IMG/VR virus record: IMGVR_UViG_3300046507_000145 | Span: 1 to 44,423 of that record | Direction: 5' to 3' (one strand) | Length of the DNA: 44,423 nucleotides | From: a virus | Position numbers and translations under genes: made by a program | Shown here: positions 1 through 44,423 of the stretch, in pieces | Numbering within the stretch: the first letter of the stretch is position 1 | Layout: every line of letters begins with the position of its first letter | Notes under the pieces: generated by a model | Seen by the model: the letters and a program-made list of their open reading frames with translations, nothing else | Database searches by the model: none | What the model was told of the DNA's origin: nothing

Positions 1-127
1 CTTGACGGGATTGACTGTAGGAACTAACTTTCCACCCGCGTATTACAATCGAGTGACAAGATTAAATCCGAAAAGGATAGCAGGACATGGCGTCCATCAA
101 ACCACTGCACCAAGGCATTGCGATGCT
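1..127. repeat. Terminal assembly overlap, left copy
   Basis: This stretch is identical to 44297-44423. A 127-base exact overlap at both ends is what a de Bruijn assembler with k=127 leaves on a circular contig. It is therefore an assembly artefact and not evidence of a biological terminal repeat. The true unit is 44,296 bp and the reading continues from 44296 into 1. Confidence 0.93.
2..30 (+). promoter_or_regulatory. Weak sigma-70-like promoter candidate before the MarR-like gene
   Basis: TTGACG (2-7) is followed after 17 bases by TAACTT (25-30). The -35 is close to consensus but the -10 is poor. It lies just after the hairpin at 44263-44297 and 57 bases before the gene at 87. It would allow host-driven expression of the regulator. 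Confidence 0.3.
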
Positions 128-488
128 TCGCACGCTGCGGGCGCTTGATGAAAAAGAGATGATGCCGAGCCAGACCGCTGAGTGTCTGCTCGTCATCGCG
201 GCTAATCCGGGCATCTCAATGCAGAAGCTGCAAGATGAAACTGGCCTCGCGCAATCGTCGTGCTCGCGCAACGTTGCGATGCTCTCGAAATGGCACCGTC
301 TAGGCAAGCCGGGATACGATCTGGTCGAGGCGGTCGATGACCCTAACGAGCGCCGCCGCAAGATCGTCTTCCTCAATAAGAACGGACAGCGCGCGGTGAT
401 CGACGCGATGCGCAAGTTAGACCCAGAGTTCACGCTTGTGTCTCCCACCGCGCGCGAAGCGCTCACCCGCATCTACAGCGGCGCCTGA
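87..488 (+). CDS. MarR-like winged-helix transcriptional regulator
   Basis: This is a 133-residue protein with the layout of MarR-type winged-helix regulators. An N-terminal helix is followed by a helix-turn-helix (about residues 30-70: AECLLVIAANPGISMQKLQDE, then a recognition helix around SSCSRNVAMLSKW). A wing follows with a DDPNERRRKIVFL strand pair, and a C-terminal helix may serve dimerisation. The ATG at 87 is preceded by AAGGA and AGGA. The gene lies directly upstream of tRNA-Leu and the integrase, so a role in lysogeny control is a reasonable inference. It is one candidate for the protein that binds the repeated CTATCCAC sites. The family call is fairly secure; the role is inferred from position. 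Confidence 0.75.
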   Translation: MASIKPLHQGIAMLRTLRALDEKEMMPSQTAECLLVIAANPGISMQKLQDETGLAQSSCSRNVAMLSKWHRLGKPGYDLVEAVDDPNERRRKIVFLNKNGQRAVIDAMRKLDPEFTLVSPTAREALTRIYSGA

Positions 489-489
489 G

Positions 490-574
490 TGGTGCGGGTA
501 GAGGGACTTGAACCCCCACGCTGTTAAGCGACGGAACCTAAATCCGTTGCGTCTGCCAATTCCGCCATACCCGC
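490..574 (-). tRNA. tRNA-Leu (anticodon UAG)
   Basis: Read on the minus strand, the 85 bases fold into a full class II tRNA. The acceptor stem GCGGGTA/TACCCGC is perfect (7 bp). It has a D arm, an anticodon stem ACGGA/TCCGT with loop TTTAGGT (anticodon TAG at 540-538), a variable arm CGCT..AGCG, a T arm with TTCAAGT loop, and an encoded CCA at the 3' end. It lies between the MarR-like gene and the integrase on the opposite strand. It may be a working tRNA for CUA codons, the attP core of a phage integrating into a host tRNA-Leu gene, or both. Confidence 0.93.
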
Positions 575-580
575 GAGTCG

Positions 581-590
581 ATCTATCCAC
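581..590 (+). promoter_or_regulatory. Stoperator-like element ATCTATCCAC, copy 1
   Basis: This copy lies between tRNA-Leu and the integrase start. The partial right half-site GAGTAG follows after six bases. Confidence 0.6.
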
Positions 591-609
591 GATCGAGTAG
601 GAGACCGAG

Positions 610-1761
610 ATGCCAGTTAAACCGAGAGGCGACAGCTTTCAAGCCACAGTGCACTGGCGCGGCCAGCGCTTCCGCAAGGACTGGCCCACCGAGGTGCAGG
701 CACAGCAGTGGCATGACGTCACGCTGGAGACCCTGAAGAACGGCGGGCAGATCGCCGAGGCCGCGACCGACCCGTCCAAGATCAGGACGTTCGGCGAGAT
801 GGCGGACTACGTCATCGACAACCACTGGAAGGTCAAGGGGCAGTCCTCGGCCGAGTGGAGCATCCGCAACGCCGGGGAGCTCAAGGACCACTTCGGTGCC
901 TCCACGAAGCTTCCGAAGGTCAACTATGCGGCGATCGAGGCGCTGAAGGTCGCGCTGCTGAAGAAGGGCAAGGCCAACGGCACCATCAACCGCAAGCTGG
1001 CGACGCTCTCCAAGATCACCACCGAGGCGATGAAGCTGGAGCTGAAGATCGACGGCGAGCGCTACATCAAGCCGACCATCGACTTCCTGCCAGAGGCCGA
1101 GGGGCGCATCAGGACCGTCTCGGACACCGAGGAGGAGCAGCTTGTGCGCGTTGCGCTGCTCAAGGGCGATCAGGACATGGCCGACTACATCGTGCTCTCA
1201 GTGGACACGGGAATGCGACAGGGGGAGGCCCTGAAGGTCACCACGGCCCACGCTCAGTCGATGGCCGGCAGCAACTCGGCGATGGTGGTGGTGCTCACCG
1301 GGAACATCTGCAAGTCTAAGAAGGGGCGCACCATCCCGCTGACCGACCGCGCCCGCGACGTTTGGCTGCGCCGGCTGGAGACCCTCCCGCCCGGCTCGAA
1401 GCTGTTCCCCGAGCTGACCAAGGCCGCCATCCGGCACCGCTGGGAGCGCCTGATGGAGACCTGTGGCATCACCGACGAGGAGCTGGTGCCCCACACCATG
1501 CGGCACACGTTCTGCTCTCGCCTGGCTGACCGAGGCGCCGAGGCGACCGACATCCAGAAGCTCGCCGGCCACTCCACTCTTGCAATGTCGCAGCGTTACA
1601 TTCATATCAGCGGCCGGCGACTGGCTAACGCTATCGCGCTGCTCAACAATAAGTCTGAGACGCCACACGCCACACCGGACGCCCCAGTGGCTGATGTGGC
1701 GGGTTGCAATCCCAAGATGGATACTTCCAACGTGCTGAAGTTCTTCAGGAAACAGGCTTAA
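610..1761 (+). CDS. int: Tyrosine-recombinase integrase
   Basis: This 383-residue integrase catalyses site-specific integration of the circularised phage into the host chromosome. The N-terminal part (about 1-65) has an AP2/arm-binding-like start (GDSFQATVHWRGQRFRKDW) and residues 70-165 form a SAM-like core-binding domain. The catalytic domain carries R203 (in GMRQGEAL), H295-x-x-R298 (in PHTMRHTF), H321 (in LAGHSTL) and nucleophile Y330 (in SQRYIHIS). The set is complete, so it should be active. The ATG at 610 has GGAG 8 bases upstream. An intrinsic terminator follows at 1833. The adjacent tRNA-Leu is the obvious attachment-site candidate. Integrases are absent from T7 but known in some marine T7-like phages. 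Confidence 0.95.
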   Translation: MPVKPRGDSFQATVHWRGQRFRKDWPTEVQAQQWHDVTLETLKNGGQIAEAATDPSKIRTFGEMADYVIDNHWKVKGQSSAEWSIRNAGELKDHFGASTKLPKVNYAAIEALKVALLKKGKANGTINRKLATLSKITTEAMKLELKIDGERYIKPTIDFLPEAEGRIRTVSDTEEEQLVRVALLKGDQDMADYIVLSVDTGMRQGEALKVTTAHAQSMAGSNSAMVVVLTGNICKSKKGRTIPLTDRARDVWLRRLETLPPGSKLFPELTKAAIRHRWERLMETCGITDEELVPHTMRHTFCSRLADRGAEATDIQKLAGHSTLAMSQRYIHISGRRLANAIALLNNKSETPHATPDAPVADVAGCNPKMDTSNVLKFFRKQA

Positions 1762-1800
1762 GTAATCAAAGTAGTGCGATCTTTAGGTTCCAAAGCTGCG

Positions 1801-1810
1801 TGCTATCCAC
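1801..1810 (+). promoter_or_regulatory. Stoperator-like element, copy 2 (TGCTATCCAC)
   Basis: It lies 40 bases after the integrase stop and just before the terminator. GATTAG lies to the right at near-half-site spacing. Confidence 0.5.
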
Positions 1811-1832
1811 CTGAAGATTAGTCGAGTAGTCG

Positions 1833-1866
1833 AGCGCTGGAGACCCTTTGTTTCCAGCGCTTTTCT
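1833..1866 (+). terminator. Intrinsic terminator after integrase
   Basis: AGCGCTGGA (1833-1841) pairs perfectly with TCCAGCGCT (1853-1861), with an 11-base loop and a short U tract TTTTCTT. It would separate integrase transcripts from the RNA polymerase operon. Confidence 0.8.
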
Positions 1867-1875
1867 TCACCCCGC

Positions 1876-1885
1876 ATCTATCCAC
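1876..1885 (+). promoter_or_regulatory. Stoperator-like element, copy 3
   Basis: An exact ATCTATCCAC in the integrase to middle-gene gap, directly after the terminator. Confidence 0.6.
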
Positions 1886-1916
1886 TACAGCATTAATCTT
1901 GCGATCGACTTGGTGC

Positions 1917-1930
1917 TGTGGCGTGCCACA
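1917..1930. repeat. Dyad TGTGGC-GT-GCCACA, copy 1
   Basis: This perfect 6+6 inverted repeat with a 2-base spacer also occurs identically at 40061-40074. Its size suits a dimeric DNA-binding protein. Both copies sit in regulatory noncoding DNA. Confidence 0.5.
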
Positions 1931-1977
1931 TCGTGAACACCGGCGCGCCACGCCACCGCAATCCTACGGGCTTGCGC

Positions 1978-1987
1978 ATCTATCCAC
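1978..1987 (+). promoter_or_regulatory. Stoperator-like element, copy 4
   Basis: An exact ATCTATCCAC with a good inverted second half (CTATCC-ACCAAC-GGGTAG). It lies 28 bases before the phage promoter at 2016. Confidence 0.6.
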
Positions 1988-2015
1988 CAACGGGTAGCAA
2001 TCCGCACCGGAGGCA

Positions 2016-2032
2016 ATTACACCGCCCTCTAG
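2016..2032 (+). promoter_or_regulatory. Phage RNA polymerase promoter P1
   Basis: ATTACACCGCCCTCTAG differs from the family consensus ATTACCCCGCCCTCTAG at one base. The CTCTAG end parallels CACTATAG of T7 and SP6 promoters, so transcription probably starts at G2032. It lies upstream of the gene at 2078 and of the RNA polymerase gene. Confidence 0.8.
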
Positions 2033-2077
2033 GTGCCACCCGGTTCACCTGAGATTATTAACGTGATTGGAGCTGCC

Positions 2078-2506
2078 TTGAAGACACATCCCGACATCGA
2101 CACTGCCGAGCGCCTGCGCCACTTCGCTGGCCTCATGGAAGCCGAAGGGCACCTCAGTGCTGCCCGTCACATGCGCAACGGTGCCGACGAGATCGAGCGC
2201 CTGCGCGATCATCACGCCGTCACAAACGAAGTCAAGGTAAGGCGGGACGGCGAAGGTTACCTTATTTGCGAAGGCAACCATCACGTTGACGAGCCATGCG
2301 AGTTTGAGCGCTACGTTCACCTCCCCGATCAACCGCAGGCACCGAGCAAGTCCGATCCGCTCTACGATAGCCGTAACCCAAACTTCGGCCGCATCGGCGG
2401 ATTGCGCTGCACGAAGTGCGACGGCGAAGGCTTCATCAACAGACACGCAAACCTGCCTGATGAACCGTGCCCCGCATGCTCGGTGACGCGCCCAGAGCGC
2501 CGCTAA
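2078..2506 (+). CDS. Unknown protein with C-terminal zinc-knuckle-like cysteines
   Basis: The frame is open from GTG 2033, but that codon coincides with the probable transcription start. TTG 2078 has GGAG at good spacing and is preferred (142 residues). The N-terminal half is helical and charged. The C-terminal half carries CTKCDGEGF and, 18 residues on, CPAC, a DnaJ-like pair of CxxC knuckles that probably binds one zinc. It is the first gene after promoter P1 and lies just upstream of the phage RNA polymerase. No family is recognised beyond the zinc site and the function is unknown. Confidence 0.65.
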   Translation: MKTHPDIDTAERLRHFAGLMEAEGHLSAARHMRNGADEIERLRDHHAVTNEVKVRRDGEGYLICEGNHHVDEPCEFERYVHLPDQPQAPSKSDPLYDSRNPNFGRIGGLRCTKCDGEGFINRHANLPDEPCPACSVTRPERR

Positions 2507-2527
2507 CGACGCCATAGCTGCGTCTCG

Positions 2528-2537
2528 ACCTATCCAC
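2528..2537 (+). promoter_or_regulatory. Stoperator-like element, copy 5 (ACCTATCCAC)
   Basis: It lies in the 60-base gap immediately before the RNA polymerase gene. Confidence 0.55.
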
Positions 2538-2566
2538 CCATCCATACATCCCGAAGAGGACACTAC

Positions 2567-5038
2567 ATGGAACAGCACCCGCTGTGGACGGAACAACTCG
2601 CCCTTGAAGAACAGATGCGCTCGCTTGGAGCTGACCGCTACTTCAAGCAGGTCAACGAGGCCAAAGAGGATGGACACGAGTCCACCACGATGCCCGCTAA
2701 GCGCCTCATGGGGCACGCTCACCTTCGCATGGTGGCAGCGCTCAAGGCCTTCCTCGAAGAGGCCGGCAGTGGCAAGGCAGGGCGCCGCAGTGAAGCCTAC
2801 AGCACACTGAAGGACCTCGACGCTGATCTGGTGTCCCACCTCACGGTGCGCGCCGTGCTCGATCGCATCTCCTCGAAGCACACGCTGACGACCACCGCGA
2901 TGGCTGTTGCGCAACTGATCGAGGACGAGCTGCACTACCGCGCGTTCCGTGACCAGAAGTTCTACACGTTCAAGAAGACGTTGCAGAAAGCGAAGCAGTC
3001 ACCGAGCGACGCTTACAAGCGCCGGCACATGCGGCAGTCGGCTCGCAAGGTCGAGACCGTGTTCGAGGACTGGTCGCAGAAGAAGCGCGCGCTGGTCGGC
3101 ATGAAGATGGTCGAGCTGTTCATCGAGAGCACCGGCATGGCCTCGATCCACGTTGAGACCACCAAGGGGCAAACCACGAAGACCGTGGAAGCCACCGAGG
3201 AGACACTGCGGTGGATGGAGGAGGAGCACAAGCGCGCCGCGTATCTGTCTCCACTCTACGTGCCCACGATCATCCCGCCGAAGAAGTGGACCAAGCCCAC
3301 GGACGGTGGATACTGGTCGGGCAGGGTGCGCCGTTTGACCGTCGTGAAGACGACCAACAAGCGCTACCTCGAAGGTCTCGCCAAGATCGAGATGCCGCAC
3401 GTCTACGAAGCGCTCAACAACATCCAAGAGACGCGGTGGGCGATCAACAAGCGCGTGCTCGCCGTGATGGAGGAGATGTACGAGCGCGGGCTGTCCTTCA
3501 ACGGTGCCATCCCCGAGCCTCAGTCGACGCCGCTCCCCGCCAAGCCGTTCTGGCTGGCGAAGGAGATCAAGTACGACGACATGACCGAGGTGCAGCAGAA
3601 GGAGTTCATGCGCTGGAAGGGCGAGACCAAGGCCACGCACGAGAACAACGCGCGGTCCACGGCGAAGCGCATCCAGTTCATCCGCATGAAGTGGGTGGCC
3701 GACATGTTCAAGGACCGCGAGGCGATCTACTTCCCGCATCAGCTCGACTTCCGGGGCCGCGTGTATCCGGTGACGCTGTATCTGCACCCGCAGGGCAACG
3801 ATAGCTGCCGTGGACTCCTCCAATTTTCGGATGAGATCGAGATCGGCAGCGAGGCTGGCGTGCGGTGGCTCGCGTCTCACGGCGCCGGTATGTGGGGCGT
3901 GGACAAGGTCTCGTTCGCAGAGCGCTCGGCCTGGGTGAAGGCAAACGAGAAGCACATCCTCGCGTCCGCAGAGGACCCGTTGGCGAACCGCTTCTGGACC
4001 ACCGCGGAGAAGCCGTGGCAGGCCCTCGCGTTCTGCTTCGAGTGGGCTGGCTACATGCGCGAAGGTCTCGCGTACAAGTCCCGCTTGCCCGTGCAGATGG
4101 ATGGCACCTGCAATGGCCTTCAGAACTTCTCGGCTCTCCTGCGTGACCCGGTGGGCGCACAGGCGGTCAACCTCACGCCCGGTGAGAAGCCCTCGGACAT
4201 CTATCAGGCGGTCGCTAACGTGGTCGTCAAGATGGTCGAGCGCGATGCAGTGGGCGAGGGGGAGAATGCTGAAGTCGCCCGCGGGTGGCTCGGCAAGGTC
4301 AACCGCAAGGTCTGCAAGCGCCCGGTGATGACGCTGGCGTACGGTGCGAAGCGCTTCGGCTTCCGCGATCAGGTCTTTCAGGACACGATCAAGGAGTGGA
4401 AGCAGACAAGCCCCGATACGTTCCCCTTCGAGGGCGATGGGTTCGCTGCGGCGAGCTACATGGGCGGCCTGATCTGGGACGCAGTGGGCGAGGTGGTCGT
4501 CGCTGCGAAGCAGGCAATGGACTGGCTCCAAGCGTGTACGCGGGTGGTCTCGAAGAACAACGAGCCCATGATCTGGAAGACCCCGGTTGGCTTCGTGGCT
4601 GCTCAGCAGTACATCGTGCCCAACATGATCAAGCTGGAGCTGACCTTCGGTGCAGCGCGCATCGCGGTCAGTCTCGACAAGGAGGACAGCGTCAAGCTGG
4701 ACTCGCGCAAACAGGCGAGCGGCATCGCGCCGAACGTCATCCACTCACTCGACGCCTCACACCTGATGCTGACAGTGAACGCAGCGGCAACCAAGGGGAT
4801 AAGTGCGTTCTCTCTTATCCACGACTCGTTTGGTTGCCATGCTGGATACGCCCACGAGATGGCTTCCTGTCTCCGTGAGCAGTTCCTGCGCATGTACACC
4901 GAGTTCGACGTGCTCGGTGGGCTGGCACAGGACTTCGCCGATGCTGCCGGCGAGTTGGCCGAGGAGCTTCCCGCTCCACCGCCGTGTGGCACGCTGGACC
5001 TCTCTCAGGTGCTCCAGTCGCCGTACTTCTTTGCCTAG
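2567..5038 (+). CDS. gp1: T7-like single-subunit DNA-directed RNA polymerase (T7 gp1)
   Basis: This 823-residue polymerase (T7: 883) transcribes the middle and late genes from phage-specific promoters. Motif A is MDGTCNGLQNFSA with catalytic D512. Motif B is KRPVMTLAYGAKRFGF with K584 and Y592 at the same 8-residue spacing as T7 K631/Y639. Motif C is LIHDSFGCH with D753. The protein ends YFFA, matching the FAFA foot of T7. The promoter-specificity loop should lie near VGFVAAQQYIVPNMIK (about 670-690) and would read the ATTACCCCGCCCTCTAG sites. The ATG at 2567 follows a GAAGAGGA ribosome site. All catalytic residues are present. Confidence 0.98.
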   Translation: MEQHPLWTEQLALEEQMRSLGADRYFKQVNEAKEDGHESTTMPAKRLMGHAHLRMVAALKAFLEEAGSGKAGRRSEAYSTLKDLDADLVSHLTVRAVLDRISSKHTLTTTAMAVAQLIEDELHYRAFRDQKFYTFKKTLQKAKQSPSDAYKRRHMRQSARKVETVFEDWSQKKRALVGMKMVELFIESTGMASIHVETTKGQTTKTVEATEETLRWMEEEHKRAAYLSPLYVPTIIPPKKWTKPTDGGYWSGRVRRLTVVKTTNKRYLEGLAKIEMPHVYEALNNIQETRWAINKRVLAVMEEMYERGLSFNGAIPEPQSTPLPAKPFWLAKEIKYDDMTEVQQKEFMRWKGETKATHENNARSTAKRIQFIRMKWVADMFKDREAIYFPHQLDFRGRVYPVTLYLHPQGNDSCRGLLQFSDEIEIGSEAGVRWLASHGAGMWGVDKVSFAERSAWVKANEKHILASAEDPLANRFWTTAEKPWQALAFCFEWAGYMREGLAYKSRLPVQMDGTCNGLQNFSALLRDPVGAQAVNLTPGEKPSDIYQAVANVVVKMVERDAVGEGENAEVARGWLGKVNRKVCKRPVMTLAYGAKRFGFRDQVFQDTIKEWKQTSPDTFPFEGDGFAAASYMGGLIWDAVGEVVVAAKQAMDWLQACTRVVSKNNEPMIWKTPVGFVAAQQYIVPNMIKLELTFGAARIAVSLDKEDSVKLDSRKQASGIAPNVIHSLDASHLMLTVNAAATKGISAFSLIHDSFGCHAGYAHEMASCLREQFLRMYTEFDVLGGLAQDFADAAGELAEELPAPPPCGTLDLSQVLQSPYFFA

Positions 5039-5048
5039 AACTATCCAC
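5039..5048 (+). promoter_or_regulatory. Stoperator-like element, copy 6 (AACTATCCAC)
   Basis: It begins right after the RNA polymerase stop codon and lies 31 bases before promoter P2. Confidence 0.55.
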
Positions 5049-5078
5049 TTATCAATGCAATGCGAGGTCGGGGACGTT

Positions 5079-5095
5079 ATTACCCCGCCCTCTAG
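5079..5095 (+). promoter_or_regulatory. Phage RNA polymerase promoter P2
   Basis: An exact ATTACCCCGCCCTCTAG in the gap after the RNA polymerase gene. It should start transcription near G5095 and read into the gene at 5123. Confidence 0.88.
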
Positions 5096-5122
5096 CGATC
5101 GGCTTCAACGAAGGAACACGCA

Positions 5123-5629
5123 GTGACGACTGAAGCATTCTCTGAAATGGGCCTGCCCGCACTTGGGGCCAGCGCCTACGCCAGCATTCAGCGTGGCGAC
5201 GTGAGCAAACAGCGCGCTGAAGATCTCTACAAGTCTGCTGGGCTGTATCTTGCCGAAGCAAAGCGGCGTGTCGCAAAACGCAAAGACATGACGTGGCCTC
5301 AGTATCTGCTGGCCCACTGCAACGTCGGCCAGTCGCGGGCCAACGAGATCATCATGATTGCGGATGGTCGGACCACGTTGGAAGACGTGCGCGAAGGTTT
5401 TCGTGTGCGGCAAGCAGCCTGCAAGGCGAGGACCGTTCACCGTGATCACGGTGAAACGTCGCCAAACCCCAAACGAAAACAACAATCCGACCCTGTCTCT
5501 GAAGCCCGAGACACCGTCAACCATGCCCGCACAGCTCGCTTGGCGTGTATCAAGTCTCAACTCAACGCCCTCACTGACGACCAACTGTCCCACATCGAAC
5601 AGGTAATAGCATCATGGCAAACGCACTGA
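5123..5629 (+). CDS. Unknown helical protein, possibly DNA-binding
   Basis: This 168-residue protein starts at GTG 5123, with GAAGGA 8 bases upstream. Residues 30-90 (AEDLYKSAGLYLAEAKRRV...WPQYLLAHC.VGQSRANEIIMIADG) resemble the helical segment of phage and rhizobial proteins in which a helix-turn-helix-like element follows an alpha-helical hairpin. The middle (100-130) is basic and proline-rich. It is the first gene after promoter P2 and overlaps the next gene by 16 bases. A perfect 20-base DNA palindrome lies inside its coding sequence at 5436-5455. DNA binding is only an inference from the sequence pattern. Confidence 0.75.
   Translation: MTTEAFSEMGLPALGASAYASIQRGDVSKQRAEDLYKSAGLYLAEAKRRVAKRKDMTWPQYLLAHCNVGQSRANEIIMIADGRTTLEDVREGFRVRQAACKARTVHRDHGETSPNPKRKQQSDPVSEARDTVNHARTARLACIKSQLNALTDDQLSHIEQVIASWQTH
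5436..5455. repeat. Perfect 20-base palindrome inside a gene
   Basis: TTCACCGTGA is followed immediately by its reverse complement. It is either a protein-binding dyad or an RNA hairpin within the mRNA of the gene at 5123. Confidence 0.6.
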
Positions 5630-5925
5630 TCAAGCACAGCCCCGAAGTTGTCTCCGCTTGTGTCGCGGAGGTCACCACCGGTAAGTACAAGCTGCAAGTA
5701 CCTTCGGCTGATGGTCCCAACGAACTTAACGACATCAACCTCGCCGCCTATGCAATCCTAAAGGAAGCACTGTTTCAGCTCACCCAGAAGGAAGCCGGCT
5801 TCGTCGGACAGATGGTCAGAACGAATGCTGTTTCCGTGAAGCAGCGCAGGTGGCTCAAAGACCTGTTCAAGAGACACATCGGATACGACTTCGACGTGGG
5901 ATATGACGCCGCAGTTGCGGCCTGA
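5614..5925 (+). CDS. Hypothetical protein
   Basis: This is a 103-residue protein starting at ATG 5614, overlapping the end of the previous gene, with AGG 7-9 bases upstream. It has no transmembrane segment. Residues 40-60 (LNDINLAAYAILKEALFQLT) and 75-90 (RRWLKDLFKRHIGYDF) predict amphipathic helices, and the latter is basic. Its last codons and the following noncoding DNA (21 bases, 5914-5934) are identical to the end of the unrelated gene at 41185. It is probably translated with its neighbour. The function is unknown. Confidence 0.7.
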   Translation: MANALIKHSPEVVSACVAEVTTGKYKLQVPSADGPNELNDINLAAYAILKEALFQLTQKEAGFVGQMVRTNAVSVKQRRWLKDLFKRHIGYDFDVGYDAAVAA

Positions 5926-5934
5926 TCTATCCAC
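5925..5934 (+). promoter_or_regulatory. Stoperator-like element, copy 7
   Basis: An exact ATCTATCCAC whose first base is the last base of the TGA stop of the preceding gene. It is part of a 21-base repeat shared with 41920-41940. Confidence 0.65.
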
Positions 5935-5995
5935 CATCGCGACCAACGCGCAGAAGGGTCAATCGAGACCCTCATCGTTCTTACGAAGCGCAGCG

Positions 5996-6012
5996 ATTAC
6001 CCCGCCCTCTAG
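5996..6012 (+). promoter_or_regulatory. Phage RNA polymerase promoter P3
   Basis: An exact ATTACCCCGCCCTCTAG, 35 bases before the gene at 6047. It should drive the small-gene cluster and SSB. Confidence 0.88.
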
Positions 6013-6046
6013 CACACACCAGCGCTCACACCGAAAGGAGCACATC

Positions 6047-6199
6047 ATGTTCGGCCAAATGGACCCTCGTTTGGAGCACCTGCTCGAAAAGGCCGATGCA
6101 CTCTGGGAAGCCGGCAAGTCACTGCCGTTCGATCTCGCCGCCGAGTTGATCTCGTTCGGTGTGGATGTCGAGAAGCTCGAAAGGATGCATCGCCAATGA
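6047..6199 (+). CDS. Small hypothetical protein (50 aa)
   Basis: ATG 6047 has an excellent GAAAGGAG ribosome site and is the first start after promoter P3. The product is short and acidic (MFGQMDPRLEHLLEKADALW...), and is predicted to be helical. Its TGA overlaps the next start as ATGA, so translation is coupled. It is the first of five closely packed small genes. No family is recognised. Confidence 0.75.
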   Translation: MFGQMDPRLEHLLEKADALWEAGKSLPFDLAAELISFGVDVEKLERMHRQ

Positions 6200-6369
6200 G
6201 CCGCAAGCACATCACCCGCCGCCAACAGCGCGGCAACGGCTGGTTGGACCCGCGTGGCACCAAGGAAGCCCACGAGAACCGCGACATGACCAACCGCAAG
6301 CGCACGCCGATGGCGGCCACGCGGAAGATCGCAGCGGCACCGAAGGGCAACAAGAGGGGGCGCAAGTGA
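6196..6369 (+). CDS. Small very basic protein (57 aa)
   Basis: ATG 6196 overlaps the previous stop (ATGA). The product starts MSRKHITRRQQRGNG and ends APKGNKRGRK, with a large excess of Arg and Lys along its whole length and no hydrophobic core. Such a composition suggests nucleic-acid or ribosome contact, but this is inference only. The stop overlaps the next start as GTGA. Tight coupling on both sides supports it as real despite its shortness. Confidence 0.7.
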   Translation: MSRKHITRRQQRGNGWLDPRGTKEAHENRDMTNRKRTPMAATRKIAAAPKGNKRGRK

Positions 6370-6563
6370 AGTTCAACGGCTTCAACACCACCGCAGCCGC
6401 GGAGTTCGGCGCCTACATCGCTCAGCTTCAGCTCGCCAAATGGAACGCTCTCATCCCCAAGTGTGCACTTCAGGTGCACGAGGATGGAGCAGCAGTAAAG
6501 TATCTGCATCCAACCAAGGGCTGGCGCTGGGTCCACAAGCGTCGACTGGGAATGCCTCACTGA
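6366..6563 (+). CDS. Hypothetical protein (65 aa)
   Basis: GTG 6366 overlaps the previous stop. The product (KFNGFNTTAAAEFGAYIAQ...WRWVHKRRLGMPH) has a helical N-terminal half and a basic, Trp-containing C-terminus. It has no membrane segment and no known motif. It belongs to the coupled small-gene run behind promoter P3. It is considered real because of start-stop overlap and matching codon usage. The function is unknown. Confidence 0.65.
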   Translation: MKFNGFNTTAAAEFGAYIAQLQLAKWNALIPKCALQVHEDGAAVKYLHPTKGWRWVHKRRLGMPH

Positions 6564-6564
6564 C

Positions 6565-6741
6565 GTGACAACCCCAGAACAACTCGAAGAGATCGCCCGC
6601 AACCTGAACCTACGTGCATACGGCACGAAGCCTCGGGTGCGGGCGATCATGCTCGGAAAAATCGCCAGCGACCTCTTTGGCCTGGCTTATCAGCTCAGAA
6701 GGATGGACCAAGATGAAAGCGTCAGAACTGAAGGTCGGTGA
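6565..6741 (+). CDS. Small hypothetical protein (58 aa)
   Basis: GTG 6565 follows the previous stop by one base. No strong ribosome site is visible, so translation would depend on coupling. The product is amphipathic and helical (TPEQLEEIARNLNLRAYGTK, then GKIASDLFGLAYQLRRM). Its end overlaps the next gene by 29 bases in another frame. It is less certain than its neighbours. The alternative is that this is simply a spacer carrying the ribosome site of the gene at 6713. Confidence 0.45.
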   Translation: MTTPEQLEEIARNLNLRAYGTKPRVRAIMLGKIASDLFGLAYQLRRMDQDESVRTEGR

Positions 6742-7057
6742 CACCGTCAAGCTGCCCGGTTGGGGCCACGACGGATATCCGGTGTCGAAGATCGCCGGCA
6801 CCACCGTGTATGTCGACTACAAAGGCCACGACTACGGTTACACCGGTCACTCGGACTGGGTTGTCACCAAGCCGGCGAAGCCTGCCAAGAAGACCACGCC
6901 GAAGGGCGCGCAGGCCTACAAGGGCAACGGCAAGCACTCGTGGGAGCGCGTCAACACCGACACCGAACGCCTGCGCGTTCCCGGTGGCTGGATTTACACC
7001 CGCTTCGGCAATCCCGTGTTCGTCCCGGTCCCCGAGGTCGTCGGCTACGCGGTCTGA
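6713..7057 (+). CDS. Hypothetical protein with KOW/SH3-like start
   Basis: This 114-residue protein starts at ATG 6713 with AGAAGG upstream. The N-terminus MKASELKVGDTVKLPGWGHD has the pattern of small beta-barrel (KOW/SH3-like) domains that open with KVGDxV. A Lys/Pro/Thr-rich linker (about 52-70) is followed by a second short beta-rich part ending GWIYTRFGNPVFVPVPEVVGYAV. It precedes the SSB gene, with one CTATCCAC element between them. The function is unknown; the beta-barrel idea rests on sequence pattern only. Confidence 0.7.
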   Translation: MKASELKVGDTVKLPGWGHDGYPVSKIAGTTVYVDYKGHDYGYTGHSDWVVTKPAKPAKKTTPKGAQAYKGNGKHSWERVNTDTERLRVPGGWIYTRFGNPVFVPVPEVVGYAV

Positions 7058-7068
7058 GCCGTGCGCTG

Positions 7069-7078
7069 ATCTATCCAC
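7069..7078 (+). promoter_or_regulatory. Stoperator-like element, copy 8
   Basis: An exact ATCTATCCAC in the 45-base gap between the gene at 6713 and the SSB gene. Confidence 0.6.
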
Positions 7079-7102
7079 ACATCACTAGAAGGACATCGTT
7101 GC

Positions 7103-7867
7103 ATGGCGAAGGAAGCCAAGAAGAAAGACCCGGAGTTTCGCACACCGCGCTGCGTCTGGGATTACCCGAAGATCGACAAGGCCGACTACGGCACCAAGGA
7201 GTACCCGAAGCCGAACGGCGAGTATTCCATTCAGGCCCGCCTGAAGGCCGACGACAAGCTCACCAAGGCGCTGATCGAGCAGCTCCAGCCGCTGTTCAAT
7301 GAGGCGATCGAGGAGGGCAAGAAGGCCTTCAAGGAGCTGAAGGTCGACGCCCGCAAGAAGCTCGAAGCCAAGAACGGCAAGGGTGGCATTCAGGTCAACG
7401 ATCTGTTCACGACGCTCTACGATCAAGAGACCGAAGAGCCGACTGGCGAGATCAAGTTCAAGTTCGCGATGGCGGCGTCCGGTGAGTTCAAGGACAAGGC
7501 CACCGGCAAGTCCAAGCGCTGGACCGCGAAGCCGAACATCTTCGACGCGAAGGGTCAGCCCATCGTGAAGGTCCCCGAACTCTGGGGCGGCTCTGAAGGC
7601 ATCGTCGCGTTCTCCGCGCGTCCGTACTTCATCGCCGGCACCGGAGCGGTCGGCCTCAAGCTGAAGCTCCTCGCTGCGCAGCTCCTCAAGCTCGTGCAGG
7701 GTGGCGGACGTGATGCGTCCGGTTACGGCTTCGGTCAGGAAGAGGGCGGCTACGAGCACACCGATAGCGTCGGTGATGACGAAGAGGCCACCGACAAGAC
7801 CTCGGACGAGGACAGCGAAGACGAGACCGATGGCACGACCGATAGCTCGGAAGCAGAGGACTTCTGA
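7103..7867 (+). CDS. gp2.5: Single-stranded DNA-binding protein (T7 gp2.5-like)
   Basis: This 254-residue protein (T7 gp2.5: 232) should coat single-stranded DNA at the replication fork and contact the polymerase and primase-helicase. It has an OB-fold-like body (about 15-205), including GEIKFKFAMAASG and FSARPYFIAGTGAVGLKLKL. The tail after 225 is almost entirely Asp, Glu, Ser and Thr and ends EAEDF. An acidic tail with a final Phe is the hallmark of gp2.5 and mediates its protein contacts. The ATG at 7103 follows AGAAGGACA. Its end overlaps the endonuclease gene by 38 bases. Context fits the T7 order (2.5 then 3). Confidence 0.9.
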   Translation: MAKEAKKKDPEFRTPRCVWDYPKIDKADYGTKEYPKPNGEYSIQARLKADDKLTKALIEQLQPLFNEAIEEGKKAFKELKVDARKKLEAKNGKGGIQVNDLFTTLYDQETEEPTGEIKFKFAMAASGEFKDKATGKSKRWTAKPNIFDAKGQPIVKVPELWGGSEGIVAFSARPYFIAGTGAVGLKLKLLAAQLLKLVQGGGRDASGYGFGQEEGGYEHTDSVGDDEEATDKTSDEDSEDETDGTTDSSEAEDF

Positions 7868-8270
7868 AGCAGTAGGTCTGGCACTTGGCTTTAGGTCGGG
7901 GCTGGAGGAGGTCGTTGGTCAACAGATCAAGGACGTCACCGGCCTCGACCCGGACTTCGAGAGCTTCAAGATTGAGTACGTGAAGCCCTCGAAGCCGAGC
8001 AAGTACACGCCCGACTTCAAGCTCCCCAACGGCATCATCGTTGAGACCAAGGGGCGCTTTGAAACCGCTGACAGACAGAAGCACATCCTCGTCAAGGCGC
8101 AGCATCCGCACCTCGACATCCGCTTTGTGTTCAGCAACTCCCGTCAACGCATCCGCAAAGGCAGTCCGACGCTCTACGCCGACTGGTGCCGCAAACACGG
8201 CTTCCAGTTCGCCGATAAGCACATCCCTGCCGAGTGGTTCAACGAGAAAGCCAAGAAATGCCTTGGATGA
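7830..8270 (+). CDS. gp3: Endonuclease I, Holliday-junction resolvase (T7 gp3)
   Basis: This enzyme cuts branched DNA and helps degrade host DNA. From ATG 7830 it has 146 residues (T7 gp3: 149), so this start inside the SSB gene is preferred; there is no later usable start before the conserved FRSGLEEVV. Catalytic residues align with T7: Glu in SGLEE, Asp in YTPDF, and Glu/Lys in VETKG. The C-terminal GSPTLYADWCRKHGFQFADK..PAEW block is also strongly T7-like. The 38-base overlap with the SSB gene implies translational coupling. Confidence 0.93.
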   Translation: MARPIARKQRTSEAVGLALGFRSGLEEVVGQQIKDVTGLDPDFESFKIEYVKPSKPSKYTPDFKLPNGIIVETKGRFETADRQKHILVKAQHPHLDIRFVFSNSRQRIRKGSPTLYADWCRKHGFQFADKHIPAEWFNEKAKKCLG

Positions 8271-8431
8271 TCTTCGCGCAGATCGCGCTGCTCATCGGCT
8301 GGTTCACCGTCCTCCCGACGTTGCCGGCCCTCGTCGTCTTCATCCCCCTGATGGTCATCGCAGTGCGCCTCGTGGTGCTCTTCGTGATCTTGGGGTTGGC
8401 CGCAGTCGCCATCGCGTTCTCCAAAGACTGA
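8258..8431 (+). CDS. Small two-span membrane protein (57 aa)
   Basis: ATG 8258 lies inside the end of the endonuclease gene (13-base overlap). The product is almost wholly hydrophobic, with two membrane spans (about 3-23 and 25-52) separated by a Pro-rich turn, and ends FSKD. T7 has its lysozyme gene 3.5 at this position, which is not found here. A holin-like or host-membrane role is possible, but a better holin candidate exists at 19791. The function is unknown. A perfect hairpin follows at 8440. Confidence 0.7.
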   Translation: MPWMIFAQIALLIGWFTVLPTLPALVVFIPLMVIAVRLVVLFVILGLAAVAIAFSKD

Positions 8432-8439
8432 CACCTCGC

Positions 8440-8464
8440 GCGGGCAGGGGACAACTCTGCCCGC
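8440..8464 (+). other. Hairpin directly before a stoperator-like element
   Basis: GCGGGCAG pairs perfectly with CTGCCCGC across a 9-base loop. No U tract follows; instead ATCTATCCAC begins at the next base. It could be a weak terminator or an mRNA-stabilising end. Confidence 0.55.
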
Positions 8465-8474
8465 ATCTATCCAC
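8465..8474 (+). promoter_or_regulatory. Stoperator-like element, copy 9
   Basis: An exact ATCTATCCAC immediately after the hairpin at 8440-8464 and 41 bases before the gene at 8515. Confidence 0.6.
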
Positions 8475-8514
8475 GCGTACATCGCAACCCGACAACTGGG
8501 AAGGAATAGACCAC

Positions 8515-8991
8515 ATGACCACCAAGAAGTTCACGCTCGGCCAGCGCGTCAAGGCCACCGACATCGGCCACCGCGACTACGCCGCAACCGACGTTCTCGA
8601 AGGCATCATCGTCGGCGATGCTCACACTGACATGCCGCTGATCAACTTCGGCGCGCACTTCGATGGACACGATGGCTACGAAAGCCACGGCCCGCTCACC
8701 GAGACGTGCTGGTTCGTGCCTGCTGGCGATGTCACTCCGATCGTCGCGCCGGTCATCGCGCCCGTTTCGGTCCCGCAGGGCAAGCAGCAGTCCGACCGCA
8801 TCCTGTCGCACCTGCTCGCTGGCAAGTCCATCACGCAGCTCGAAGCGTTCGGCGTCTATCGCATCTTCCGCCTGGCTGCTCGCATCCACGAGCTGAAGTC
8901 GAAGGGCCACAAGATCGTGACCACCATGCGTATCGACGAGACCGGCAAGCAGTACGCTGAGTACAGGCTCGCCACCGCTCGCCGCGCGTGA
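8515..8991 (+). CDS. Protein with C-terminal helix-turn-helix domain
   Basis: This 158-residue protein starts at ATG 8515 with GAAGGAA upstream. The N-terminal half (to about 85) is beta-rich and His/Asp-rich (KFTLGQRVKATDIG...). A Pro/Val linker (VAPVIAPVSVP) leads to a winged-helix-like domain (about 100-150: QSDRILSHLLAGKSITQLEA, then RLAARIHELKSKGHKI). That pattern matches the small phage helix-turn-helix family usually annotated as HTH_39-like. It could act in transcription or be a structural DNA-binding protein. It sits between endonuclease and primase-helicase genes. The domain call is good; the role is unknown. Confidence 0.8.
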   Translation: MTTKKFTLGQRVKATDIGHRDYAATDVLEGIIVGDAHTDMPLINFGAHFDGHDGYESHGPLTETCWFVPAGDVTPIVAPVIAPVSVPQGKQQSDRILSHLLAGKSITQLEAFGVYRIFRLAARIHELKSKGHKIVTTMRIDETGKQYAEYRLATARRA

Positions 8992-9161
8992 TGTTCACGC
9001 TGATCATCACGCTAGTTGTGTCGCTCCATCATAAGCCGGTGGAGCGGCACTACTGGGTGAACTATCCCACGCGGTTCACCTGCGAGGCGGCACAAACGCG
9101 CGTCAGTCTTCGGTCGACGAAGGCCACGACCGAGTGCGTGGAGATCAACAACCGCATCTAA
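8991..9161 (+). CDS. Small protein with hydrophobic N-terminus (56 aa)
   Basis: ATG 8991 overlaps the previous TGA (TGATG), so it is translationally coupled. The product begins MFTLIITLVVSLHH, a short hydrophobic segment that could be a signal or membrane anchor. It continues with two cysteines (FTCEAAQ and TTECVEI) that could form a disulfide. It ends 10 bases before the primase-helicase start. No family is recognised. The coupling and compact fit between neighbours support it. Confidence 0.6.
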   Translation: MFTLIITLVVSLHHKPVERHYWVNYPTRFTCEAAQTRVSLRSTKATTECVEINNRI

Positions 9162-9171
9162 CGAGGTCGCT

Positions 9172-10809
9172 TTGGAGAAGAACACGTCCCGCGCAATCGG
9201 GAAGGAGCACTGCCCGTCGTGCGGCTCCAGAGACAACCTCATTCGCTACTCGGACGGCCACGCCTACTGCTTCTCGGTGGGCTGTGACCGTTTCGAGCCG
9301 GCGACCGATCAACCACCATCAACGCACAGGAGGCCCTCGGCAGTGTCAGGACCGTTCATCACAGGCGAGATCAAGCCTCTCTCAAAGCGCGGCATCACCG
9401 AGGAGACCTGTCGGAAGTTCGGCTACGCAGTCGGACGGTGGCACGGCAAGACGGTGCAGATCACGCCGCACTACGACGACGATCGCCAACTGGTGATGCA
9501 GCAGCTCCGCACCGCCGACAAGGACTTCCCGATCATCGGCTCGCTCGATGACGCTCCGCTCGCCGGCCAGCACCTCTGGGAGCGCGGTGGGCGCCGCGTC
9601 GTGGTCACCGAGGGCGCCGTCGACATGATGACCGTCTCGCAGCTTCAGGGCAACAAGTGGCCCGTTGTGAGCATCCCGAACGGCACCAAGGGCGCACGCA
9701 AGGCGATCGCCAAGCAACTCGAATGGCTCTGCTCGTTCGAGGAAGTCGTCCTGATGTTCGACAACGACGAGCCGGGCCGAGACGCTGTGGCCGAATGCGC
9801 TCCGCTGTTCCCTCCGGGGAAATGCAAGGTGACGTTCACCGAGCTGAAGGACGCCAACGACATGCTCCAAGCGGGGCGCGGCGAAGAAGTCATCAAGGCG
9901 ATCTGGAACGCGAAGACCTACCGGCCTGACGGCATCGTCACGCTCAAGGACATCCGGCAGAAGATGCTGGAGCCGAAGAAGATGGGCCTGTCGTGGTTCC
10001 TCCCGTCGCTCACGAAGCTGACCTACGGTCGACACTGGTGCCACATCTATGCATTCGGTGCCGGCACTGGCGTGGGCAAGACCGACTTCCTCACGCAGCA
10101 GATGATGCACGACATGACGGTGCTCAACGAGCCCATCGGCGTGTTCTCGCTGGAGCAGCCGCCCGAGGAGACTGGTGAGCGCATCGCAGGCAAGTTCGCC
10201 GGCAAGTGCTTCCACATCCCCGACGACGGCTGGACGCAGGAGGAGAAGGAAGCCGCGATCGACCAGCTCGAAGCGAGCGGCAAGCTGTTCCTCTACGACA
10301 GCTTCGGTGCAACCGACTGGGAGCTGATCAAGGGGCACATCCGCTACCTCAATCACTCCGAGGGCGTCCGCATCTTCTACATCGATCACCTCACTGCACT
10401 AGCGGCGGCCGAGGATGACGAGCGGAAGGGGCTGGAGCGCATCATGGCCGAGATGTCATCGCTCGCGAAGGAGCTGCGCATCATCATCCACCTTGTCTCG
10501 CATCTGGCCTCACCCGAGGGCAAGCCACACGAGGAGGGCGGACGCGTGATGATCAAGCACTTCAAGGGGAGCCGAGCGATCGGCTTCTGGTGCCACGCCA
10601 TGTACGCGCTGGAGCGCAACCAGCAGCCTGAAGGGGACGAAGAGAGACGGACCACGTTCCGCATTTTGAAGGACCGCTTCGCCGGCCGCGCCACGGGCAA
10701 GACCATCCTGCTCGACTACAACGCACAGACCTCTGTGCTCTTCGAGGCCGAGGAGACCTTCGGCTTCAATGACACCACTCAGCCAGGCGAACCGCAGGGC
10801 GACTTTTGA
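9172..10809 (+). CDS. gp4: Primase-helicase (T7 gp4)
   Basis: This 545-residue enzyme (T7: 566) unwinds the fork and makes primers. The N-terminal zinc site is HCPSCGSRDN with a second Cys pair in YCFSVGCDRF. The TOPRIM-like primase part has VVVTEGAVDMM and VLMFDNDEPGRDA. The helicase domain has Walker A GAGTGVGKT with K303, Walker B-like IFYIDHLTAL, and HLVSH. TTG 9172 is the only start that keeps the zinc site, with GAGG at 5-base spacing. All three functional parts are intact. An internal start giving a helicase-only form, as in T7 4B, is possible but not evident. Confidence 0.95.
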   Translation: MEKNTSRAIGKEHCPSCGSRDNLIRYSDGHAYCFSVGCDRFEPATDQPPSTHRRPSAVSGPFITGEIKPLSKRGITEETCRKFGYAVGRWHGKTVQITPHYDDDRQLVMQQLRTADKDFPIIGSLDDAPLAGQHLWERGGRRVVVTEGAVDMMTVSQLQGNKWPVVSIPNGTKGARKAIAKQLEWLCSFEEVVLMFDNDEPGRDAVAECAPLFPPGKCKVTFTELKDANDMLQAGRGEEVIKAIWNAKTYRPDGIVTLKDIRQKMLEPKKMGLSWFLPSLTKLTYGRHWCHIYAFGAGTGVGKTDFLTQQMMHDMTVLNEPIGVFSLEQPPEETGERIAGKFAGKCFHIPDDGWTQEEKEAAIDQLEASGKLFLYDSFGATDWELIKGHIRYLNHSEGVRIFYIDHLTALAAAEDDERKGLERIMAEMSSLAKELRIIIHLVSHLASPEGKPHEEGGRVMIKHFKGSRAIGFWCHAMYALERNQQPEGDEERRTTFRILKDRFAGRATGKTILLDYNAQTSVLFEAEETFGFNDTTQPGEPQGDF

Positions 10810-10813
10810 CCTG

Positions 10814-10823
10814 ACCTATCCAC
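10814..10823 (+). promoter_or_regulatory. Stoperator-like element, copy 10 (ACCTATCCAC)
   Basis: It fills the 24-base gap after the primase-helicase gene. The following GGAGGATTAG is at once the ribosome site of the next gene and a near right half-site. Confidence 0.6.
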
Positions 10824-10833
10824 CGGAGGATTA

Positions 10834-11028
10834 GTGGCAAACGACAACAAAGAGTACGCGCTGCTGCCCCACGGCGTTCGCTGTGACGGCTGCGGCAGCG
10901 AAGGCGACGAACCGTTCGATTGGAATGGTGAGACGCACCTCGCGTTCATCTTCGACAGCTTCGAGAGCATGAACGCGTTCACGCGCATCGGCATTTGTCA
11001 GAAGTGCCAAGACGCAGTTCGGCATTAG
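10834..11028 (+). CDS. Small zinc-ribbon-like protein (64 aa)
   Basis: GTG 10834 has a perfect GGAGG 6 bases upstream. The product holds CDGCGS near residue 17 and CQKCQ near 57, two CxxC knuckles flanking an acidic-aromatic middle (FDWNGETHLAFIFDSFESM), as in short zinc ribbons. The spacing suggests a single bound zinc. It overlaps the methyltransferase frame by 34 bases. Its role is unknown; small zinc-ribbon proteins are common in phage middle regions. Confidence 0.75.
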   Translation: MANDNKEYALLPHGVRCDGCGSEGDEPFDWNGETHLAFIFDSFESMNAFTRIGICQKCQDAVRH

Positions 11029-11594
11029 GGCCGAAGATCATCCTCGACCTCTGCGGAGGGACGGGGAGTTGGTCCAAGCCCTACAGGGAAGCCGGCTATG
11101 ATGTTCGCATCATCGACCCGCAAGTCTGGAAGGGTGGCGAGGGTGGGACCGGTGACGTGCGCCTCATGCACTTCACCAAGGAGCCCATCCACGGCATCCT
11201 CGCCGGCTTCCCGTGCACCGACTTCTCAGCAAGCGGTGCACGCTGGTGGGCCTCGAAGGGCGAGAAGGCACTGCTCGAAGCGCTGTCGATCGCCGACGCG
11301 TGCTCGCGCATCGTGCTCTTCCACAAGCCCGAGTGGTGGGCGTTCGAGAACCCTGTGGGGCGCATCAGTCGCTTCCTCGGTCCACCTCAGTACACCTTCC
11401 ACCCGAACCACCACGGTGACCCCTACACGAAACTGACGTGCATCTGGGGGCACTTCAAGAAACCGCACCGCACGCCTGTCGAGCCGACAGAGGGCAGCAA
11501 GATGCACCTCATGTCGCCATCACCAGAGCGCGCGTTGCTCCGAAGTCAAACACCGCCGGGGTTCGCGAGAGCGTTCTTCGAGGCAAACCCGTGA
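10995..11594 (+). CDS. C5-cytosine methyltransferase-like protein
   Basis: This 199-residue protein has the opening half of the C5-MTase fold. Motif I is ILDLCGGTGSWSKPYREAGYDV (SAM binding), motif IV is GFPCTDFSASG with nucleophile C74, and motif VI is WWAFENPVGR with E118 (ENP rather than the usual ENV). No obvious motif VIII-X or target-recognition domain follows, which makes it about half normal length. Such short forms recur in phages. TTG 10995 (or GTG 11004) is used because no ATG precedes motif I. It could methylate phage DNA to evade restriction or hypermethylate without strict specificity. Confidence 0.8.
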   Translation: MSEVPRRSSALGPKIILDLCGGTGSWSKPYREAGYDVRIIDPQVWKGGEGGTGDVRLMHFTKEPIHGILAGFPCTDFSASGARWWASKGEKALLEALSIADACSRIVLFHKPEWWAFENPVGRISRFLGPPQYTFHPNHHGDPYTKLTCIWGHFKKPHRTPVEPTEGSKMHLMSPSPERALLRSQTPPGFARAFFEANP

Positions 11595-11598
11595 CCTG

Positions 11599-11608
11599 AT
11601 CTATCCAC
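11599..11608 (+). promoter_or_regulatory. Stoperator-like element, copy 11
   Basis: An exact ATCTATCCAC with a good right half-site (CTATCC-ACTGGA-GGATAC). The half-site overlaps the GGAGG ribosome site of the gene at 11622. Confidence 0.65.
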
Positions 11609-11621
11609 TGGAGGATACAAC

Positions 11622-12056
11622 ATGATGCGCTCTTACCTTGAACTTGAGATTGCCCCCGTGCTGCACAAGCACAAGATCACGTCAGCCAGCGTGCTCAACA
11701 AGCGACTTGAGGAAGCGGCGAAGACGAAGGAAGAGCGCGTTGATGTCTACGACCTCGGCAACAGCGACCGCTTGCTTGGCTCTGTCCCGAAGCCTGACTG
11801 GCGCGGTGGTCGTTCCTTGCGCGTGGCGGCGATGGGACGTTTGTCGGTCACCTCTTGGCCCACGGACCCGTGTGAAGAGTCTGTCAGTGTCACGACAGTG
11901 GACTTCGAGGCCAGCATCAAGCGCGGTCCCAATCCGCTCGACGTTCGCGGCGTGCTGACCACCACAGCGCCCCTGAAGCATCTGCTGATGCTGCGCGACT
12001 TCCGTCTGCCCGGCGAGACCGAAGAGCAGGCACACGTTCGCTCGATGTACTGCTGA
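11622..12056 (+). CDS. Hypothetical protein (144 aa)
   Basis: ATG 11622 has GGAGGAT upstream. The N-terminal third is helical and charged (RSYLELEIAPVLHKHKITS...NKRLEEAAKTKEERVDVYDL). The rest looks beta-rich (RSLRVAAMGRLSVTSW, SVSVTTVDFEAS) and ends RSMYC. It has no membrane span and no recognised motif. It is the last gene before the promoter P4 leader and the DNA polymerase, and its end is 3 bases from P4. It probably belongs to the primase-helicase transcript. Confidence 0.75.
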   Translation: MMRSYLELEIAPVLHKHKITSASVLNKRLEEAAKTKEERVDVYDLGNSDRLLGSVPKPDWRGGRSLRVAAMGRLSVTSWPTDPCEESVSVTTVDFEASIKRGPNPLDVRGVLTTTAPLKHLLMLRDFRLPGETEEQAHVRSMYC

Positions 12057-12059
12057 GCG

Positions 12060-12076
12060 ATTACCCCATCCTCTAG
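12060..12076 (+). promoter_or_regulatory. Phage RNA polymerase promoter P4
   Basis: ATTACCCCATCCTCTAG has two changes from consensus. Transcription should start at G12076, which is also the first base of a 10-bp terminal stem in the following leader. Confidence 0.82.
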
Positions 12077-12411
12077 CCTGAGAAGTGCAGTGCCCTGTTT
12101 GGTGGGGAAGCTAGAGACCGGAGACCTGACACCGGCGTCTTCTCAGGCAACCAAATATTCCCGACTGTCTGCGCGTAGGCACCGGGCGTCGGCTGGACGA
12201 CGAGACGCTCTGATCCAGCAGAGGTGTGGCCCCTTCCTGAAAAATTGGAGGAACACGCCACACCGCAGCGGGTGAAAGCCCCGCACAAGTTTCTCGTCCG
12301 CCCCCAGCAATGCCTGATCAGCGCTGACCACGAATGGACGTGGTGCTTCCCCGTGAACGTGACGGGGAGGGGCTTCAATTCACCCACAGCTACTCCGAGA
12401 GAGGGCACTTA
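12076..12411 (+). ncRNA. Long structured RNA leader of the DNA polymerase gene
   Basis: These 336 bases separate promoter P4 from the polymerase start. The RNA should begin with a perfect 10-bp stem (12076-12085 with 12139-12148). Further perfect stems are GCTGGA/TCCAGC near 12192-12217 and GGTGTGGC/GCCACACC (12223-12230 with 12257-12264), which encloses TTCCT/AGGAA. A GAAA-loop hairpin lies at 12268-12284, followed by ACCACG/CGTGGT near 12327-12345 and CCCCGT/ACGGGG near 12345-12365. No gene fits. It could be a cis-acting mRNA control element, a free small RNA, or both. No known RNA family is recognised. Confidence 0.65.
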
Positions 12412-14463
12412 ATGCAAAAACCAACCGGTCACACGCTACTCGTCAAGCCGACGCTCCCCTCCGAGCCGGCACCGAAGCGTGCAGTCTTCGACATCGAAGC
12501 GAACGGGTTCTTGGCGGAAGTCGACAGGCTCCACTGCGCTGTCATCGTGGATGCCGACACGAGCGAGCTGTCCGACTATGCGGACCAGCCTGCGCACACG
12601 CCAATCGAACGTGCATTGAGTGTCCTATCTCAGTCGGAAGAGTTGATCGGCCACAACATCATCAAGTACGATCTGCCCGTCCTCGACAAGATTTACGGAT
12701 GGCGACCCTACAAGGACCAGAAGATCACCGACACGATCATCTGGACCAAGCTGGTGTTCCCAGAGTTGCGCGATGCGGACTACCGTGCACGCCAGCTCGC
12801 CGCGAAGAACGGCACCACGTATCCCGGCTTCTACGTCGGCTCGCACGCGCTCGAAGCGTGGGGCTTCCGCCTGGGTATCCTGAAAGGTCAGTACGGCTAT
12901 CTGCCGAACGGCCAGTCGGACCCCGAGGCGTGGGTGCGCTGGAACGCCGAGATGCACGACTACATGAAGCAGGACGGGCGCGTTACGCTCGCTCTGCTGA
13001 AGAAGCTCGAAGCAACTCGGACCAGCCCCGTCGCGTTTGAACTGGAGCACCGCTTCGCCACCATCCTTGCAGCGATGGAGCGCCGCGGCTTCGCGTTCGA
13101 CACCGCAGCGGCACAGAGCCTGTACAGCGATCTGGTCAAGGTGCGCCTGCGCATCGCGGCCGATCTGAAGGAGACCTTCCCGCCGCGCGTCGTCGAGGAA
13201 GTCTTCATCCCGAAGGCCAACAACAAGGCCCGCGGCTACGTCAAGGGTCAGCCGTTCACCAAGCGGCACACCGTCGAGTTCAATCCCAGCTCCCGCGTGA
13301 TGATCGCCGATCGTCTCAAGGAGAAGGGCTGGGTGCCCACCGAGTTCACTCCCGGTGGACAAGCGAAGATCGACGAGACCATCCTATCGAAGCTTGACTA
13401 TCCCGAGGCCAAGGTTCTCGCCGATCACTTCCTCATTGAGAAGCGCATCGGCCAGATCGCCGAGGGCGACCAAGCGTGGCTGCGGCTGGAGCGCAACGGA
13501 GCAATCCACGCGTCAGTCAACACGCTCGGTGCGATCACCGGTCGCTGCACTCACAGCAACCCGAACATCGCACAGGTGCCCAAGGTTGGCTCGAAGTACG
13601 GCGAGGAGTGCCGCAGCCTGTTCGTGGCCCGCAAGGGCTACAAGCTGGTCGGCGTCGATCTCTCCGGTGTCGAGCTGCGTTGTCTCTCGCACTACATGGC
13701 GAGGTACGATGGCGGTGCTTACGGCAAGGCTGTGGTCGAAGGTAGCTCGAAGGACGAGACCGACGTTCACTCGCTGAACGCCAAGGCTCTCGGTCTGAAC
13801 CCGCACTCGCTCTACAACGTGTTCGGTAAGCAGAAGACCGGCCGCGACATCTCGAAGACCTTCATCTACGCCTTCCTCTACGGGGCAGGCGACGAGAAAC
13901 TTGGGTCCATCATCGGTGTCTCCGAGGAGGAGATCGAGCGCTTCCCGACCACGCAGCGAAGCCGCTGGGGCAGGGCAGTGCAACGTCTCACCAAGGACGG
14001 CCGAGAGCCCACGCCGGTTGTCATCGCGATGATCGTGAAAGGTGGCATGCTAAAGGCACGCTTCCTGAAGCAGACCCCCGCGCTCGACAAGCTGAAGGAA
14101 GCTGTCACCGAGAAGGCCAAGAAGACGAAGGTGCTGATCGGCCTCGACGGTCGCGCGCTGTTCGTGCGCTCCGCTCACTCCGCTCTCAACACGTTGTTGC
14201 AGGGCGCAGGTGCCGTGCTCGCGAAGGACGCGACGGTCATCGCGTATGACGACCTATCCACTCGTGGATGGGAATGGGTAACGGACTGGGCGCTCGTCGC
14301 TCACATCCACGACGAACTCCAGAACGAAGCAAGAGAGGACATCGCTGATGAAGTCGGACAGACGATCAGGTCGGCCATGCGCAAAGCTGGCGAGAAGTAC
14401 GCAATGCGCGTCCCCATCGACGGGGAGTTCAAGGTCGGCCGCAACTGGGCCGAAACTCACTAG
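12412..14463 (+). CDS. gp5: DNA polymerase, family A (T7 gp5)
   Basis: This 683-residue replicative polymerase (T7: 704) has a 3'-5' exonuclease: AVFDIEANGF, IGHNIIKYDLPVL and YMKQDGRVTL are Exo I-III. The polymerase domain has motif A GVDLSGVELRCLSHYMARYD (D416), motif B ISKTFIYAFLYGAG and motif C HIHDEL (D634). Between motif B and the TPALDKL helix is an extra stretch of about 30 residues (from EIERFPTTQRS) absent from T7. ATG 12412 follows GAGAGAGGG; the frame is open further upstream into the leader but that part is not conserved. The host thioredoxin-binding loop region was not resolved. One CTATCCAC copy lies inside the gene. Confidence 0.97.
   Translation: MQKPTGHTLLVKPTLPSEPAPKRAVFDIEANGFLAEVDRLHCAVIVDADTSELSDYADQPAHTPIERALSVLSQSEELIGHNIIKYDLPVLDKIYGWRPYKDQKITDTIIWTKLVFPELRDADYRARQLAAKNGTTYPGFYVGSHALEAWGFRLGILKGQYGYLPNGQSDPEAWVRWNAEMHDYMKQDGRVTLALLKKLEATRTSPVAFELEHRFATILAAMERRGFAFDTAAAQSLYSDLVKVRLRIAADLKETFPPRVVEEVFIPKANNKARGYVKGQPFTKRHTVEFNPSSRVMIADRLKEKGWVPTEFTPGGQAKIDETILSKLDYPEAKVLADHFLIEKRIGQIAEGDQAWLRLERNGAIHASVNTLGAITGRCTHSNPNIAQVPKVGSKYGEECRSLFVARKGYKLVGVDLSGVELRCLSHYMARYDGGAYGKAVVEGSSKDETDVHSLNAKALGLNPHSLYNVFGKQKTGRDISKTFIYAFLYGAGDEKLGSIIGVSEEEIERFPTTQRSRWGRAVQRLTKDGREPTPVVIAMIVKGGMLKARFLKQTPALDKLKEAVTEKAKKTKVLIGLDGRALFVRSAHSALNTLLQGAGAVLAKDATVIAYDDLSTRGWEWVTDWALVAHIHDELQNEAREDIADEVGQTIRSAMRKAGEKYAMRVPIDGEFKVGRNWAETH
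14252..14261 (+). promoter_or_regulatory. Stoperator-like element inside DNA polymerase, copy 12
   Basis: ACCTATCCAC with an inverted second half (CTATCC-ACTCGT-GGATGG) lies in coding sequence near the gene's 3' end. It may be chance. Confidence 0.35.
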
Positions 14464-14659
14464 CGTCCTCAAGCGCGCGTGGACGAAGCCGTTCTCAACC
14501 AAGAGCGACTTCTCCCGCGCATACGCGGACCACATCGCGATGGCAGCGAGTGATGGGCTGATCACCACCCGGCAGGCCGCAGGGCTCTACGGGCGTGAGT
14601 GGCTGATCACCGCTGCCGGTCTGAAGCACCTCAAGGCACTCATAGCGGAGCACATGTGA
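14348..14659 (+). CDS. Hypothetical protein with helix-turn-helix-like end
   Basis: The frame is open from ATG 14348, inside the polymerase gene, with GAGAGG upstream. The N-terminal 35 residues have unlikely composition, so the true start may be later (ATG 14540, or an uncommon start near 14464). The conserved-looking part is TKSDFSRAYADHIAMAASDG, then LITTRQAAGLYGREWLITAAGLKHL, which has a helix-turn-helix spacing. It ends with TGATG overlapping the next gene. Small proteins of this type follow the polymerase in other T7-like phages. The function is unknown. Confidence 0.55.
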   Translation: MKSDRRSGRPCAKLARSTQCASPSTGSSRSAATGPKLTSVLKRAWTKPFSTKSDFSRAYADHIAMAASDGLITTRQAAGLYGREWLITAAGLKHLKALIAEHM

Positions 14660-14787
14660 TGAAGTCTGCTGAAATCCTCGTGGCAATCATGCTGCTCCTC
14701 GGCACCGCCGCGGGCGTCGAGCTGGCGTGGGACGCACTCAAGTCCCGCCTCGGCATCTTCAAGCTCATCGATAGGAAAGGGGAGTGA
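14659..14787 (+). CDS. Small single-span membrane protein (42 aa)
   Basis: ATG 14659 overlaps the previous stop (TGATG) and its own stop overlaps the exonuclease start. Residues 4-20 (AEILVAIMLLLGTAAGVEL) form one membrane span, followed by a basic tail ending LIDRKGE. Start-stop overlaps on both sides and a GGGGAG ribosome site at its end for the next gene place it firmly within the operon. It is one of several very small membrane proteins in this genome. The function is unknown. Confidence 0.65.
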   Translation: MKSAEILVAIMLLLGTAAGVELAWDALKSRLGIFKLIDRKGE

Positions 14788-15539
14788 TGCCTCGCATACT
14801 CCTCATTGACGGCGACGTGCTCGCCTACAAGGCCTCCTGCGCGATCGAGAAGGCCGTCGAGTGGGAGCCGGGCTACTGGACGTGGCACTGCGACGAGACC
14901 GCTGTGAAGAAGGCGATCAGAGAACAGATCGACCTCTACATGTCGAAGCTCGAAGCAGACGAGTGCCGCATCTGTCTCACGGACTACGAGAACACCAACT
15001 GGCGAATGGCCGTTCTGCCCACCTACAAGGGCAAGCGGTCCAACGTGAAGAAGCCTCTGGTGCTCAAGCCCGTGCGTCAGTGGCTCCTCGAACGCCACAA
15101 GGCCATCCTCCGGCCGACGCTGGAAGGCGACGACGTGATGGGCATCCTCGCGACGTGGCCGGGGCTCAAGGGCGAGAAGATCATCGTGTCCATCGACAAG
15201 GACATGAAGACCATCCCGTGCCTGTACGTGCGTGAGTACGGCGACGAGCCGGTGGAGATCACCGAGCCCGATGCCGATCGCTGGCACATGTACCAGACGC
15301 TCATGGGCGATCAGGTCGACGGCTACAGTGGGTTGCCCGGCGTTGGACCGAAGAAGGCCGAGGCCATCCTAGATCAAGCTGAAGGTTCACTCTGGTCGGC
15401 TGTCGTCAAGGCCTACGAGAAGAAGAACCTCGGCGAGGAAGAGGCACTCACCCAAGCCCGCGTTGCTCGCATCCTGCGCGCCACCGACTTCAACTTCAAA
15501 ACCAAGGAGCCAATCCTTTGGCAACCTCCATCAAGCTGA
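14787..15539 (+). CDS. gp6: 5'-3' exonuclease (T7 gp6)
   Basis: This 250-residue FEN/PIN-type nuclease removes RNA primers and degrades host DNA. The N-terminus MPRILLIDGDVLAYKA carries the first metal-binding Asp. TLEGDDVMGILAT, IIVSIDKDMKTI and LMGDQVDGYSGLPGVGPKKAE give the later acidic residues and the helix-hairpin-helix. ATG 14787 is chosen over GTG 14784 because GAAAGGGGAG lies 3-8 bases upstream and the conserved start is PRILLIDGD. It lies after DNA polymerase, as in T7. Confidence 0.93.
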   Translation: MPRILLIDGDVLAYKASCAIEKAVEWEPGYWTWHCDETAVKKAIREQIDLYMSKLEADECRICLTDYENTNWRMAVLPTYKGKRSNVKKPLVLKPVRQWLLERHKAILRPTLEGDDVMGILATWPGLKGEKIIVSIDKDMKTIPCLYVREYGDEPVEITEPDADRWHMYQTLMGDQVDGYSGLPGVGPKKAEAILDQAEGSLWSAVVKAYEKKNLGEEEALTQARVARILRATDFNFKTKEPILWQPPSS

Positions 15540-15715
15540 AGGTTGGCTACGTGCTGCTGCGTCATGGTGACCCGGTGAAGACCGGGCGCTACGGCGCACA
15601 GACTGCGAAGCTCTACCAGCACGCCGGTCGAGCACGGGCAGCCGCAGCTCGCATCTATCGGCACCGAGGCGAGGTGCTGGTCACCGAGGCGTTCATTGAG
15701 GTTCCCGGCGAATGA
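15518..15715 (+). CDS. Hypothetical protein (65 aa)
   Basis: TTG 15518 has GGAG upstream and overlaps the exonuclease gene end by 22 bases. The product is basic and beta-rich at its start (IKLKVGYVLLRHGDPVKTGRY) with an Ala-rich helix (RARAAAARIYRHRG) in the middle. It ends EVPGE, whose stop overlaps the next ATG. No family is recognised. Overlaps on both sides suggest coupled translation within the exonuclease operon. Confidence 0.6.
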   Translation: MATSIKLKVGYVLLRHGDPVKTGRYGAQTAKLYQHAGRARAAAARIYRHRGEVLVTEAFIEVPGE

Positions 15716-15948
15716 TCACCGTTAGCCTGGCAATCCAGATCGCCGCCTCGATCACCGCTGGCGCCTCCTCGTGGGCGTACGGCAACAAGTGGACCTCCGG
15801 CCCGCTGCTCGGCATCGTCAGCCAATTCCCTTGGTGGGCACTGATGCTCCACGACGGCCTCTGGGGCCTACTGCCGGCGAACGTCCTGTTCGCAGGAATG
15901 CACATCCGCAACTTCATCAAATGGCGAAAGGAAGCCAATGACGCTTAA
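15712..15948 (+). CDS. Small membrane protein, PnuC-like in pattern (78 aa)
   Basis: ATG 15712 overlaps the preceding TGA. Three hydrophobic segments are visible: about 2-22 (TVSLAIQIAASITAGASSW), 28-48 (SGPLLGIVSQFPWWALML) and 50-68 (GLWGLLPANVLFAGMHIRN), followed by a basic FIKWRKEAN end. The WGLLP..N..F...IRNFIKW pattern resembles the last spans of PnuC-type transporters and of many short phage membrane proteins. It is far too short for a full transporter. The function is unknown. Confidence 0.7.
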   Translation: MITVSLAIQIAASITAGASSWAYGNKWTSGPLLGIVSQFPWWALMLHDGLWGLLPANVLFAGMHIRNFIKWRKEANDA

Positions 15949-16417
15949 GCCGACCACCTGCACCTTCTGCCAGAAGTCCGTTGTGCTCCCCTGCGAGAGC
16001 AGCGGCTCGGCCGATCGTTGCAGCCAGTATCGCACTGCCGGCCAGCTCGGCCTGTCCGCTGTTGGCAAAGCGGTGGACCTCCCGTTGAACCCGGCGCCGA
16101 CCGCGCAGGCTGCCCCAGTGGCTGATGACGCTGAGCTGCTGGCGCTGAAGGCCAGCACCGCACCGCCGTCCCCGCTCACCGTCCAGATCGGCGGCAGCCA
16201 CTACAAGAACATGCCCATCCAGCCGCTCGTCTACAGCGAGATGAACAATCTCAGCTTCACCGAGGCGAGCGTGGTCAAGTATGTCTCGCGATGGCAGAGC
16301 AAGAACGGCATCGAAGACCTGAAGAAGGCCCGCGATATGCTGGACAAGAAGATCGCTCTGGAGCAGGCCCGAGCTGACGTGATGGAGAAGCTCAGTGCCA
16401 TCTTCGCAGCTCTCTGA
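15938..16417 (+). CDS. Zinc-finger protein with DUF3310-like domain (T7 gp1.7-like end)
   Basis: This is a 159-residue protein from ATG 15938. The N-terminus has CTFCQK...C..S.....C (about 8-28), a probable zinc site. After an Ala/Pro linker, the C-terminal part IGGSHYKNMPIQPLVYSEMN, then SVVKYVSRWQSKNGIEDLKKARDML, is a clear DUF3310 pattern. That domain forms the C-terminal part of T7 gp1.7, a nucleotide kinase. Here only the domain is present, so a nucleotide-metabolism role is possible but not established. Confidence 0.8.
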   Translation: MTLKPTTCTFCQKSVVLPCESSGSADRCSQYRTAGQLGLSAVGKAVDLPLNPAPTAQAAPVADDAELLALKASTAPPSPLTVQIGGSHYKNMPIQPLVYSEMNNLSFTEASVVKYVSRWQSKNGIEDLKKARDMLDKKIALEQARADVMEKLSAIFAAL

Positions 16418-16589
16418 GCGCCTCAAGGAGCGCATCAAGCGCCACAACAGGTACAAGGTCGAGGCAGCGATGCTCGCGACCAAGTACCTCAAGAGCCACG
16501 ACTTTGCCGAGGCGGCGCGCTGGTCGGACACCGCAAGGTCCCACCGGTTCGTCGTTGAGGTGCTCACGGAGTTGGTCGGTGTCAGTTAG
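16395..16589 (+). CDS. Hypothetical helical protein (64 aa)
   Basis: GTG 16395 lies inside the end of the previous gene (23-base overlap) with GGAGAAG upstream. The product is basic and helical throughout (PSSQLSERLKERIKRHNRY, then MLATKYLKSHDFAEAARWSD). No membrane span or motif is seen. It overlaps the next small gene by 11 bases. The operon position suggests a middle gene of unknown role. Confidence 0.6.
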   Translation: MPSSQLSERLKERIKRHNRYKVEAAMLATKYLKSHDFAEAARWSDTARSHRFVVEVLTELVGVS

Positions 16590-16779
16590 CGCAATCTCAG
16601 ACGAAGAGCTGCTGCGGCGTGCTGTTAAGTCAGCCCGCAGTCGGGAGTATCAGCGCTCCCAATTGCACCCTAGGTGGGTTGCGGTGATGGACGCCTTTGG
16701 GCTCGGCTCTACCTACGCGGCCGAGCTGTGCAAGCGGTTCGATCTGGACCCCGGCGAGTACGTGCGCGCAAGCGTTTGA
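16579..16779 (+). CDS. Hypothetical protein (66 aa), last middle gene
   Basis: GTG 16579 has GGAG 8 bases upstream and overlaps the previous gene. The product starts SVSAISDEELLRRAVKSARS and has a helix-turn-helix-like C-terminal half (HPRWVAVMDAFGLGSTYAAE, then LCKRFDLDPGEYV). DNA binding is possible but not demonstrable from this alone. The strong terminator at 16789 follows 10 bases after its stop, which marks the end of the middle transcription unit. Confidence 0.65.
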   Translation: MSVSAISDEELLRRAVKSARSREYQRSQLHPRWVAVMDAFGLGSTYAAELCKRFDLDPGEYVRASV

Positions 16780-16788
16780 AGACAAAAG

Positions 16789-16819
16789 AATTAGGCAGAT
16801 TACCCCTGCCTAATTTTTT
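16789..16819 (+). terminator. Strong intrinsic terminator ending the middle region
   Basis: AATTAGGCAG pairs perfectly with CTGCCTAATT across a 7-base loop and runs into TTTTTT. It separates DNA-metabolism genes from late genes. The late promoter P5 starts three bases after it. Confidence 0.92.
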
Positions 16820-16821
16820 CG

Positions 16822-16838
16822 GTTGCCCGTTCCTCTAG
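16822..16838 (+). promoter_or_regulatory. Divergent phage RNA polymerase promoter P5 (late)
   Basis: GTTGCCCGTTCCTCTAG matches the consensus at 12 of 17 positions, with the CCTCTAG end intact. It directly follows the terminator and precedes all virion genes. The short leader may form a GTTCCTC/GAGGAAC stem. Confidence 0.65.
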
Positions 16839-16862
16839 ATAAACAAACTCTGAGGAACCGAA

Positions 16863-17048
16863 ATGCCCGACGAGTTTCCCCCGGTGCCGGCCGATCTGCT
16901 CGCCGCGCTGGAGCTTCTATTCCCCGACCGCTGCCCCGATCTGGCAACGCCCGAGCGTGAGCTATGGGCACAGGTAGGCCGCTGCGAAGTCGTGCGGCTG
17001 CTGCGCGCGCGGTTCACCGAGCAGAACGACACCGTCATTCAAAGGTAA
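16863..17048 (+). CDS. Hypothetical acidic protein (61 aa), first late gene
   Basis: ATG 16863 has TGAGGAA upstream and is the first start after promoter P5. The product is acidic and Leu-rich (PDEFPPVPADLLAALELLFP, then two Cys at CPD and RCEV) and helical. No membrane span is seen. Its end lies 6 bases before the next start. It resembles no T7 protein; the position before the portal gene suggests a virion or assembly role, but this is only positional. Confidence 0.7.
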   Translation: MPDEFPPVPADLLAALELLFPDRCPDLATPERELWAQVGRCEVVRLLRARFTEQNDTVIQR

Positions 17049-17053
17049 CCACC

Positions 17054-17284
17054 GTGTGCGCCGCAGTCCTTGACAATTGGTTCGGCATCGATCGGCCGAC
17101 CGCTCAGCAGCCTATTGCGCCGCTGCCCGCTCAGATCGCAAACCCCAGCGCAGCCTCAACGCAGTCCGACCTCACTCCCTCCAGTGACAACCCGGTCGCG
17201 AAGGCGAAGCGCATGGGCACCTCCAGCCTCCGCATCGACCGCACTGGCGGCGCCTCGGCTGGCTTGAACATCCCGCAGGCGTAA
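17054..17284 (+). CDS. Small virion protein candidate (T7 gp6.7/gp7.3-like)
   Basis: This 76-residue protein starts at GTG 17054 with AAGG upstream, immediately before the portal gene. It begins MCAAVLDNWFG, is Pro/Ala/Ser-rich and low in structure in the middle, and ends SLRIDRTGGASAGLNIPQA. T7 gp6.7 and gp7.3 are similarly short, begin MC (gp6.7), are Ser/Gly-rich, and lie just before the portal gene. They are ejected with the DNA or help tail assembly. Similarity is in position and composition, not clear alignment. Confidence 0.6.
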   Translation: MCAAVLDNWFGIDRPTAQQPIAPLPAQIANPSAASTQSDLTPSSDNPVAKAKRMGTSSLRIDRTGGASAGLNIPQA

Positions 17285-17291
17285 CGCAGCA

Positions 17292-18836
17292 ATGGCACAG
17301 TCCGCTGCGAGCCGCTACTCGCAGCTTGAGACGAACCGCACTGTATTCCTACAGCGCGCTCGTGACGCTGCGGTGCTCACCATTCCCAGCTTGATGCCAC
17401 CTGATGGTCACTCAAGCTCAACCAAGCTCCCCACTCCGTTTCAGGGCATCGGCGCCCGTGGCGTGAACAACCTCGCCTCGCGCTTGCTGCTCGCCCTCTT
17501 GCCGCCCAACAGCCCGTTCTTCCGCTTGCAGATCGACGACTTCACTTTGGAGAAGATCACGCAGCGGCAGGGCATGCGTGCTGAAGTCGACAAGGCGCTC
17601 AACAAGATCGAGCGCGCTGCGATGACGGAGATCGAGACGCAGGCCATGCGCGTCACCGCGTTCGAGGCTATCAAGCATCTCATCAACGACGGCAACGCGC
17701 TCGTCTATCTGCCCGACACAGGTGGCCTCAAGCTCTTCCGGTTGGACCGCTATGTGGTCTGCCGTGACCCGATGGGCAACGTGCTGGAGCTTCTGACGAA
17801 GGAAGACCTCGCGTACTCAGCGATGCCCGAGCACATCAGGCCGCTGCTTCCGCACGGTCACGAGAGCAAGAGCCCTCACGACAAGTGCGCCCTCTATACT
17901 TGGGTGCAGCGATCACCGGATGGCAAGTTCTGGAAAATCCATCAGGAAGTCCACGACGCCATCATCCCCGGTTCGTACGGCACGTACCCCATCGCCAAGT
18001 CCCCTTGGATACCGCTTCGGTGGTCCAAGATCGACGGCGAGGACTACGGTCGTGGCTACGTCGAGGAATACATCGGTGACCTCCAGTCGCTCGAAGTGCT
18101 CTCTCGTGCAATCGTCGAGGGCTCTGCGGCTGCGGCCAAGGTGCTCTTCCTCGTGAAGCCGAACGGCACCACGAACATGAAGGTCATTCAGGACGCGCCC
18201 AACACCGCGGTGCGCGCCGGCAATGCAGAGGATGTCACCGTCCTCCAGATGGGCAAGTTCAACGACTTCAAGGTCGCGCAAGGCGTGATGGAGTCGATTG
18301 AGAAGCGCATCAGCATGGCCTTCCTGCTGAACTCCAGCGTGCAGCGTAATGGCGAGCGCGTGACTGCGGAAGAGATCAGGTACGTTGCTGCTGAGCTGGA
18401 AGACAGCCTCGGCGGTGTCTACTCGATCCTGTCGCAAGAGTTTCAGCTCCCGTTCGTCACGCGCATCCTGTGGCAGATGGAGAGGACCAAGAAGCTACCG
18501 GCGTTGCCGCGTGGCCTCGTGCGTCCCGTCATCACCACCGGCCTCGAAGCGCTCGGGCGAGGACAAGACCTCACGAAGCTCGACACGCTGTTGCAGCGCC
18601 TTGCGCCGCTCGGCCCCGAAACGATCGCTCAGTACCTCAAGGTCGGCGACTACATCACCCGCGTCGGCACCGCACTCGGTATCGATATGGATGGACTGGT
18701 CGCAACTGAAGAGGAAGTGCAGGCCCGCCAGCAGGCAGCGCAGGCACAAGAGATGATGTCGAAACTCGGCCCCAAGGGCATGGACATCGTCAGAGATCAA
18801 CTCAAACCACAGGCACCTAATGCCCAAGGCCAGTAA
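17292..18836 (+). CDS. gp8: Portal / head-tail connector protein (T7 gp8)
   Basis: This 514-residue protein (T7 gp8: 536) forms the dodecameric portal through which DNA enters and leaves the capsid. The N-terminal SRYSQLETNRTVFLQRARDA and TPFQGIGARGVNNLASRLL regions are typical of the T7-type connector. So are the central GEDYGRGYVEEYIGDLQSLE and the later MAFLLNSSVQRNGERVTAEE and LGGVYSILSQEFQLPFV stretches. The C-terminus is Gln/Ala-rich. ATG 17292 follows the gp6.7-like gene by 7 bases. It is followed by the scaffold as in T7. Confidence 0.96.
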   Translation: MAQSAASRYSQLETNRTVFLQRARDAAVLTIPSLMPPDGHSSSTKLPTPFQGIGARGVNNLASRLLLALLPPNSPFFRLQIDDFTLEKITQRQGMRAEVDKALNKIERAAMTEIETQAMRVTAFEAIKHLINDGNALVYLPDTGGLKLFRLDRYVVCRDPMGNVLELLTKEDLAYSAMPEHIRPLLPHGHESKSPHDKCALYTWVQRSPDGKFWKIHQEVHDAIIPGSYGTYPIAKSPWIPLRWSKIDGEDYGRGYVEEYIGDLQSLEVLSRAIVEGSAAAAKVLFLVKPNGTTNMKVIQDAPNTAVRAGNAEDVTVLQMGKFNDFKVAQGVMESIEKRISMAFLLNSSVQRNGERVTAEEIRYVAAELEDSLGGVYSILSQEFQLPFVTRILWQMERTKKLPALPRGLVRPVITTGLEALGRGQDLTKLDTLLQRLAPLGPETIAQYLKVGDYITRVGTALGIDMDGLVATEEEVQARQQAAQAQEMMSKLGPKGMDIVRDQLKPQAPNAQGQ

Positions 18837-18960
18837 GACCGAAGCTGAAACCGAAGGCGCCACCGAAGTGGCACCGACGTTTGAACCGAAGACTGAGACG
18901 ACCGAAGAGGGGACGTTCACCACGGACCCGCACGGCGTCGTCGTTCACACGAGGCACTGA
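18820..18960 (+). CDS. Small acidic protein between portal and scaffold (46 aa)
   Basis: ATG 18820 lies within the portal gene end (17-base overlap) with AGG upstream. The product is rich in Thr, Glu and Lys (ASKTEAETEGATEVAPTFEP...) and ends VVVHTRH. It is likely disordered. Its TGA overlaps the scaffold ATG (TGATG), so it may serve translational coupling of portal and scaffold as much as encode a functional peptide. Short acidic genes at this position are seen in other podophages. The function is unknown. Confidence 0.6.
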   Translation: MPKASKTEAETEGATEVAPTFEPKTETTEEGTFTTDPHGVVVHTRH

Positions 18961-19775
18961 TGACTGTCGCGCTCAATACCGGGACCGTTGAGTCCACGGA
19001 GACCACCCCGGCTCCGGCTGGGCACGACGCCGCGATGATTGCGAAGGCGGACGCCGGCACTACCGTTGCTGCTCCAGCAGCGGCTGCCCCTGCGTCCCCG
19101 GAGCGTCCCGCCTGGCTGCCCGAGAAGTTCGCCACCGCCGAAGACTTCGCGAAGTCCTACACGGAGCTGGAGAAGAAGCTCGGCACCACGCCGGCTGCTG
19201 CGAAGCCCGCAGAGACCAAACCCGCTGGGACCGAAATCCCGACCGCCGAAGCGCAGACGCAGGTGGAGCAGGCAGGCCTCAACTTCGACGAAGTGAACGC
19301 TGAGTTCGCCAAGGACGGCAAGCTGTCCGATGCGACTTACGACAAGCTCGCGAAGGGCGGCATCAACAAGACCACGGTCGACGGCTACATCGCAGGCCAG
19401 CAGGCCCTTGCTACGCAGATGCGCGGTGAGGTGTTCTCTGTCGCCGGCAGCGAAGAGCAGTACACCGACATGGTCGCGTGGGCGAAGGACAACATGTCCG
19501 CCGACGAGATCGCCGCTTACAACTCGACGATGAACTCGAAGAGCCTCCCGTCCATGAAGTTGGCCGTTGAGGGTCTCAAGGCTCGCTTCGTGTCCGCCAA
19601 TGGCAGCTCTCCGCAGCTCGTCAGTGGCCGTAGCGGCTCTGGCTCTCAGGCAACCGGTGACGCGTTCCGATCGACCGCTGAACTCACCACCGCGATGAAG
19701 GACCCGCGCTATGCGTCGGACCCTGCGTATCGCAAGGACGTGAGCGATCGGTTGGCTCGTTCCAACATCATGTAA
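18960..19775 (+). CDS. gp9: Capsid assembly scaffolding protein (T7 gp9)
   Basis: This 271-residue protein (T7 gp9: 307) guides procapsid assembly and then leaves. Its first 90 residues are Ala/Pro/Thr-rich and disordered apart from PAWLPEKFATAEDFAKSYTE, a segment common in T7-type scaffolds. The centre and C-terminus are helical (EEQYTDMVAWAKDNMSADEI, then LAVEGLKARF) and the end carries basic residues (RKDVSDRLARSN) that could contact the coat. ATG 18960 overlaps the previous stop. Normally the major capsid gene follows; here the lysis genes are inserted. Confidence 0.92.
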   Translation: MTVALNTGTVESTETTPAPAGHDAAMIAKADAGTTVAAPAAAAPASPERPAWLPEKFATAEDFAKSYTELEKKLGTTPAAAKPAETKPAGTEIPTAEAQTQVEQAGLNFDEVNAEFAKDGKLSDATYDKLAKGGINKTTVDGYIAGQQALATQMRGEVFSVAGSEEQYTDMVAWAKDNMSADEIAAYNSTMNSKSLPSMKLAVEGLKARFVSANGSSPQLVSGRSGSGSQATGDAFRSTAELTTAMKDPRYASDPAYRKDVSDRLARSNIM

Positions 19776-19790
19776 ACCAAAGGTGCACCT

Positions 19791-20054
19791 ATGACCGACA
19801 CTTCTGTGCCGAAGGTGCGACAGAAGAAGTACGGTCTGGTGCACGATTGGCACTGGGTAGTGAACCACGCGTGGTCCTTTTGGGCCACCGTGCTCGCGTT
19901 CCTCTTCTCTGTCGCCGAAGCGGCTCTCCCCTATGTGCTCGTTGCTCCAGAGCAGCGCGCGGACCCGCTCGCGGCAATCATCATGGCTGTCATCACTGGC
20001 GCTGCGATGATCTTACGCTTCGTCGCTCAGCGGGAGGTGGGTGACGATGGCTAG
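19791..20054 (+). CDS. Holin candidate (87 aa, two membrane spans)
   Basis: This is a short protein with a Trp-rich cytoplasmic start (DWHWVVNHAWSFW) and two membrane spans (about 30-50 and 60-80). The first ends in SVAEAALPYVL. Its last 8 bases overlap the endolysin gene, the normal arrangement for a holin gene, and Rz/Rz1 follow. With a SAR endolysin downstream it may act as a pinholin that depolarises the membrane, or as a canonical holin. It has a GTGCACCT-region start at ATG 19791. The family resembles Trp-rich phage holins often listed as DUF7940-like. It is the best holin candidate of the genome. Confidence 0.8.
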   Translation: MTDTSVPKVRQKKYGLVHDWHWVVNHAWSFWATVLAFLFSVAEAALPYVLVAPEQRADPLAAIIMAVITGAAMILRFVAQREVGDDG

Positions 20055-20616
20055 CTTCAAGAAGGCCGCAACGTGGCTCAGCGTGTGCGGCGTGTTCGTG
20101 ACTGGCTTCGAGGGCGTTGCTCTCAAGGCCTATCCCGACCGCCTCGCGCACAACATCCCCACGGTCTGCGCAGGCGAGACTGAAGGCGTCAAGCTCGGTG
20201 ACCACTACACCGAAGCTCAGTGCGCCGAGATGCTCGCCAAGAAGCTCCCGCGCTACTGGAGCGAGATCGAACCTTCCATCAAGGTGAAGGTCAGCGACAA
20301 CGAGAAGATCGCGTACACCTCGTTCGCCTACAACGTCGGCTCAGCCGCGTTCCGTAAGTCGAGCATGGTCCGCAAGCTCAACGCTGGTGACCACAAGGGC
20401 GCCTGCAATGCGCTCCTCGCGTACGACATGGCGAGCGGCAAGCACATCAAAGGCTTGAAGCGCCGTCGCATCGCTGAACGCAACATCTGTCTCACGCCCG
20501 ATGGCTCGAAGCCTGTCGAGCAAGAGAGCATCGTAACGCACTCGCCGAAGTCCGCGCTGGCTGTGAAGCCCGCTCCGGTCTGCACTGGCTGGTGGATATT
20601 CAAGAGGTGTCACTGA
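20047..20616 (+). CDS. SAR endolysin, GH24 lysozyme
   Basis: This 189-residue muramidase cleaves peptidoglycan. ATG 20047 is preferred to GTG 20041 because GGGAGG lies 9 bases upstream. The N-terminal hydrophobic stretch ATWLSVCGVFVTG is short, weakly hydrophobic and contains Cys, as in signal-arrest-release endolysins that are exported by the host Sec system. The catalytic region follows: FEGVALKAYPD with E22 and D31, and PTVCAGET. Its C-terminal part is Lys/Ser-rich. T7 uses an amidase (gp3.5) instead, so this cassette has been acquired from another phage type. Confidence 0.92.
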   Translation: MASFKKAATWLSVCGVFVTGFEGVALKAYPDRLAHNIPTVCAGETEGVKLGDHYTEAQCAEMLAKKLPRYWSEIEPSIKVKVSDNEKIAYTSFAYNVGSAAFRKSSMVRKLNAGDHKGACNALLAYDMASGKHIKGLKRRRIAERNICLTPDGSKPVEQESIVTHSPKSALAVKPAPVCTGWWIFKRCH

Positions 20617-20921
20617 TGTGGGCTCTCACTGCATTCTGGTGGGCCGTGAAGAACTGGAAGCTGCTCGCTCTTGTCGCGGCTGTCATCTCCATCTTCACGC
20701 TCGGCTACAAGCTGCGCTCCGCACAGGACGCGTATGAGCAGGTGGAGACACTCCAGCGTCGCCTGGGTGCACTCCAGTTGGTCTCGAAGTCCGACAGCAT
20801 TCGCGCTGAGAAGGACGCAAAGCGCATTCAAGAACTCGAAGGTCTCGCTCGTGAAACCCCTCGCAATGACGGTCCTTGCCTTGACCGGGATGCTGCTCGC
20901 CGCGTGCGGACCATCCGATAA
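20616..20921 (+). CDS. Rz: Rz-like inner-membrane spanin
   Basis: This 101-residue protein starts at ATG 20616, overlapping the endolysin stop (TGATG). It has an N-terminal membrane span (about 12-30: NWKLLALVAAVISIFTLGY) and a long periplasmic coiled coil (AQDAYEQVETLQRRLGALQL...RIQELEGLA). It ends with the CLDRDAARRVRTIR pattern typical of Rz. With Rz1 it fuses inner and outer membranes at the last step of lysis. The Rz1 gene starts inside it in a different frame, the classical embedded arrangement. Confidence 0.88.
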   Translation: MWALTAFWWAVKNWKLLALVAAVISIFTLGYKLRSAQDAYEQVETLQRRLGALQLVSKSDSIRAEKDAKRIQELEGLARETPRNDGPCLDRDAARRVRTIR

Positions 20922-21123
20922 GGAAGTCCCGGCTGCGCTCCCGTATGCGCCGGCCGATCTACAGCACTGCTTCCGCGAAGCCACTGGTGTGCCCGATAAG
21001 GCACTGACGGTGTCCGAGGTGGAAGCTCTGTGGAAAGAAGATCGCGTGCGTCTCATCGTCAACAAGCGATGCGGCGAACGTATGCAGGCTTGGTACGCTA
21101 GTCTGCGGAAGAATTGGAAATGA
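20851..21123 (+). CDS. Rz1: Rz1-like outer-membrane spanin lipoprotein
   Basis: GTG 20851 (GAAGG upstream) begins inside Rz in another frame. The product has a signal peptide with lipobox (MTVLALTGMLLAACGPSDKE), so the mature lipoprotein starts at Cys. The remaining part is short, Pro-containing, and holds two Cys (HCF, KRCGERM) before a basic WYASLRKNWK end. At 90 residues it is longer than lambda Rz1. The embedded or overlapping arrangement and the lipobox make the call secure. Confidence 0.85.
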   Translation: MKPLAMTVLALTGMLLAACGPSDKEVPAALPYAPADLQHCFREATGVPDKALTVSEVEALWKEDRVRLIVNKRCGERMQAWYASLRKNWK

Positions 21124-21357
21124 CCTAAGCCCGTTAGGGCAGAGCGGATTGCAACCGCGCGCGAGGTGAAAGCCCTCGCACTACTTTGGGAAGCCCTCAG
21201 TCACACCTGCGTTCTTACGCGGTGACCTCTGGCACGCCAGAACATCTCCACACCACTTGGCCCGATGCGTCGGACAACCTTGATGCGTGAGTGAGCACGT
21301 TCACAGCGGAAGCCAATTCCACACTTCCCCAAAACGCTCACAAGAGTTTTCTCTACA
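21124..21357 (+). ncRNA. Structured leader of the major capsid gene
   Basis: This 234-base noncoding gap lies between Rz1 and the capsid gene. It contains CCTAA/TTAGG (21124-21138), GCGG/CCGC around ATTGCAA (21144-21158), a GAAA-loop hairpin with GCGAGG/CCTCGC (21161-21179), an imperfect GTCAC..GTGAC stem (21209-21237) and TCTGGC/GCCAGA. The GAAA hairpin and the following GCAC-A-TTT pattern match the leader at 12268-12292, with different stem bases. No phage promoter is visible. It may be an RNA processing or stability element that boosts capsid translation. Confidence 0.55.
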
Positions 21358-22338
21358 ATGGCAAACGCAAACGTCGTCCGCTCCGGCCAGATCAATGGCT
21401 CCGGTGATGTGGACGCGCTCTTCCTCAAGGTGTTCGCAGGCGAAGTCCTGACTGCCTTCGAGGTCAACAACATCGCTCTGGCGTACACTCAGGTCAAGAC
21501 CATCTCGAACGGCAAGTCGGCCCAGTTCCCGGCGTTCGGTCGCATCGGCGCTGAGTACCACACGCCCGGCAACGAGATCACCGGTCTCCAGATGAGCGGC
21601 GCAGAAGTCGTCATCACCATCGACGATCTCCTGATCTCGCACGCCTTCATCGCCAATATCGACGAGGCCAAGGCGCACTACGACGCCCGTTCGGTCTACT
21701 CGACTGAAATCGGCCGCGCCCTCGCGACGCAGATGGACAAGCACATCCTCCAGACCGCCGTTCTCGCCGCTCGCTCTGCGAACGTCGTGACTGGTCTGCC
21801 GGGTGGCTCCTCGATCTACAACGGCCCGCTCGGCGGTCCCGCGTCGAAGGACTTCCTCGCCACCGGTCTGGACATCGCCTACGCGCTGTTCAAGGCGGCT
21901 GAAATCCTCGACAACAACAGCGTGCCCGACGACGGCCGCGTGTTCATGTGCCGGCCCGGCCAGTACTACGCCCTCATTCAGGCGAAGGACACGATCAACA
22001 GCCTGTGGGGTGGCGCCGGTGCTTACAGCGACGGCAAGATTTTCCGCGTCGCCGGCATCGACATCGTGAAGACGATCAACCTGCCGTCCACCGTCGTCGC
22101 CAACGGCTCCGTGGCCGCGGGCACTGGCAACCGCTACGCGGGTGACTTCACCAAGACCGCTGGTCTGGTGTTCCACCGCTCGGCTGTCGCCACCGTGAAG
22201 CTGCTCGATCTGGGCATGGAAGCTCAGTACGACATCCGTCGTCAGGGCACCCTGATGGTCGCGAAGTTCGCGGTCGGCCACGGCGTGCTGCGTCCCTCTG
22301 GCGCGGTCGAAGTCGTGCAGGGCCTTTCGCCGGTCTAA
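21358..22338 (+). CDS. gp10: Major capsid protein (T7 gp10)
   Basis: This 326-residue HK97-fold coat protein (T7 10A: 345) begins MANANVVRSGQINGSGDVDA LFLKVFAGEVLTAF in the style of T7-type coats. The conserved KTISNGKSAQFPAFGRIGAEYH and DEAKAHYDARSVYSTEIGRAL regions are present. So is the P-domain and C-terminal part with PDDGRVFMCRPGQYYALIQ and KFAVGHGVLRPSGAVEV. No frameshifted second form is evident. A CTATCC-GGATAG dyad and a terminator follow at 22341-22395, paralleling the T7 terminator after gene 10. The ribosome site is weak (AAGAG), so the structured leader may matter. Confidence 0.96.
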   Translation: MANANVVRSGQINGSGDVDALFLKVFAGEVLTAFEVNNIALAYTQVKTISNGKSAQFPAFGRIGAEYHTPGNEITGLQMSGAEVVITIDDLLISHAFIANIDEAKAHYDARSVYSTEIGRALATQMDKHILQTAVLAARSANVVTGLPGGSSIYNGPLGGPASKDFLATGLDIAYALFKAAEILDNNSVPDDGRVFMCRPGQYYALIQAKDTINSLWGGAGAYSDGKIFRVAGIDIVKTINLPSTVVANGSVAAGTGNRYAGDFTKTAGLVFHRSAVATVKLLDLGMEAQYDIRRQGTLMVAKFAVGHGVLRPSGAVEVVQGLSPV

Positions 22339-22340
22339 TC

Positions 22341-22358
22341 CTATCCACCTACGGATAG
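22341..22358. promoter_or_regulatory. Fully symmetric stoperator-like dyad, copy 13
   Basis: CTATCC-ACCTAC-GGATAG is a perfect inverted repeat with 6-base spacer. It lies two bases after the capsid gene stop and three bases before the terminator. It is 15/18 identical to the minus-strand site at 40885-40868. Confidence 0.65.
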
Positions 22359-22360
22359 TC

Positions 22361-22395
22361 AAGGGTCGCTCCTCAACAGGGGCGGCCCTTTTTTT
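22361..22395 (+). terminator. Intrinsic terminator after the major capsid gene
   Basis: AAGGGTCGC pairs with GCGGCCCTT (one G-U), with inner CCT/AGG and a run of seven T. The position matches the T-phi terminator of T7. It should lower tail and core gene expression relative to capsid. Confidence 0.9.
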
Positions 22396-22412
22396 CGTCC
22401 TTTGGAGAACCG

Positions 22413-22994
22413 ATGACCCTTCCTCTCACTCCGACGACCACGCTCGAAGCAGTGAACCAGTGCCTATTCGCGATCGGCGAAGCACCGGTCAACTCGGTTG
22501 AGAACAGCGGTCTCGTCGATGCCGTCACTGCGCTCCGCACGGTCGCCAACGTGAACCGTGAAGTGCAAGCGAGTGGCTGGCACTGGAACACTGAAAAGAA
22601 TTTCAAGCTCGTCCCCGACAACGACGGCAACCTCTCACTGGCGGCAAACGTCATGAAGGTCGACACGGTCGGCAGTGACGAGAGCCTCGATCTCGTGCAG
22701 CGCGGACAGCGCCTCTACGATCGAGACAATCACACCTACACGTTCACCAAGTCCGTCACCGTCGAGATGGTGATGCTGCTCGACTTCGAGGAAATCCCCG
22801 AGGCCGCGCGCAACTACATCACGCTCCGGGCGGCTCGCCGCTTCCAGCAGAACACTGTTGGCTCCACCGAACTCGCTGGCTTCCAGCAGGTGGACGAAGC
22901 ACGCGCTCTGGTGAACCTCCAGAACGCTGAAGCAGAGACGCAAGACTTCGCGCTGCTGAACAGCCCCGGCGTGCGTGAGGTGCTCTGGCGATGA
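22413..22994 (+). CDS. gp11: Tail tubular protein A / head-tail adaptor (T7 gp11)
   Basis: This 193-residue protein (T7 gp11: 196) forms the ring joining portal and tail nozzle. Typical features are the start TTTLEAVNQCLFAIGEAPVNS, the REVQASGWHWNTEKNF segment, the beta-rich YDRDNHTYTFTKSVTVEMVM, and RNYITLRAARRFQQNTVGS. ATG 22413 has TTTGGAGAA upstream, just after the terminator. It overlaps the gp12 gene by 4 bases (ATGA). Confidence 0.95.
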   Translation: MTLPLTPTTTLEAVNQCLFAIGEAPVNSVENSGLVDAVTALRTVANVNREVQASGWHWNTEKNFKLVPDNDGNLSLAANVMKVDTVGSDESLDLVQRGQRLYDRDNHTYTFTKSVTVEMVMLLDFEEIPEAARNYITLRAARRFQQNTVGSTELAGFQQVDEARALVNLQNAEAETQDFALLNSPGVREVLWR

Positions 22995-25408
22995 GCCTCA
23001 TCTCAACCACGATCGCGAACCTGATCAACGGCGTGAGCCAGCAGCCGTATGCGCTCCGCCTGGCTTCGCAGTGTGAGCTTCAGGAGAACTGCAATAGCTC
23101 CGTGGTCGACGGCCTGTGCAAGCGCAACGGCACCCGGCATTCCGCGAAGGTCAGCTCGACGCCCAGCCCGAACGCGTTCACCCACCTGATCAATCGGGAT
23201 ACCACCGAGCGCTATCGTGTGGTCATCACTGGCGGCGCGCTGAAGGTCTACGACCTCAACGGCGTGCAGCAGACGGTGAACGTCACGGGCGGCGCGGCGT
23301 CCTACCTCACGTCGACTGGGAATGCCTCGGATGACTTCGTAGGGCTCACTGTGGCTGACTACACGTTCATTCTGAACAAGACCGTCACCGTGCAAAAGGA
23401 CCCCGCCAGCGTGATCGCATCGCGTCCCAAAGAGGCGCTGGTGTGGATCAAGCAGGCACTGGCGGACGAGAAGTACACTCTCACCGTTGACGGCTATCAG
23501 GCCACGCTCACGACCGGTGACGCGCAGAATACTCCCGGCTCCGTGGCAACCGACTTCATCGCGCTCTACTTGACGCGCAGTGGAGCGGCCGACACGTTCG
23601 GCCAAGGGCTTGTGGGTGTGATGGGTGCTGCGGCATCTAACTACATCATCCAACAGCAAGGCTCGCTCATCAGAGTTCAGCGCACCAACGGCGCAGACTT
23701 CTCGATCAGCGTCACTGACGGCTACGGCGATCAGGCGACGCAGTTGATCAAGGGCTCGACGCAGCGCTTCACGAACCTGCCTGCGAACGGCTACAGCGGC
23801 TTCAAGGCCGAGATACAGGGCGAGGGAAGCTCCTTCAACCAGTCTTACTGGGTCGAGTTCAAGTCCGATGTTTCCACGCCCTATGGCGGCGTCTGGAAGG
23901 AAGGCACGAAGCCCGGCGAGTCCGATGCGCTGCTTCCGTCCACCATGCCACACATTCTGGTGCGCGAGGCGGACGGTACGTTCACCTTCAAGGAAGCAAC
24001 GTGGGACAAGCGTCTCGTCGGCGATCTCACATCGTCGAATCCCATGCCGTCTTTCGTGGGCCACACGATCAACGACGTGTTCTTCCACCGCAACCGTTTG
24101 GGCCTTCTGGCTGACGAGAGCATGATCTTGTCGACCTCTGGAGAGTACTTCAACTTCTTCAAGGGCTCGGCCATTCAGGTTCTGGATACGGACCCGATCG
24201 ACATCGCTGTGTCCAACACGAAGGTCGCCATCCTGAAGCACTCGCTGGCGTGGAATGAGAGCTTGCTCCTGTTCTCCGATCAGACGCAGTTCATGCAGGC
24301 CAAGACCGACGTGCTCACGACGAAGACGGCGAGCATCCAGCCGAGCACCGAGTATGAATGCTCGACGAAGGTCAAGCCGGTCTCTGTCGGCAAGTACGTC
24401 TACTTCGTGCAGGAGCGCAACAACTACAGCGCCGTGCGGGAGTTCTCGGTCGACGCCTACACGCAGACCAAGGATGCACAGGATGTCACCTCGCATGTCC
24501 CTAAGTACATCCCGGCGAACGTCTTCAAGCTCGCGGCGTCTAACACTGAGAACATGATGGTCGCGTTGTCTCACAACGCACCCAACAAGATGTTCATCTA
24601 TCAGTTCTACACCGCCAACGACACCAAGCTGCAATCGGCCTGGCACACGTGGACGTTTGCAGACACCGACAGCGTCCTGAACGCGGACTTCATCGGCTCC
24701 GATCTTCACCTGATCATCAGCCGACCTGATGGCCTGTACCTCGAAGTGATGACGGTTGCCACTGGCTACATCGACCCGCAGGGCTCTCAGCCACTGTCGG
24801 TGCACCTCGACCGCATCGTGACTGCCGGTCAGTGCACGGTGACGTACAACGGCGGCACTGGACTTACGTCCTTCGTGCTTCCTTACACGCCGCAGGCCGG
24901 CGAGGAGTATGTGCTCGTTGCGTGGGACGGCAATGCCAGCTTCCGCATCGGACAGAAGCTCCCGTTCACGATCACCGGCTCGACCGTAAACGTGACACGA
25001 ACTGGCAACCTCGGTGCCTTCAGGTTCGGTCGCGTCATCAAGTCTCGCTACGTGTTCTCGCAGTTCGAGATCAGGGAGAGCGCTGCCGGTGGCGGACAGA
25101 CTGCCGTAGGCGAGGGGCGTGTCAACGTCCGTCGACTGTCTCTCACGTTCGGCAAGAGCGGCTTCTTCAAGGTCGTCGTGACGCCCCGCGGGCGAGACCC
25201 GTCCACGACGCTGATGACCGGTCGACAGATCGGAAACGCCAACGCCCTCATCGGCGAGATCGGTCTGATCGAAGGCGTCCTCCGCGCACCTGTGATGGCA
25301 CGCAACATCGACGTCACCATCGAACTAACCAGCGACGAGTTCCTCCCGTTCTCAGCACTGAGCTGCGACTGGGAAGGCATGTACGTCATCCGCTCAAGGA
25401 GAGTCTAA
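22991..25408 (+). CDS. gp12: Tail tubular protein B / nozzle (T7 gp12)
   Basis: This 805-residue protein (T7 gp12: 794) forms the tail nozzle that contacts the fibres. It begins MSLISTTIANLINGVSQQPYALRLASQCELQ, the hallmark start of the family. It continues with RNGTRHSAK and a long beta-propeller-like body, and ends EFLPFSALSCDWEGMYVIRSRRV. ATG 22991 overlaps the gp11 stop. Its stop overlaps the next start, so tail genes are translationally linked. Confidence 0.95.
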   Translation: MSLISTTIANLINGVSQQPYALRLASQCELQENCNSSVVDGLCKRNGTRHSAKVSSTPSPNAFTHLINRDTTERYRVVITGGALKVYDLNGVQQTVNVTGGAASYLTSTGNASDDFVGLTVADYTFILNKTVTVQKDPASVIASRPKEALVWIKQALADEKYTLTVDGYQATLTTGDAQNTPGSVATDFIALYLTRSGAADTFGQGLVGVMGAAASNYIIQQQGSLIRVQRTNGADFSISVTDGYGDQATQLIKGSTQRFTNLPANGYSGFKAEIQGEGSSFNQSYWVEFKSDVSTPYGGVWKEGTKPGESDALLPSTMPHILVREADGTFTFKEATWDKRLVGDLTSSNPMPSFVGHTINDVFFHRNRLGLLADESMILSTSGEYFNFFKGSAIQVLDTDPIDIAVSNTKVAILKHSLAWNESLLLFSDQTQFMQAKTDVLTTKTASIQPSTEYECSTKVKPVSVGKYVYFVQERNNYSAVREFSVDAYTQTKDAQDVTSHVPKYIPANVFKLAASNTENMMVALSHNAPNKMFIYQFYTANDTKLQSAWHTWTFADTDSVLNADFIGSDLHLIISRPDGLYLEVMTVATGYIDPQGSQPLSVHLDRIVTAGQCTVTYNGGTGLTSFVLPYTPQAGEEYVLVAWDGNASFRIGQKLPFTITGSTVNVTRTGNLGAFRFGRVIKSRYVFSQFEIRESAAGGGQTAVGEGRVNVRRLSLTFGKSGFFKVVVTPRGRDPSTTLMTGRQIGNANALIGEIGLIEGVLRAPVMARNIDVTIELTSDEFLPFSALSCDWEGMYVIRSRRV

Positions 25409-25887
25409 TGTCGGTCGTAGCGAGAAAGGCTACCGTCCAAGACGCACACTATCTCGCTACCCGACTGCTCCCCGAAGATGCTGCCGAAGTGAAAGCCTCC
25501 AGTGGTAAGCCCACACTGGAGGTTCTCCTCGGTGGCATCGAGCTGTCGCGAGAGTGCAACGTCCTGTGCAACAAGCGTGCACTGGACAAGCCCATCTGCA
25601 TCTGGGGCATCATCCCCACGCCGGACCCGAGCGTCGGCGCCATCTGGCTGCTGTGCGCGAAGGGCATCCATCAGAACCGATCTGGCTTCCTTCGGGAGAG
25701 CCGGAAGCAGTTCGCGAAATTCTCCACCATGTACCCGGTCCTCTGGAACGTCGTCGATGAGCGCAACGCTGCGCACGTCCGCTTCCTGAAGTGGAACGGG
25801 TGCGTCTTCATCAATCGCCACCCGCACCTCGGGCCAGAACGGCGACCCTTCTTAGAATTTGTGAGGTTGTCATGTGTGACCCAATGA
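25408..25887 (+). CDS. T7 gp13-like / GNAT-like protein
   Basis: This 159-residue protein starts at ATG 25408, overlapping the gp12 stop, with AAGGAGAG upstream. It begins MSVVARKATVQDAHYLATRL, a GNAT-type beta-alpha start. GAIWLLCAKGIHQNRSGFLR sits where motif A would be, and AAHVRFLKWNGCVFI is a typical GNAT C-terminal beta-alpha element. T7 gp13 occupies the same place and has a GNAT-like fold. An acetyl-CoA loop of R-G-x-G type is not clear, so catalysis is doubtful. A perfect 9-bp hairpin lies in its coding sequence at 25496. Confidence 0.75.
   Translation: MSVVARKATVQDAHYLATRLLPEDAAEVKASSGKPTLEVLLGGIELSRECNVLCNKRALDKPICIWGIIPTPDPSVGAIWLLCAKGIHQNRSGFLRESRKQFAKFSTMYPVLWNVVDERNAAHVRFLKWNGCVFINRHPHLGPERRPFLEFVRLSCVTQ
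25496..25522 (+). other. Perfect 9-bp hairpin inside the gp13-like gene
   Basis: CCTCCAGTG pairs with CACTGGAGG across a 9-base loop, about 90 bases into the gene. In T7 an RNase III processing site lies by gene 13, so an mRNA processing or stability role is possible. Confidence 0.5.
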
Positions 25888-26402
25888 CGCTTGCTGTTAC
25901 CAGCTTCATGGTTGGTAGCGTGCAGGCTGTCGGCAACTACGTCTCGTCGTCGCAGAAGGCCTCCGCGCAGGAGAGCCTATACAACGCCAACGCGGCGAAT
26001 GCAGAGCGCTCCGCTGCGTTCGAGTACAATCAGAACGCACTCCGCAAGCAGCAGGAGACCGACGCTGCCGGCGAGAAGAGCTTCCAGAACATGCTGGACA
26101 CCAAGGCCAAGGCCGCGACGGTAGAGACCGCTGCTGGCGACGCAGGTGTCACTGGCCTGTCCGTTGAGAGCCTCGTGCGCGATGTCTACGGCGCAGGTGG
26201 TCGAACCAACGACAACATCAAGTCCAACTTGGACATGACGCAGGCTCAGCTTGCCGCTTCGGACCAAGGCATCTTCGCCCGAGAGACCGACCGCATCAAC
26301 TCGGTGCAGCACGGCGTGCAGCCCAGCCTGTTCGGCCTCGGCCTCGACATCGCGAGTGCGGGCCTCTCGTCCGCTACCGGCTACAAGAAGATGACGAAGT
26401 AA
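25872..26402 (+). CDS. gp14: Internal core protein (T7 gp14)
   Basis: This 176-residue protein (T7 gp14: 196) is ejected and forms the outer-membrane channel part of the injection apparatus. It begins MCDPMTLAVTSFMVGSVQAV (T7 begins MCW followed by a hydrophobic Ala/Gly helix). Long Ala/Gln/Asn-rich helices follow (SAQESLYNANAANAERSAAF, then EYNQNALRKQQET) and VTGLSVESLVRDVYGAGGRT. It ends with a hydrophobic segment (GLGLDIASAGLSSATGY). It overlaps the gp13-like gene by 16 bases and precedes gp15 by one base. Confidence 0.88.
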   Translation: MCDPMTLAVTSFMVGSVQAVGNYVSSSQKASAQESLYNANAANAERSAAFEYNQNALRKQQETDAAGEKSFQNMLDTKAKAATVETAAGDAGVTGLSVESLVRDVYGAGGRTNDNIKSNLDMTQAQLAASDQGIFARETDRINSVQHGVQPSLFGLGLDIASAGLSSATGYKKMTK

Positions 26403-26403
26403 C

Positions 26404-28809
26404 ATGGCAACCGTTGCAGGACTAACGCGCGAACTGTCGACCGGTAGCGGTGACGTGACGCGCGCCGAGGGCCGCGCTCAGACCGCACCCAATCGACCGC
26501 CTCCCGATCTCCAGCCGCAGGCCGCCCCGGTCAGCATCTACTCGCGCCCCGAGGACAACACGCGTCAAGCTGGCGCTGGCCTCGATCAGATCGTCAGCGC
26601 GCTCGGCCGGCTGAACCCCGCCCTCAACAACTTCGCCTCCACCCAGGCGGACGACATGAAGGCGCAGCAGGAGGCCGCGGCAGAGAACAAGATCGGCGGC
26701 ATGACCTTCGAGGAAGCTCAGAAGGGCGTGCAGGAAGGCTCCATCCCAGAGCTTCAGAACCCGTGGTTCAAGGCTGCTTTCATGAAGCAGTTCGGCCAGC
26801 GGGTTGCGCTCAAGAAGGCGCAGGAGCTTGCTGACCAGTACTCGAATGGCTTCAACAAGGACGGCGGCAACGTCGAGCAGTTGATCGCCGGTACGGCCAA
26901 GCCCGTGCTCGAACAGTACGGCAACGACAAGCACTTCTCGTCTGGCTTCAATGGCGTGTTCGCGCCTGCTGCTGCCCGGCTGCGCAACGATCAGGCCGGC
27001 TATCAGGCACAGACGGTCAACAACAATGTCCGTCAGGGCATCTATGAGATCGGCACCGCGATCATCGGCGACGGCATCTCAAAGGGGCAGTCGGCTGACC
27101 AGATCGTCGCGAACATCCGCTCGACCTATGCCGGCAACAAGCAGCTCCTCAACGTCCCGTACGCTGAGCAGGATGCTGAAGTCTATCGCATGGCCGAGAC
27201 CCTCACCAAGGGCATCAGCACGTCGAGCAACCCGCAGCTCCAGAAGGAGATCGTGGACAAGCTGCTCAACGATGAGCGAATTGCTCCCGATGGGAAGAAC
27301 CTCGGCAAGCTGGCGGACAACCGCCTGTACGCCTCTAAGGCCGTTCAGTTGCTCGATGCGTCAGACAAGGAGCTGCGTCAGCACAACAAGCAGACCGGCT
27401 TCGACAGCTTCAACAACTGGTATGGCCTAGCGCAGACCGGTGAGATTGGTCCCGAGGAGTACGAGCAGCTCAAGCGTGAGCACGCTGAAACTCCCGGCCG
27501 CTTCACGGATGCACAGGTCGTCGGTCTGAAGCACATGAGCGACACCGCTCTCGAACAGCGTCGCAAGGAAGTTGCCACTCTCGAAGAGAAGCAGCGCACC
27601 CAAGCCCTGATCGCTGCACAGCATCAGGAAATCCTCACGAACAACGCGGCGCTTGCCTCCAACGGCAGCCTGTGGGCCGTGAAGGACCGCGAGGTGATGG
27701 GACCTGAAGGCAAGCCGAAGACGCTGTCCGCGAAGGACCAGCGCGAGGAAGTTGTCGACCAGTATCTCCGCACACCTCGTCCGGTGACGCAGCAGATCGA
27801 TTGGTTCAGCCGGCAGGGCGAGGAGAACCCTCAGTTCACCGACTTGCTCAAGCGTGGCTACCTCTCGGCAACGCCAGCGACCGTGTCTGGCAACAAGCTG
27901 CCCGACAGTCTCGACAAGAGCATCGACCTGTACTCTCAGATGTACGCACAGGCACCTCAGTTGCTCGGCAAGCATCTCGACGACGCCGGCATGAACTTCT
28001 ACGAGGCCGTGCGCTTCGGCATGCAGTCTGGCGGCTTCGACAAGAAGACCGCTGTCGTCAACGCGCTCGAAGTCAACAAGGACCCGACGAAGTACGACAG
28101 CCCTTACTGGAAGCAGAAGTTCGACGACATCTCCAACGCGGTCAACAGGACTGTGCCGGGAATGTTCATGAACGGTGCTCCGATGAACGCGGGCGAGATC
28201 GCTCCCCAGATCGAGCAGTCTGCGAAGTACTTCTCGAAGCTCGGCGCCAACCCGAAGACTGCCGTTGAAGAAGCCGTCAAGCGCGTGCAGGCCAACTACG
28301 TCAACGTCAACGACTACCTCGTCAAGACTGGAGACCGCGCAATCCCCGCGTCGTTCCCCCAGATGGCGAAGGGCTTCATCGACGACTACGTGGCGAAGCA
28401 CGGCACCGAAGAGGGTGTCACTGCTGCGGACCTCACCGTGCAGCCTATCGGCAACGCGGCCGGTGAGTGGCGCATCGTGCACAAGCGTTCGCCTGGCATG
28501 ATGGTGGATGGCCCTGAAGGCATCTTCAATCTTCCGAAGCTGATGGACGCTGCGAAGGCTCGCGAAGAGACGGCACGCGCTGCTGCTCTCAGTGGAGCCA
28601 ACGACGCACGTACTCGCGACCTGATCAAGCAGTACGACTACTTCGACAAGGAGGAATACGTCCTCAACAACGGTGCTGCCGGCATCGGCAAGGCTGACCG
28701 CGCGAAGCGAGAGAAGGCTCTGGCCGACTTCCGCAAGAGCGCACCTCCGCGCCCCGCTGCACCACCTCCTGCCACGGTTCTCCCGTGGGACCTGAACCCG
28801 CAAATGTAA
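26404..28809 (+). CDS. gp15: Internal core protein (T7 gp15)
   Basis: This 801-residue helical protein (T7 gp15: 747) should form the periplasmic tube of the ejectosome. It starts MATVAGLTRELSTGSGDVTR, has a Pro-rich N-terminal linker, and then continuous alpha-helical repeats. Typical elements are LDQIVSALGRLNPALNNFAS and MTFEEAQKGVQEGSIPELQN followed by PWFKAAFMKQ. It ends with Ala/Pro-rich sequence and PWDLNPQM. It lies between gp14 and gp16 as in T7. No catalytic motif is expected or seen. Confidence 0.9.
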   Translation: MATVAGLTRELSTGSGDVTRAEGRAQTAPNRPPPDLQPQAAPVSIYSRPEDNTRQAGAGLDQIVSALGRLNPALNNFASTQADDMKAQQEAAAENKIGGMTFEEAQKGVQEGSIPELQNPWFKAAFMKQFGQRVALKKAQELADQYSNGFNKDGGNVEQLIAGTAKPVLEQYGNDKHFSSGFNGVFAPAAARLRNDQAGYQAQTVNNNVRQGIYEIGTAIIGDGISKGQSADQIVANIRSTYAGNKQLLNVPYAEQDAEVYRMAETLTKGISTSSNPQLQKEIVDKLLNDERIAPDGKNLGKLADNRLYASKAVQLLDASDKELRQHNKQTGFDSFNNWYGLAQTGEIGPEEYEQLKREHAETPGRFTDAQVVGLKHMSDTALEQRRKEVATLEEKQRTQALIAAQHQEILTNNAALASNGSLWAVKDREVMGPEGKPKTLSAKDQREEVVDQYLRTPRPVTQQIDWFSRQGEENPQFTDLLKRGYLSATPATVSGNKLPDSLDKSIDLYSQMYAQAPQLLGKHLDDAGMNFYEAVRFGMQSGGFDKKTAVVNALEVNKDPTKYDSPYWKQKFDDISNAVNRTVPGMFMNGAPMNAGEIAPQIEQSAKYFSKLGANPKTAVEEAVKRVQANYVNVNDYLVKTGDRAIPASFPQMAKGFIDDYVAKHGTEEGVTAADLTVQPIGNAAGEWRIVHKRSPGMMVDGPEGIFNLPKLMDAAKAREETARAAALSGANDARTRDLIKQYDYFDKEEYVLNNGAAGIGKADRAKREKALADFRKSAPPRPAAPPPATVLPWDLNPQM

Positions 28810-28824
28810 CAAGGAAATTGAAAC

Positions 28825-31800
28825 ATGGCTGAAGGCGCAACGCCGTCTTGGTGGGGCACGCTCGAAGAGCAGTCCGCGAAGGATGGAGTTAACCCGGAGT
28901 TCTTGCGCGCCGTTGGCGGCCAAGAGTCCGGCTTCCGCAACATCGGCAACGATACGACTAGCGCCTCCGGCCCGTTTCAGTTCATCAAGGGAACGTGGGA
29001 GGGGCTGTCGAAGCGCAACCCCGACCTCGCTCTCACGAACCGCTATGACCCGAACCAACAGGCTCGGGGCATCCCTCGGTTCACCAAAGAGAACATGGAC
29101 ATCATGGAGGGCGCGCTCGGTCGGCGCGTTACCGGTGGCGAGGCCTACCTCGCACACTTCCTCGGGACTGGAGACGCCCCGCGCGTCGTTAAGGCCTCCG
29201 ACGACACGCCCGTCCAGAACCTTGTCTCTCCTTCATCTCTCGCAGCTAACCCGTCTGTCTTCGGCAAGTACAAGACGGCGGGCCAGCTCCGTGCTTGGTC
29301 CGATCGTGTCAGCCGCGGCGTAAGTCCCTACGCTGATGGCAACACCTCGGCCCCCAAGCCGGCCACTCCGGTCATCGATCAGGTGCCGCCTGTTGAAGGC
29401 GCACAACTCTCTTCGGAGACCGAGCGTCCTCCCGAGCCCTTCACGCGCCAAGAAGTGCGCGCCACTGAGACGAAGGAAGCGGCAGACGCCCCCTCTATCG
29501 CAAGCGCGACCATGTCGGCCGTCACCAACGAGAGTGCACTTAAGTGGGCCTTTCACGGCGACGACCGGTACGTGCCTGACCCGAACTTCAAGTGGTCCCC
29601 TGAGTTCTACAAGGAGATCACGAAAGACATCCCCCAAGAGAACTGGGGCTACTTCGATCGTGCTCACTCCGAGGACCACGCGCGCTATCTGCGCCGCGAG
29701 ATGGACAAGGACATCGAGTACGAACGCAACATGGACAGGCTGGGCCTCGGCGGCTCCGCGCTGAAGCTCATGGGCGCCGTAGTCGACCCGGCTGGCTGGG
29801 CCGCTGCTGCTCTCGCTGCTCCGGTCGGCGGTGTCATCAAGGGTGGCCGCATCGCTACCGTCCTCGCTCACGCGGTGGAAGGTGGCATTGCCGGCGTCGC
29901 CCAACAGACACCCTCGGTGCTCAATCGCCCGACCGCACACGCCACCGATCTGCTCTACGCAGGCGCTGGTGGCATGATGCTAGGCTCGGCCTTCGGTGCA
30001 CTGGCACGCAATCCAGCCGCTGCCGATCTGGCAGAGCAGGGTGGCCGCATCGGCAAGAGCCTGATGCAGGACATCGAGGCGCAGGCCATCCGTGGCGAGT
30101 CTTCTGCCGGCGCCGCACAGGCGTCCCCGCGTATGGCCGTCCGCACGGACACGTACGATTGGCTCGGCCCCAAGGTCGACGACATCGCACCTAAGTCCGT
30201 CTTCGGCAGCGCCCGGTATGACTTCGCGGCACAGCTCGGCACGTCCGACAACACCGCCACGCGACTCCTCGGTGCTAACCTCGTTGAGGACACCGTGGGC
30301 CGCGCGAAGAACCTTGAGACCCCCTTTGCTGCATCTGAGACGCAGCGCAAGACGCAGCTCGGCTTCGAGACGCGGTTCATGCAGGCCACCACCGCCAACT
30401 TCAAGGCGTGGGCCGATGACCTCGGGCTCAACTGGGCACAGCGACAGGCGCGTGAGGGCGAGTTCAGGCAGAGCGTCACGGACGCGATGCGCAACGTCGA
30501 CCCCAACGCGGAGTTTCATCCGTCCGTCAAGGCGCAGGCCGAGGCGACGAGCAAGCTCTACGCTGACTACCACGATCTGCTCACCAACCCCGGTAAGCTC
30601 GACGGCACCACTCGCCGGCCCGTGCTCGACCCCGACGTTCCCCAGAACCCGAACTACGTCCCGCGTATCATCAGCAGGGAGAAGTTTCAGGACATGACGG
30701 AGCGCTTCGGTGACCGCCAGATCGGCGAGTTCATCGCTAACGCGGTGCGCGGCCTCAACCCCGACATCGACCACGAACTCGCCGGTCGCATTGGTCGGGG
30801 CTGGTACAAGCGCATCCGCGATGTGCAGGCAGGTCAGGAGCTGAATGGTGGACGCGCTCTCTTCGGCGAGGACGTGGACGGCTTGCGTAGTGCGCTGATC
30901 GACTCCACCAACATGTCCAGCGACGAAGCCACCGCGTTCATTGCACGCTTCCAGAAGGAGCCGGGTGAGGGCGGCGTGGCCCGTACGAAGCACCGAACGC
31001 TCATGGATGAGAACTTCCGTGGGACGATGAAGGACCAAGACGGCGCAGTGCACGAGGTCCGCCTGGCTGACATGTTCGAGAACGACAGTGCGAAGCTATT
31101 CGCGATGTACAATCGGCAGATGTCGGGCCAGCTCGCAATGGCACGTCTCCGCATCGAGAACCCGACGTGGAAGATCAATCCCGAGAGCGGTCCTCAGTAT
31201 CTCGTCGATGGCGTGACCAAGCGCTCTGAATGGGACACCCTGATGAAGCAGGTGGCCTCGGTCTCTGACGAGATCGGCCACGACGTGAAGGCACGCGACA
31301 AGGACCTCACGCGTCTCAACTTCATCTACGACACCATCACCGGTCAGGGTAAGCCCTCGAACCAGATGCTTCGTCTGCTGCGCGACTACAACTTCATCCG
31401 AGTGATGAACCAAGTTGGCTTCGCACAGATCGCTGACGCTGGCATGCTCGTGGGTCAGGCGGGCTTCCGTGCTGCCATCGAAGGCATGCCGTCTCTCCGT
31501 TCGCTCTGGCGAAACGCGAAGACAGGTCAGGTCAACGACGAGCTGGCGCGAGAGTTGGAGTACATCACGCAAGGTGGCACCGACTGGATGCGCAGCTTCG
31601 CCGGCAATCGCTTCGACGATCACGGCGAGAACATCCTCACGTCATCGAGCGGCTCGCTCCTCGACAAGGCCGAAGGTGTCCTTGAGAAGGGCAAGCGTGC
31701 AGTCAACGTCATGTCCTTCATGGCACCCGTCAACACCTACCTCCAGCGCTGGGCCGCCAAGGCTTCGCTCTCACGTCTCATCAACGAGGCGTCGGGTGCA

Positions 31801-32607
31801 ACCTCGGCCAACCTGAAGCGACTGCGGGCTATGGGCCTGACTGACGAGATGTCCGCGAAGGTGCAGGAAGCTCTGCGCACGACGGTGCAGTACGTCGACA
31901 GCGACGTCCGTGTTGGGAAGATCAAAGACCTCAACATGGATGCGTGGAAGCCCGAGGTGCGCAACGCCTTCGAGAACGCGCTCTGGAGAATGTCTCGCCG
32001 GCTCGTGCAGGAGAACGACTTGGGTCAAACCAACATGTTCTTCAGCAGCGACTTCGGCAAGATGATCTTCCAGTTCAGGGCGTTCATGATGGGCGCTTGG
32101 ACGAAGCAGTTCCTCTATAACTTCCACATGCGTGACTGGGAGACCTTCGTCTCTCTCTCGGCATCATCCGCGCTCGGCGCTGGCGTCTACATCGGTCAGA
32201 CCTATCTGCAATCGATCGGACGCTCGGACCAGCAGAAGTTTCTGGATGACCGGCTGTCGACCAAGAAGATCGCAGAGGCGACGTTCCAGCGCTCTGGTTG
32301 GACCTCGTGGTTTCCCAACGGCATCGACTTCGGTCGCACGCTGATGGGCTATGACCCTATGTTCGACACGCGCGCCTCCGGCACGACTGCTTCGTTCTTC
32401 AACGCTCCGTCCACTGACCTTCTCGACAAGGTCACGAAGGGTATCGGCGGTGTTGCTGAGACCGCTACGCAGGGAAGTCCGTTCACGCAGCCCGACGCTC
32501 GTCGACTGATCAACGTGCTCCCGTTCCAGAACTTCCTCCCGGCGATGTGGACCTACAACAGCTTCATCTCCAACCTCCCCGAGAAGGAGACGCGCAAACC
32601 GCGCTGA
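28825..32607 (+). CDS. gp16: Internal core protein with transglycosylase domain (T7 gp16)
   Basis: This 1260-residue protein (T7 gp16: 1318) spans the inner membrane after ejection and locally opens peptidoglycan. The N-terminal lytic transglycosylase domain has catalytic E34 in GGQESGF, followed by SGPFQFIKGTWEGLSKRNPD and the PRFTKEN segment. A hydrophobic stretch near residues 310-345 (LMGAVVDPAGWAAAALAAPV) may insert into the membrane. The remaining part is helical and ends LPEKETRKPR. Codon usage matches its neighbours. ATG 28825 follows AAGGAAATTG. A terminator follows at 32635. Confidence 0.95.
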   Translation: MAEGATPSWWGTLEEQSAKDGVNPEFLRAVGGQESGFRNIGNDTTSASGPFQFIKGTWEGLSKRNPDLALTNRYDPNQQARGIPRFTKENMDIMEGALGRRVTGGEAYLAHFLGTGDAPRVVKASDDTPVQNLVSPSSLAANPSVFGKYKTAGQLRAWSDRVSRGVSPYADGNTSAPKPATPVIDQVPPVEGAQLSSETERPPEPFTRQEVRATETKEAADAPSIASATMSAVTNESALKWAFHGDDRYVPDPNFKWSPEFYKEITKDIPQENWGYFDRAHSEDHARYLRREMDKDIEYERNMDRLGLGGSALKLMGAVVDPAGWAAAALAAPVGGVIKGGRIATVLAHAVEGGIAGVAQQTPSVLNRPTAHATDLLYAGAGGMMLGSAFGALARNPAAADLAEQGGRIGKSLMQDIEAQAIRGESSAGAAQASPRMAVRTDTYDWLGPKVDDIAPKSVFGSARYDFAAQLGTSDNTATRLLGANLVEDTVGRAKNLETPFAASETQRKTQLGFETRFMQATTANFKAWADDLGLNWAQRQAREGEFRQSVTDAMRNVDPNAEFHPSVKAQAEATSKLYADYHDLLTNPGKLDGTTRRPVLDPDVPQNPNYVPRIISREKFQDMTERFGDRQIGEFIANAVRGLNPDIDHELAGRIGRGWYKRIRDVQAGQELNGGRALFGEDVDGLRSALIDSTNMSSDEATAFIARFQKEPGEGGVARTKHRTLMDENFRGTMKDQDGAVHEVRLADMFENDSAKLFAMYNRQMSGQLAMARLRIENPTWKINPESGPQYLVDGVTKRSEWDTLMKQVASVSDEIGHDVKARDKDLTRLNFIYDTITGQGKPSNQMLRLLRDYNFIRVMNQVGFAQIADAGMLVGQAGFRAAIEGMPSLRSLWRNAKTGQVNDELARELEYITQGGTDWMRSFAGNRFDDHGENILTSSSGSLLDKAEGVLEKGKRAVNVMSFMAPVNTYLQRWAAKASLSRLINEASGATSANLKRLRAMGLTDEMSAKVQEALRTTVQYVDSDVRVGKIKDLNMDAWKPEVRNAFENALWRMSRRLVQENDLGQTNMFFSSDFGKMIFQFRAFMMGAWTKQFLYNFHMRDWETFVSLSASSALGAGVYIGQTYLQSIGRSDQQKFLDDRLSTKKIAEATFQRSGWTSWFPNGIDFGRTLMGYDPMFDTRASGTTASFFNAPSTDLLDKVTKGIGGVAETATQGSPFTQPDARRLINVLPFQNFLPAMWTYNSFISNLPEKETRKPR

Positions 32608-32634
32608 TCGCTCCACTCGCATCACGACCCAATG

Positions 32635-32670
32635 GGCCTCGCTCTTAACTGAGCGGGGCCTTTCCCTTTT
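32635..32670 (+). terminator. Intrinsic terminator between gp16 and tail fibre
   Basis: GGCCTCGCTC pairs with GAGCGGGGCC (one T-G) across TTAACT, followed by a pyrimidine run TTTCCCTTTT. It would set the fibre gene apart from the core genes. Confidence 0.8.
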
Positions 32671-32681
32671 CAGGACAGGCA

Positions 32682-35408
32682 ATGGCTCTCTCTTATGTGA
32701 AGTATACCGGCGACGGGACGACCAAGAACTTCTCGGTCACGTTCCAGTACATCGCCGCGGCGGATGTGTCCGTCACCGTCAATGGCGTTGCCGCGCCCTT
32801 TACGTGGCTCAACGAAAGCCTCATCCAGATCACGACCGCTCCGGCCAGCGGTGCACTGGTTGACATCCGTCGATCAACGGCGAAGTCAGGCGCCCTAGTC
32901 GACTTCGAGGACGCCTCGACGCTCACCTCGACCGACCTCGACACTCTGACGAACCAGCTCCTGTATCTCTCGCAGGAAGCGTTCGACACGACGCAGGACG
33001 CTCTTTTCATTCCGGGCGGACAGAACGCATTCGATGCACGTAACAGCCGCATCATCAATCTGGCTGACCCGATCAATCCGCAAGACGCGGTCACCAAGTC
33101 GTGGTTGCTCAGCACCACCGCTGGCGGCGTCATCGCTGCTGCGGCTTCGGCTGCTGCCGCCAGTGCGTCCGCTGCGGATGCTGCTGCGAATGCCTCGGCT
33201 GTCGTTGCCGCCCTCACTGACGCGGACGCCGCTCGTGATGCTGCAATCGCTGCTCGGGACGCTGCCATCGCTGCGCGCGACGCGGCAGTAGCTGCGGCCG
33301 CCTCCGCTGGGGCGCTGGGAGAGTACGACACCTACGCGCTGGCTAAGGCCGCCACCATCCCCTCGACGGCCAACTTCCTGCGCACCAAGAGCTACGCGCT
33401 GGGTCGACCGAACAGCGGTTCGGCGTACCAGAAGGTCGCCTCGAACCCCGGCATCGCCGAGCCCGCTGCGTTCCAGTCGGCTGACGGTGCGTGGTGGCTG
33501 ATGAACGAGCCGGCCCCGACGCCGCGCAAGTTCGGCGCGCTTGGCGATGGTAGCACGAACGATGTCGCCGCTGTGCAGCTCGCAATCAACCTCGTTGCTG
33601 CGATGGGCACGGGCACGCTCTGGTTCGACACCAAGAATTACGTCATCGGCGGCGCCGTTCAGACTGGCAAGATTTACCTGCTCGAATGGAAGGACGGCGT
33701 CTCGCTCGAAGGCCCCGGAGGCTTGAAGCTCGCCGACAACACCAACGTGTTGGCTGCCAAGTTCACCGCGACGTTCTCTGGGACGACGATGACGATTGCG
33801 TCTGTCATCACGCCCGGCTCGGTCACTGGTCAAATCTTCCTCAACGGCACCGGCATCCCGGTAGCGTTGCAGATCAGCAGCCAGCTCACCGGCTCCGGTC
33901 TCGCAGTCGGCGCGACCTTTCAGGTTGACCAGCCCTGCGGAACGATCGCGTCTCCCGTCACGATCTGTGCCAACAAGCGCTTCGTTGAGATGCTCGGCAA
34001 CACGGCCGGCTCACTCAACAACGTCCGTTGCGGCATCCAGTTCGACTACAACGGCCCGAACAATTGCGCCAGTCAGTCCATCTGGTCGTGGAACTCGGTC
34101 ATCAGCATCTACGCTGGTTCCAACATCACGTTCGATGGTGCGCGCTTCCTGCGCAATACCGGCTCCAACACCATCTGCCTGGGTACGCCGCTTCAGGCCG
34201 CTCCGCTCACGATCTCCAACGTCGTTATCACGAAGTGTCTGTTCGAGAATGAAGGCAACCGCCTCAACACGGCGTCGCTGGACTACTCGTCGATCTATTC
34301 GTACTGCGACGGATTGCGTGTGCTCAACTGCACGTTCCGCCTCGGCGCTTCCGTCAACGGATGCCCGTGGGAGGTCTACGGTCAGAACATCCTCGTTAGC
34401 GGCAACAGTGTTTCCGGTTACTTCAACACGGCCAACATCTGCGCTATCGCCAATCAGGTTACTCAGAACGTCCTGTTCATCGGCAACGTCATTCAGGACT
34501 GCTCTGTCGGCTTCACGCTGTGGACAATCGCCACCACGTCGAAGTTGATTGGCATCAGCATCGTCGACAACAACTTGAGCTACCTCGTCGGTTCTCCGGG
34601 TGGTCCGTACTTCGTGAACGGCATCGGTCAGGTGATCTTCAACTCCGTCCTTCGGAACATCAAGATCACTGGCAACACCGCTGAGAACCTCGACATCAGT
34701 GACACGACGAGGACCACGGACTGTATCTCTCTTCAGTGCGCTGCTGGTGTGAAGATCAGCAACAACATCTTGTACGGCTTCCCCGGTCGCGGCATCTACT
34801 GCGTCAGCGAGCTTGGTGGCGTGTACGAGATCACGCACAACGAGATGTCGTGGGTCGGCTACGGCGGCACGGTAGGTGGCAATCAGCGCACCGGTATCTG
34901 GCTTGAGTCGTCGAACCTCGGCGGCACGATGGACACCGTCATCGTCGAGGGCAACTCCATCAGCACTCAGGGAAGCTACGCGCTGACCTACGGTGTCTGG
35001 AGTGCACTCAACGCGAACGATGGTTACGTCGGTGGCAACGTTGTGTTCGGCGCGACCAACAAGATGGTCTGGACGGGCACTGGCGTGGCTGGCGTTGCGT
35101 ACACGCTGCCCAAGTCTTCGGGCTTCGTTGACGCGGCGAGCAACACTCCGTGCACGTACATGAAGACCAAGGAAGGCCTCGTCCACGTCGAAGGCGTCAT
35201 GGATACCGGGACCATCTCCGGTGCCACTACGTTCGCGACGCTGCCTGTCGGCTTCAGACCCGCGTCTCAGTTGCTCGTCATGGCCTACAACATGACGACG
35301 GACCTCTCGCAGGCCCTCATGTTGCAGAGCACTGGTGTGATTACGAACCGCGCCGGCGTCTCGACGGGCAACCGCGTCAGCTTCAGCTTCAACTTCAAGG
35401 CTGCATAA
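32682..35408 (+). CDS. gp17: Tail fibre / tailspike with T7 gp17-like attachment domain
   Basis: This 908-residue adhesin has a modular build. Residues 1-150 are the T7 gp17-type tail-attachment domain (ALSYVKYTGDGTTKNFSVTF ... INLADPINPQDAVTKSWL). Residues 155-210 are an Ala/Asp heptad-like coiled coil with AARDAAIAARDAAIAARDAA repeats. Then comes PRKFGALGDGSTNDVAAVQL, the usual entry to a right-handed parallel beta-helix, which runs to about 820. A compact C-terminal domain ends the chain (EGLVHVEGVMDTG...RVSFSFNFKAA). The beta-helix suggests polysaccharide binding or cleavage; no active site can be assigned. It sets host range. Confidence 0.92.
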   Translation: MALSYVKYTGDGTTKNFSVTFQYIAAADVSVTVNGVAAPFTWLNESLIQITTAPASGALVDIRRSTAKSGALVDFEDASTLTSTDLDTLTNQLLYLSQEAFDTTQDALFIPGGQNAFDARNSRIINLADPINPQDAVTKSWLLSTTAGGVIAAAASAAAASASAADAAANASAVVAALTDADAARDAAIAARDAAIAARDAAVAAAASAGALGEYDTYALAKAATIPSTANFLRTKSYALGRPNSGSAYQKVASNPGIAEPAAFQSADGAWWLMNEPAPTPRKFGALGDGSTNDVAAVQLAINLVAAMGTGTLWFDTKNYVIGGAVQTGKIYLLEWKDGVSLEGPGGLKLADNTNVLAAKFTATFSGTTMTIASVITPGSVTGQIFLNGTGIPVALQISSQLTGSGLAVGATFQVDQPCGTIASPVTICANKRFVEMLGNTAGSLNNVRCGIQFDYNGPNNCASQSIWSWNSVISIYAGSNITFDGARFLRNTGSNTICLGTPLQAAPLTISNVVITKCLFENEGNRLNTASLDYSSIYSYCDGLRVLNCTFRLGASVNGCPWEVYGQNILVSGNSVSGYFNTANICAIANQVTQNVLFIGNVIQDCSVGFTLWTIATTSKLIGISIVDNNLSYLVGSPGGPYFVNGIGQVIFNSVLRNIKITGNTAENLDISDTTRTTDCISLQCAAGVKISNNILYGFPGRGIYCVSELGGVYEITHNEMSWVGYGGTVGGNQRTGIWLESSNLGGTMDTVIVEGNSISTQGSYALTYGVWSALNANDGYVGGNVVFGATNKMVWTGTGVAGVAYTLPKSSGFVDAASNTPCTYMKTKEGLVHVEGVMDTGTISGATTFATLPVGFRPASQLLVMAYNMTTDLSQALMLQSTGVITNRAGVSTGNRVSFSFNFKAA

Positions 35409-35656
35409 TGGAAACGCAGACTGACGTCCGGGGTCTCGAAAGGGACCTCGGCTCGGTCGAGGGTAAGCTCGATCTCATCCTCGCCCACATCAAGGCATCC
35501 GACGAACGGCACGCTGCCCTAGAGCCCCGCGTGCGTAGCGTTGAGAACAAGCTGCTTTACTTCTCGGGCGCCGCAGCCGCCGCGTCCTTCATCCTCGCGA
35601 AGGTCGACTTCACCAAGATCGTCGCAGTCGCTCACGCTGCGGGGCTTGGTGGATGA
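35408..35656 (+). CDS. Coiled-coil protein with C-terminal membrane span, possible second holin
   Basis: This 82-residue protein starts at ATG 35408, overlapping the fibre stop (TAATG). A coiled coil (GLERDLGSVEGKLDLILAHI... RVRSVENKL) is followed by one membrane span (about 52-78: LLYFSGAAAAASFILAKVDF). The layout resembles XhlA-type haemolysin/holin proteins. It sits exactly where T7 encodes its holin 17.5. The genome has a better-organised holin-endolysin cassette at 19791, so this may be a relic, antiholin or accessory lysis protein. Confidence 0.7.
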   Translation: METQTDVRGLERDLGSVEGKLDLILAHIKASDERHAALEPRVRSVENKLLYFSGAAAAASFILAKVDFTKIVAVAHAAGLGG

Positions 35657-36087
35657 AGTCTACCTATCGCACCCGCAGGGTCGATGGGACAGACGAAGAC
35701 ATTGCTGAGACACTGCGCGAGCTGCACGACCGATGCTTCGGTGACACAGCTCCGCAGATCAATCCCGACGCAGGCTACTGGTGGCTTACCTATTGCGGTA
35801 AGTCGCCGGCCGCCTTCTGCGGGATGCTCGCCTCCCATCGCTGGGCAAACACCGGCTACCTGTATCGCGTAGGTGTTCTCGAAGAGCACCGAGGCAAAGG
35901 CCTCCAGCAACGACTGATCGCCGTCCGAGAAGCGCACGCGCGCAGGCTCGGGTGGACTCACACAATCACCGACACGACCGAGAACACTCCATCGGCCAAC
36001 TCGCTCATCCGGCGCGGCTACGTGCTGTATGACCCGAAGCAGCCGTGGAGTCTTCCGCACGCTCTCTACTGGAAGAAAGAACTCTGA
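35653..36087 (+). CDS. GNAT-family N-acetyltransferase
   Basis: This 144-residue enzyme has the GNAT core. A central strand runs into motif A, YRVGVLEEHRGKGLQQRL, with the R-G-K-G acetyl-CoA pyrophosphate loop. A helix follows (AVREAHARRLGW), then ENTPSANSLIRRGYVLYD, the typical C-terminal element. The substrate is unknown. ATG 35653 overlaps the previous stop (ATGA) and its own stop overlaps the small terminase start. T7 has no such gene here. It could modify a host or phage protein late in infection. Confidence 0.88.
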   Translation: MKSTYRTRRVDGTDEDIAETLRELHDRCFGDTAPQINPDAGYWWLTYCGKSPAAFCGMLASHRWANTGYLYRVGVLEEHRGKGLQQRLIAVREAHARRLGWTHTITDTTENTPSANSLIRRGYVLYDPKQPWSLPHALYWKKEL

Positions 36088-36317
36088 TGAAGACGACCGA
36101 CGATCTGCTCGGCGATCTTTACGACGCAACGATCAACGCGCTGCTCAAGAAGATCAAGGACGGAGAGGCGACCGCTGCCGACCTCGCTGTCGCACGCGCC
36201 ATGCTTCGCGATCAGGGCATCGCTCCCGCGAAGGGCACGCACAAGGAAACGGAGAAGCTGAAGGAGACGGTGCTGCCGTTCCCCGCGCACTCCGACGAGA
36301 ACACACTCCCTCACTAG
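36087..36317 (+). CDS. terS: Terminase small subunit (T7 gp18)
   Basis: This 76-residue protein (T7 gp18: 89) recognises concatemeric DNA and recruits the large subunit. It has the typical N-terminal helix DLLGDLYDATINALLKKIKD, then ATAADLAVARAMLRDQGI, followed by a Lys/Glu linker and a short tail ending FPAHSDENTLPH. ATG 36087 overlaps the acetyltransferase stop (TGATG). An inserted SGNH hydrolase gene separates it from the large subunit, unlike the near-adjacent arrangement of T7. Confidence 0.88.
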   Translation: MKTTDDLLGDLYDATINALLKKIKDGEATAADLAVARAMLRDQGIAPAKGTHKETEKLKETVLPFPAHSDENTLPH

Positions 36318-36326
36318 GACTATTGA

Positions 36327-37802
36327 ATGTACCTTCCTTATACTGCGGTGCAGGGACCTGTGTTCCCCGCGCCGCCCGACGTGTTCGCTGACTGCTCTAA
36401 GGGCTTCTCGGCGGGCTATGAGTGGACTGATACGTCCACCGGCATCGAATATCTCTGCCTCGACAACTCGCTGAACAACGCCACTTGGCTCGCTAAGTCC
36501 CGCGTCGGTTTCACTTCAGACCGATCGCTAGGCAGCTTGGGCGATAGCCGAGCCGCGCGGTTCTACTACAGCCTCAGCAACAACTTCGGCTTCAGCGGCT
36601 ACACCCACTTCACTTGGGGACAGGCACGATCTGGTCACCGGCTGAAGGTGATCTACAACGGCGGTCTCTCCGGCGATCGCTCGGACCAAATGCTGGCTCG
36701 CCTACCTGCGCTGCTCGCTTCCGGTGCCGGCGCTGGCTTCATCCAAATAGGCGTCAACGACATTAACTTCGCTGGCGTTGGCTACACCACCGTCAACACC
36801 ATCGGTCCCAATCAGGGCGTTGCGGTAACCACCGCTAACGTGGCTTCGATCTGCTTCCAGAACATCCAGTTCGCCGTGCTTCGAATGCTGCGCGCTGGGT
36901 TCAAGAAGATCATGGTCATGCTGGAGCCGGGTGCCGAAGTCTTCGGTACGGCCCAGATCGCTGCGGTCCTCAACCTCAACCAGATGCTCCGAGAGTTCGC
37001 GGAAGTCACCCCCGGTGTTCTTCTGTTCGATCTCTGGGCACAGATGGTTGATCCGGCTGCTTCGTCGGCATCGACGCTGCGCTTCAAGGCTGGCTATGCG
37101 GCCGAGGCTGTCGGCAGCGGCACCCACATGAGCAACCTTGGCGCCTACATGGTCGGCAAGGCCTTCGGCACCTTCCTCGCGGCGAACTTCCCCGAGCTGC
37201 CGTATCTGCCGTCGAACGTGAACGAGATCACCTCGATCACCACCAACCGACTGCTGCTCAACCCGCTGTTCATGACGACCACTGGCGGCACCGCAAGCGC
37301 TGGAGCCTCCGGCAACGTGCCTGCAAACTGGACCGCAGATCGCTCTGGCGGCAGCGGAACGCAGACGGTCGTCGTCTCGACGGGCACGCCTGCTGACGGT
37401 TCTCCGGGCATGGAGTGCATCATGGCGAGCACCTTCAGTGCCGCCGGTGATGTCACGCGCCTGCGTCAGGACCCGCTCCCGGCCAACTGGAATGTCGGCG
37501 ACATCATCGAAGGTGTTGGCAGCTTCGTCATCGACCCCGGCAGCAAACTCGCTGGCGTTCAGATGGACCTCCAGCACAACGACGGCTCGGTGACCAACTC
37601 CATCACCGACCTCAAGCCGCTCGATAACGGCGCGATCGGCACGGACGGCGGCACGTTCTTCTTCAAGACGCCTTCCTACAAGGTGCTCGCGAAGGGCGCT
37701 GGCGCGTTCCTGACCTTGCGTCTCTACGCCATCGCGTCCGCGGCCGGTACTGCCACCGTTCGCTTCCGCACGATGCAGGTGAACAAGCGGTTCGCTATGT
37801 AA
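36327..37802 (+). CDS. SGNH/GDSL hydrolase, probable virion-associated esterase
   Basis: This 491-residue protein has an N-terminal start (MYLPYTAVQGPVFPAPPDVF) like phage tail-associated carbohydrate proteins. An SGNH hydrolase domain follows: block I SLGDSRAAR with S74, block III IQIGVNDINF with N144, and block V GSGTHMSNLGAYMVG with H267. The usual Asp two or three residues before the His is not seen. A C-terminal beta-rich carbohydrate-binding-like domain (after about 310) follows. It may deacetylate or otherwise trim a surface polysaccharide. It lies between terS and terL, with a terminator after it. Confidence 0.85.
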   Translation: MYLPYTAVQGPVFPAPPDVFADCSKGFSAGYEWTDTSTGIEYLCLDNSLNNATWLAKSRVGFTSDRSLGSLGDSRAARFYYSLSNNFGFSGYTHFTWGQARSGHRLKVIYNGGLSGDRSDQMLARLPALLASGAGAGFIQIGVNDINFAGVGYTTVNTIGPNQGVAVTTANVASICFQNIQFAVLRMLRAGFKKIMVMLEPGAEVFGTAQIAAVLNLNQMLREFAEVTPGVLLFDLWAQMVDPAASSASTLRFKAGYAAEAVGSGTHMSNLGAYMVGKAFGTFLAANFPELPYLPSNVNEITSITTNRLLLNPLFMTTTGGTASAGASGNVPANWTADRSGGSGTQTVVVSTGTPADGSPGMECIMASTFSAAGDVTRLRQDPLPANWNVGDIIEGVGSFVIDPGSKLAGVQMDLQHNDGSVTNSITDLKPLDNGAIGTDGGTFFFKTPSYKVLAKGAGAFLTLRLYAIASAAGTATVRFRTMQVNKRFAM

Positions 37803-37808
37803 CACTGA

Positions 37809-37845
37809 AGAGGCCCTGAGTTCACACTTGGGGCCTCTCTCGTTT
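37809..37845 (+). terminator. Terminator-like hairpin between SGNH hydrolase and terL
   Basis: AGAGGCCC pairs perfectly with GGGCCTCT across 14 bases, followed by a weak CTCGTTT tract. It is 6 bases after the SGNH gene. Confidence 0.65.
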
Positions 37846-37859
37846 CACCAAAGGAAAGC

Positions 37860-39560
37860 ATGAAGCAAGATTTGCTGGGGAGCACATCGCTCACCCAGGC
37901 GGACAGTGTTGACCCGGTCAAGGCCGACTTCCGCAACTTCCTCTTCCTCGCATGGCAGCACCTCGGTCTGCCTGACCCGACGCCCGAGCAGTACGACATC
38001 GCGTACTACCTCCAGCACGGCCCGAAGAAGAAGATGATCATGGCCTTCCGGGGCGTGGGCAAGTCGTGGATATACGGCGCCTTCGTTTGCTGGCGGCTTC
38101 TCCGAAACCCGGACTGGAAGATCATGGTGGTGTCGGCCTCGAAGCCGTACGCCGATGCTCTGTCTCAGTTCGTCAAGCGTCTCATCGACGAGATGCCAAT
38201 CCTCCAGCACCTCAAGGCTGGCAAGGGGCAACGCGACAGTCTCATCATGTTCGATGTGGGACCGGCGCGCACCTCAAAGGACCCGAGCGTCAAATCGGTG
38301 GGCATCACCGGCCAGCTCACGGGCTCCCGCGCTGACGAGATCATCGCCGACGACATCGAGAGCTTGAACAACTCCGCGACCCAGAACGGCCGAGACTTCC
38401 TGCTGGAAGCGATCAAGGAGTTCGCCGCGGTCGCCAAGCCCGAGACCGGCTACATCACCTACCTCGGCACTCCGCAGTCGGAGATGTCGATCTACAACAC
38501 GCTCCCCGATCGCGGCTACGAAATCCGCATCTGGCCGGCGCGCATCCCCAAGGACATCGACAAGTACAAGGGACGACTCGCGCCGTTCATCCTCGACAAG
38601 ATCGCCCACGGTGCCAAGCCAGGCGAACACGTGTCACCGCGCTTCAACGACCTCGACCTCCTCGAACGCGAGGGCGAGTACGGCCGATCTGGCTTCGCTC
38701 TCCAGTTCATGCTGGACACCACGCTGTCAGACGCCGACCGCTACCCGCTGCGCGTCCGCGATCTGATCGTTGCATCCCTCGACCCCCGCATGGCCCCCGC
38801 CAAGCTCGTCTGGGGCAACAGCACCGAGAACCTGATCAACGACCTCCCGAACACCGCGCTGGTCGGAGACCGCTACCACAGCCCTCTGTGGGTCGCACAG
38901 GACATGGCCGAGTACACCGGCTCGCTCCTCGCGATCGACCCCAGTGGCCGCGGCGCGGACGAGACGACCTACTGCGTGCTCAAGATACTCCACGGCAACC
39001 TCTACCTCGTGGCCTGCGGTGGCTTCGCCAAGGGCTACGCCGAAGAGACGCTGAAGGCCCTCGCAGTGATCGCCAAGACCCACGCGGTGAACCATGTGGT
39101 GATCGAGGCCAACTTCGGTGACGGCATGTTCACCGAGCTGTTCAAGCCCGTGGTCGCCCGCATCCACCCGGTGACGTGCGAGGAGGTCAAGCACAGCGTG
39201 CAGAAGGAGCGCCGCATCTGCGACACTCTGGAACCGCTGATGAACCAGCATCGCCTCATCGTGGACCGGAAGGTGATCGAGGACGACTACAGGGGAACCG
39301 AACAGGACGCCAAGCGCGGCCTGATCTACCAGCTCACCCGCCTCACGCGCGAGAAGGGCGCCCTGAAGCACGACGACCGGGCTGACGTCCTCGCGATCGG
39401 CTGCGCCTACTGGATCGAGCACATGAGCCGGGACACCGAGCAGGCCGCTGCCGAGCACAAGGAGAAGCTCCTCGACGAGGAACTCGCCAAGTTCGCAGAG
39501 CAGGTGCTGGGCTGGAACGGGAACTCAGGTGGAACTTGGGTCAACACTGGCTTCCACTGA
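37860..39560 (+). CDS. terL: Terminase large subunit (T7 gp19)
   Basis: This 566-residue packaging motor and nuclease (T7 gp19: 586) has Walker A MAFRGVGKSW with K68 and Walker B-like DEIIADDIE. The C-terminal RNase H-like nuclease has LLAIDPSGRGADETTY, HVVIEANFGDGMF and KHDDRADVLAIG for its metal-binding acids. The N-terminal FLFLAWQHLGLPDPTPEQYD is typical of the family. ATG 37860 follows AAAGGAAAGC. It is the last rightward late gene and is followed by about 1.3 kb without + strand genes. Confidence 0.96.
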   Translation: MKQDLLGSTSLTQADSVDPVKADFRNFLFLAWQHLGLPDPTPEQYDIAYYLQHGPKKKMIMAFRGVGKSWIYGAFVCWRLLRNPDWKIMVVSASKPYADALSQFVKRLIDEMPILQHLKAGKGQRDSLIMFDVGPARTSKDPSVKSVGITGQLTGSRADEIIADDIESLNNSATQNGRDFLLEAIKEFAAVAKPETGYITYLGTPQSEMSIYNTLPDRGYEIRIWPARIPKDIDKYKGRLAPFILDKIAHGAKPGEHVSPRFNDLDLLEREGEYGRSGFALQFMLDTTLSDADRYPLRVRDLIVASLDPRMAPAKLVWGNSTENLINDLPNTALVGDRYHSPLWVAQDMAEYTGSLLAIDPSGRGADETTYCVLKILHGNLYLVACGGFAKGYAEETLKALAVIAKTHAVNHVVIEANFGDGMFTELFKPVVARIHPVTCEEVKHSVQKERRICDTLEPLMNQHRLIVDRKVIEDDYRGTEQDAKRGLIYQLTRLTREKGALKHDDRADVLAIGCAYWIEHMSRDTEQAAAEHKEKLLDEELAKFAEQVLGWNGNSGGTWVNTGFH

Positions 39561-39608
39561 GTGACCTGAGGGAAGGGACGGGAAGGCTGGTTGCCTTTGA
39601 AATCCTGA

Positions 39609-39672
39609 CCGCCTGTGCGTTTAAACCTCTACCGGGTACAAACCCTTAGGTGGACGGGAAGCGCACAGGCGG
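39609..39672 (+). other. Large hairpin after terL
   Basis: CCGCCTGTGCG (39609-39619) pairs perfectly with CGCACAGGCGG (39662-39672). Inside are ACCT/AGGT and GGGT-ACAA-ACCC. No U tract follows. It could mark a terminator, a packaging or pausing site, or RNA processing. Confidence 0.6.
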
Positions 39673-39731
39673 GCTTCCCTGAGTCTTCTAGAGGCATAGG
39701 CCCGCAGACCCCTTGTTCTGTAGGGTTTTGA

Positions 39732-39748
39732 ATTACCCCGCCCTCTAG
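39732..39748 (+). promoter_or_regulatory. Phage RNA polymerase promoter P6, phi-OR-like
   Basis: An exact ATTACCCCGCCCTCTAG, 172 bases after terL, with no + strand gene for 1.2 kb. T7 has a promoter (phi-OR) at its right end that serves replication and packaging, so this copy is likely its counterpart. Confidence 0.85.
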
Positions 39749-40060
39749 GATGCCCCCGATGATGTATATGAGAGTCACTGGTGCGGTTTCTGGGCACTGC
39801 CGTGTTTATGGTGCGGCCCGCTGGGGTTCGGCTCACGCCTCACCCCAGCCTTGTCAAGCACACCTAGGTTGCACTTAGAGTGCACTTAGGGTCCTGCCTT
39901 GTTTTCTGGAGTGCCTTCGTGCTCGTCCACACCCTCGGATAAAACCTACGAAAAATCTGAGTGGTGATCGATAGACGGCAGCGAAAATCTTCCCCCCGTG
40001 CCCGGCCTCGCGCGTGCCATTTCCCGCGCCCAGCCGCGCGTGCACCCGCCTAATACCGCG

Positions 40061-40074
40061 TGTGGCGTGCCACA
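40061..40074. repeat. Dyad TGTGGC-GT-GCCACA, copy 2
   Basis: Identical to 1917-1930. It lies 16 bases before the TTGAAA of the candidate early promoter. Confidence 0.5.
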
Positions 40075-40089
40075 AGTAACACTAACCCA

Positions 40090-40119
40090 TTGAAAACATT
40101 GAGCACGAAAGTGGATAAG
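40090..40119 (+). promoter_or_regulatory. Sigma-70-like early promoter overlapping a minus-strand TTATCCAC element
   Basis: TTGAAA (40090-40095) and GATAAG (40114-40119) are 18 bases apart. The -10 overlaps GTGGATAA (40111-40118), the reverse complement of TTATCCAC, so a protein binding the element would block this promoter. The element points leftward, in line with the minus-strand operon ending at 40199. Confidence 0.45.
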
Positions 40120-40198
40120 AGATGCAATGAAGGGCACTAGCGGGCCACTTCGGTGCATCGGCGCGCGCTTAAAGCTGCGAGCGCGAGTGTGCGGGTGT

Positions 40199-40414
40199 CT
40201 AAGTGTTTTCGTCGGTCGCACGCTCGGGGCACGTTGATGGCACGTTGAGTTGCACGCTGCTGGCCGGAGAGCCAGCGCTAGGTGCATCGGGAGTGTCTAC
40301 AAGCGATGCCAGCGCGGCAATGCCACGGAGGAGCACCAAGCGTTGCTCTACGGTGCACCGAGGTGCGACGTCGATTAGCCTAGCGGTCAACATCAGCGCG
40401 ACGTCGGGTGCCAT
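40199..40414 (-). CDS. Second gene of the minus-strand operon, unknown (71 aa)
   Basis: On the minus strand the ATG at 40414 lies one base after the stop of the upstream gene, with GGAAGG 8 bases before it: classic coupling. The product (MAPDVALMLTARLIDVAPRC ... EQRLVLLRGIAALASLVDTP) has an amphipathic helical first half and a Pro/Ser/Thr-rich, probably disordered second half ending ATDENT. No family is recognised. It is one of only two protein genes opposed to the rest of the genome, a position typical of prophage-expressed genes. Function is unknown. Confidence 0.5.
   Translation of the reverse strand: MAPDVALMLTARLIDVAPRCTVEQRLVLLRGIAALASLVDTPDAPSAGSPASSVQLNVPSTCPERATDENT
40351..40360. 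repeat. Palindrome CGGTGCACCG, copy 1
   Basis: A perfect 10-base palindrome inside the minus-strand gene at 40199-40414. It recurs at 42301-42310 and nearly at 40596-40605. Confidence 0.4.
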
Positions 40415-40415
40415 G

Positions 40416-40721
40416 TCATCCGCCTTCCAACGCACACAAGATGCGGATTGAAGCTGCACGATAGTCGGGATTGCTGCGCTGTTGTCGACCAACGATCGCG
40501 GCGTCATCGGGCAGGGGATGGCTCACACCTTCACACGCCATGTTGCGCACGGTGAGCGCTTGCGGTCGCACGCTAGGTGCACTTGAGGTGAGCGGAGGTG
40601 CACCGCTGGGTGTTGCTCGGTTGCCAGCGTTGATCCACGCGCCGCCGCCTAGCGCGATGCCTGCCGTGATTGTCACAAGCGCCGCGATGGTGCCAGCTAG
40701 TTGCTCTTTCGTCATTGCCAT
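40416..40721 (-). CDS. First gene of the minus-strand operon, single-span membrane protein (101 aa)
   Basis: The preferred start is ATG at 40721 (minus), with GGAA 9 bases upstream; the frame is open further. The product begins MAMTKEQLAGTIAALVTITA and has one membrane span (about 9-30). A Pro/Ser-rich linker and a C-terminal part with three cysteines (two visible at NMACEG and ILCALEGG) follow. With an N-in/C-out topology the Cys would be periplasmic. Transcribed against all other phage genes near the probable genome end, it is a good candidate for a prophage-expressed (superinfection exclusion or conversion) protein. This role is inferred from context only. Confidence 0.5.
   Translation of the reverse strand: MAMTKEQLAGTIAALVTITAGIALGGGAWINAGNRATPSGAPPLTSSAPSVRPQALTVRNMACEGVSHPLPDDAAIVGRQQRSNPDYRAASIRILCALEGG
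40576..40605. repeat. AGGTGCACTT / AGGTGCACCG pair
   Basis: Two GGTGCAC-containing elements lie 20 bases apart inside the minus-strand membrane-protein gene. The same two elements occur back to back at 42291-42310. Confidence 0.4.
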
Positions 40722-40936
40722 TGTGCATTTCCGGTTGATCGGAAGGCCTAGCAGACCCTGCGGCCAGGCCAAAAGGGGGTGGGACAACTTTTTTATTTGT
40801 GAGTCCGCTCAGTTGCTTAGCAGCGGTTTGACGTGACCGGCCTAAGATTTTTCGCACATGGGGATTGTTATCCGCAGGTGGATATGATTTAAACCCATTC
40901 AACGGCGCTTCGCCGGAGACACTCGGGAACACGCAA
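40722..40936. promoter_or_regulatory. Divergent control region between minus-strand operon and early genes
   Basis: This 215-base noncoding gap lies between two diverging transcription units. It contains the symmetric dyad at 40868-40885 and a TATGAT (40883) that could be a rightward -10. On the minus strand TTTAAA and TAACAA are separated by 17 bases that contain the dyad. It also has CGGCG-CTT-CGCCG just to the right. This is the expected layout of an immunity region, though neither promoter is strong. Confidence 0.5.
40868..40885. promoter_or_regulatory. Symmetric operator-like dyad between divergent operons
   Basis: Read on the minus strand it is ATATCC-ACCTGC-GGATAA, 15/18 identical to the dyad at 22341. 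It overlaps a TATGAT (rightward) and lies between weak leftward -35 and -10 elements. It is the most operator-like member of the family. Confidence 0.6.
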
Positions 40937-41089
40937 ATGCAGCAAGATGCACACGTCAAGGCCTTCCGAAACAGCCCGCGCGGCTTCGATCTGGCGCTCC
41001 GCGCGATCATGCAAGCGCTCGGCATCAGCGATGCGCAAGCCGGGTGGGAAGATTGGTCCCGCGCTGCTGCTGAAGGCGCTTGGCAGTGA
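40937..41089 (+). CDS. Small early protein (50 aa)
   Basis: ATG 40937 has GGGAAC upstream; the frame is open from 40865, but that part lies over the operator. The product (MQQDAHVKAFRNSPRGFDLA, then AGWEDWSRAAAEGAWQ) is helical and soluble. It is the first rightward gene after the divergent control region, the position of T7 gene 0.3-type host-takeover genes. Its stop overlaps the next start (GTGA). No family is recognised. Confidence 0.6.
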   Translation: MQQDAHVKAFRNSPRGFDLALRAIMQALGISDAQAGWEDWSRAAAEGAWQ

Positions 41090-41160
41090 CTGAGCTGCTA
41101 ATCGCGCTTGCCGGCCTCGCTGCCGTCACCGTCACCCAAATCATCTATTTCTCGCTTTGA
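41086..41160 (+). CDS. Membrane micropeptide (24 aa)
   Basis: GTG 41086 overlaps the previous stop, with GAAGG 9 bases upstream. The whole product, MTELLIALAGLAAVTVTQII followed by YFSL, is a single membrane span. Start-stop overlap and a good ribosome site argue that it is translated. A CTATCCAC element begins at the last base of its stop codon. Functions of such peptides in early phage regions include host membrane or enzyme inhibition, but nothing specific can be said. Confidence 0.5.
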   Translation: MTELLIALAGLAAVTVTQIIYFSL

Positions 41161-41169
41161 TCTATCCAC
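41160..41169 (+). promoter_or_regulatory. Stoperator-like element, copy 14
   Basis: An exact ATCTATCCAC starting at the last base of the TGA of the micropeptide gene and 16 bases before the next ATG. Confidence 0.65.
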
Positions 41170-41184
41170 CTAGGGGTTAAACAC

Positions 41185-41931
41185 ATGAACGGATTTATCT
41201 TCTATCGCGGCCCTTCAATGATCGATGGCGCGCCCATCGTGGCAATCGCTACCGGCATCGCGGGGCGCAAGTCGCGCAACGAAAAGACGGGCGGGGGGCT
41301 CATTCAGACTTGGATTTTGCGGGACGATATGTCGCCCGTCGACGCGGTCAAGACGGGCGCCGATGCTTCCATCTGCGGCGATTGCGTGCACCGCGGTGAC
41401 GGTAACGGCGCGAACCGTTCATGCTACGTCACCGTCTTTCAAGCGCCGCTGGTAGTGTGGAAGTCGGCGCAGCGCGGCCTGTATCCCACCATGACGGCGG
41501 AAGCCGCGGGCGAGTTGCTTGACGGGCGGATGGTGCGCCTTGGCAGCTACGGAGACCCGGCAGCCGTTCCCTTCGAGGTGTGGGACGCCATGCTGGCGCG
41601 CGTCGCGGCAAAGACCGGCTACACACATCAGTGGGACAAGGCGCAATTCGCTGCATTCTCGAAATACTGCATGGCCTCTTGTGACAGCGCTGCGGAACAC
41701 ACGATTGCCAAGGCGCTTGGCTGGCGCACGTTCCGGGTGCGCGCCGCTGGCGAGGCTTTGCAGGCGCGGGAGATTGTTTGCCCGGCATCGAAGGAAGCAG
41801 GCGCCAAGACTAGCTGCGACGCGTGCAAGGCGTGCGGCGGCCAGACAGCCAAGGCGCGCGTTGATATCGCCATCATGGCGCACGGCGCGGCAAGCAAGGT
41901 GAACGCGTTCAACGCCCGAGTTGCGGCCTGA
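41185..41931 (+). CDS. Unknown phage protein with CGDC and CKACGG cysteine clusters (248 aa)
   Basis: ATG 41185 has AGGGG upstream. The protein carries SICGDCVHRGDGNGANRSCY (about 70-95), YCMASCDSAAEH (about 167-178) and SCDACKACGG near the C-terminus. This gives several cysteine pairs able to bind zinc or an iron-sulfur cluster. The opening FYRGPSMIDGAPIVAIATGI and the QTWIL segment are typical of a widespread phage family of unknown function. It is the longest early gene. Its last 12 coding bases plus the following element repeat those at 5914-5934. Confidence 0.8.
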   Translation: MNGFIFYRGPSMIDGAPIVAIATGIAGRKSRNEKTGGGLIQTWILRDDMSPVDAVKTGADASICGDCVHRGDGNGANRSCYVTVFQAPLVVWKSAQRGLYPTMTAEAAGELLDGRMVRLGSYGDPAAVPFEVWDAMLARVAAKTGYTHQWDKAQFAAFSKYCMASCDSAAEHTIAKALGWRTFRVRAAGEALQAREIVCPASKEAGAKTSCDACKACGGQTAKARVDIAIMAHGAASKVNAFNARVAA

Positions 41932-41940
41932 TCTATCCAC
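41931..41940 (+). promoter_or_regulatory. Stoperator-like element, copy 15
   Basis: An exact ATCTATCCAC starting at the last base of the preceding TGA; part of the 21-base repeat shared with 5914-5934. Confidence 0.65.
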
Positions 41941-41974
41941 ACAAGCAATCAACCACCTAATGGAGATGACGCAA

Positions 41975-42277
41975 ATGCCTAACCTTTCTGAAGCCGCCCG
42001 CACCGCTCTCGAAGCCGCCTATGCGACGCGCGGCAAACACAAGGGGCAACTACTCGCCAAGTGCCCACCGTCTCACACGATGGCTGCCGCCGCTTGGCAG
42101 GGCGCAACGCTCGTCTGCAATCCGTTCAAGGCGAGCATTTGCGCGCTGATGTTCATGGGACCGGAGCAGCGCGCAATCTTTGAGGAGGTGAAGGCGCATT
42201 TCGACGCGCTGCCGAAAAAGGACCGCACGGGCGCCGACCGCGACCGCGCTGCACTGGAGCGCTTGGGCGTTTGGTAG
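41975..42277 (+). CDS. Hypothetical early protein (100 aa)
   Basis: ATG 41975 has GGAGA 9 bases upstream; an in-frame ATG at 41960 is less well placed. The product starts MPNLSEAARTALEAAYATRG and is helical. Basic residues follow, then a His/Cys-containing middle (CPPSHTMAAAAWQGATLVCN), and a charged helix EQRAIFEEVKAHFDALPKKD. No family is recognised. The neighbouring GTGCAC repeats lie just after its stop. Confidence 0.65.
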   Translation: MPNLSEAARTALEAAYATRGKHKGQLLAKCPPSHTMAAAAWQGATLVCNPFKASICALMFMGPEQRAIFEEVKAHFDALPKKDRTGADRDRAALERLGVW

Positions 42278-42290
42278 CAGGGCGAAACCT

Positions 42291-42310
42291 AGGTGCACTT
42301 CGGTGCACCG
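42291..42310. repeat. Tandem AGGTGCACTT + CGGTGCACCG
   Basis: Two GGTGCAC elements lie back to back in the 105-base gap between the genes at 41975 and 42383. The same two units occur separately at 40576 and 40351/40596. No CTATCCAC element is in this gap. Confidence 0.5.
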
Positions 42311-42382
42311 ACGGTCTGACCGGTATCGCCGGCACTGATGAAGCCCATCAGCAACTCAAGACGCGAACGACGGAGAGCGATC

Positions 42383-42715
42383 ATGTCTGACAAGTTCACA
42401 ACGAAGCTGGGCAAGACCAGCAAGGCGGGCGAGCGCACCCGCATTTGGATTGAAGGCGCGCGGCTGATCAAGGCCGGCTTCGAGCCGGGGACGCTGTATC
42501 GCCGCAACTGGGACGCTGATGCAGGCCGGCTGACGCTGCGCGTTATCGACCAGACGCATTTCGACGAGCTGGCGCGCGACGAGAAAGGCACCGTGAGCGG
42601 CAAGGGTGCCAAGCCGATTATCGACATCGTCGGCTCACGCGTGCGCGACATGTTCGGCGAGGGCGACACCGTCACCGTCGAATATCACCGCCACGTCATC
42701 CACATCAGCCGCTGA
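42383..42715 (+). CDS. SymE/AbrB-like early protein (110 aa)
   Basis: ATG 42383 has GGAG 10 bases upstream; a longer frame exists from 42338. Residues 14-50 (ERTRIWIEGARLIKAGFEPG, then TLYRRNWDADAGRLTLRVID) follow the SymE-type pattern, in which a strand, an L/I-x-G-x-W/R-L-x-x-A-G-F stretch and a further strand form a swapped-hairpin barrel. A second half (SGKGAKPIIDIVGSRVRDMF...VTVEYHRHVIHIS) is of similar beta character. SymE is a toxin in E. coli; here toxicity is unproven. It may be a host-directed DNA- or RNA-binding early protein. Confidence 0.6.
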   Translation: MSDKFTTKLGKTSKAGERTRIWIEGARLIKAGFEPGTLYRRNWDADAGRLTLRVIDQTHFDELARDEKGTVSGKGAKPIIDIVGSRVRDMFGEGDTVTVEYHRHVIHISR

Positions 42716-42727
42716 AGGCGCGCGTCA
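42712..42727 (+). repeat. 16-base direct repeat, copy 1
   Basis: CTGAAGGCGCGCGTCA spans the stop codon of the gene at 42383 and recurs at 42953-42968 across the next gene's stop. It contains TGA plus the GAAGG ribosome-site-like sequence, so it suggests local duplication of a gene junction. Confidence 0.6.
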
Positions 42728-42737
42728 ACCTATCCAC
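42728..42737 (+). promoter_or_regulatory. Stoperator-like element, copy 16 (ACCTATCCAC)
   Basis: It directly follows the first 16-base repeat and lies 24 bases before the gene at 42762. Confidence 0.55.
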
Positions 42738-42761
42738 ACCTCAATTCAACAGAGCAACACA

Positions 42762-42956
42762 ATGATCGACATTCAGACCATCCACACGGGCAACCTTGTC
42801 GGCTTCCAGCCCAACACTGATGCAGGCCGCGATTGGCTCCGCGAGGAGGTGCAGGCCGAGCCGTGGATGTTCCTCGGCCGCGTTCTCTACGTCGACTGCC
42901 GGCAGGCCAGCGTGCTGGTCGAGGCGGCCATCTGCGACGGCATCATCGTCAACTGA
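42762..42956 (+). CDS. Small early protein (64 aa)
   Basis: ATG 42762 has a weak AGAG ribosome site. The product (MIDIQTIHTGNLVGFQPNTD, then AGRDWLREEVQAEPWMFLG and VLYVDCRQASVLVEAAICDG) mixes strands and helices and is acidic. Small phage proteins with D-A-G-R-x-W-L in this arrangement are common, but their function is not known. The 16-base repeat covers its stop. It is likely part of the early operon driven by host polymerase. Confidence 0.65.
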   Translation: MIDIQTIHTGNLVGFQPNTDAGRDWLREEVQAEPWMFLGRVLYVDCRQASVLVEAAICDGIIVN

Positions 42957-42968
42957 AGGCGCGCGTCA
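42953..42968 (+). repeat. 16-base direct repeat, copy 2
   Basis: Identical to 42712-42727. Here it provides the GAAGG ribosome-site-like sequence for the GTG at 42969. Confidence 0.6.
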
Positions 42969-43136
42969 GTGAACCCGTTTGAAGACGGCTACTACGCGGG
43001 CTTGGTCAACGATCGCGCCAACCCGCACCCGATCTGGAGCCCCGCGTTCACCGCGTGGCACCTCGGCAACCAAGCGGGCCTCACCGTGCACTGCGCGCTG
43101 GTCGAGGCCGTCTATCTCTCACATCTGGAGGACTGA
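42969..43136 (+). CDS. Small early protein (55 aa)
   Basis: GTG 42969 follows GAAGG at 8-10 bases. The product, MNPFEDGYYAGLVNDRANPH followed by PIWSPAFTAWHLGNQAGLTV, is aromatic-rich and has an NPF...W..G pattern. That pattern is common in small proteobacterial and phage proteins in which N-P-Y/F...AW..GW is repeated. It ends with an HLED tail whose CTGGAGGAC makes the ribosome site for the next gene. No function is assigned. Compact packing supports it. Confidence 0.65.
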   Translation: MNPFEDGYYAGLVNDRANPHPIWSPAFTAWHLGNQAGLTVHCALVEAVYLSHLED

Positions 43137-43138
43137 CA

Positions 43139-43231
43139 ATGGATGACGGCACATGGCACGCCGCGTTCACGATCGCGCTGACGCTCGGCGCTGTGGCGTA
43201 CGGCTTCGGCTTCATCGCGAGGTTCATCTAA
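43139..43231 (+). CDS. Membrane micropeptide (30 aa)
   Basis: ATG 43139 has GGAGG upstream and its TAA overlaps the next ATG (TAATG). The product, MDDGTWHAAFTIALTLGAVA followed by YGFGFIARFI, is one membrane span with a short acidic start. The excellent ribosome site and the overlap make it likely to be expressed. It is the second early single-span micropeptide after 41086. Function is unknown. Confidence 0.6.
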   Translation: MDDGTWHAAFTIALTLGAVAYGFGFIARFI

Positions 43232-43419
43232 TGGCAACCGAGTACACCGCAAAGGCGCAACTGCGCATCTATGAGACCAGCACGGCATCTGAAGTCGACG
43301 CCAAGCTGTATCTCGACGGCGGTCTGTCGCTGAAGCAGGGCAGCGATCTGGTCTATCTGTCCGCCGAACAGCTCGCCTTCCTGCGCAACTTCATCACCGA
43401 GGCGCGCGGCAATGTCTGA
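43231..43419 (+). CDS. Small early protein (62 aa)
   Basis: ATG 43231 overlaps the previous TAA, so translation is coupled. The product (MATEYTAKAQLRIYETSTAS, EVDAKLYLDGGLSLKQGSDL, then VYLSAEQLAFLRNFITEA) looks like a short beta-sheet followed by a helix. It is soluble and near neutral. The last 8 bases overlap the next gene. No family is recognised. Confidence 0.68.
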   Translation: MATEYTAKAQLRIYETSTASEVDAKLYLDGGLSLKQGSDLVYLSAEQLAFLRNFITEARGNV

Positions 43420-43618
43420 GCACCAGAGCTGGGACGAATGGATCAACGCAGCGTGCGGCGCTGGTTACAAGGTCGCGTGGCGCGAGGCTCTCGGCGGTTA
43501 CGTCTACATCACACCGAAGGCCTTCCGCCGTGCGCCCGAGGAGCTGGGCTGGTTCACTGAGGAGCGCGCTGCGTGGCGTGCTGCTGCCGGCGCGGCGCGC
43601 TTCCGCGGTGACATCTGA
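43412..43618 (+). CDS. Small early protein (68 aa)
   Basis: ATG 43412 overlaps the previous gene by 8 bases, with GAGG upstream. The product (MSEHQSWDEWINAACGAGYK, VAWREALGGYVYITPKAFRR, then APEELGWFTEERAAWRAAAG) is Trp-rich and basic, and is predicted to be helical with a central strand pair. It is the last gene of the compact early cluster and is followed by TTATCCACA and a hairpin. Function is unknown. Confidence 0.68.
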   Translation: MSEHQSWDEWINAACGAGYKVAWREALGGYVYITPKAFRRAPEELGWFTEERAAWRAAAGAARFRGDI

Positions 43619-43619
43619 C

Positions 43620-43629
43620 GTTTATCCAC
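43620..43629 (+). promoter_or_regulatory. Stoperator-like element, copy 17 (GTTTATCCAC)
   Basis: This copy reads TTATCCACA, which is also the E. coli consensus DnaA box. It lies two bases after the stop of the last early gene. Confidence 0.5.
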
Positions 43630-43657
43630 AGGGCATCGGCCGCGCGCTGGTGCCCTG
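43629..43657 (+). other. Hairpin after the early gene cluster
   Basis: CAGGGCA pairs with TGCCCTG across 15 bases. No U tract is present. It begins at the end of the TTATCCAC element, similar to the hairpin next to the copy at 8465. Confidence 0.5.
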
Positions 43658-43699
43658 CAATAAACGCCAAGACGCATTTCGCATCACCCGAAATCATCA

Positions 43700-43728
43700 T
43701 TGACACTTACGAAACCCCGAAGTAGAAC
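43700..43728 (+). promoter_or_regulatory. Sigma-70 promoter
   Basis: TTGACA (perfect -35, 43700-43705), a 17-base spacer and TAGAAC (-10, 43723-43728). It is the closest match to a host promoter in the window. It points toward the MarR-like gene, tRNA and integrase. Confidence 0.72.
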
Positions 43729-43733
43729 AGGAG

Positions 43734-43870
43734 GTGAACGCGAGAGACCTAAAATCCACGCGTGAGTCCAATGCAGTGCAGCGAAGGACTCACTTGCGGA
43801 TTGTGGCACCCAGGCGAACGCAACTCCGTATGAATACCGGAATTGCATTCCTTCGGTGGATAGCTCGTTG
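43734..43870 (+). ncRNA. Possible structured RNA downstream of the sigma-70 promoter
   Basis: Starting at the expected transcription start there are perfect stems GTGAGTCC/GGACTCAC (43762-43769 with 43786-43793), TTGCG/CGCAA and GGAAT-TGC-ATTCC (43839-43851). No clear gene is present. It may be a leader or a small RNA. Its end is not defined. Confidence 0.45.
43856..43863 (-). promoter_or_regulatory. Leftward CTATCCAC copy
   Basis: The + strand GTGGATAG is the reverse complement of the element. It is the only copy in this region that points against the neighbouring genes, and no leftward gene is known here. Confidence 0.35.
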
Positions 43871-43972
43871 ACCGGTGGAGTCTGCCGTCTTAAGTCTCGC
43901 GTCGTGGCGGCGGCGCCACCAAAAACAGATAGGTCCAAGCGCGCAAATGCGCTGGCAGTGCAGGGCTGTACT

Positions 43973-44245
43973 ATGGAAATCATCTATTTCGACGCGGGTG
44001 TTGTTAGTGTGTTTGCTGGGCGCGAGAACGCGTCAGACTGGGGCGCTAGAATGGCGTCCACCAACGTGGAGCTGTGGCTGGGCAAGACCTACATCTGTGC
44101 CACATTCAATCAACGCAAGTGCACCTCGGCTGCTCGTTTGTTGGCCGTTGCTGCACTCGCATTCACCATCGGCTGGGTTCTCGACCCTCCCGAAGTTGTG
44201 GCTAAGGCGAGCGCGGTGCTCTTTAGCCACTCACAGGACGGATAG
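43973..44245 (+). CDS. Possible small membrane protein (90 aa)
   Basis: ATG 43973 has CAGGG upstream; the frame is open from 43856 but the earlier part is unlikely. The product begins MEIIYFDAGVVSVFAGRENA, has Cys at YICATF and KCTSA, and one membrane span (about 53-68: RLLAVAALAFTIGWVL). It ends SHSQDG. Codon usage (GTT, AGT) differs from neighbours, so this could be a recently acquired gene or a chance frame. It would be transcribed from the promoter at 43700. Confidence 0.4.
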   Translation: MEIIYFDAGVVSVFAGRENASDWGARMASTNVELWLGKTYICATFNQRKCTSAARLLAVAALAFTIGWVLDPPEVVAKASAVLFSHSQDG

Positions 44246-44262
44246 GAGACTGTTAAGGTAGT

Positions 44263-44297
44263 GACCGAAGCGCGGGAGGGCGGCCTCCGTTTCGGTC
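44263..44297 (+). terminator. Terminator-like hairpin before the MarR-like gene
   Basis: GACCGAA pairs with TTCGGTC and encloses GGAGG/CCTCC with a GCGG loop. There is no proper U tract, so function as an intrinsic terminator is uncertain. Confidence 0.45.
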
Positions 44298-44423
44298 TTG
44301 ACGGGATTGACTGTAGGAACTAACTTTCCACCCGCGTATTACAATCGAGTGACAAGATTAAATCCGAAAAGGATAGCAGGACATGGCGTCCATCAAACCA
44401 CTGCACCAAGGCATTGCGATGCT
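44297..44423. repeat. Terminal assembly overlap, right copy
   Basis: Identical to 1-127; see the left copy. It contains the first 41 bases of the MarR-like gene. Confidence 0.93.
44383..44423 (+). CDS. MarR-like regulator, duplicate 5' end cut by the contig edge
   Basis: This is the second appearance of the gene start at 87, created by the circular overlap. The complete gene is at 87-488; this fragment is not a separate gene. Confidence 0.9.
   Translation, partial: MASIKPLHQGIAM

Follow-up and report, generated by a model that had tools for sequence, protein, structure and literature searches.

Two RNA families absent from Rfam 15 recur as leader modules before DNA polymerase and TerC-like genes of phages

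In the window, that is, the whole stretch of 44,423 nt analyzed here (positions 1 to 44,423 of virus record IMGVR_UViG_3300046507_000145), we found that the leader running from a phage promoter to the DNA polymerase gene contains two RNA families, designated modules A and X, that are absent from Rfam 15. Comparison with related phages resolved region 12076–12411 into no fewer than three RNA modules in tandem (A, X, and B). As judged from predicted folds, each module folds separately; each also evolves independently and is conserved in structure, and we regard the structural claim for these modules as secure. A first-pass annotation had described the region as one structured RNA of 336 bases. 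Indeed, the region between the promoter and the polymerase gene is a structured RNA, as evidenced by covariation in relatives, but a single 336-base RNA must give way to a chain of independent modules, of which A and X recur before unrelated genes.

The window phage is a T7-type podovirus that encodes its own RNA polymerase, a primase-helicase-like protein, and a family A DNA polymerase; its integrase adjoins tRNA-Leu. The DNA polymerase gene (12412–14463; this gene and all leader features lie on the + strand) encodes 683 residues (Pfam DNA_pol_A, 8.8e-40; PHROG DNA polymerase), and the leader between the promoter and the start codon at 12412 is non-coding. The T7-type promoter, ATTACCCCATCCTCTAG, occupies 12060–12076. 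The motif TTACCCCGCCCTCTAG occurs five times in the window versus 0.21 copies expected (none of 100 shuffles gave five), and one copy (12061–12076) ends at G12076, in agreement with the promoter previously placed ahead of the leader. From the T7 promoter layout, we infer that G12076 would be the first transcribed base. The cognate promoter motif of the sister phage G002 is ATTACCCG[AC]CCCTCTAG. At about 21420 of G002 (L002, 5760–5790), the promoter ahead of module A looks truncated (ATTACCC then TTAGCCCGAG), which suggests a small deletion. A further phage promoter copy starts a stretch without an obvious gene at 39733–40260 of the window; G002 shows strong conservation of its first part (GGATGCCCCCGATGATGTAT..., GGCCCGCTGGGGTTCGGCTCACGCCTCACCCCAGCC), and the stretch is a candidate for a second non-coding transcript. 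An intercistronic repeat, TGATCTATCCAC, was seen at 5923, 7067, 11597, 41158, and 41929 of the window, in some cases with GGAGGA and a start codon coming next, and the sister phages carry similar repeats.

Module A, the first 73 nt of the leader (12076–12148), is closed by stem P1 (12076–12085 with 12139–12148), an exact 10-bp stem that begins at the predicted first base, just as first described; more than five further stems follow up to the start codon, where at least five had been claimed. In the four known members, namely those of the window, G002, G001, and a prophage in a Bradyrhizobium-genus genome (G052), two-sided changes were found in 9 of the 10 P1 pairs, with 98.9% of cells paired and none of 500 shuffles as good. 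This varying stem encloses an almost invariant core (about 12087–12138). Because the core hardly varies among the four members, helices P2 (12093–12096 with 12104–12107) and P3 (12118–12121 with 12132–12135) stay predictions, as does the putative P2–P3 loop contact (12101–12103 with 12124–12126).

Module X (12160–12286) was recovered by pattern scans of viral contigs and confirmed with a covariance model (R1/R2), giving 13 members including the window. Its fold consists of P1 (12160–12163 with 12183–12186), P2 (12167–12171 with 12176–12180), P3 (12187–12191 with 12198–12202), P4 (12208–12211 with 12220–12223), P5 (12224–12230 with 12257–12263), P6 (12268–12272 with 12280–12284), and an intramolecular kissing-loop helix, in which 12192–12197 (GCUGGA) in the P3 loop pairs with 12214–12219 (UCCAGC) in the P4 loop. 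Over the 30 pairs of these seven helices, 99.0% of cells were paired in the 13 sequences, and two-sided changes were found in 9 pairs (22 cells). None of 500 shuffles matched either the paired fraction or the covariation, and controls with slid alignments reached at most 44% paired. The kissing helix alone had 98.7% of cells paired (n = 13) and two-sided changes at three of its six positions, the variants being GCUGGA/UCCAGC, GUUGGA/UCCAAC, GCUAGA/UCUAGC, and GUCGGA/UCCGAC; covariation thus proves the predicted kissing-loop pseudoknot. Moreover, P5 was rebuilt in almost all members, many loop bases are invariant, and P6, 5 bp long, carries a T-loop-like loop of 7 nt, U-N-N-N-A-N-N (U at position 1 and A at position 5).

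Both X and A show compensatory changes beyond those of the controls, by which they are conserved structured RNAs; the comparison with relatives proposed in the first-pass annotation thus revealed covariation rather than a lack of it. The folding energy of the 336-nt leader (z = −2.9 to −3.0) was equaled or surpassed in 8 of 88 other 336-nt windows sampled from the genome and is unremarkable in this GC-rich genome, so that the proof of structure lies in covariation and not in thermodynamics. The minimum-energy fold of the full 336 nt lacks the 10-bp stem; folding module A by itself yields this stem. This unexceptional z-score, together with an antisense 111-codon open frame spanning the leader, might be taken to indicate chance structure in GC-rich DNA, a DNA-level element, or an overlapping gene, but we consider this scarcely credible, as it is already contradicted by the compensatory changes in X and A. 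Protein coding in sense or antisense was rejected on these changes and on the indels, the members of X ranging from 109 to 127 nt with differences that are not multiples of three, and a DNA-only hairpin was rejected on the G–U pairs, which lie on the transcribed strand only. The many G–U pairs on that strand and the co-orientation of X with its flanking genes also argue for an element acting at the RNA rather than the DNA level.

Module B was found in three related phages (the window, G002, and G003). Hairpin 1 (12328–12343; stem CCACG/CGUGG, loop AAUGGA) has different yet pairing stems in the two sister phages, with the loop AAUGRA kept (three sequences, compared by eye), and hairpin 2 (12349–12367; stem CCCCGU/ACGGGG, loop GAACGUG) likewise has different, still pairing stems at the same place in both. 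Downstream of these, the stretch AGCTACTCCGAGAGAGGGCA (12388–12407), which carries the polymerase ribosome-binding site, is identical in the window, G002, and G003, and a reduced form of it occurs in L003–L005. So far, only B is polymerase-specific. The gp43 DNA polymerase of T4 and RB69 is controlled through a translational operator, a hairpin in the leader of the polymerase gene. The B hairpins resemble it in lying in a phage DNA polymerase leader but differ from it in that they lie 45–84 nt upstream of the start codon and do not overlap the ribosome site.

The modular nature of the leader is evident from its close relatives, whose polymerases are 84–85% identical to that of the window. Thus, G002 keeps A and B without the middle part X, whereas G003 has other sequence followed by B; the order before the DNA polymerase gene is therefore A-X-B in the window, A-B in G002, and other-B in G003. 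In G003 (L001, about 2330–2620), this other part is a different structured-looking leader portion with a long stem, TCGATTGCA/TGCAATCGA, in place of A and X. Before TerC-like genes, we observed X alone (G030/G031), A alone (G052), X-A (G001), and X-D (G026 and G027); the gene downstream of A at locus L180 is TerC (PF03741, 5.7e-40). In the last arrangement (L082 and L083), module D takes the place that module A has in G001, downstream of X and upstream of the TerC gene; its stem of about 14 bp differs between the two phages while still pairing, and the core that it encloses is identical. Altogether, A and X each occur by themselves or with the other, as A-X and as X-A, and the genes that follow are TerC-like genes (A and X), DNA polymerase genes (A and X), and unrelated small genes (X); there is one copy per genome.

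The 13 members of X reside in phages or prophages of several unrelated kinds: the clade of the window, a second podovirus clade with a polymerase about 36% identical, and several phages without a detectable relative of the window polymerase, among which G025, G028, and G029 also lack a detectable relative of the other window proteins tested. One member resides in a prophage of Bradyrhizobium sp. BR 10289. With model R1/R2, no other X was found in overlapping samples of the genus, family, order, and class of the host (272, 399, 398, and 385 genomes, respectively), so that about 1,450 alphaproteobacterial genome searches, counted over these overlapping samples, yielded X in one Bradyrhizobium prophage and A in another. 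Weak model matches in Bradyrhizobium and other genomes (26–32 bits; L128–L130 and L181–L187) were rejected, being within or antisense to open reading frames or poorly aligned, as were 24 other genome pattern matches scoring below 20 bits. INPHARED phages, in a set from which records near the window may be absent, gave no match to the window region or to the X-A region of G001 at blastn sensitivity.

X begins about 8–31 nt past the upstream stop codon and, in all cases examined, has the orientation of its flanking genes; where no module intervenes, it usually ends 19–24 nt before the next start codon (seven cases). The genes flanking it are unrelated between lineages. A and X are conspicuous as non-coding DNA common to unrelated lineages: their edges are sharp and coincide with the predicted structures, and identity reaches 93% over 115 bp; the coding matches to other lineages are mostly at 66–80% among the matches listed. 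These sequence comparisons show A and X as units transferred between unrelated phages.

The Rfam search proposed in the first-pass annotation identified no known family in the leader. Across the full window, Rfam 15 recognized only a tRNA (493–574) and nothing in the leader. At E values up to 10, the leader gave a single group II match of 13.9 bits against a cut-off of 49; it falls on one T-loop hairpin, P6 of X, and a group II intron was rejected. P6, with its 5-bp stem and 7-nt loop, is indeed like the T-loop hairpins of group II intron domain 1, the cobalamin riboswitch, and tRNA, but the remainder of X is unlike these RNAs. Module A alone gave nothing relevant at E values up to 10, and this applies also to a cobalamin riboswitch, considered on account of GGAGACCUG in module A, which we take to resemble a B12 box. 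The X-bearing contigs and the A locus L180 contained no Rfam match, and literature searches found no description of either element. GOLLD and ROOL are structured phage or prophage RNAs of unknown function that have kissing loops and form nanocages; GOLLD exceeds 800 nt in many members, combines a constant 3′ region with a looser 5′ region, and often lies near tRNA islands (PMC12286853). Like these, A and X are structured phage RNAs with kissing loops (putative in A) and no Rfam relative outside their own families, and some relatives of the X 3′ hairpin also lie near tRNAs. They differ, however, in size (70–127 nt versus several hundred), lie between protein genes ahead of start codons, and match neither model; GOLLD and ROOL are nearest to them in spirit, and membership of either family is not claimed.

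On the reading that we prefer, though with evenly divided confidence, A and X would be portable leader modules that lie between the genes of polycistronic phage mRNAs and influence, in cis, the gene that follows. Each module would fold autonomously immediately upstream of a ribosome-binding site and set the output of the next gene; its fixed local fold might keep the ribosome site open and insulate it from the upstream message, and the modules might protect or process an mRNA end. In the window phage, the transcript begun at 12076 would have A as its 5′ cap and X as a compact pseudoknotted body, and the B hairpins near the ribosome-binding site would control the polymerase as its gene-proximal element. 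The orientation of the modules, their near-fixed spacing from the start codon, the missing terminator, and their interchange ahead of like genes favor cis-acting modules of a generic kind (insulation, stability, or processing) rather than a riboswitch tied to one pathway. The role in polymerase control or replication raised in the first-pass annotation is not supported, since A and X both occur before other genes, and nothing specific to replication was found. Several observations weigh against action in cis: the downstream genes, being unrelated, leave no common pathway under control; sequestration of the ribosome site is inconsistent (mean unpaired probability, 0.34–0.76), so that no switch-like output is visible; the promoter before A in G002 is broken (ATTACCC then TTAG), so that A need not mark a 5′ end; and the occurrence of one copy per genome in diverse surroundings would also fit a processed RNA acting in trans.

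Such small trans-acting RNAs, cut from operon transcripts, directed at a host or phage target, and carried in gaps like tRNA genes, would account for the unrelated neighbors and the single copy per genome, and the kissing loops and T-loop hairpin fit a compact stand-alone fold. The P2 tetraloop of X (12172–12175 in the window) is self-complementary in 13 of 13 members (UGCA, CGCG, or GCGC), which would suit dimers and hints at, but does not prove, loop–loop dimerization of X. Many other viral contigs also carry hairpins like the X 3′ hairpin, in some cases adjoining tRNA genes, and Aeromonas phages have similar elements next to tRNAs in gaps without annotation. The lack of a T-run terminator after X, a recognized promoter ahead of X in the window only, the near-fixed distance from X to the start codon, and the tandem arrangement of modules, in both orders, ahead of like kinds of gene nevertheless make an RNA acting in trans rather doubtful.

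It is unlikely that polycistronic phage mRNA is divided by A and/or X acting as self-cleaving ribozymes or as processing or stabilizing elements. The intercistronic position of A and X between unrelated genes, the closing stem of A varying freely around an almost invariant core, and the pseudoknot of X with its many invariant loop bases would be in keeping with such a role, but no described ribozyme model in Rfam matched the leader or module A alone even at E values up to 10, and no cleavage site is evident in the sequence. T7 has intercistronic RNase III sites, which are likewise structured elements between genes of a T7-type transcript; A and X differ from them in keeping many loop bases and a pseudoknot, and the contrast with T7 drawn earlier is correct in that only 18 nt separate T7 genes 4.7 and 5.

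Ligand-binding aptamers, namely riboswitches of a new class, are less probable still. The almost invariant core of A inside a variable stem would suit an aptamer, and bacterial TerC homologues often carry the yybP-ykoY manganese riboswitch, also a structured leader immediately before TerC-family genes. A and X, however, precede DNA polymerase and other genes sharing no pathway, show neither a conserved expression platform nor consistent masking of the ribosome site, and match neither yybP-ykoY nor another riboswitch model; despite the TerC genes, the yybP-ykoY model gave no match at E values up to 1 (L072, L082, and L083) or up to 0.1 (L180), and a known riboswitch was thereby rejected for the TerC leaders.

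More speculatively, it is possible, though we lean against it, that A and X represent two new functional RNA classes (catalytic, ligand-binding, or host-directed) exchanged as plug-in cassettes in any order, X perhaps being a symmetric dimer via the P2 loop. In any case, two compact RNA families are combined like parts in the leaders of genes for DNA polymerase and a TerC-family membrane protein, and whether phages trade RNA control modules as they trade genes becomes testable. Their small folds, and the presence of each family in a sequenced prophage of Bradyrhizobium, make reporter fusions, cleavage assays, and structure probing feasible.

The hairpins resembling the 3′ hairpin of X, GCAGnGGGUGnnAGCCCCn'CAC, have a closing pair that is nearly always complementary (L077–L080, L155, L157, L158, L160–L162, L166, L167, L170, L171, L173, L176, L177, and L178). 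They are often preceded by an AGAG box and a variable stem, and some lie within tRNA clusters; Acidovorax phage AP1 and Aeromonas phages phiA005 and 4_L372X have similar elements in gaps that carry no annotation. Together with the X 3′ hairpin, they possibly form a wider RNA superfamily. Rfam matches in viral contigs with a related hairpin were to abiF RNA and permuted tmRNA (L165, 673–709, and L157, 5626–5909).
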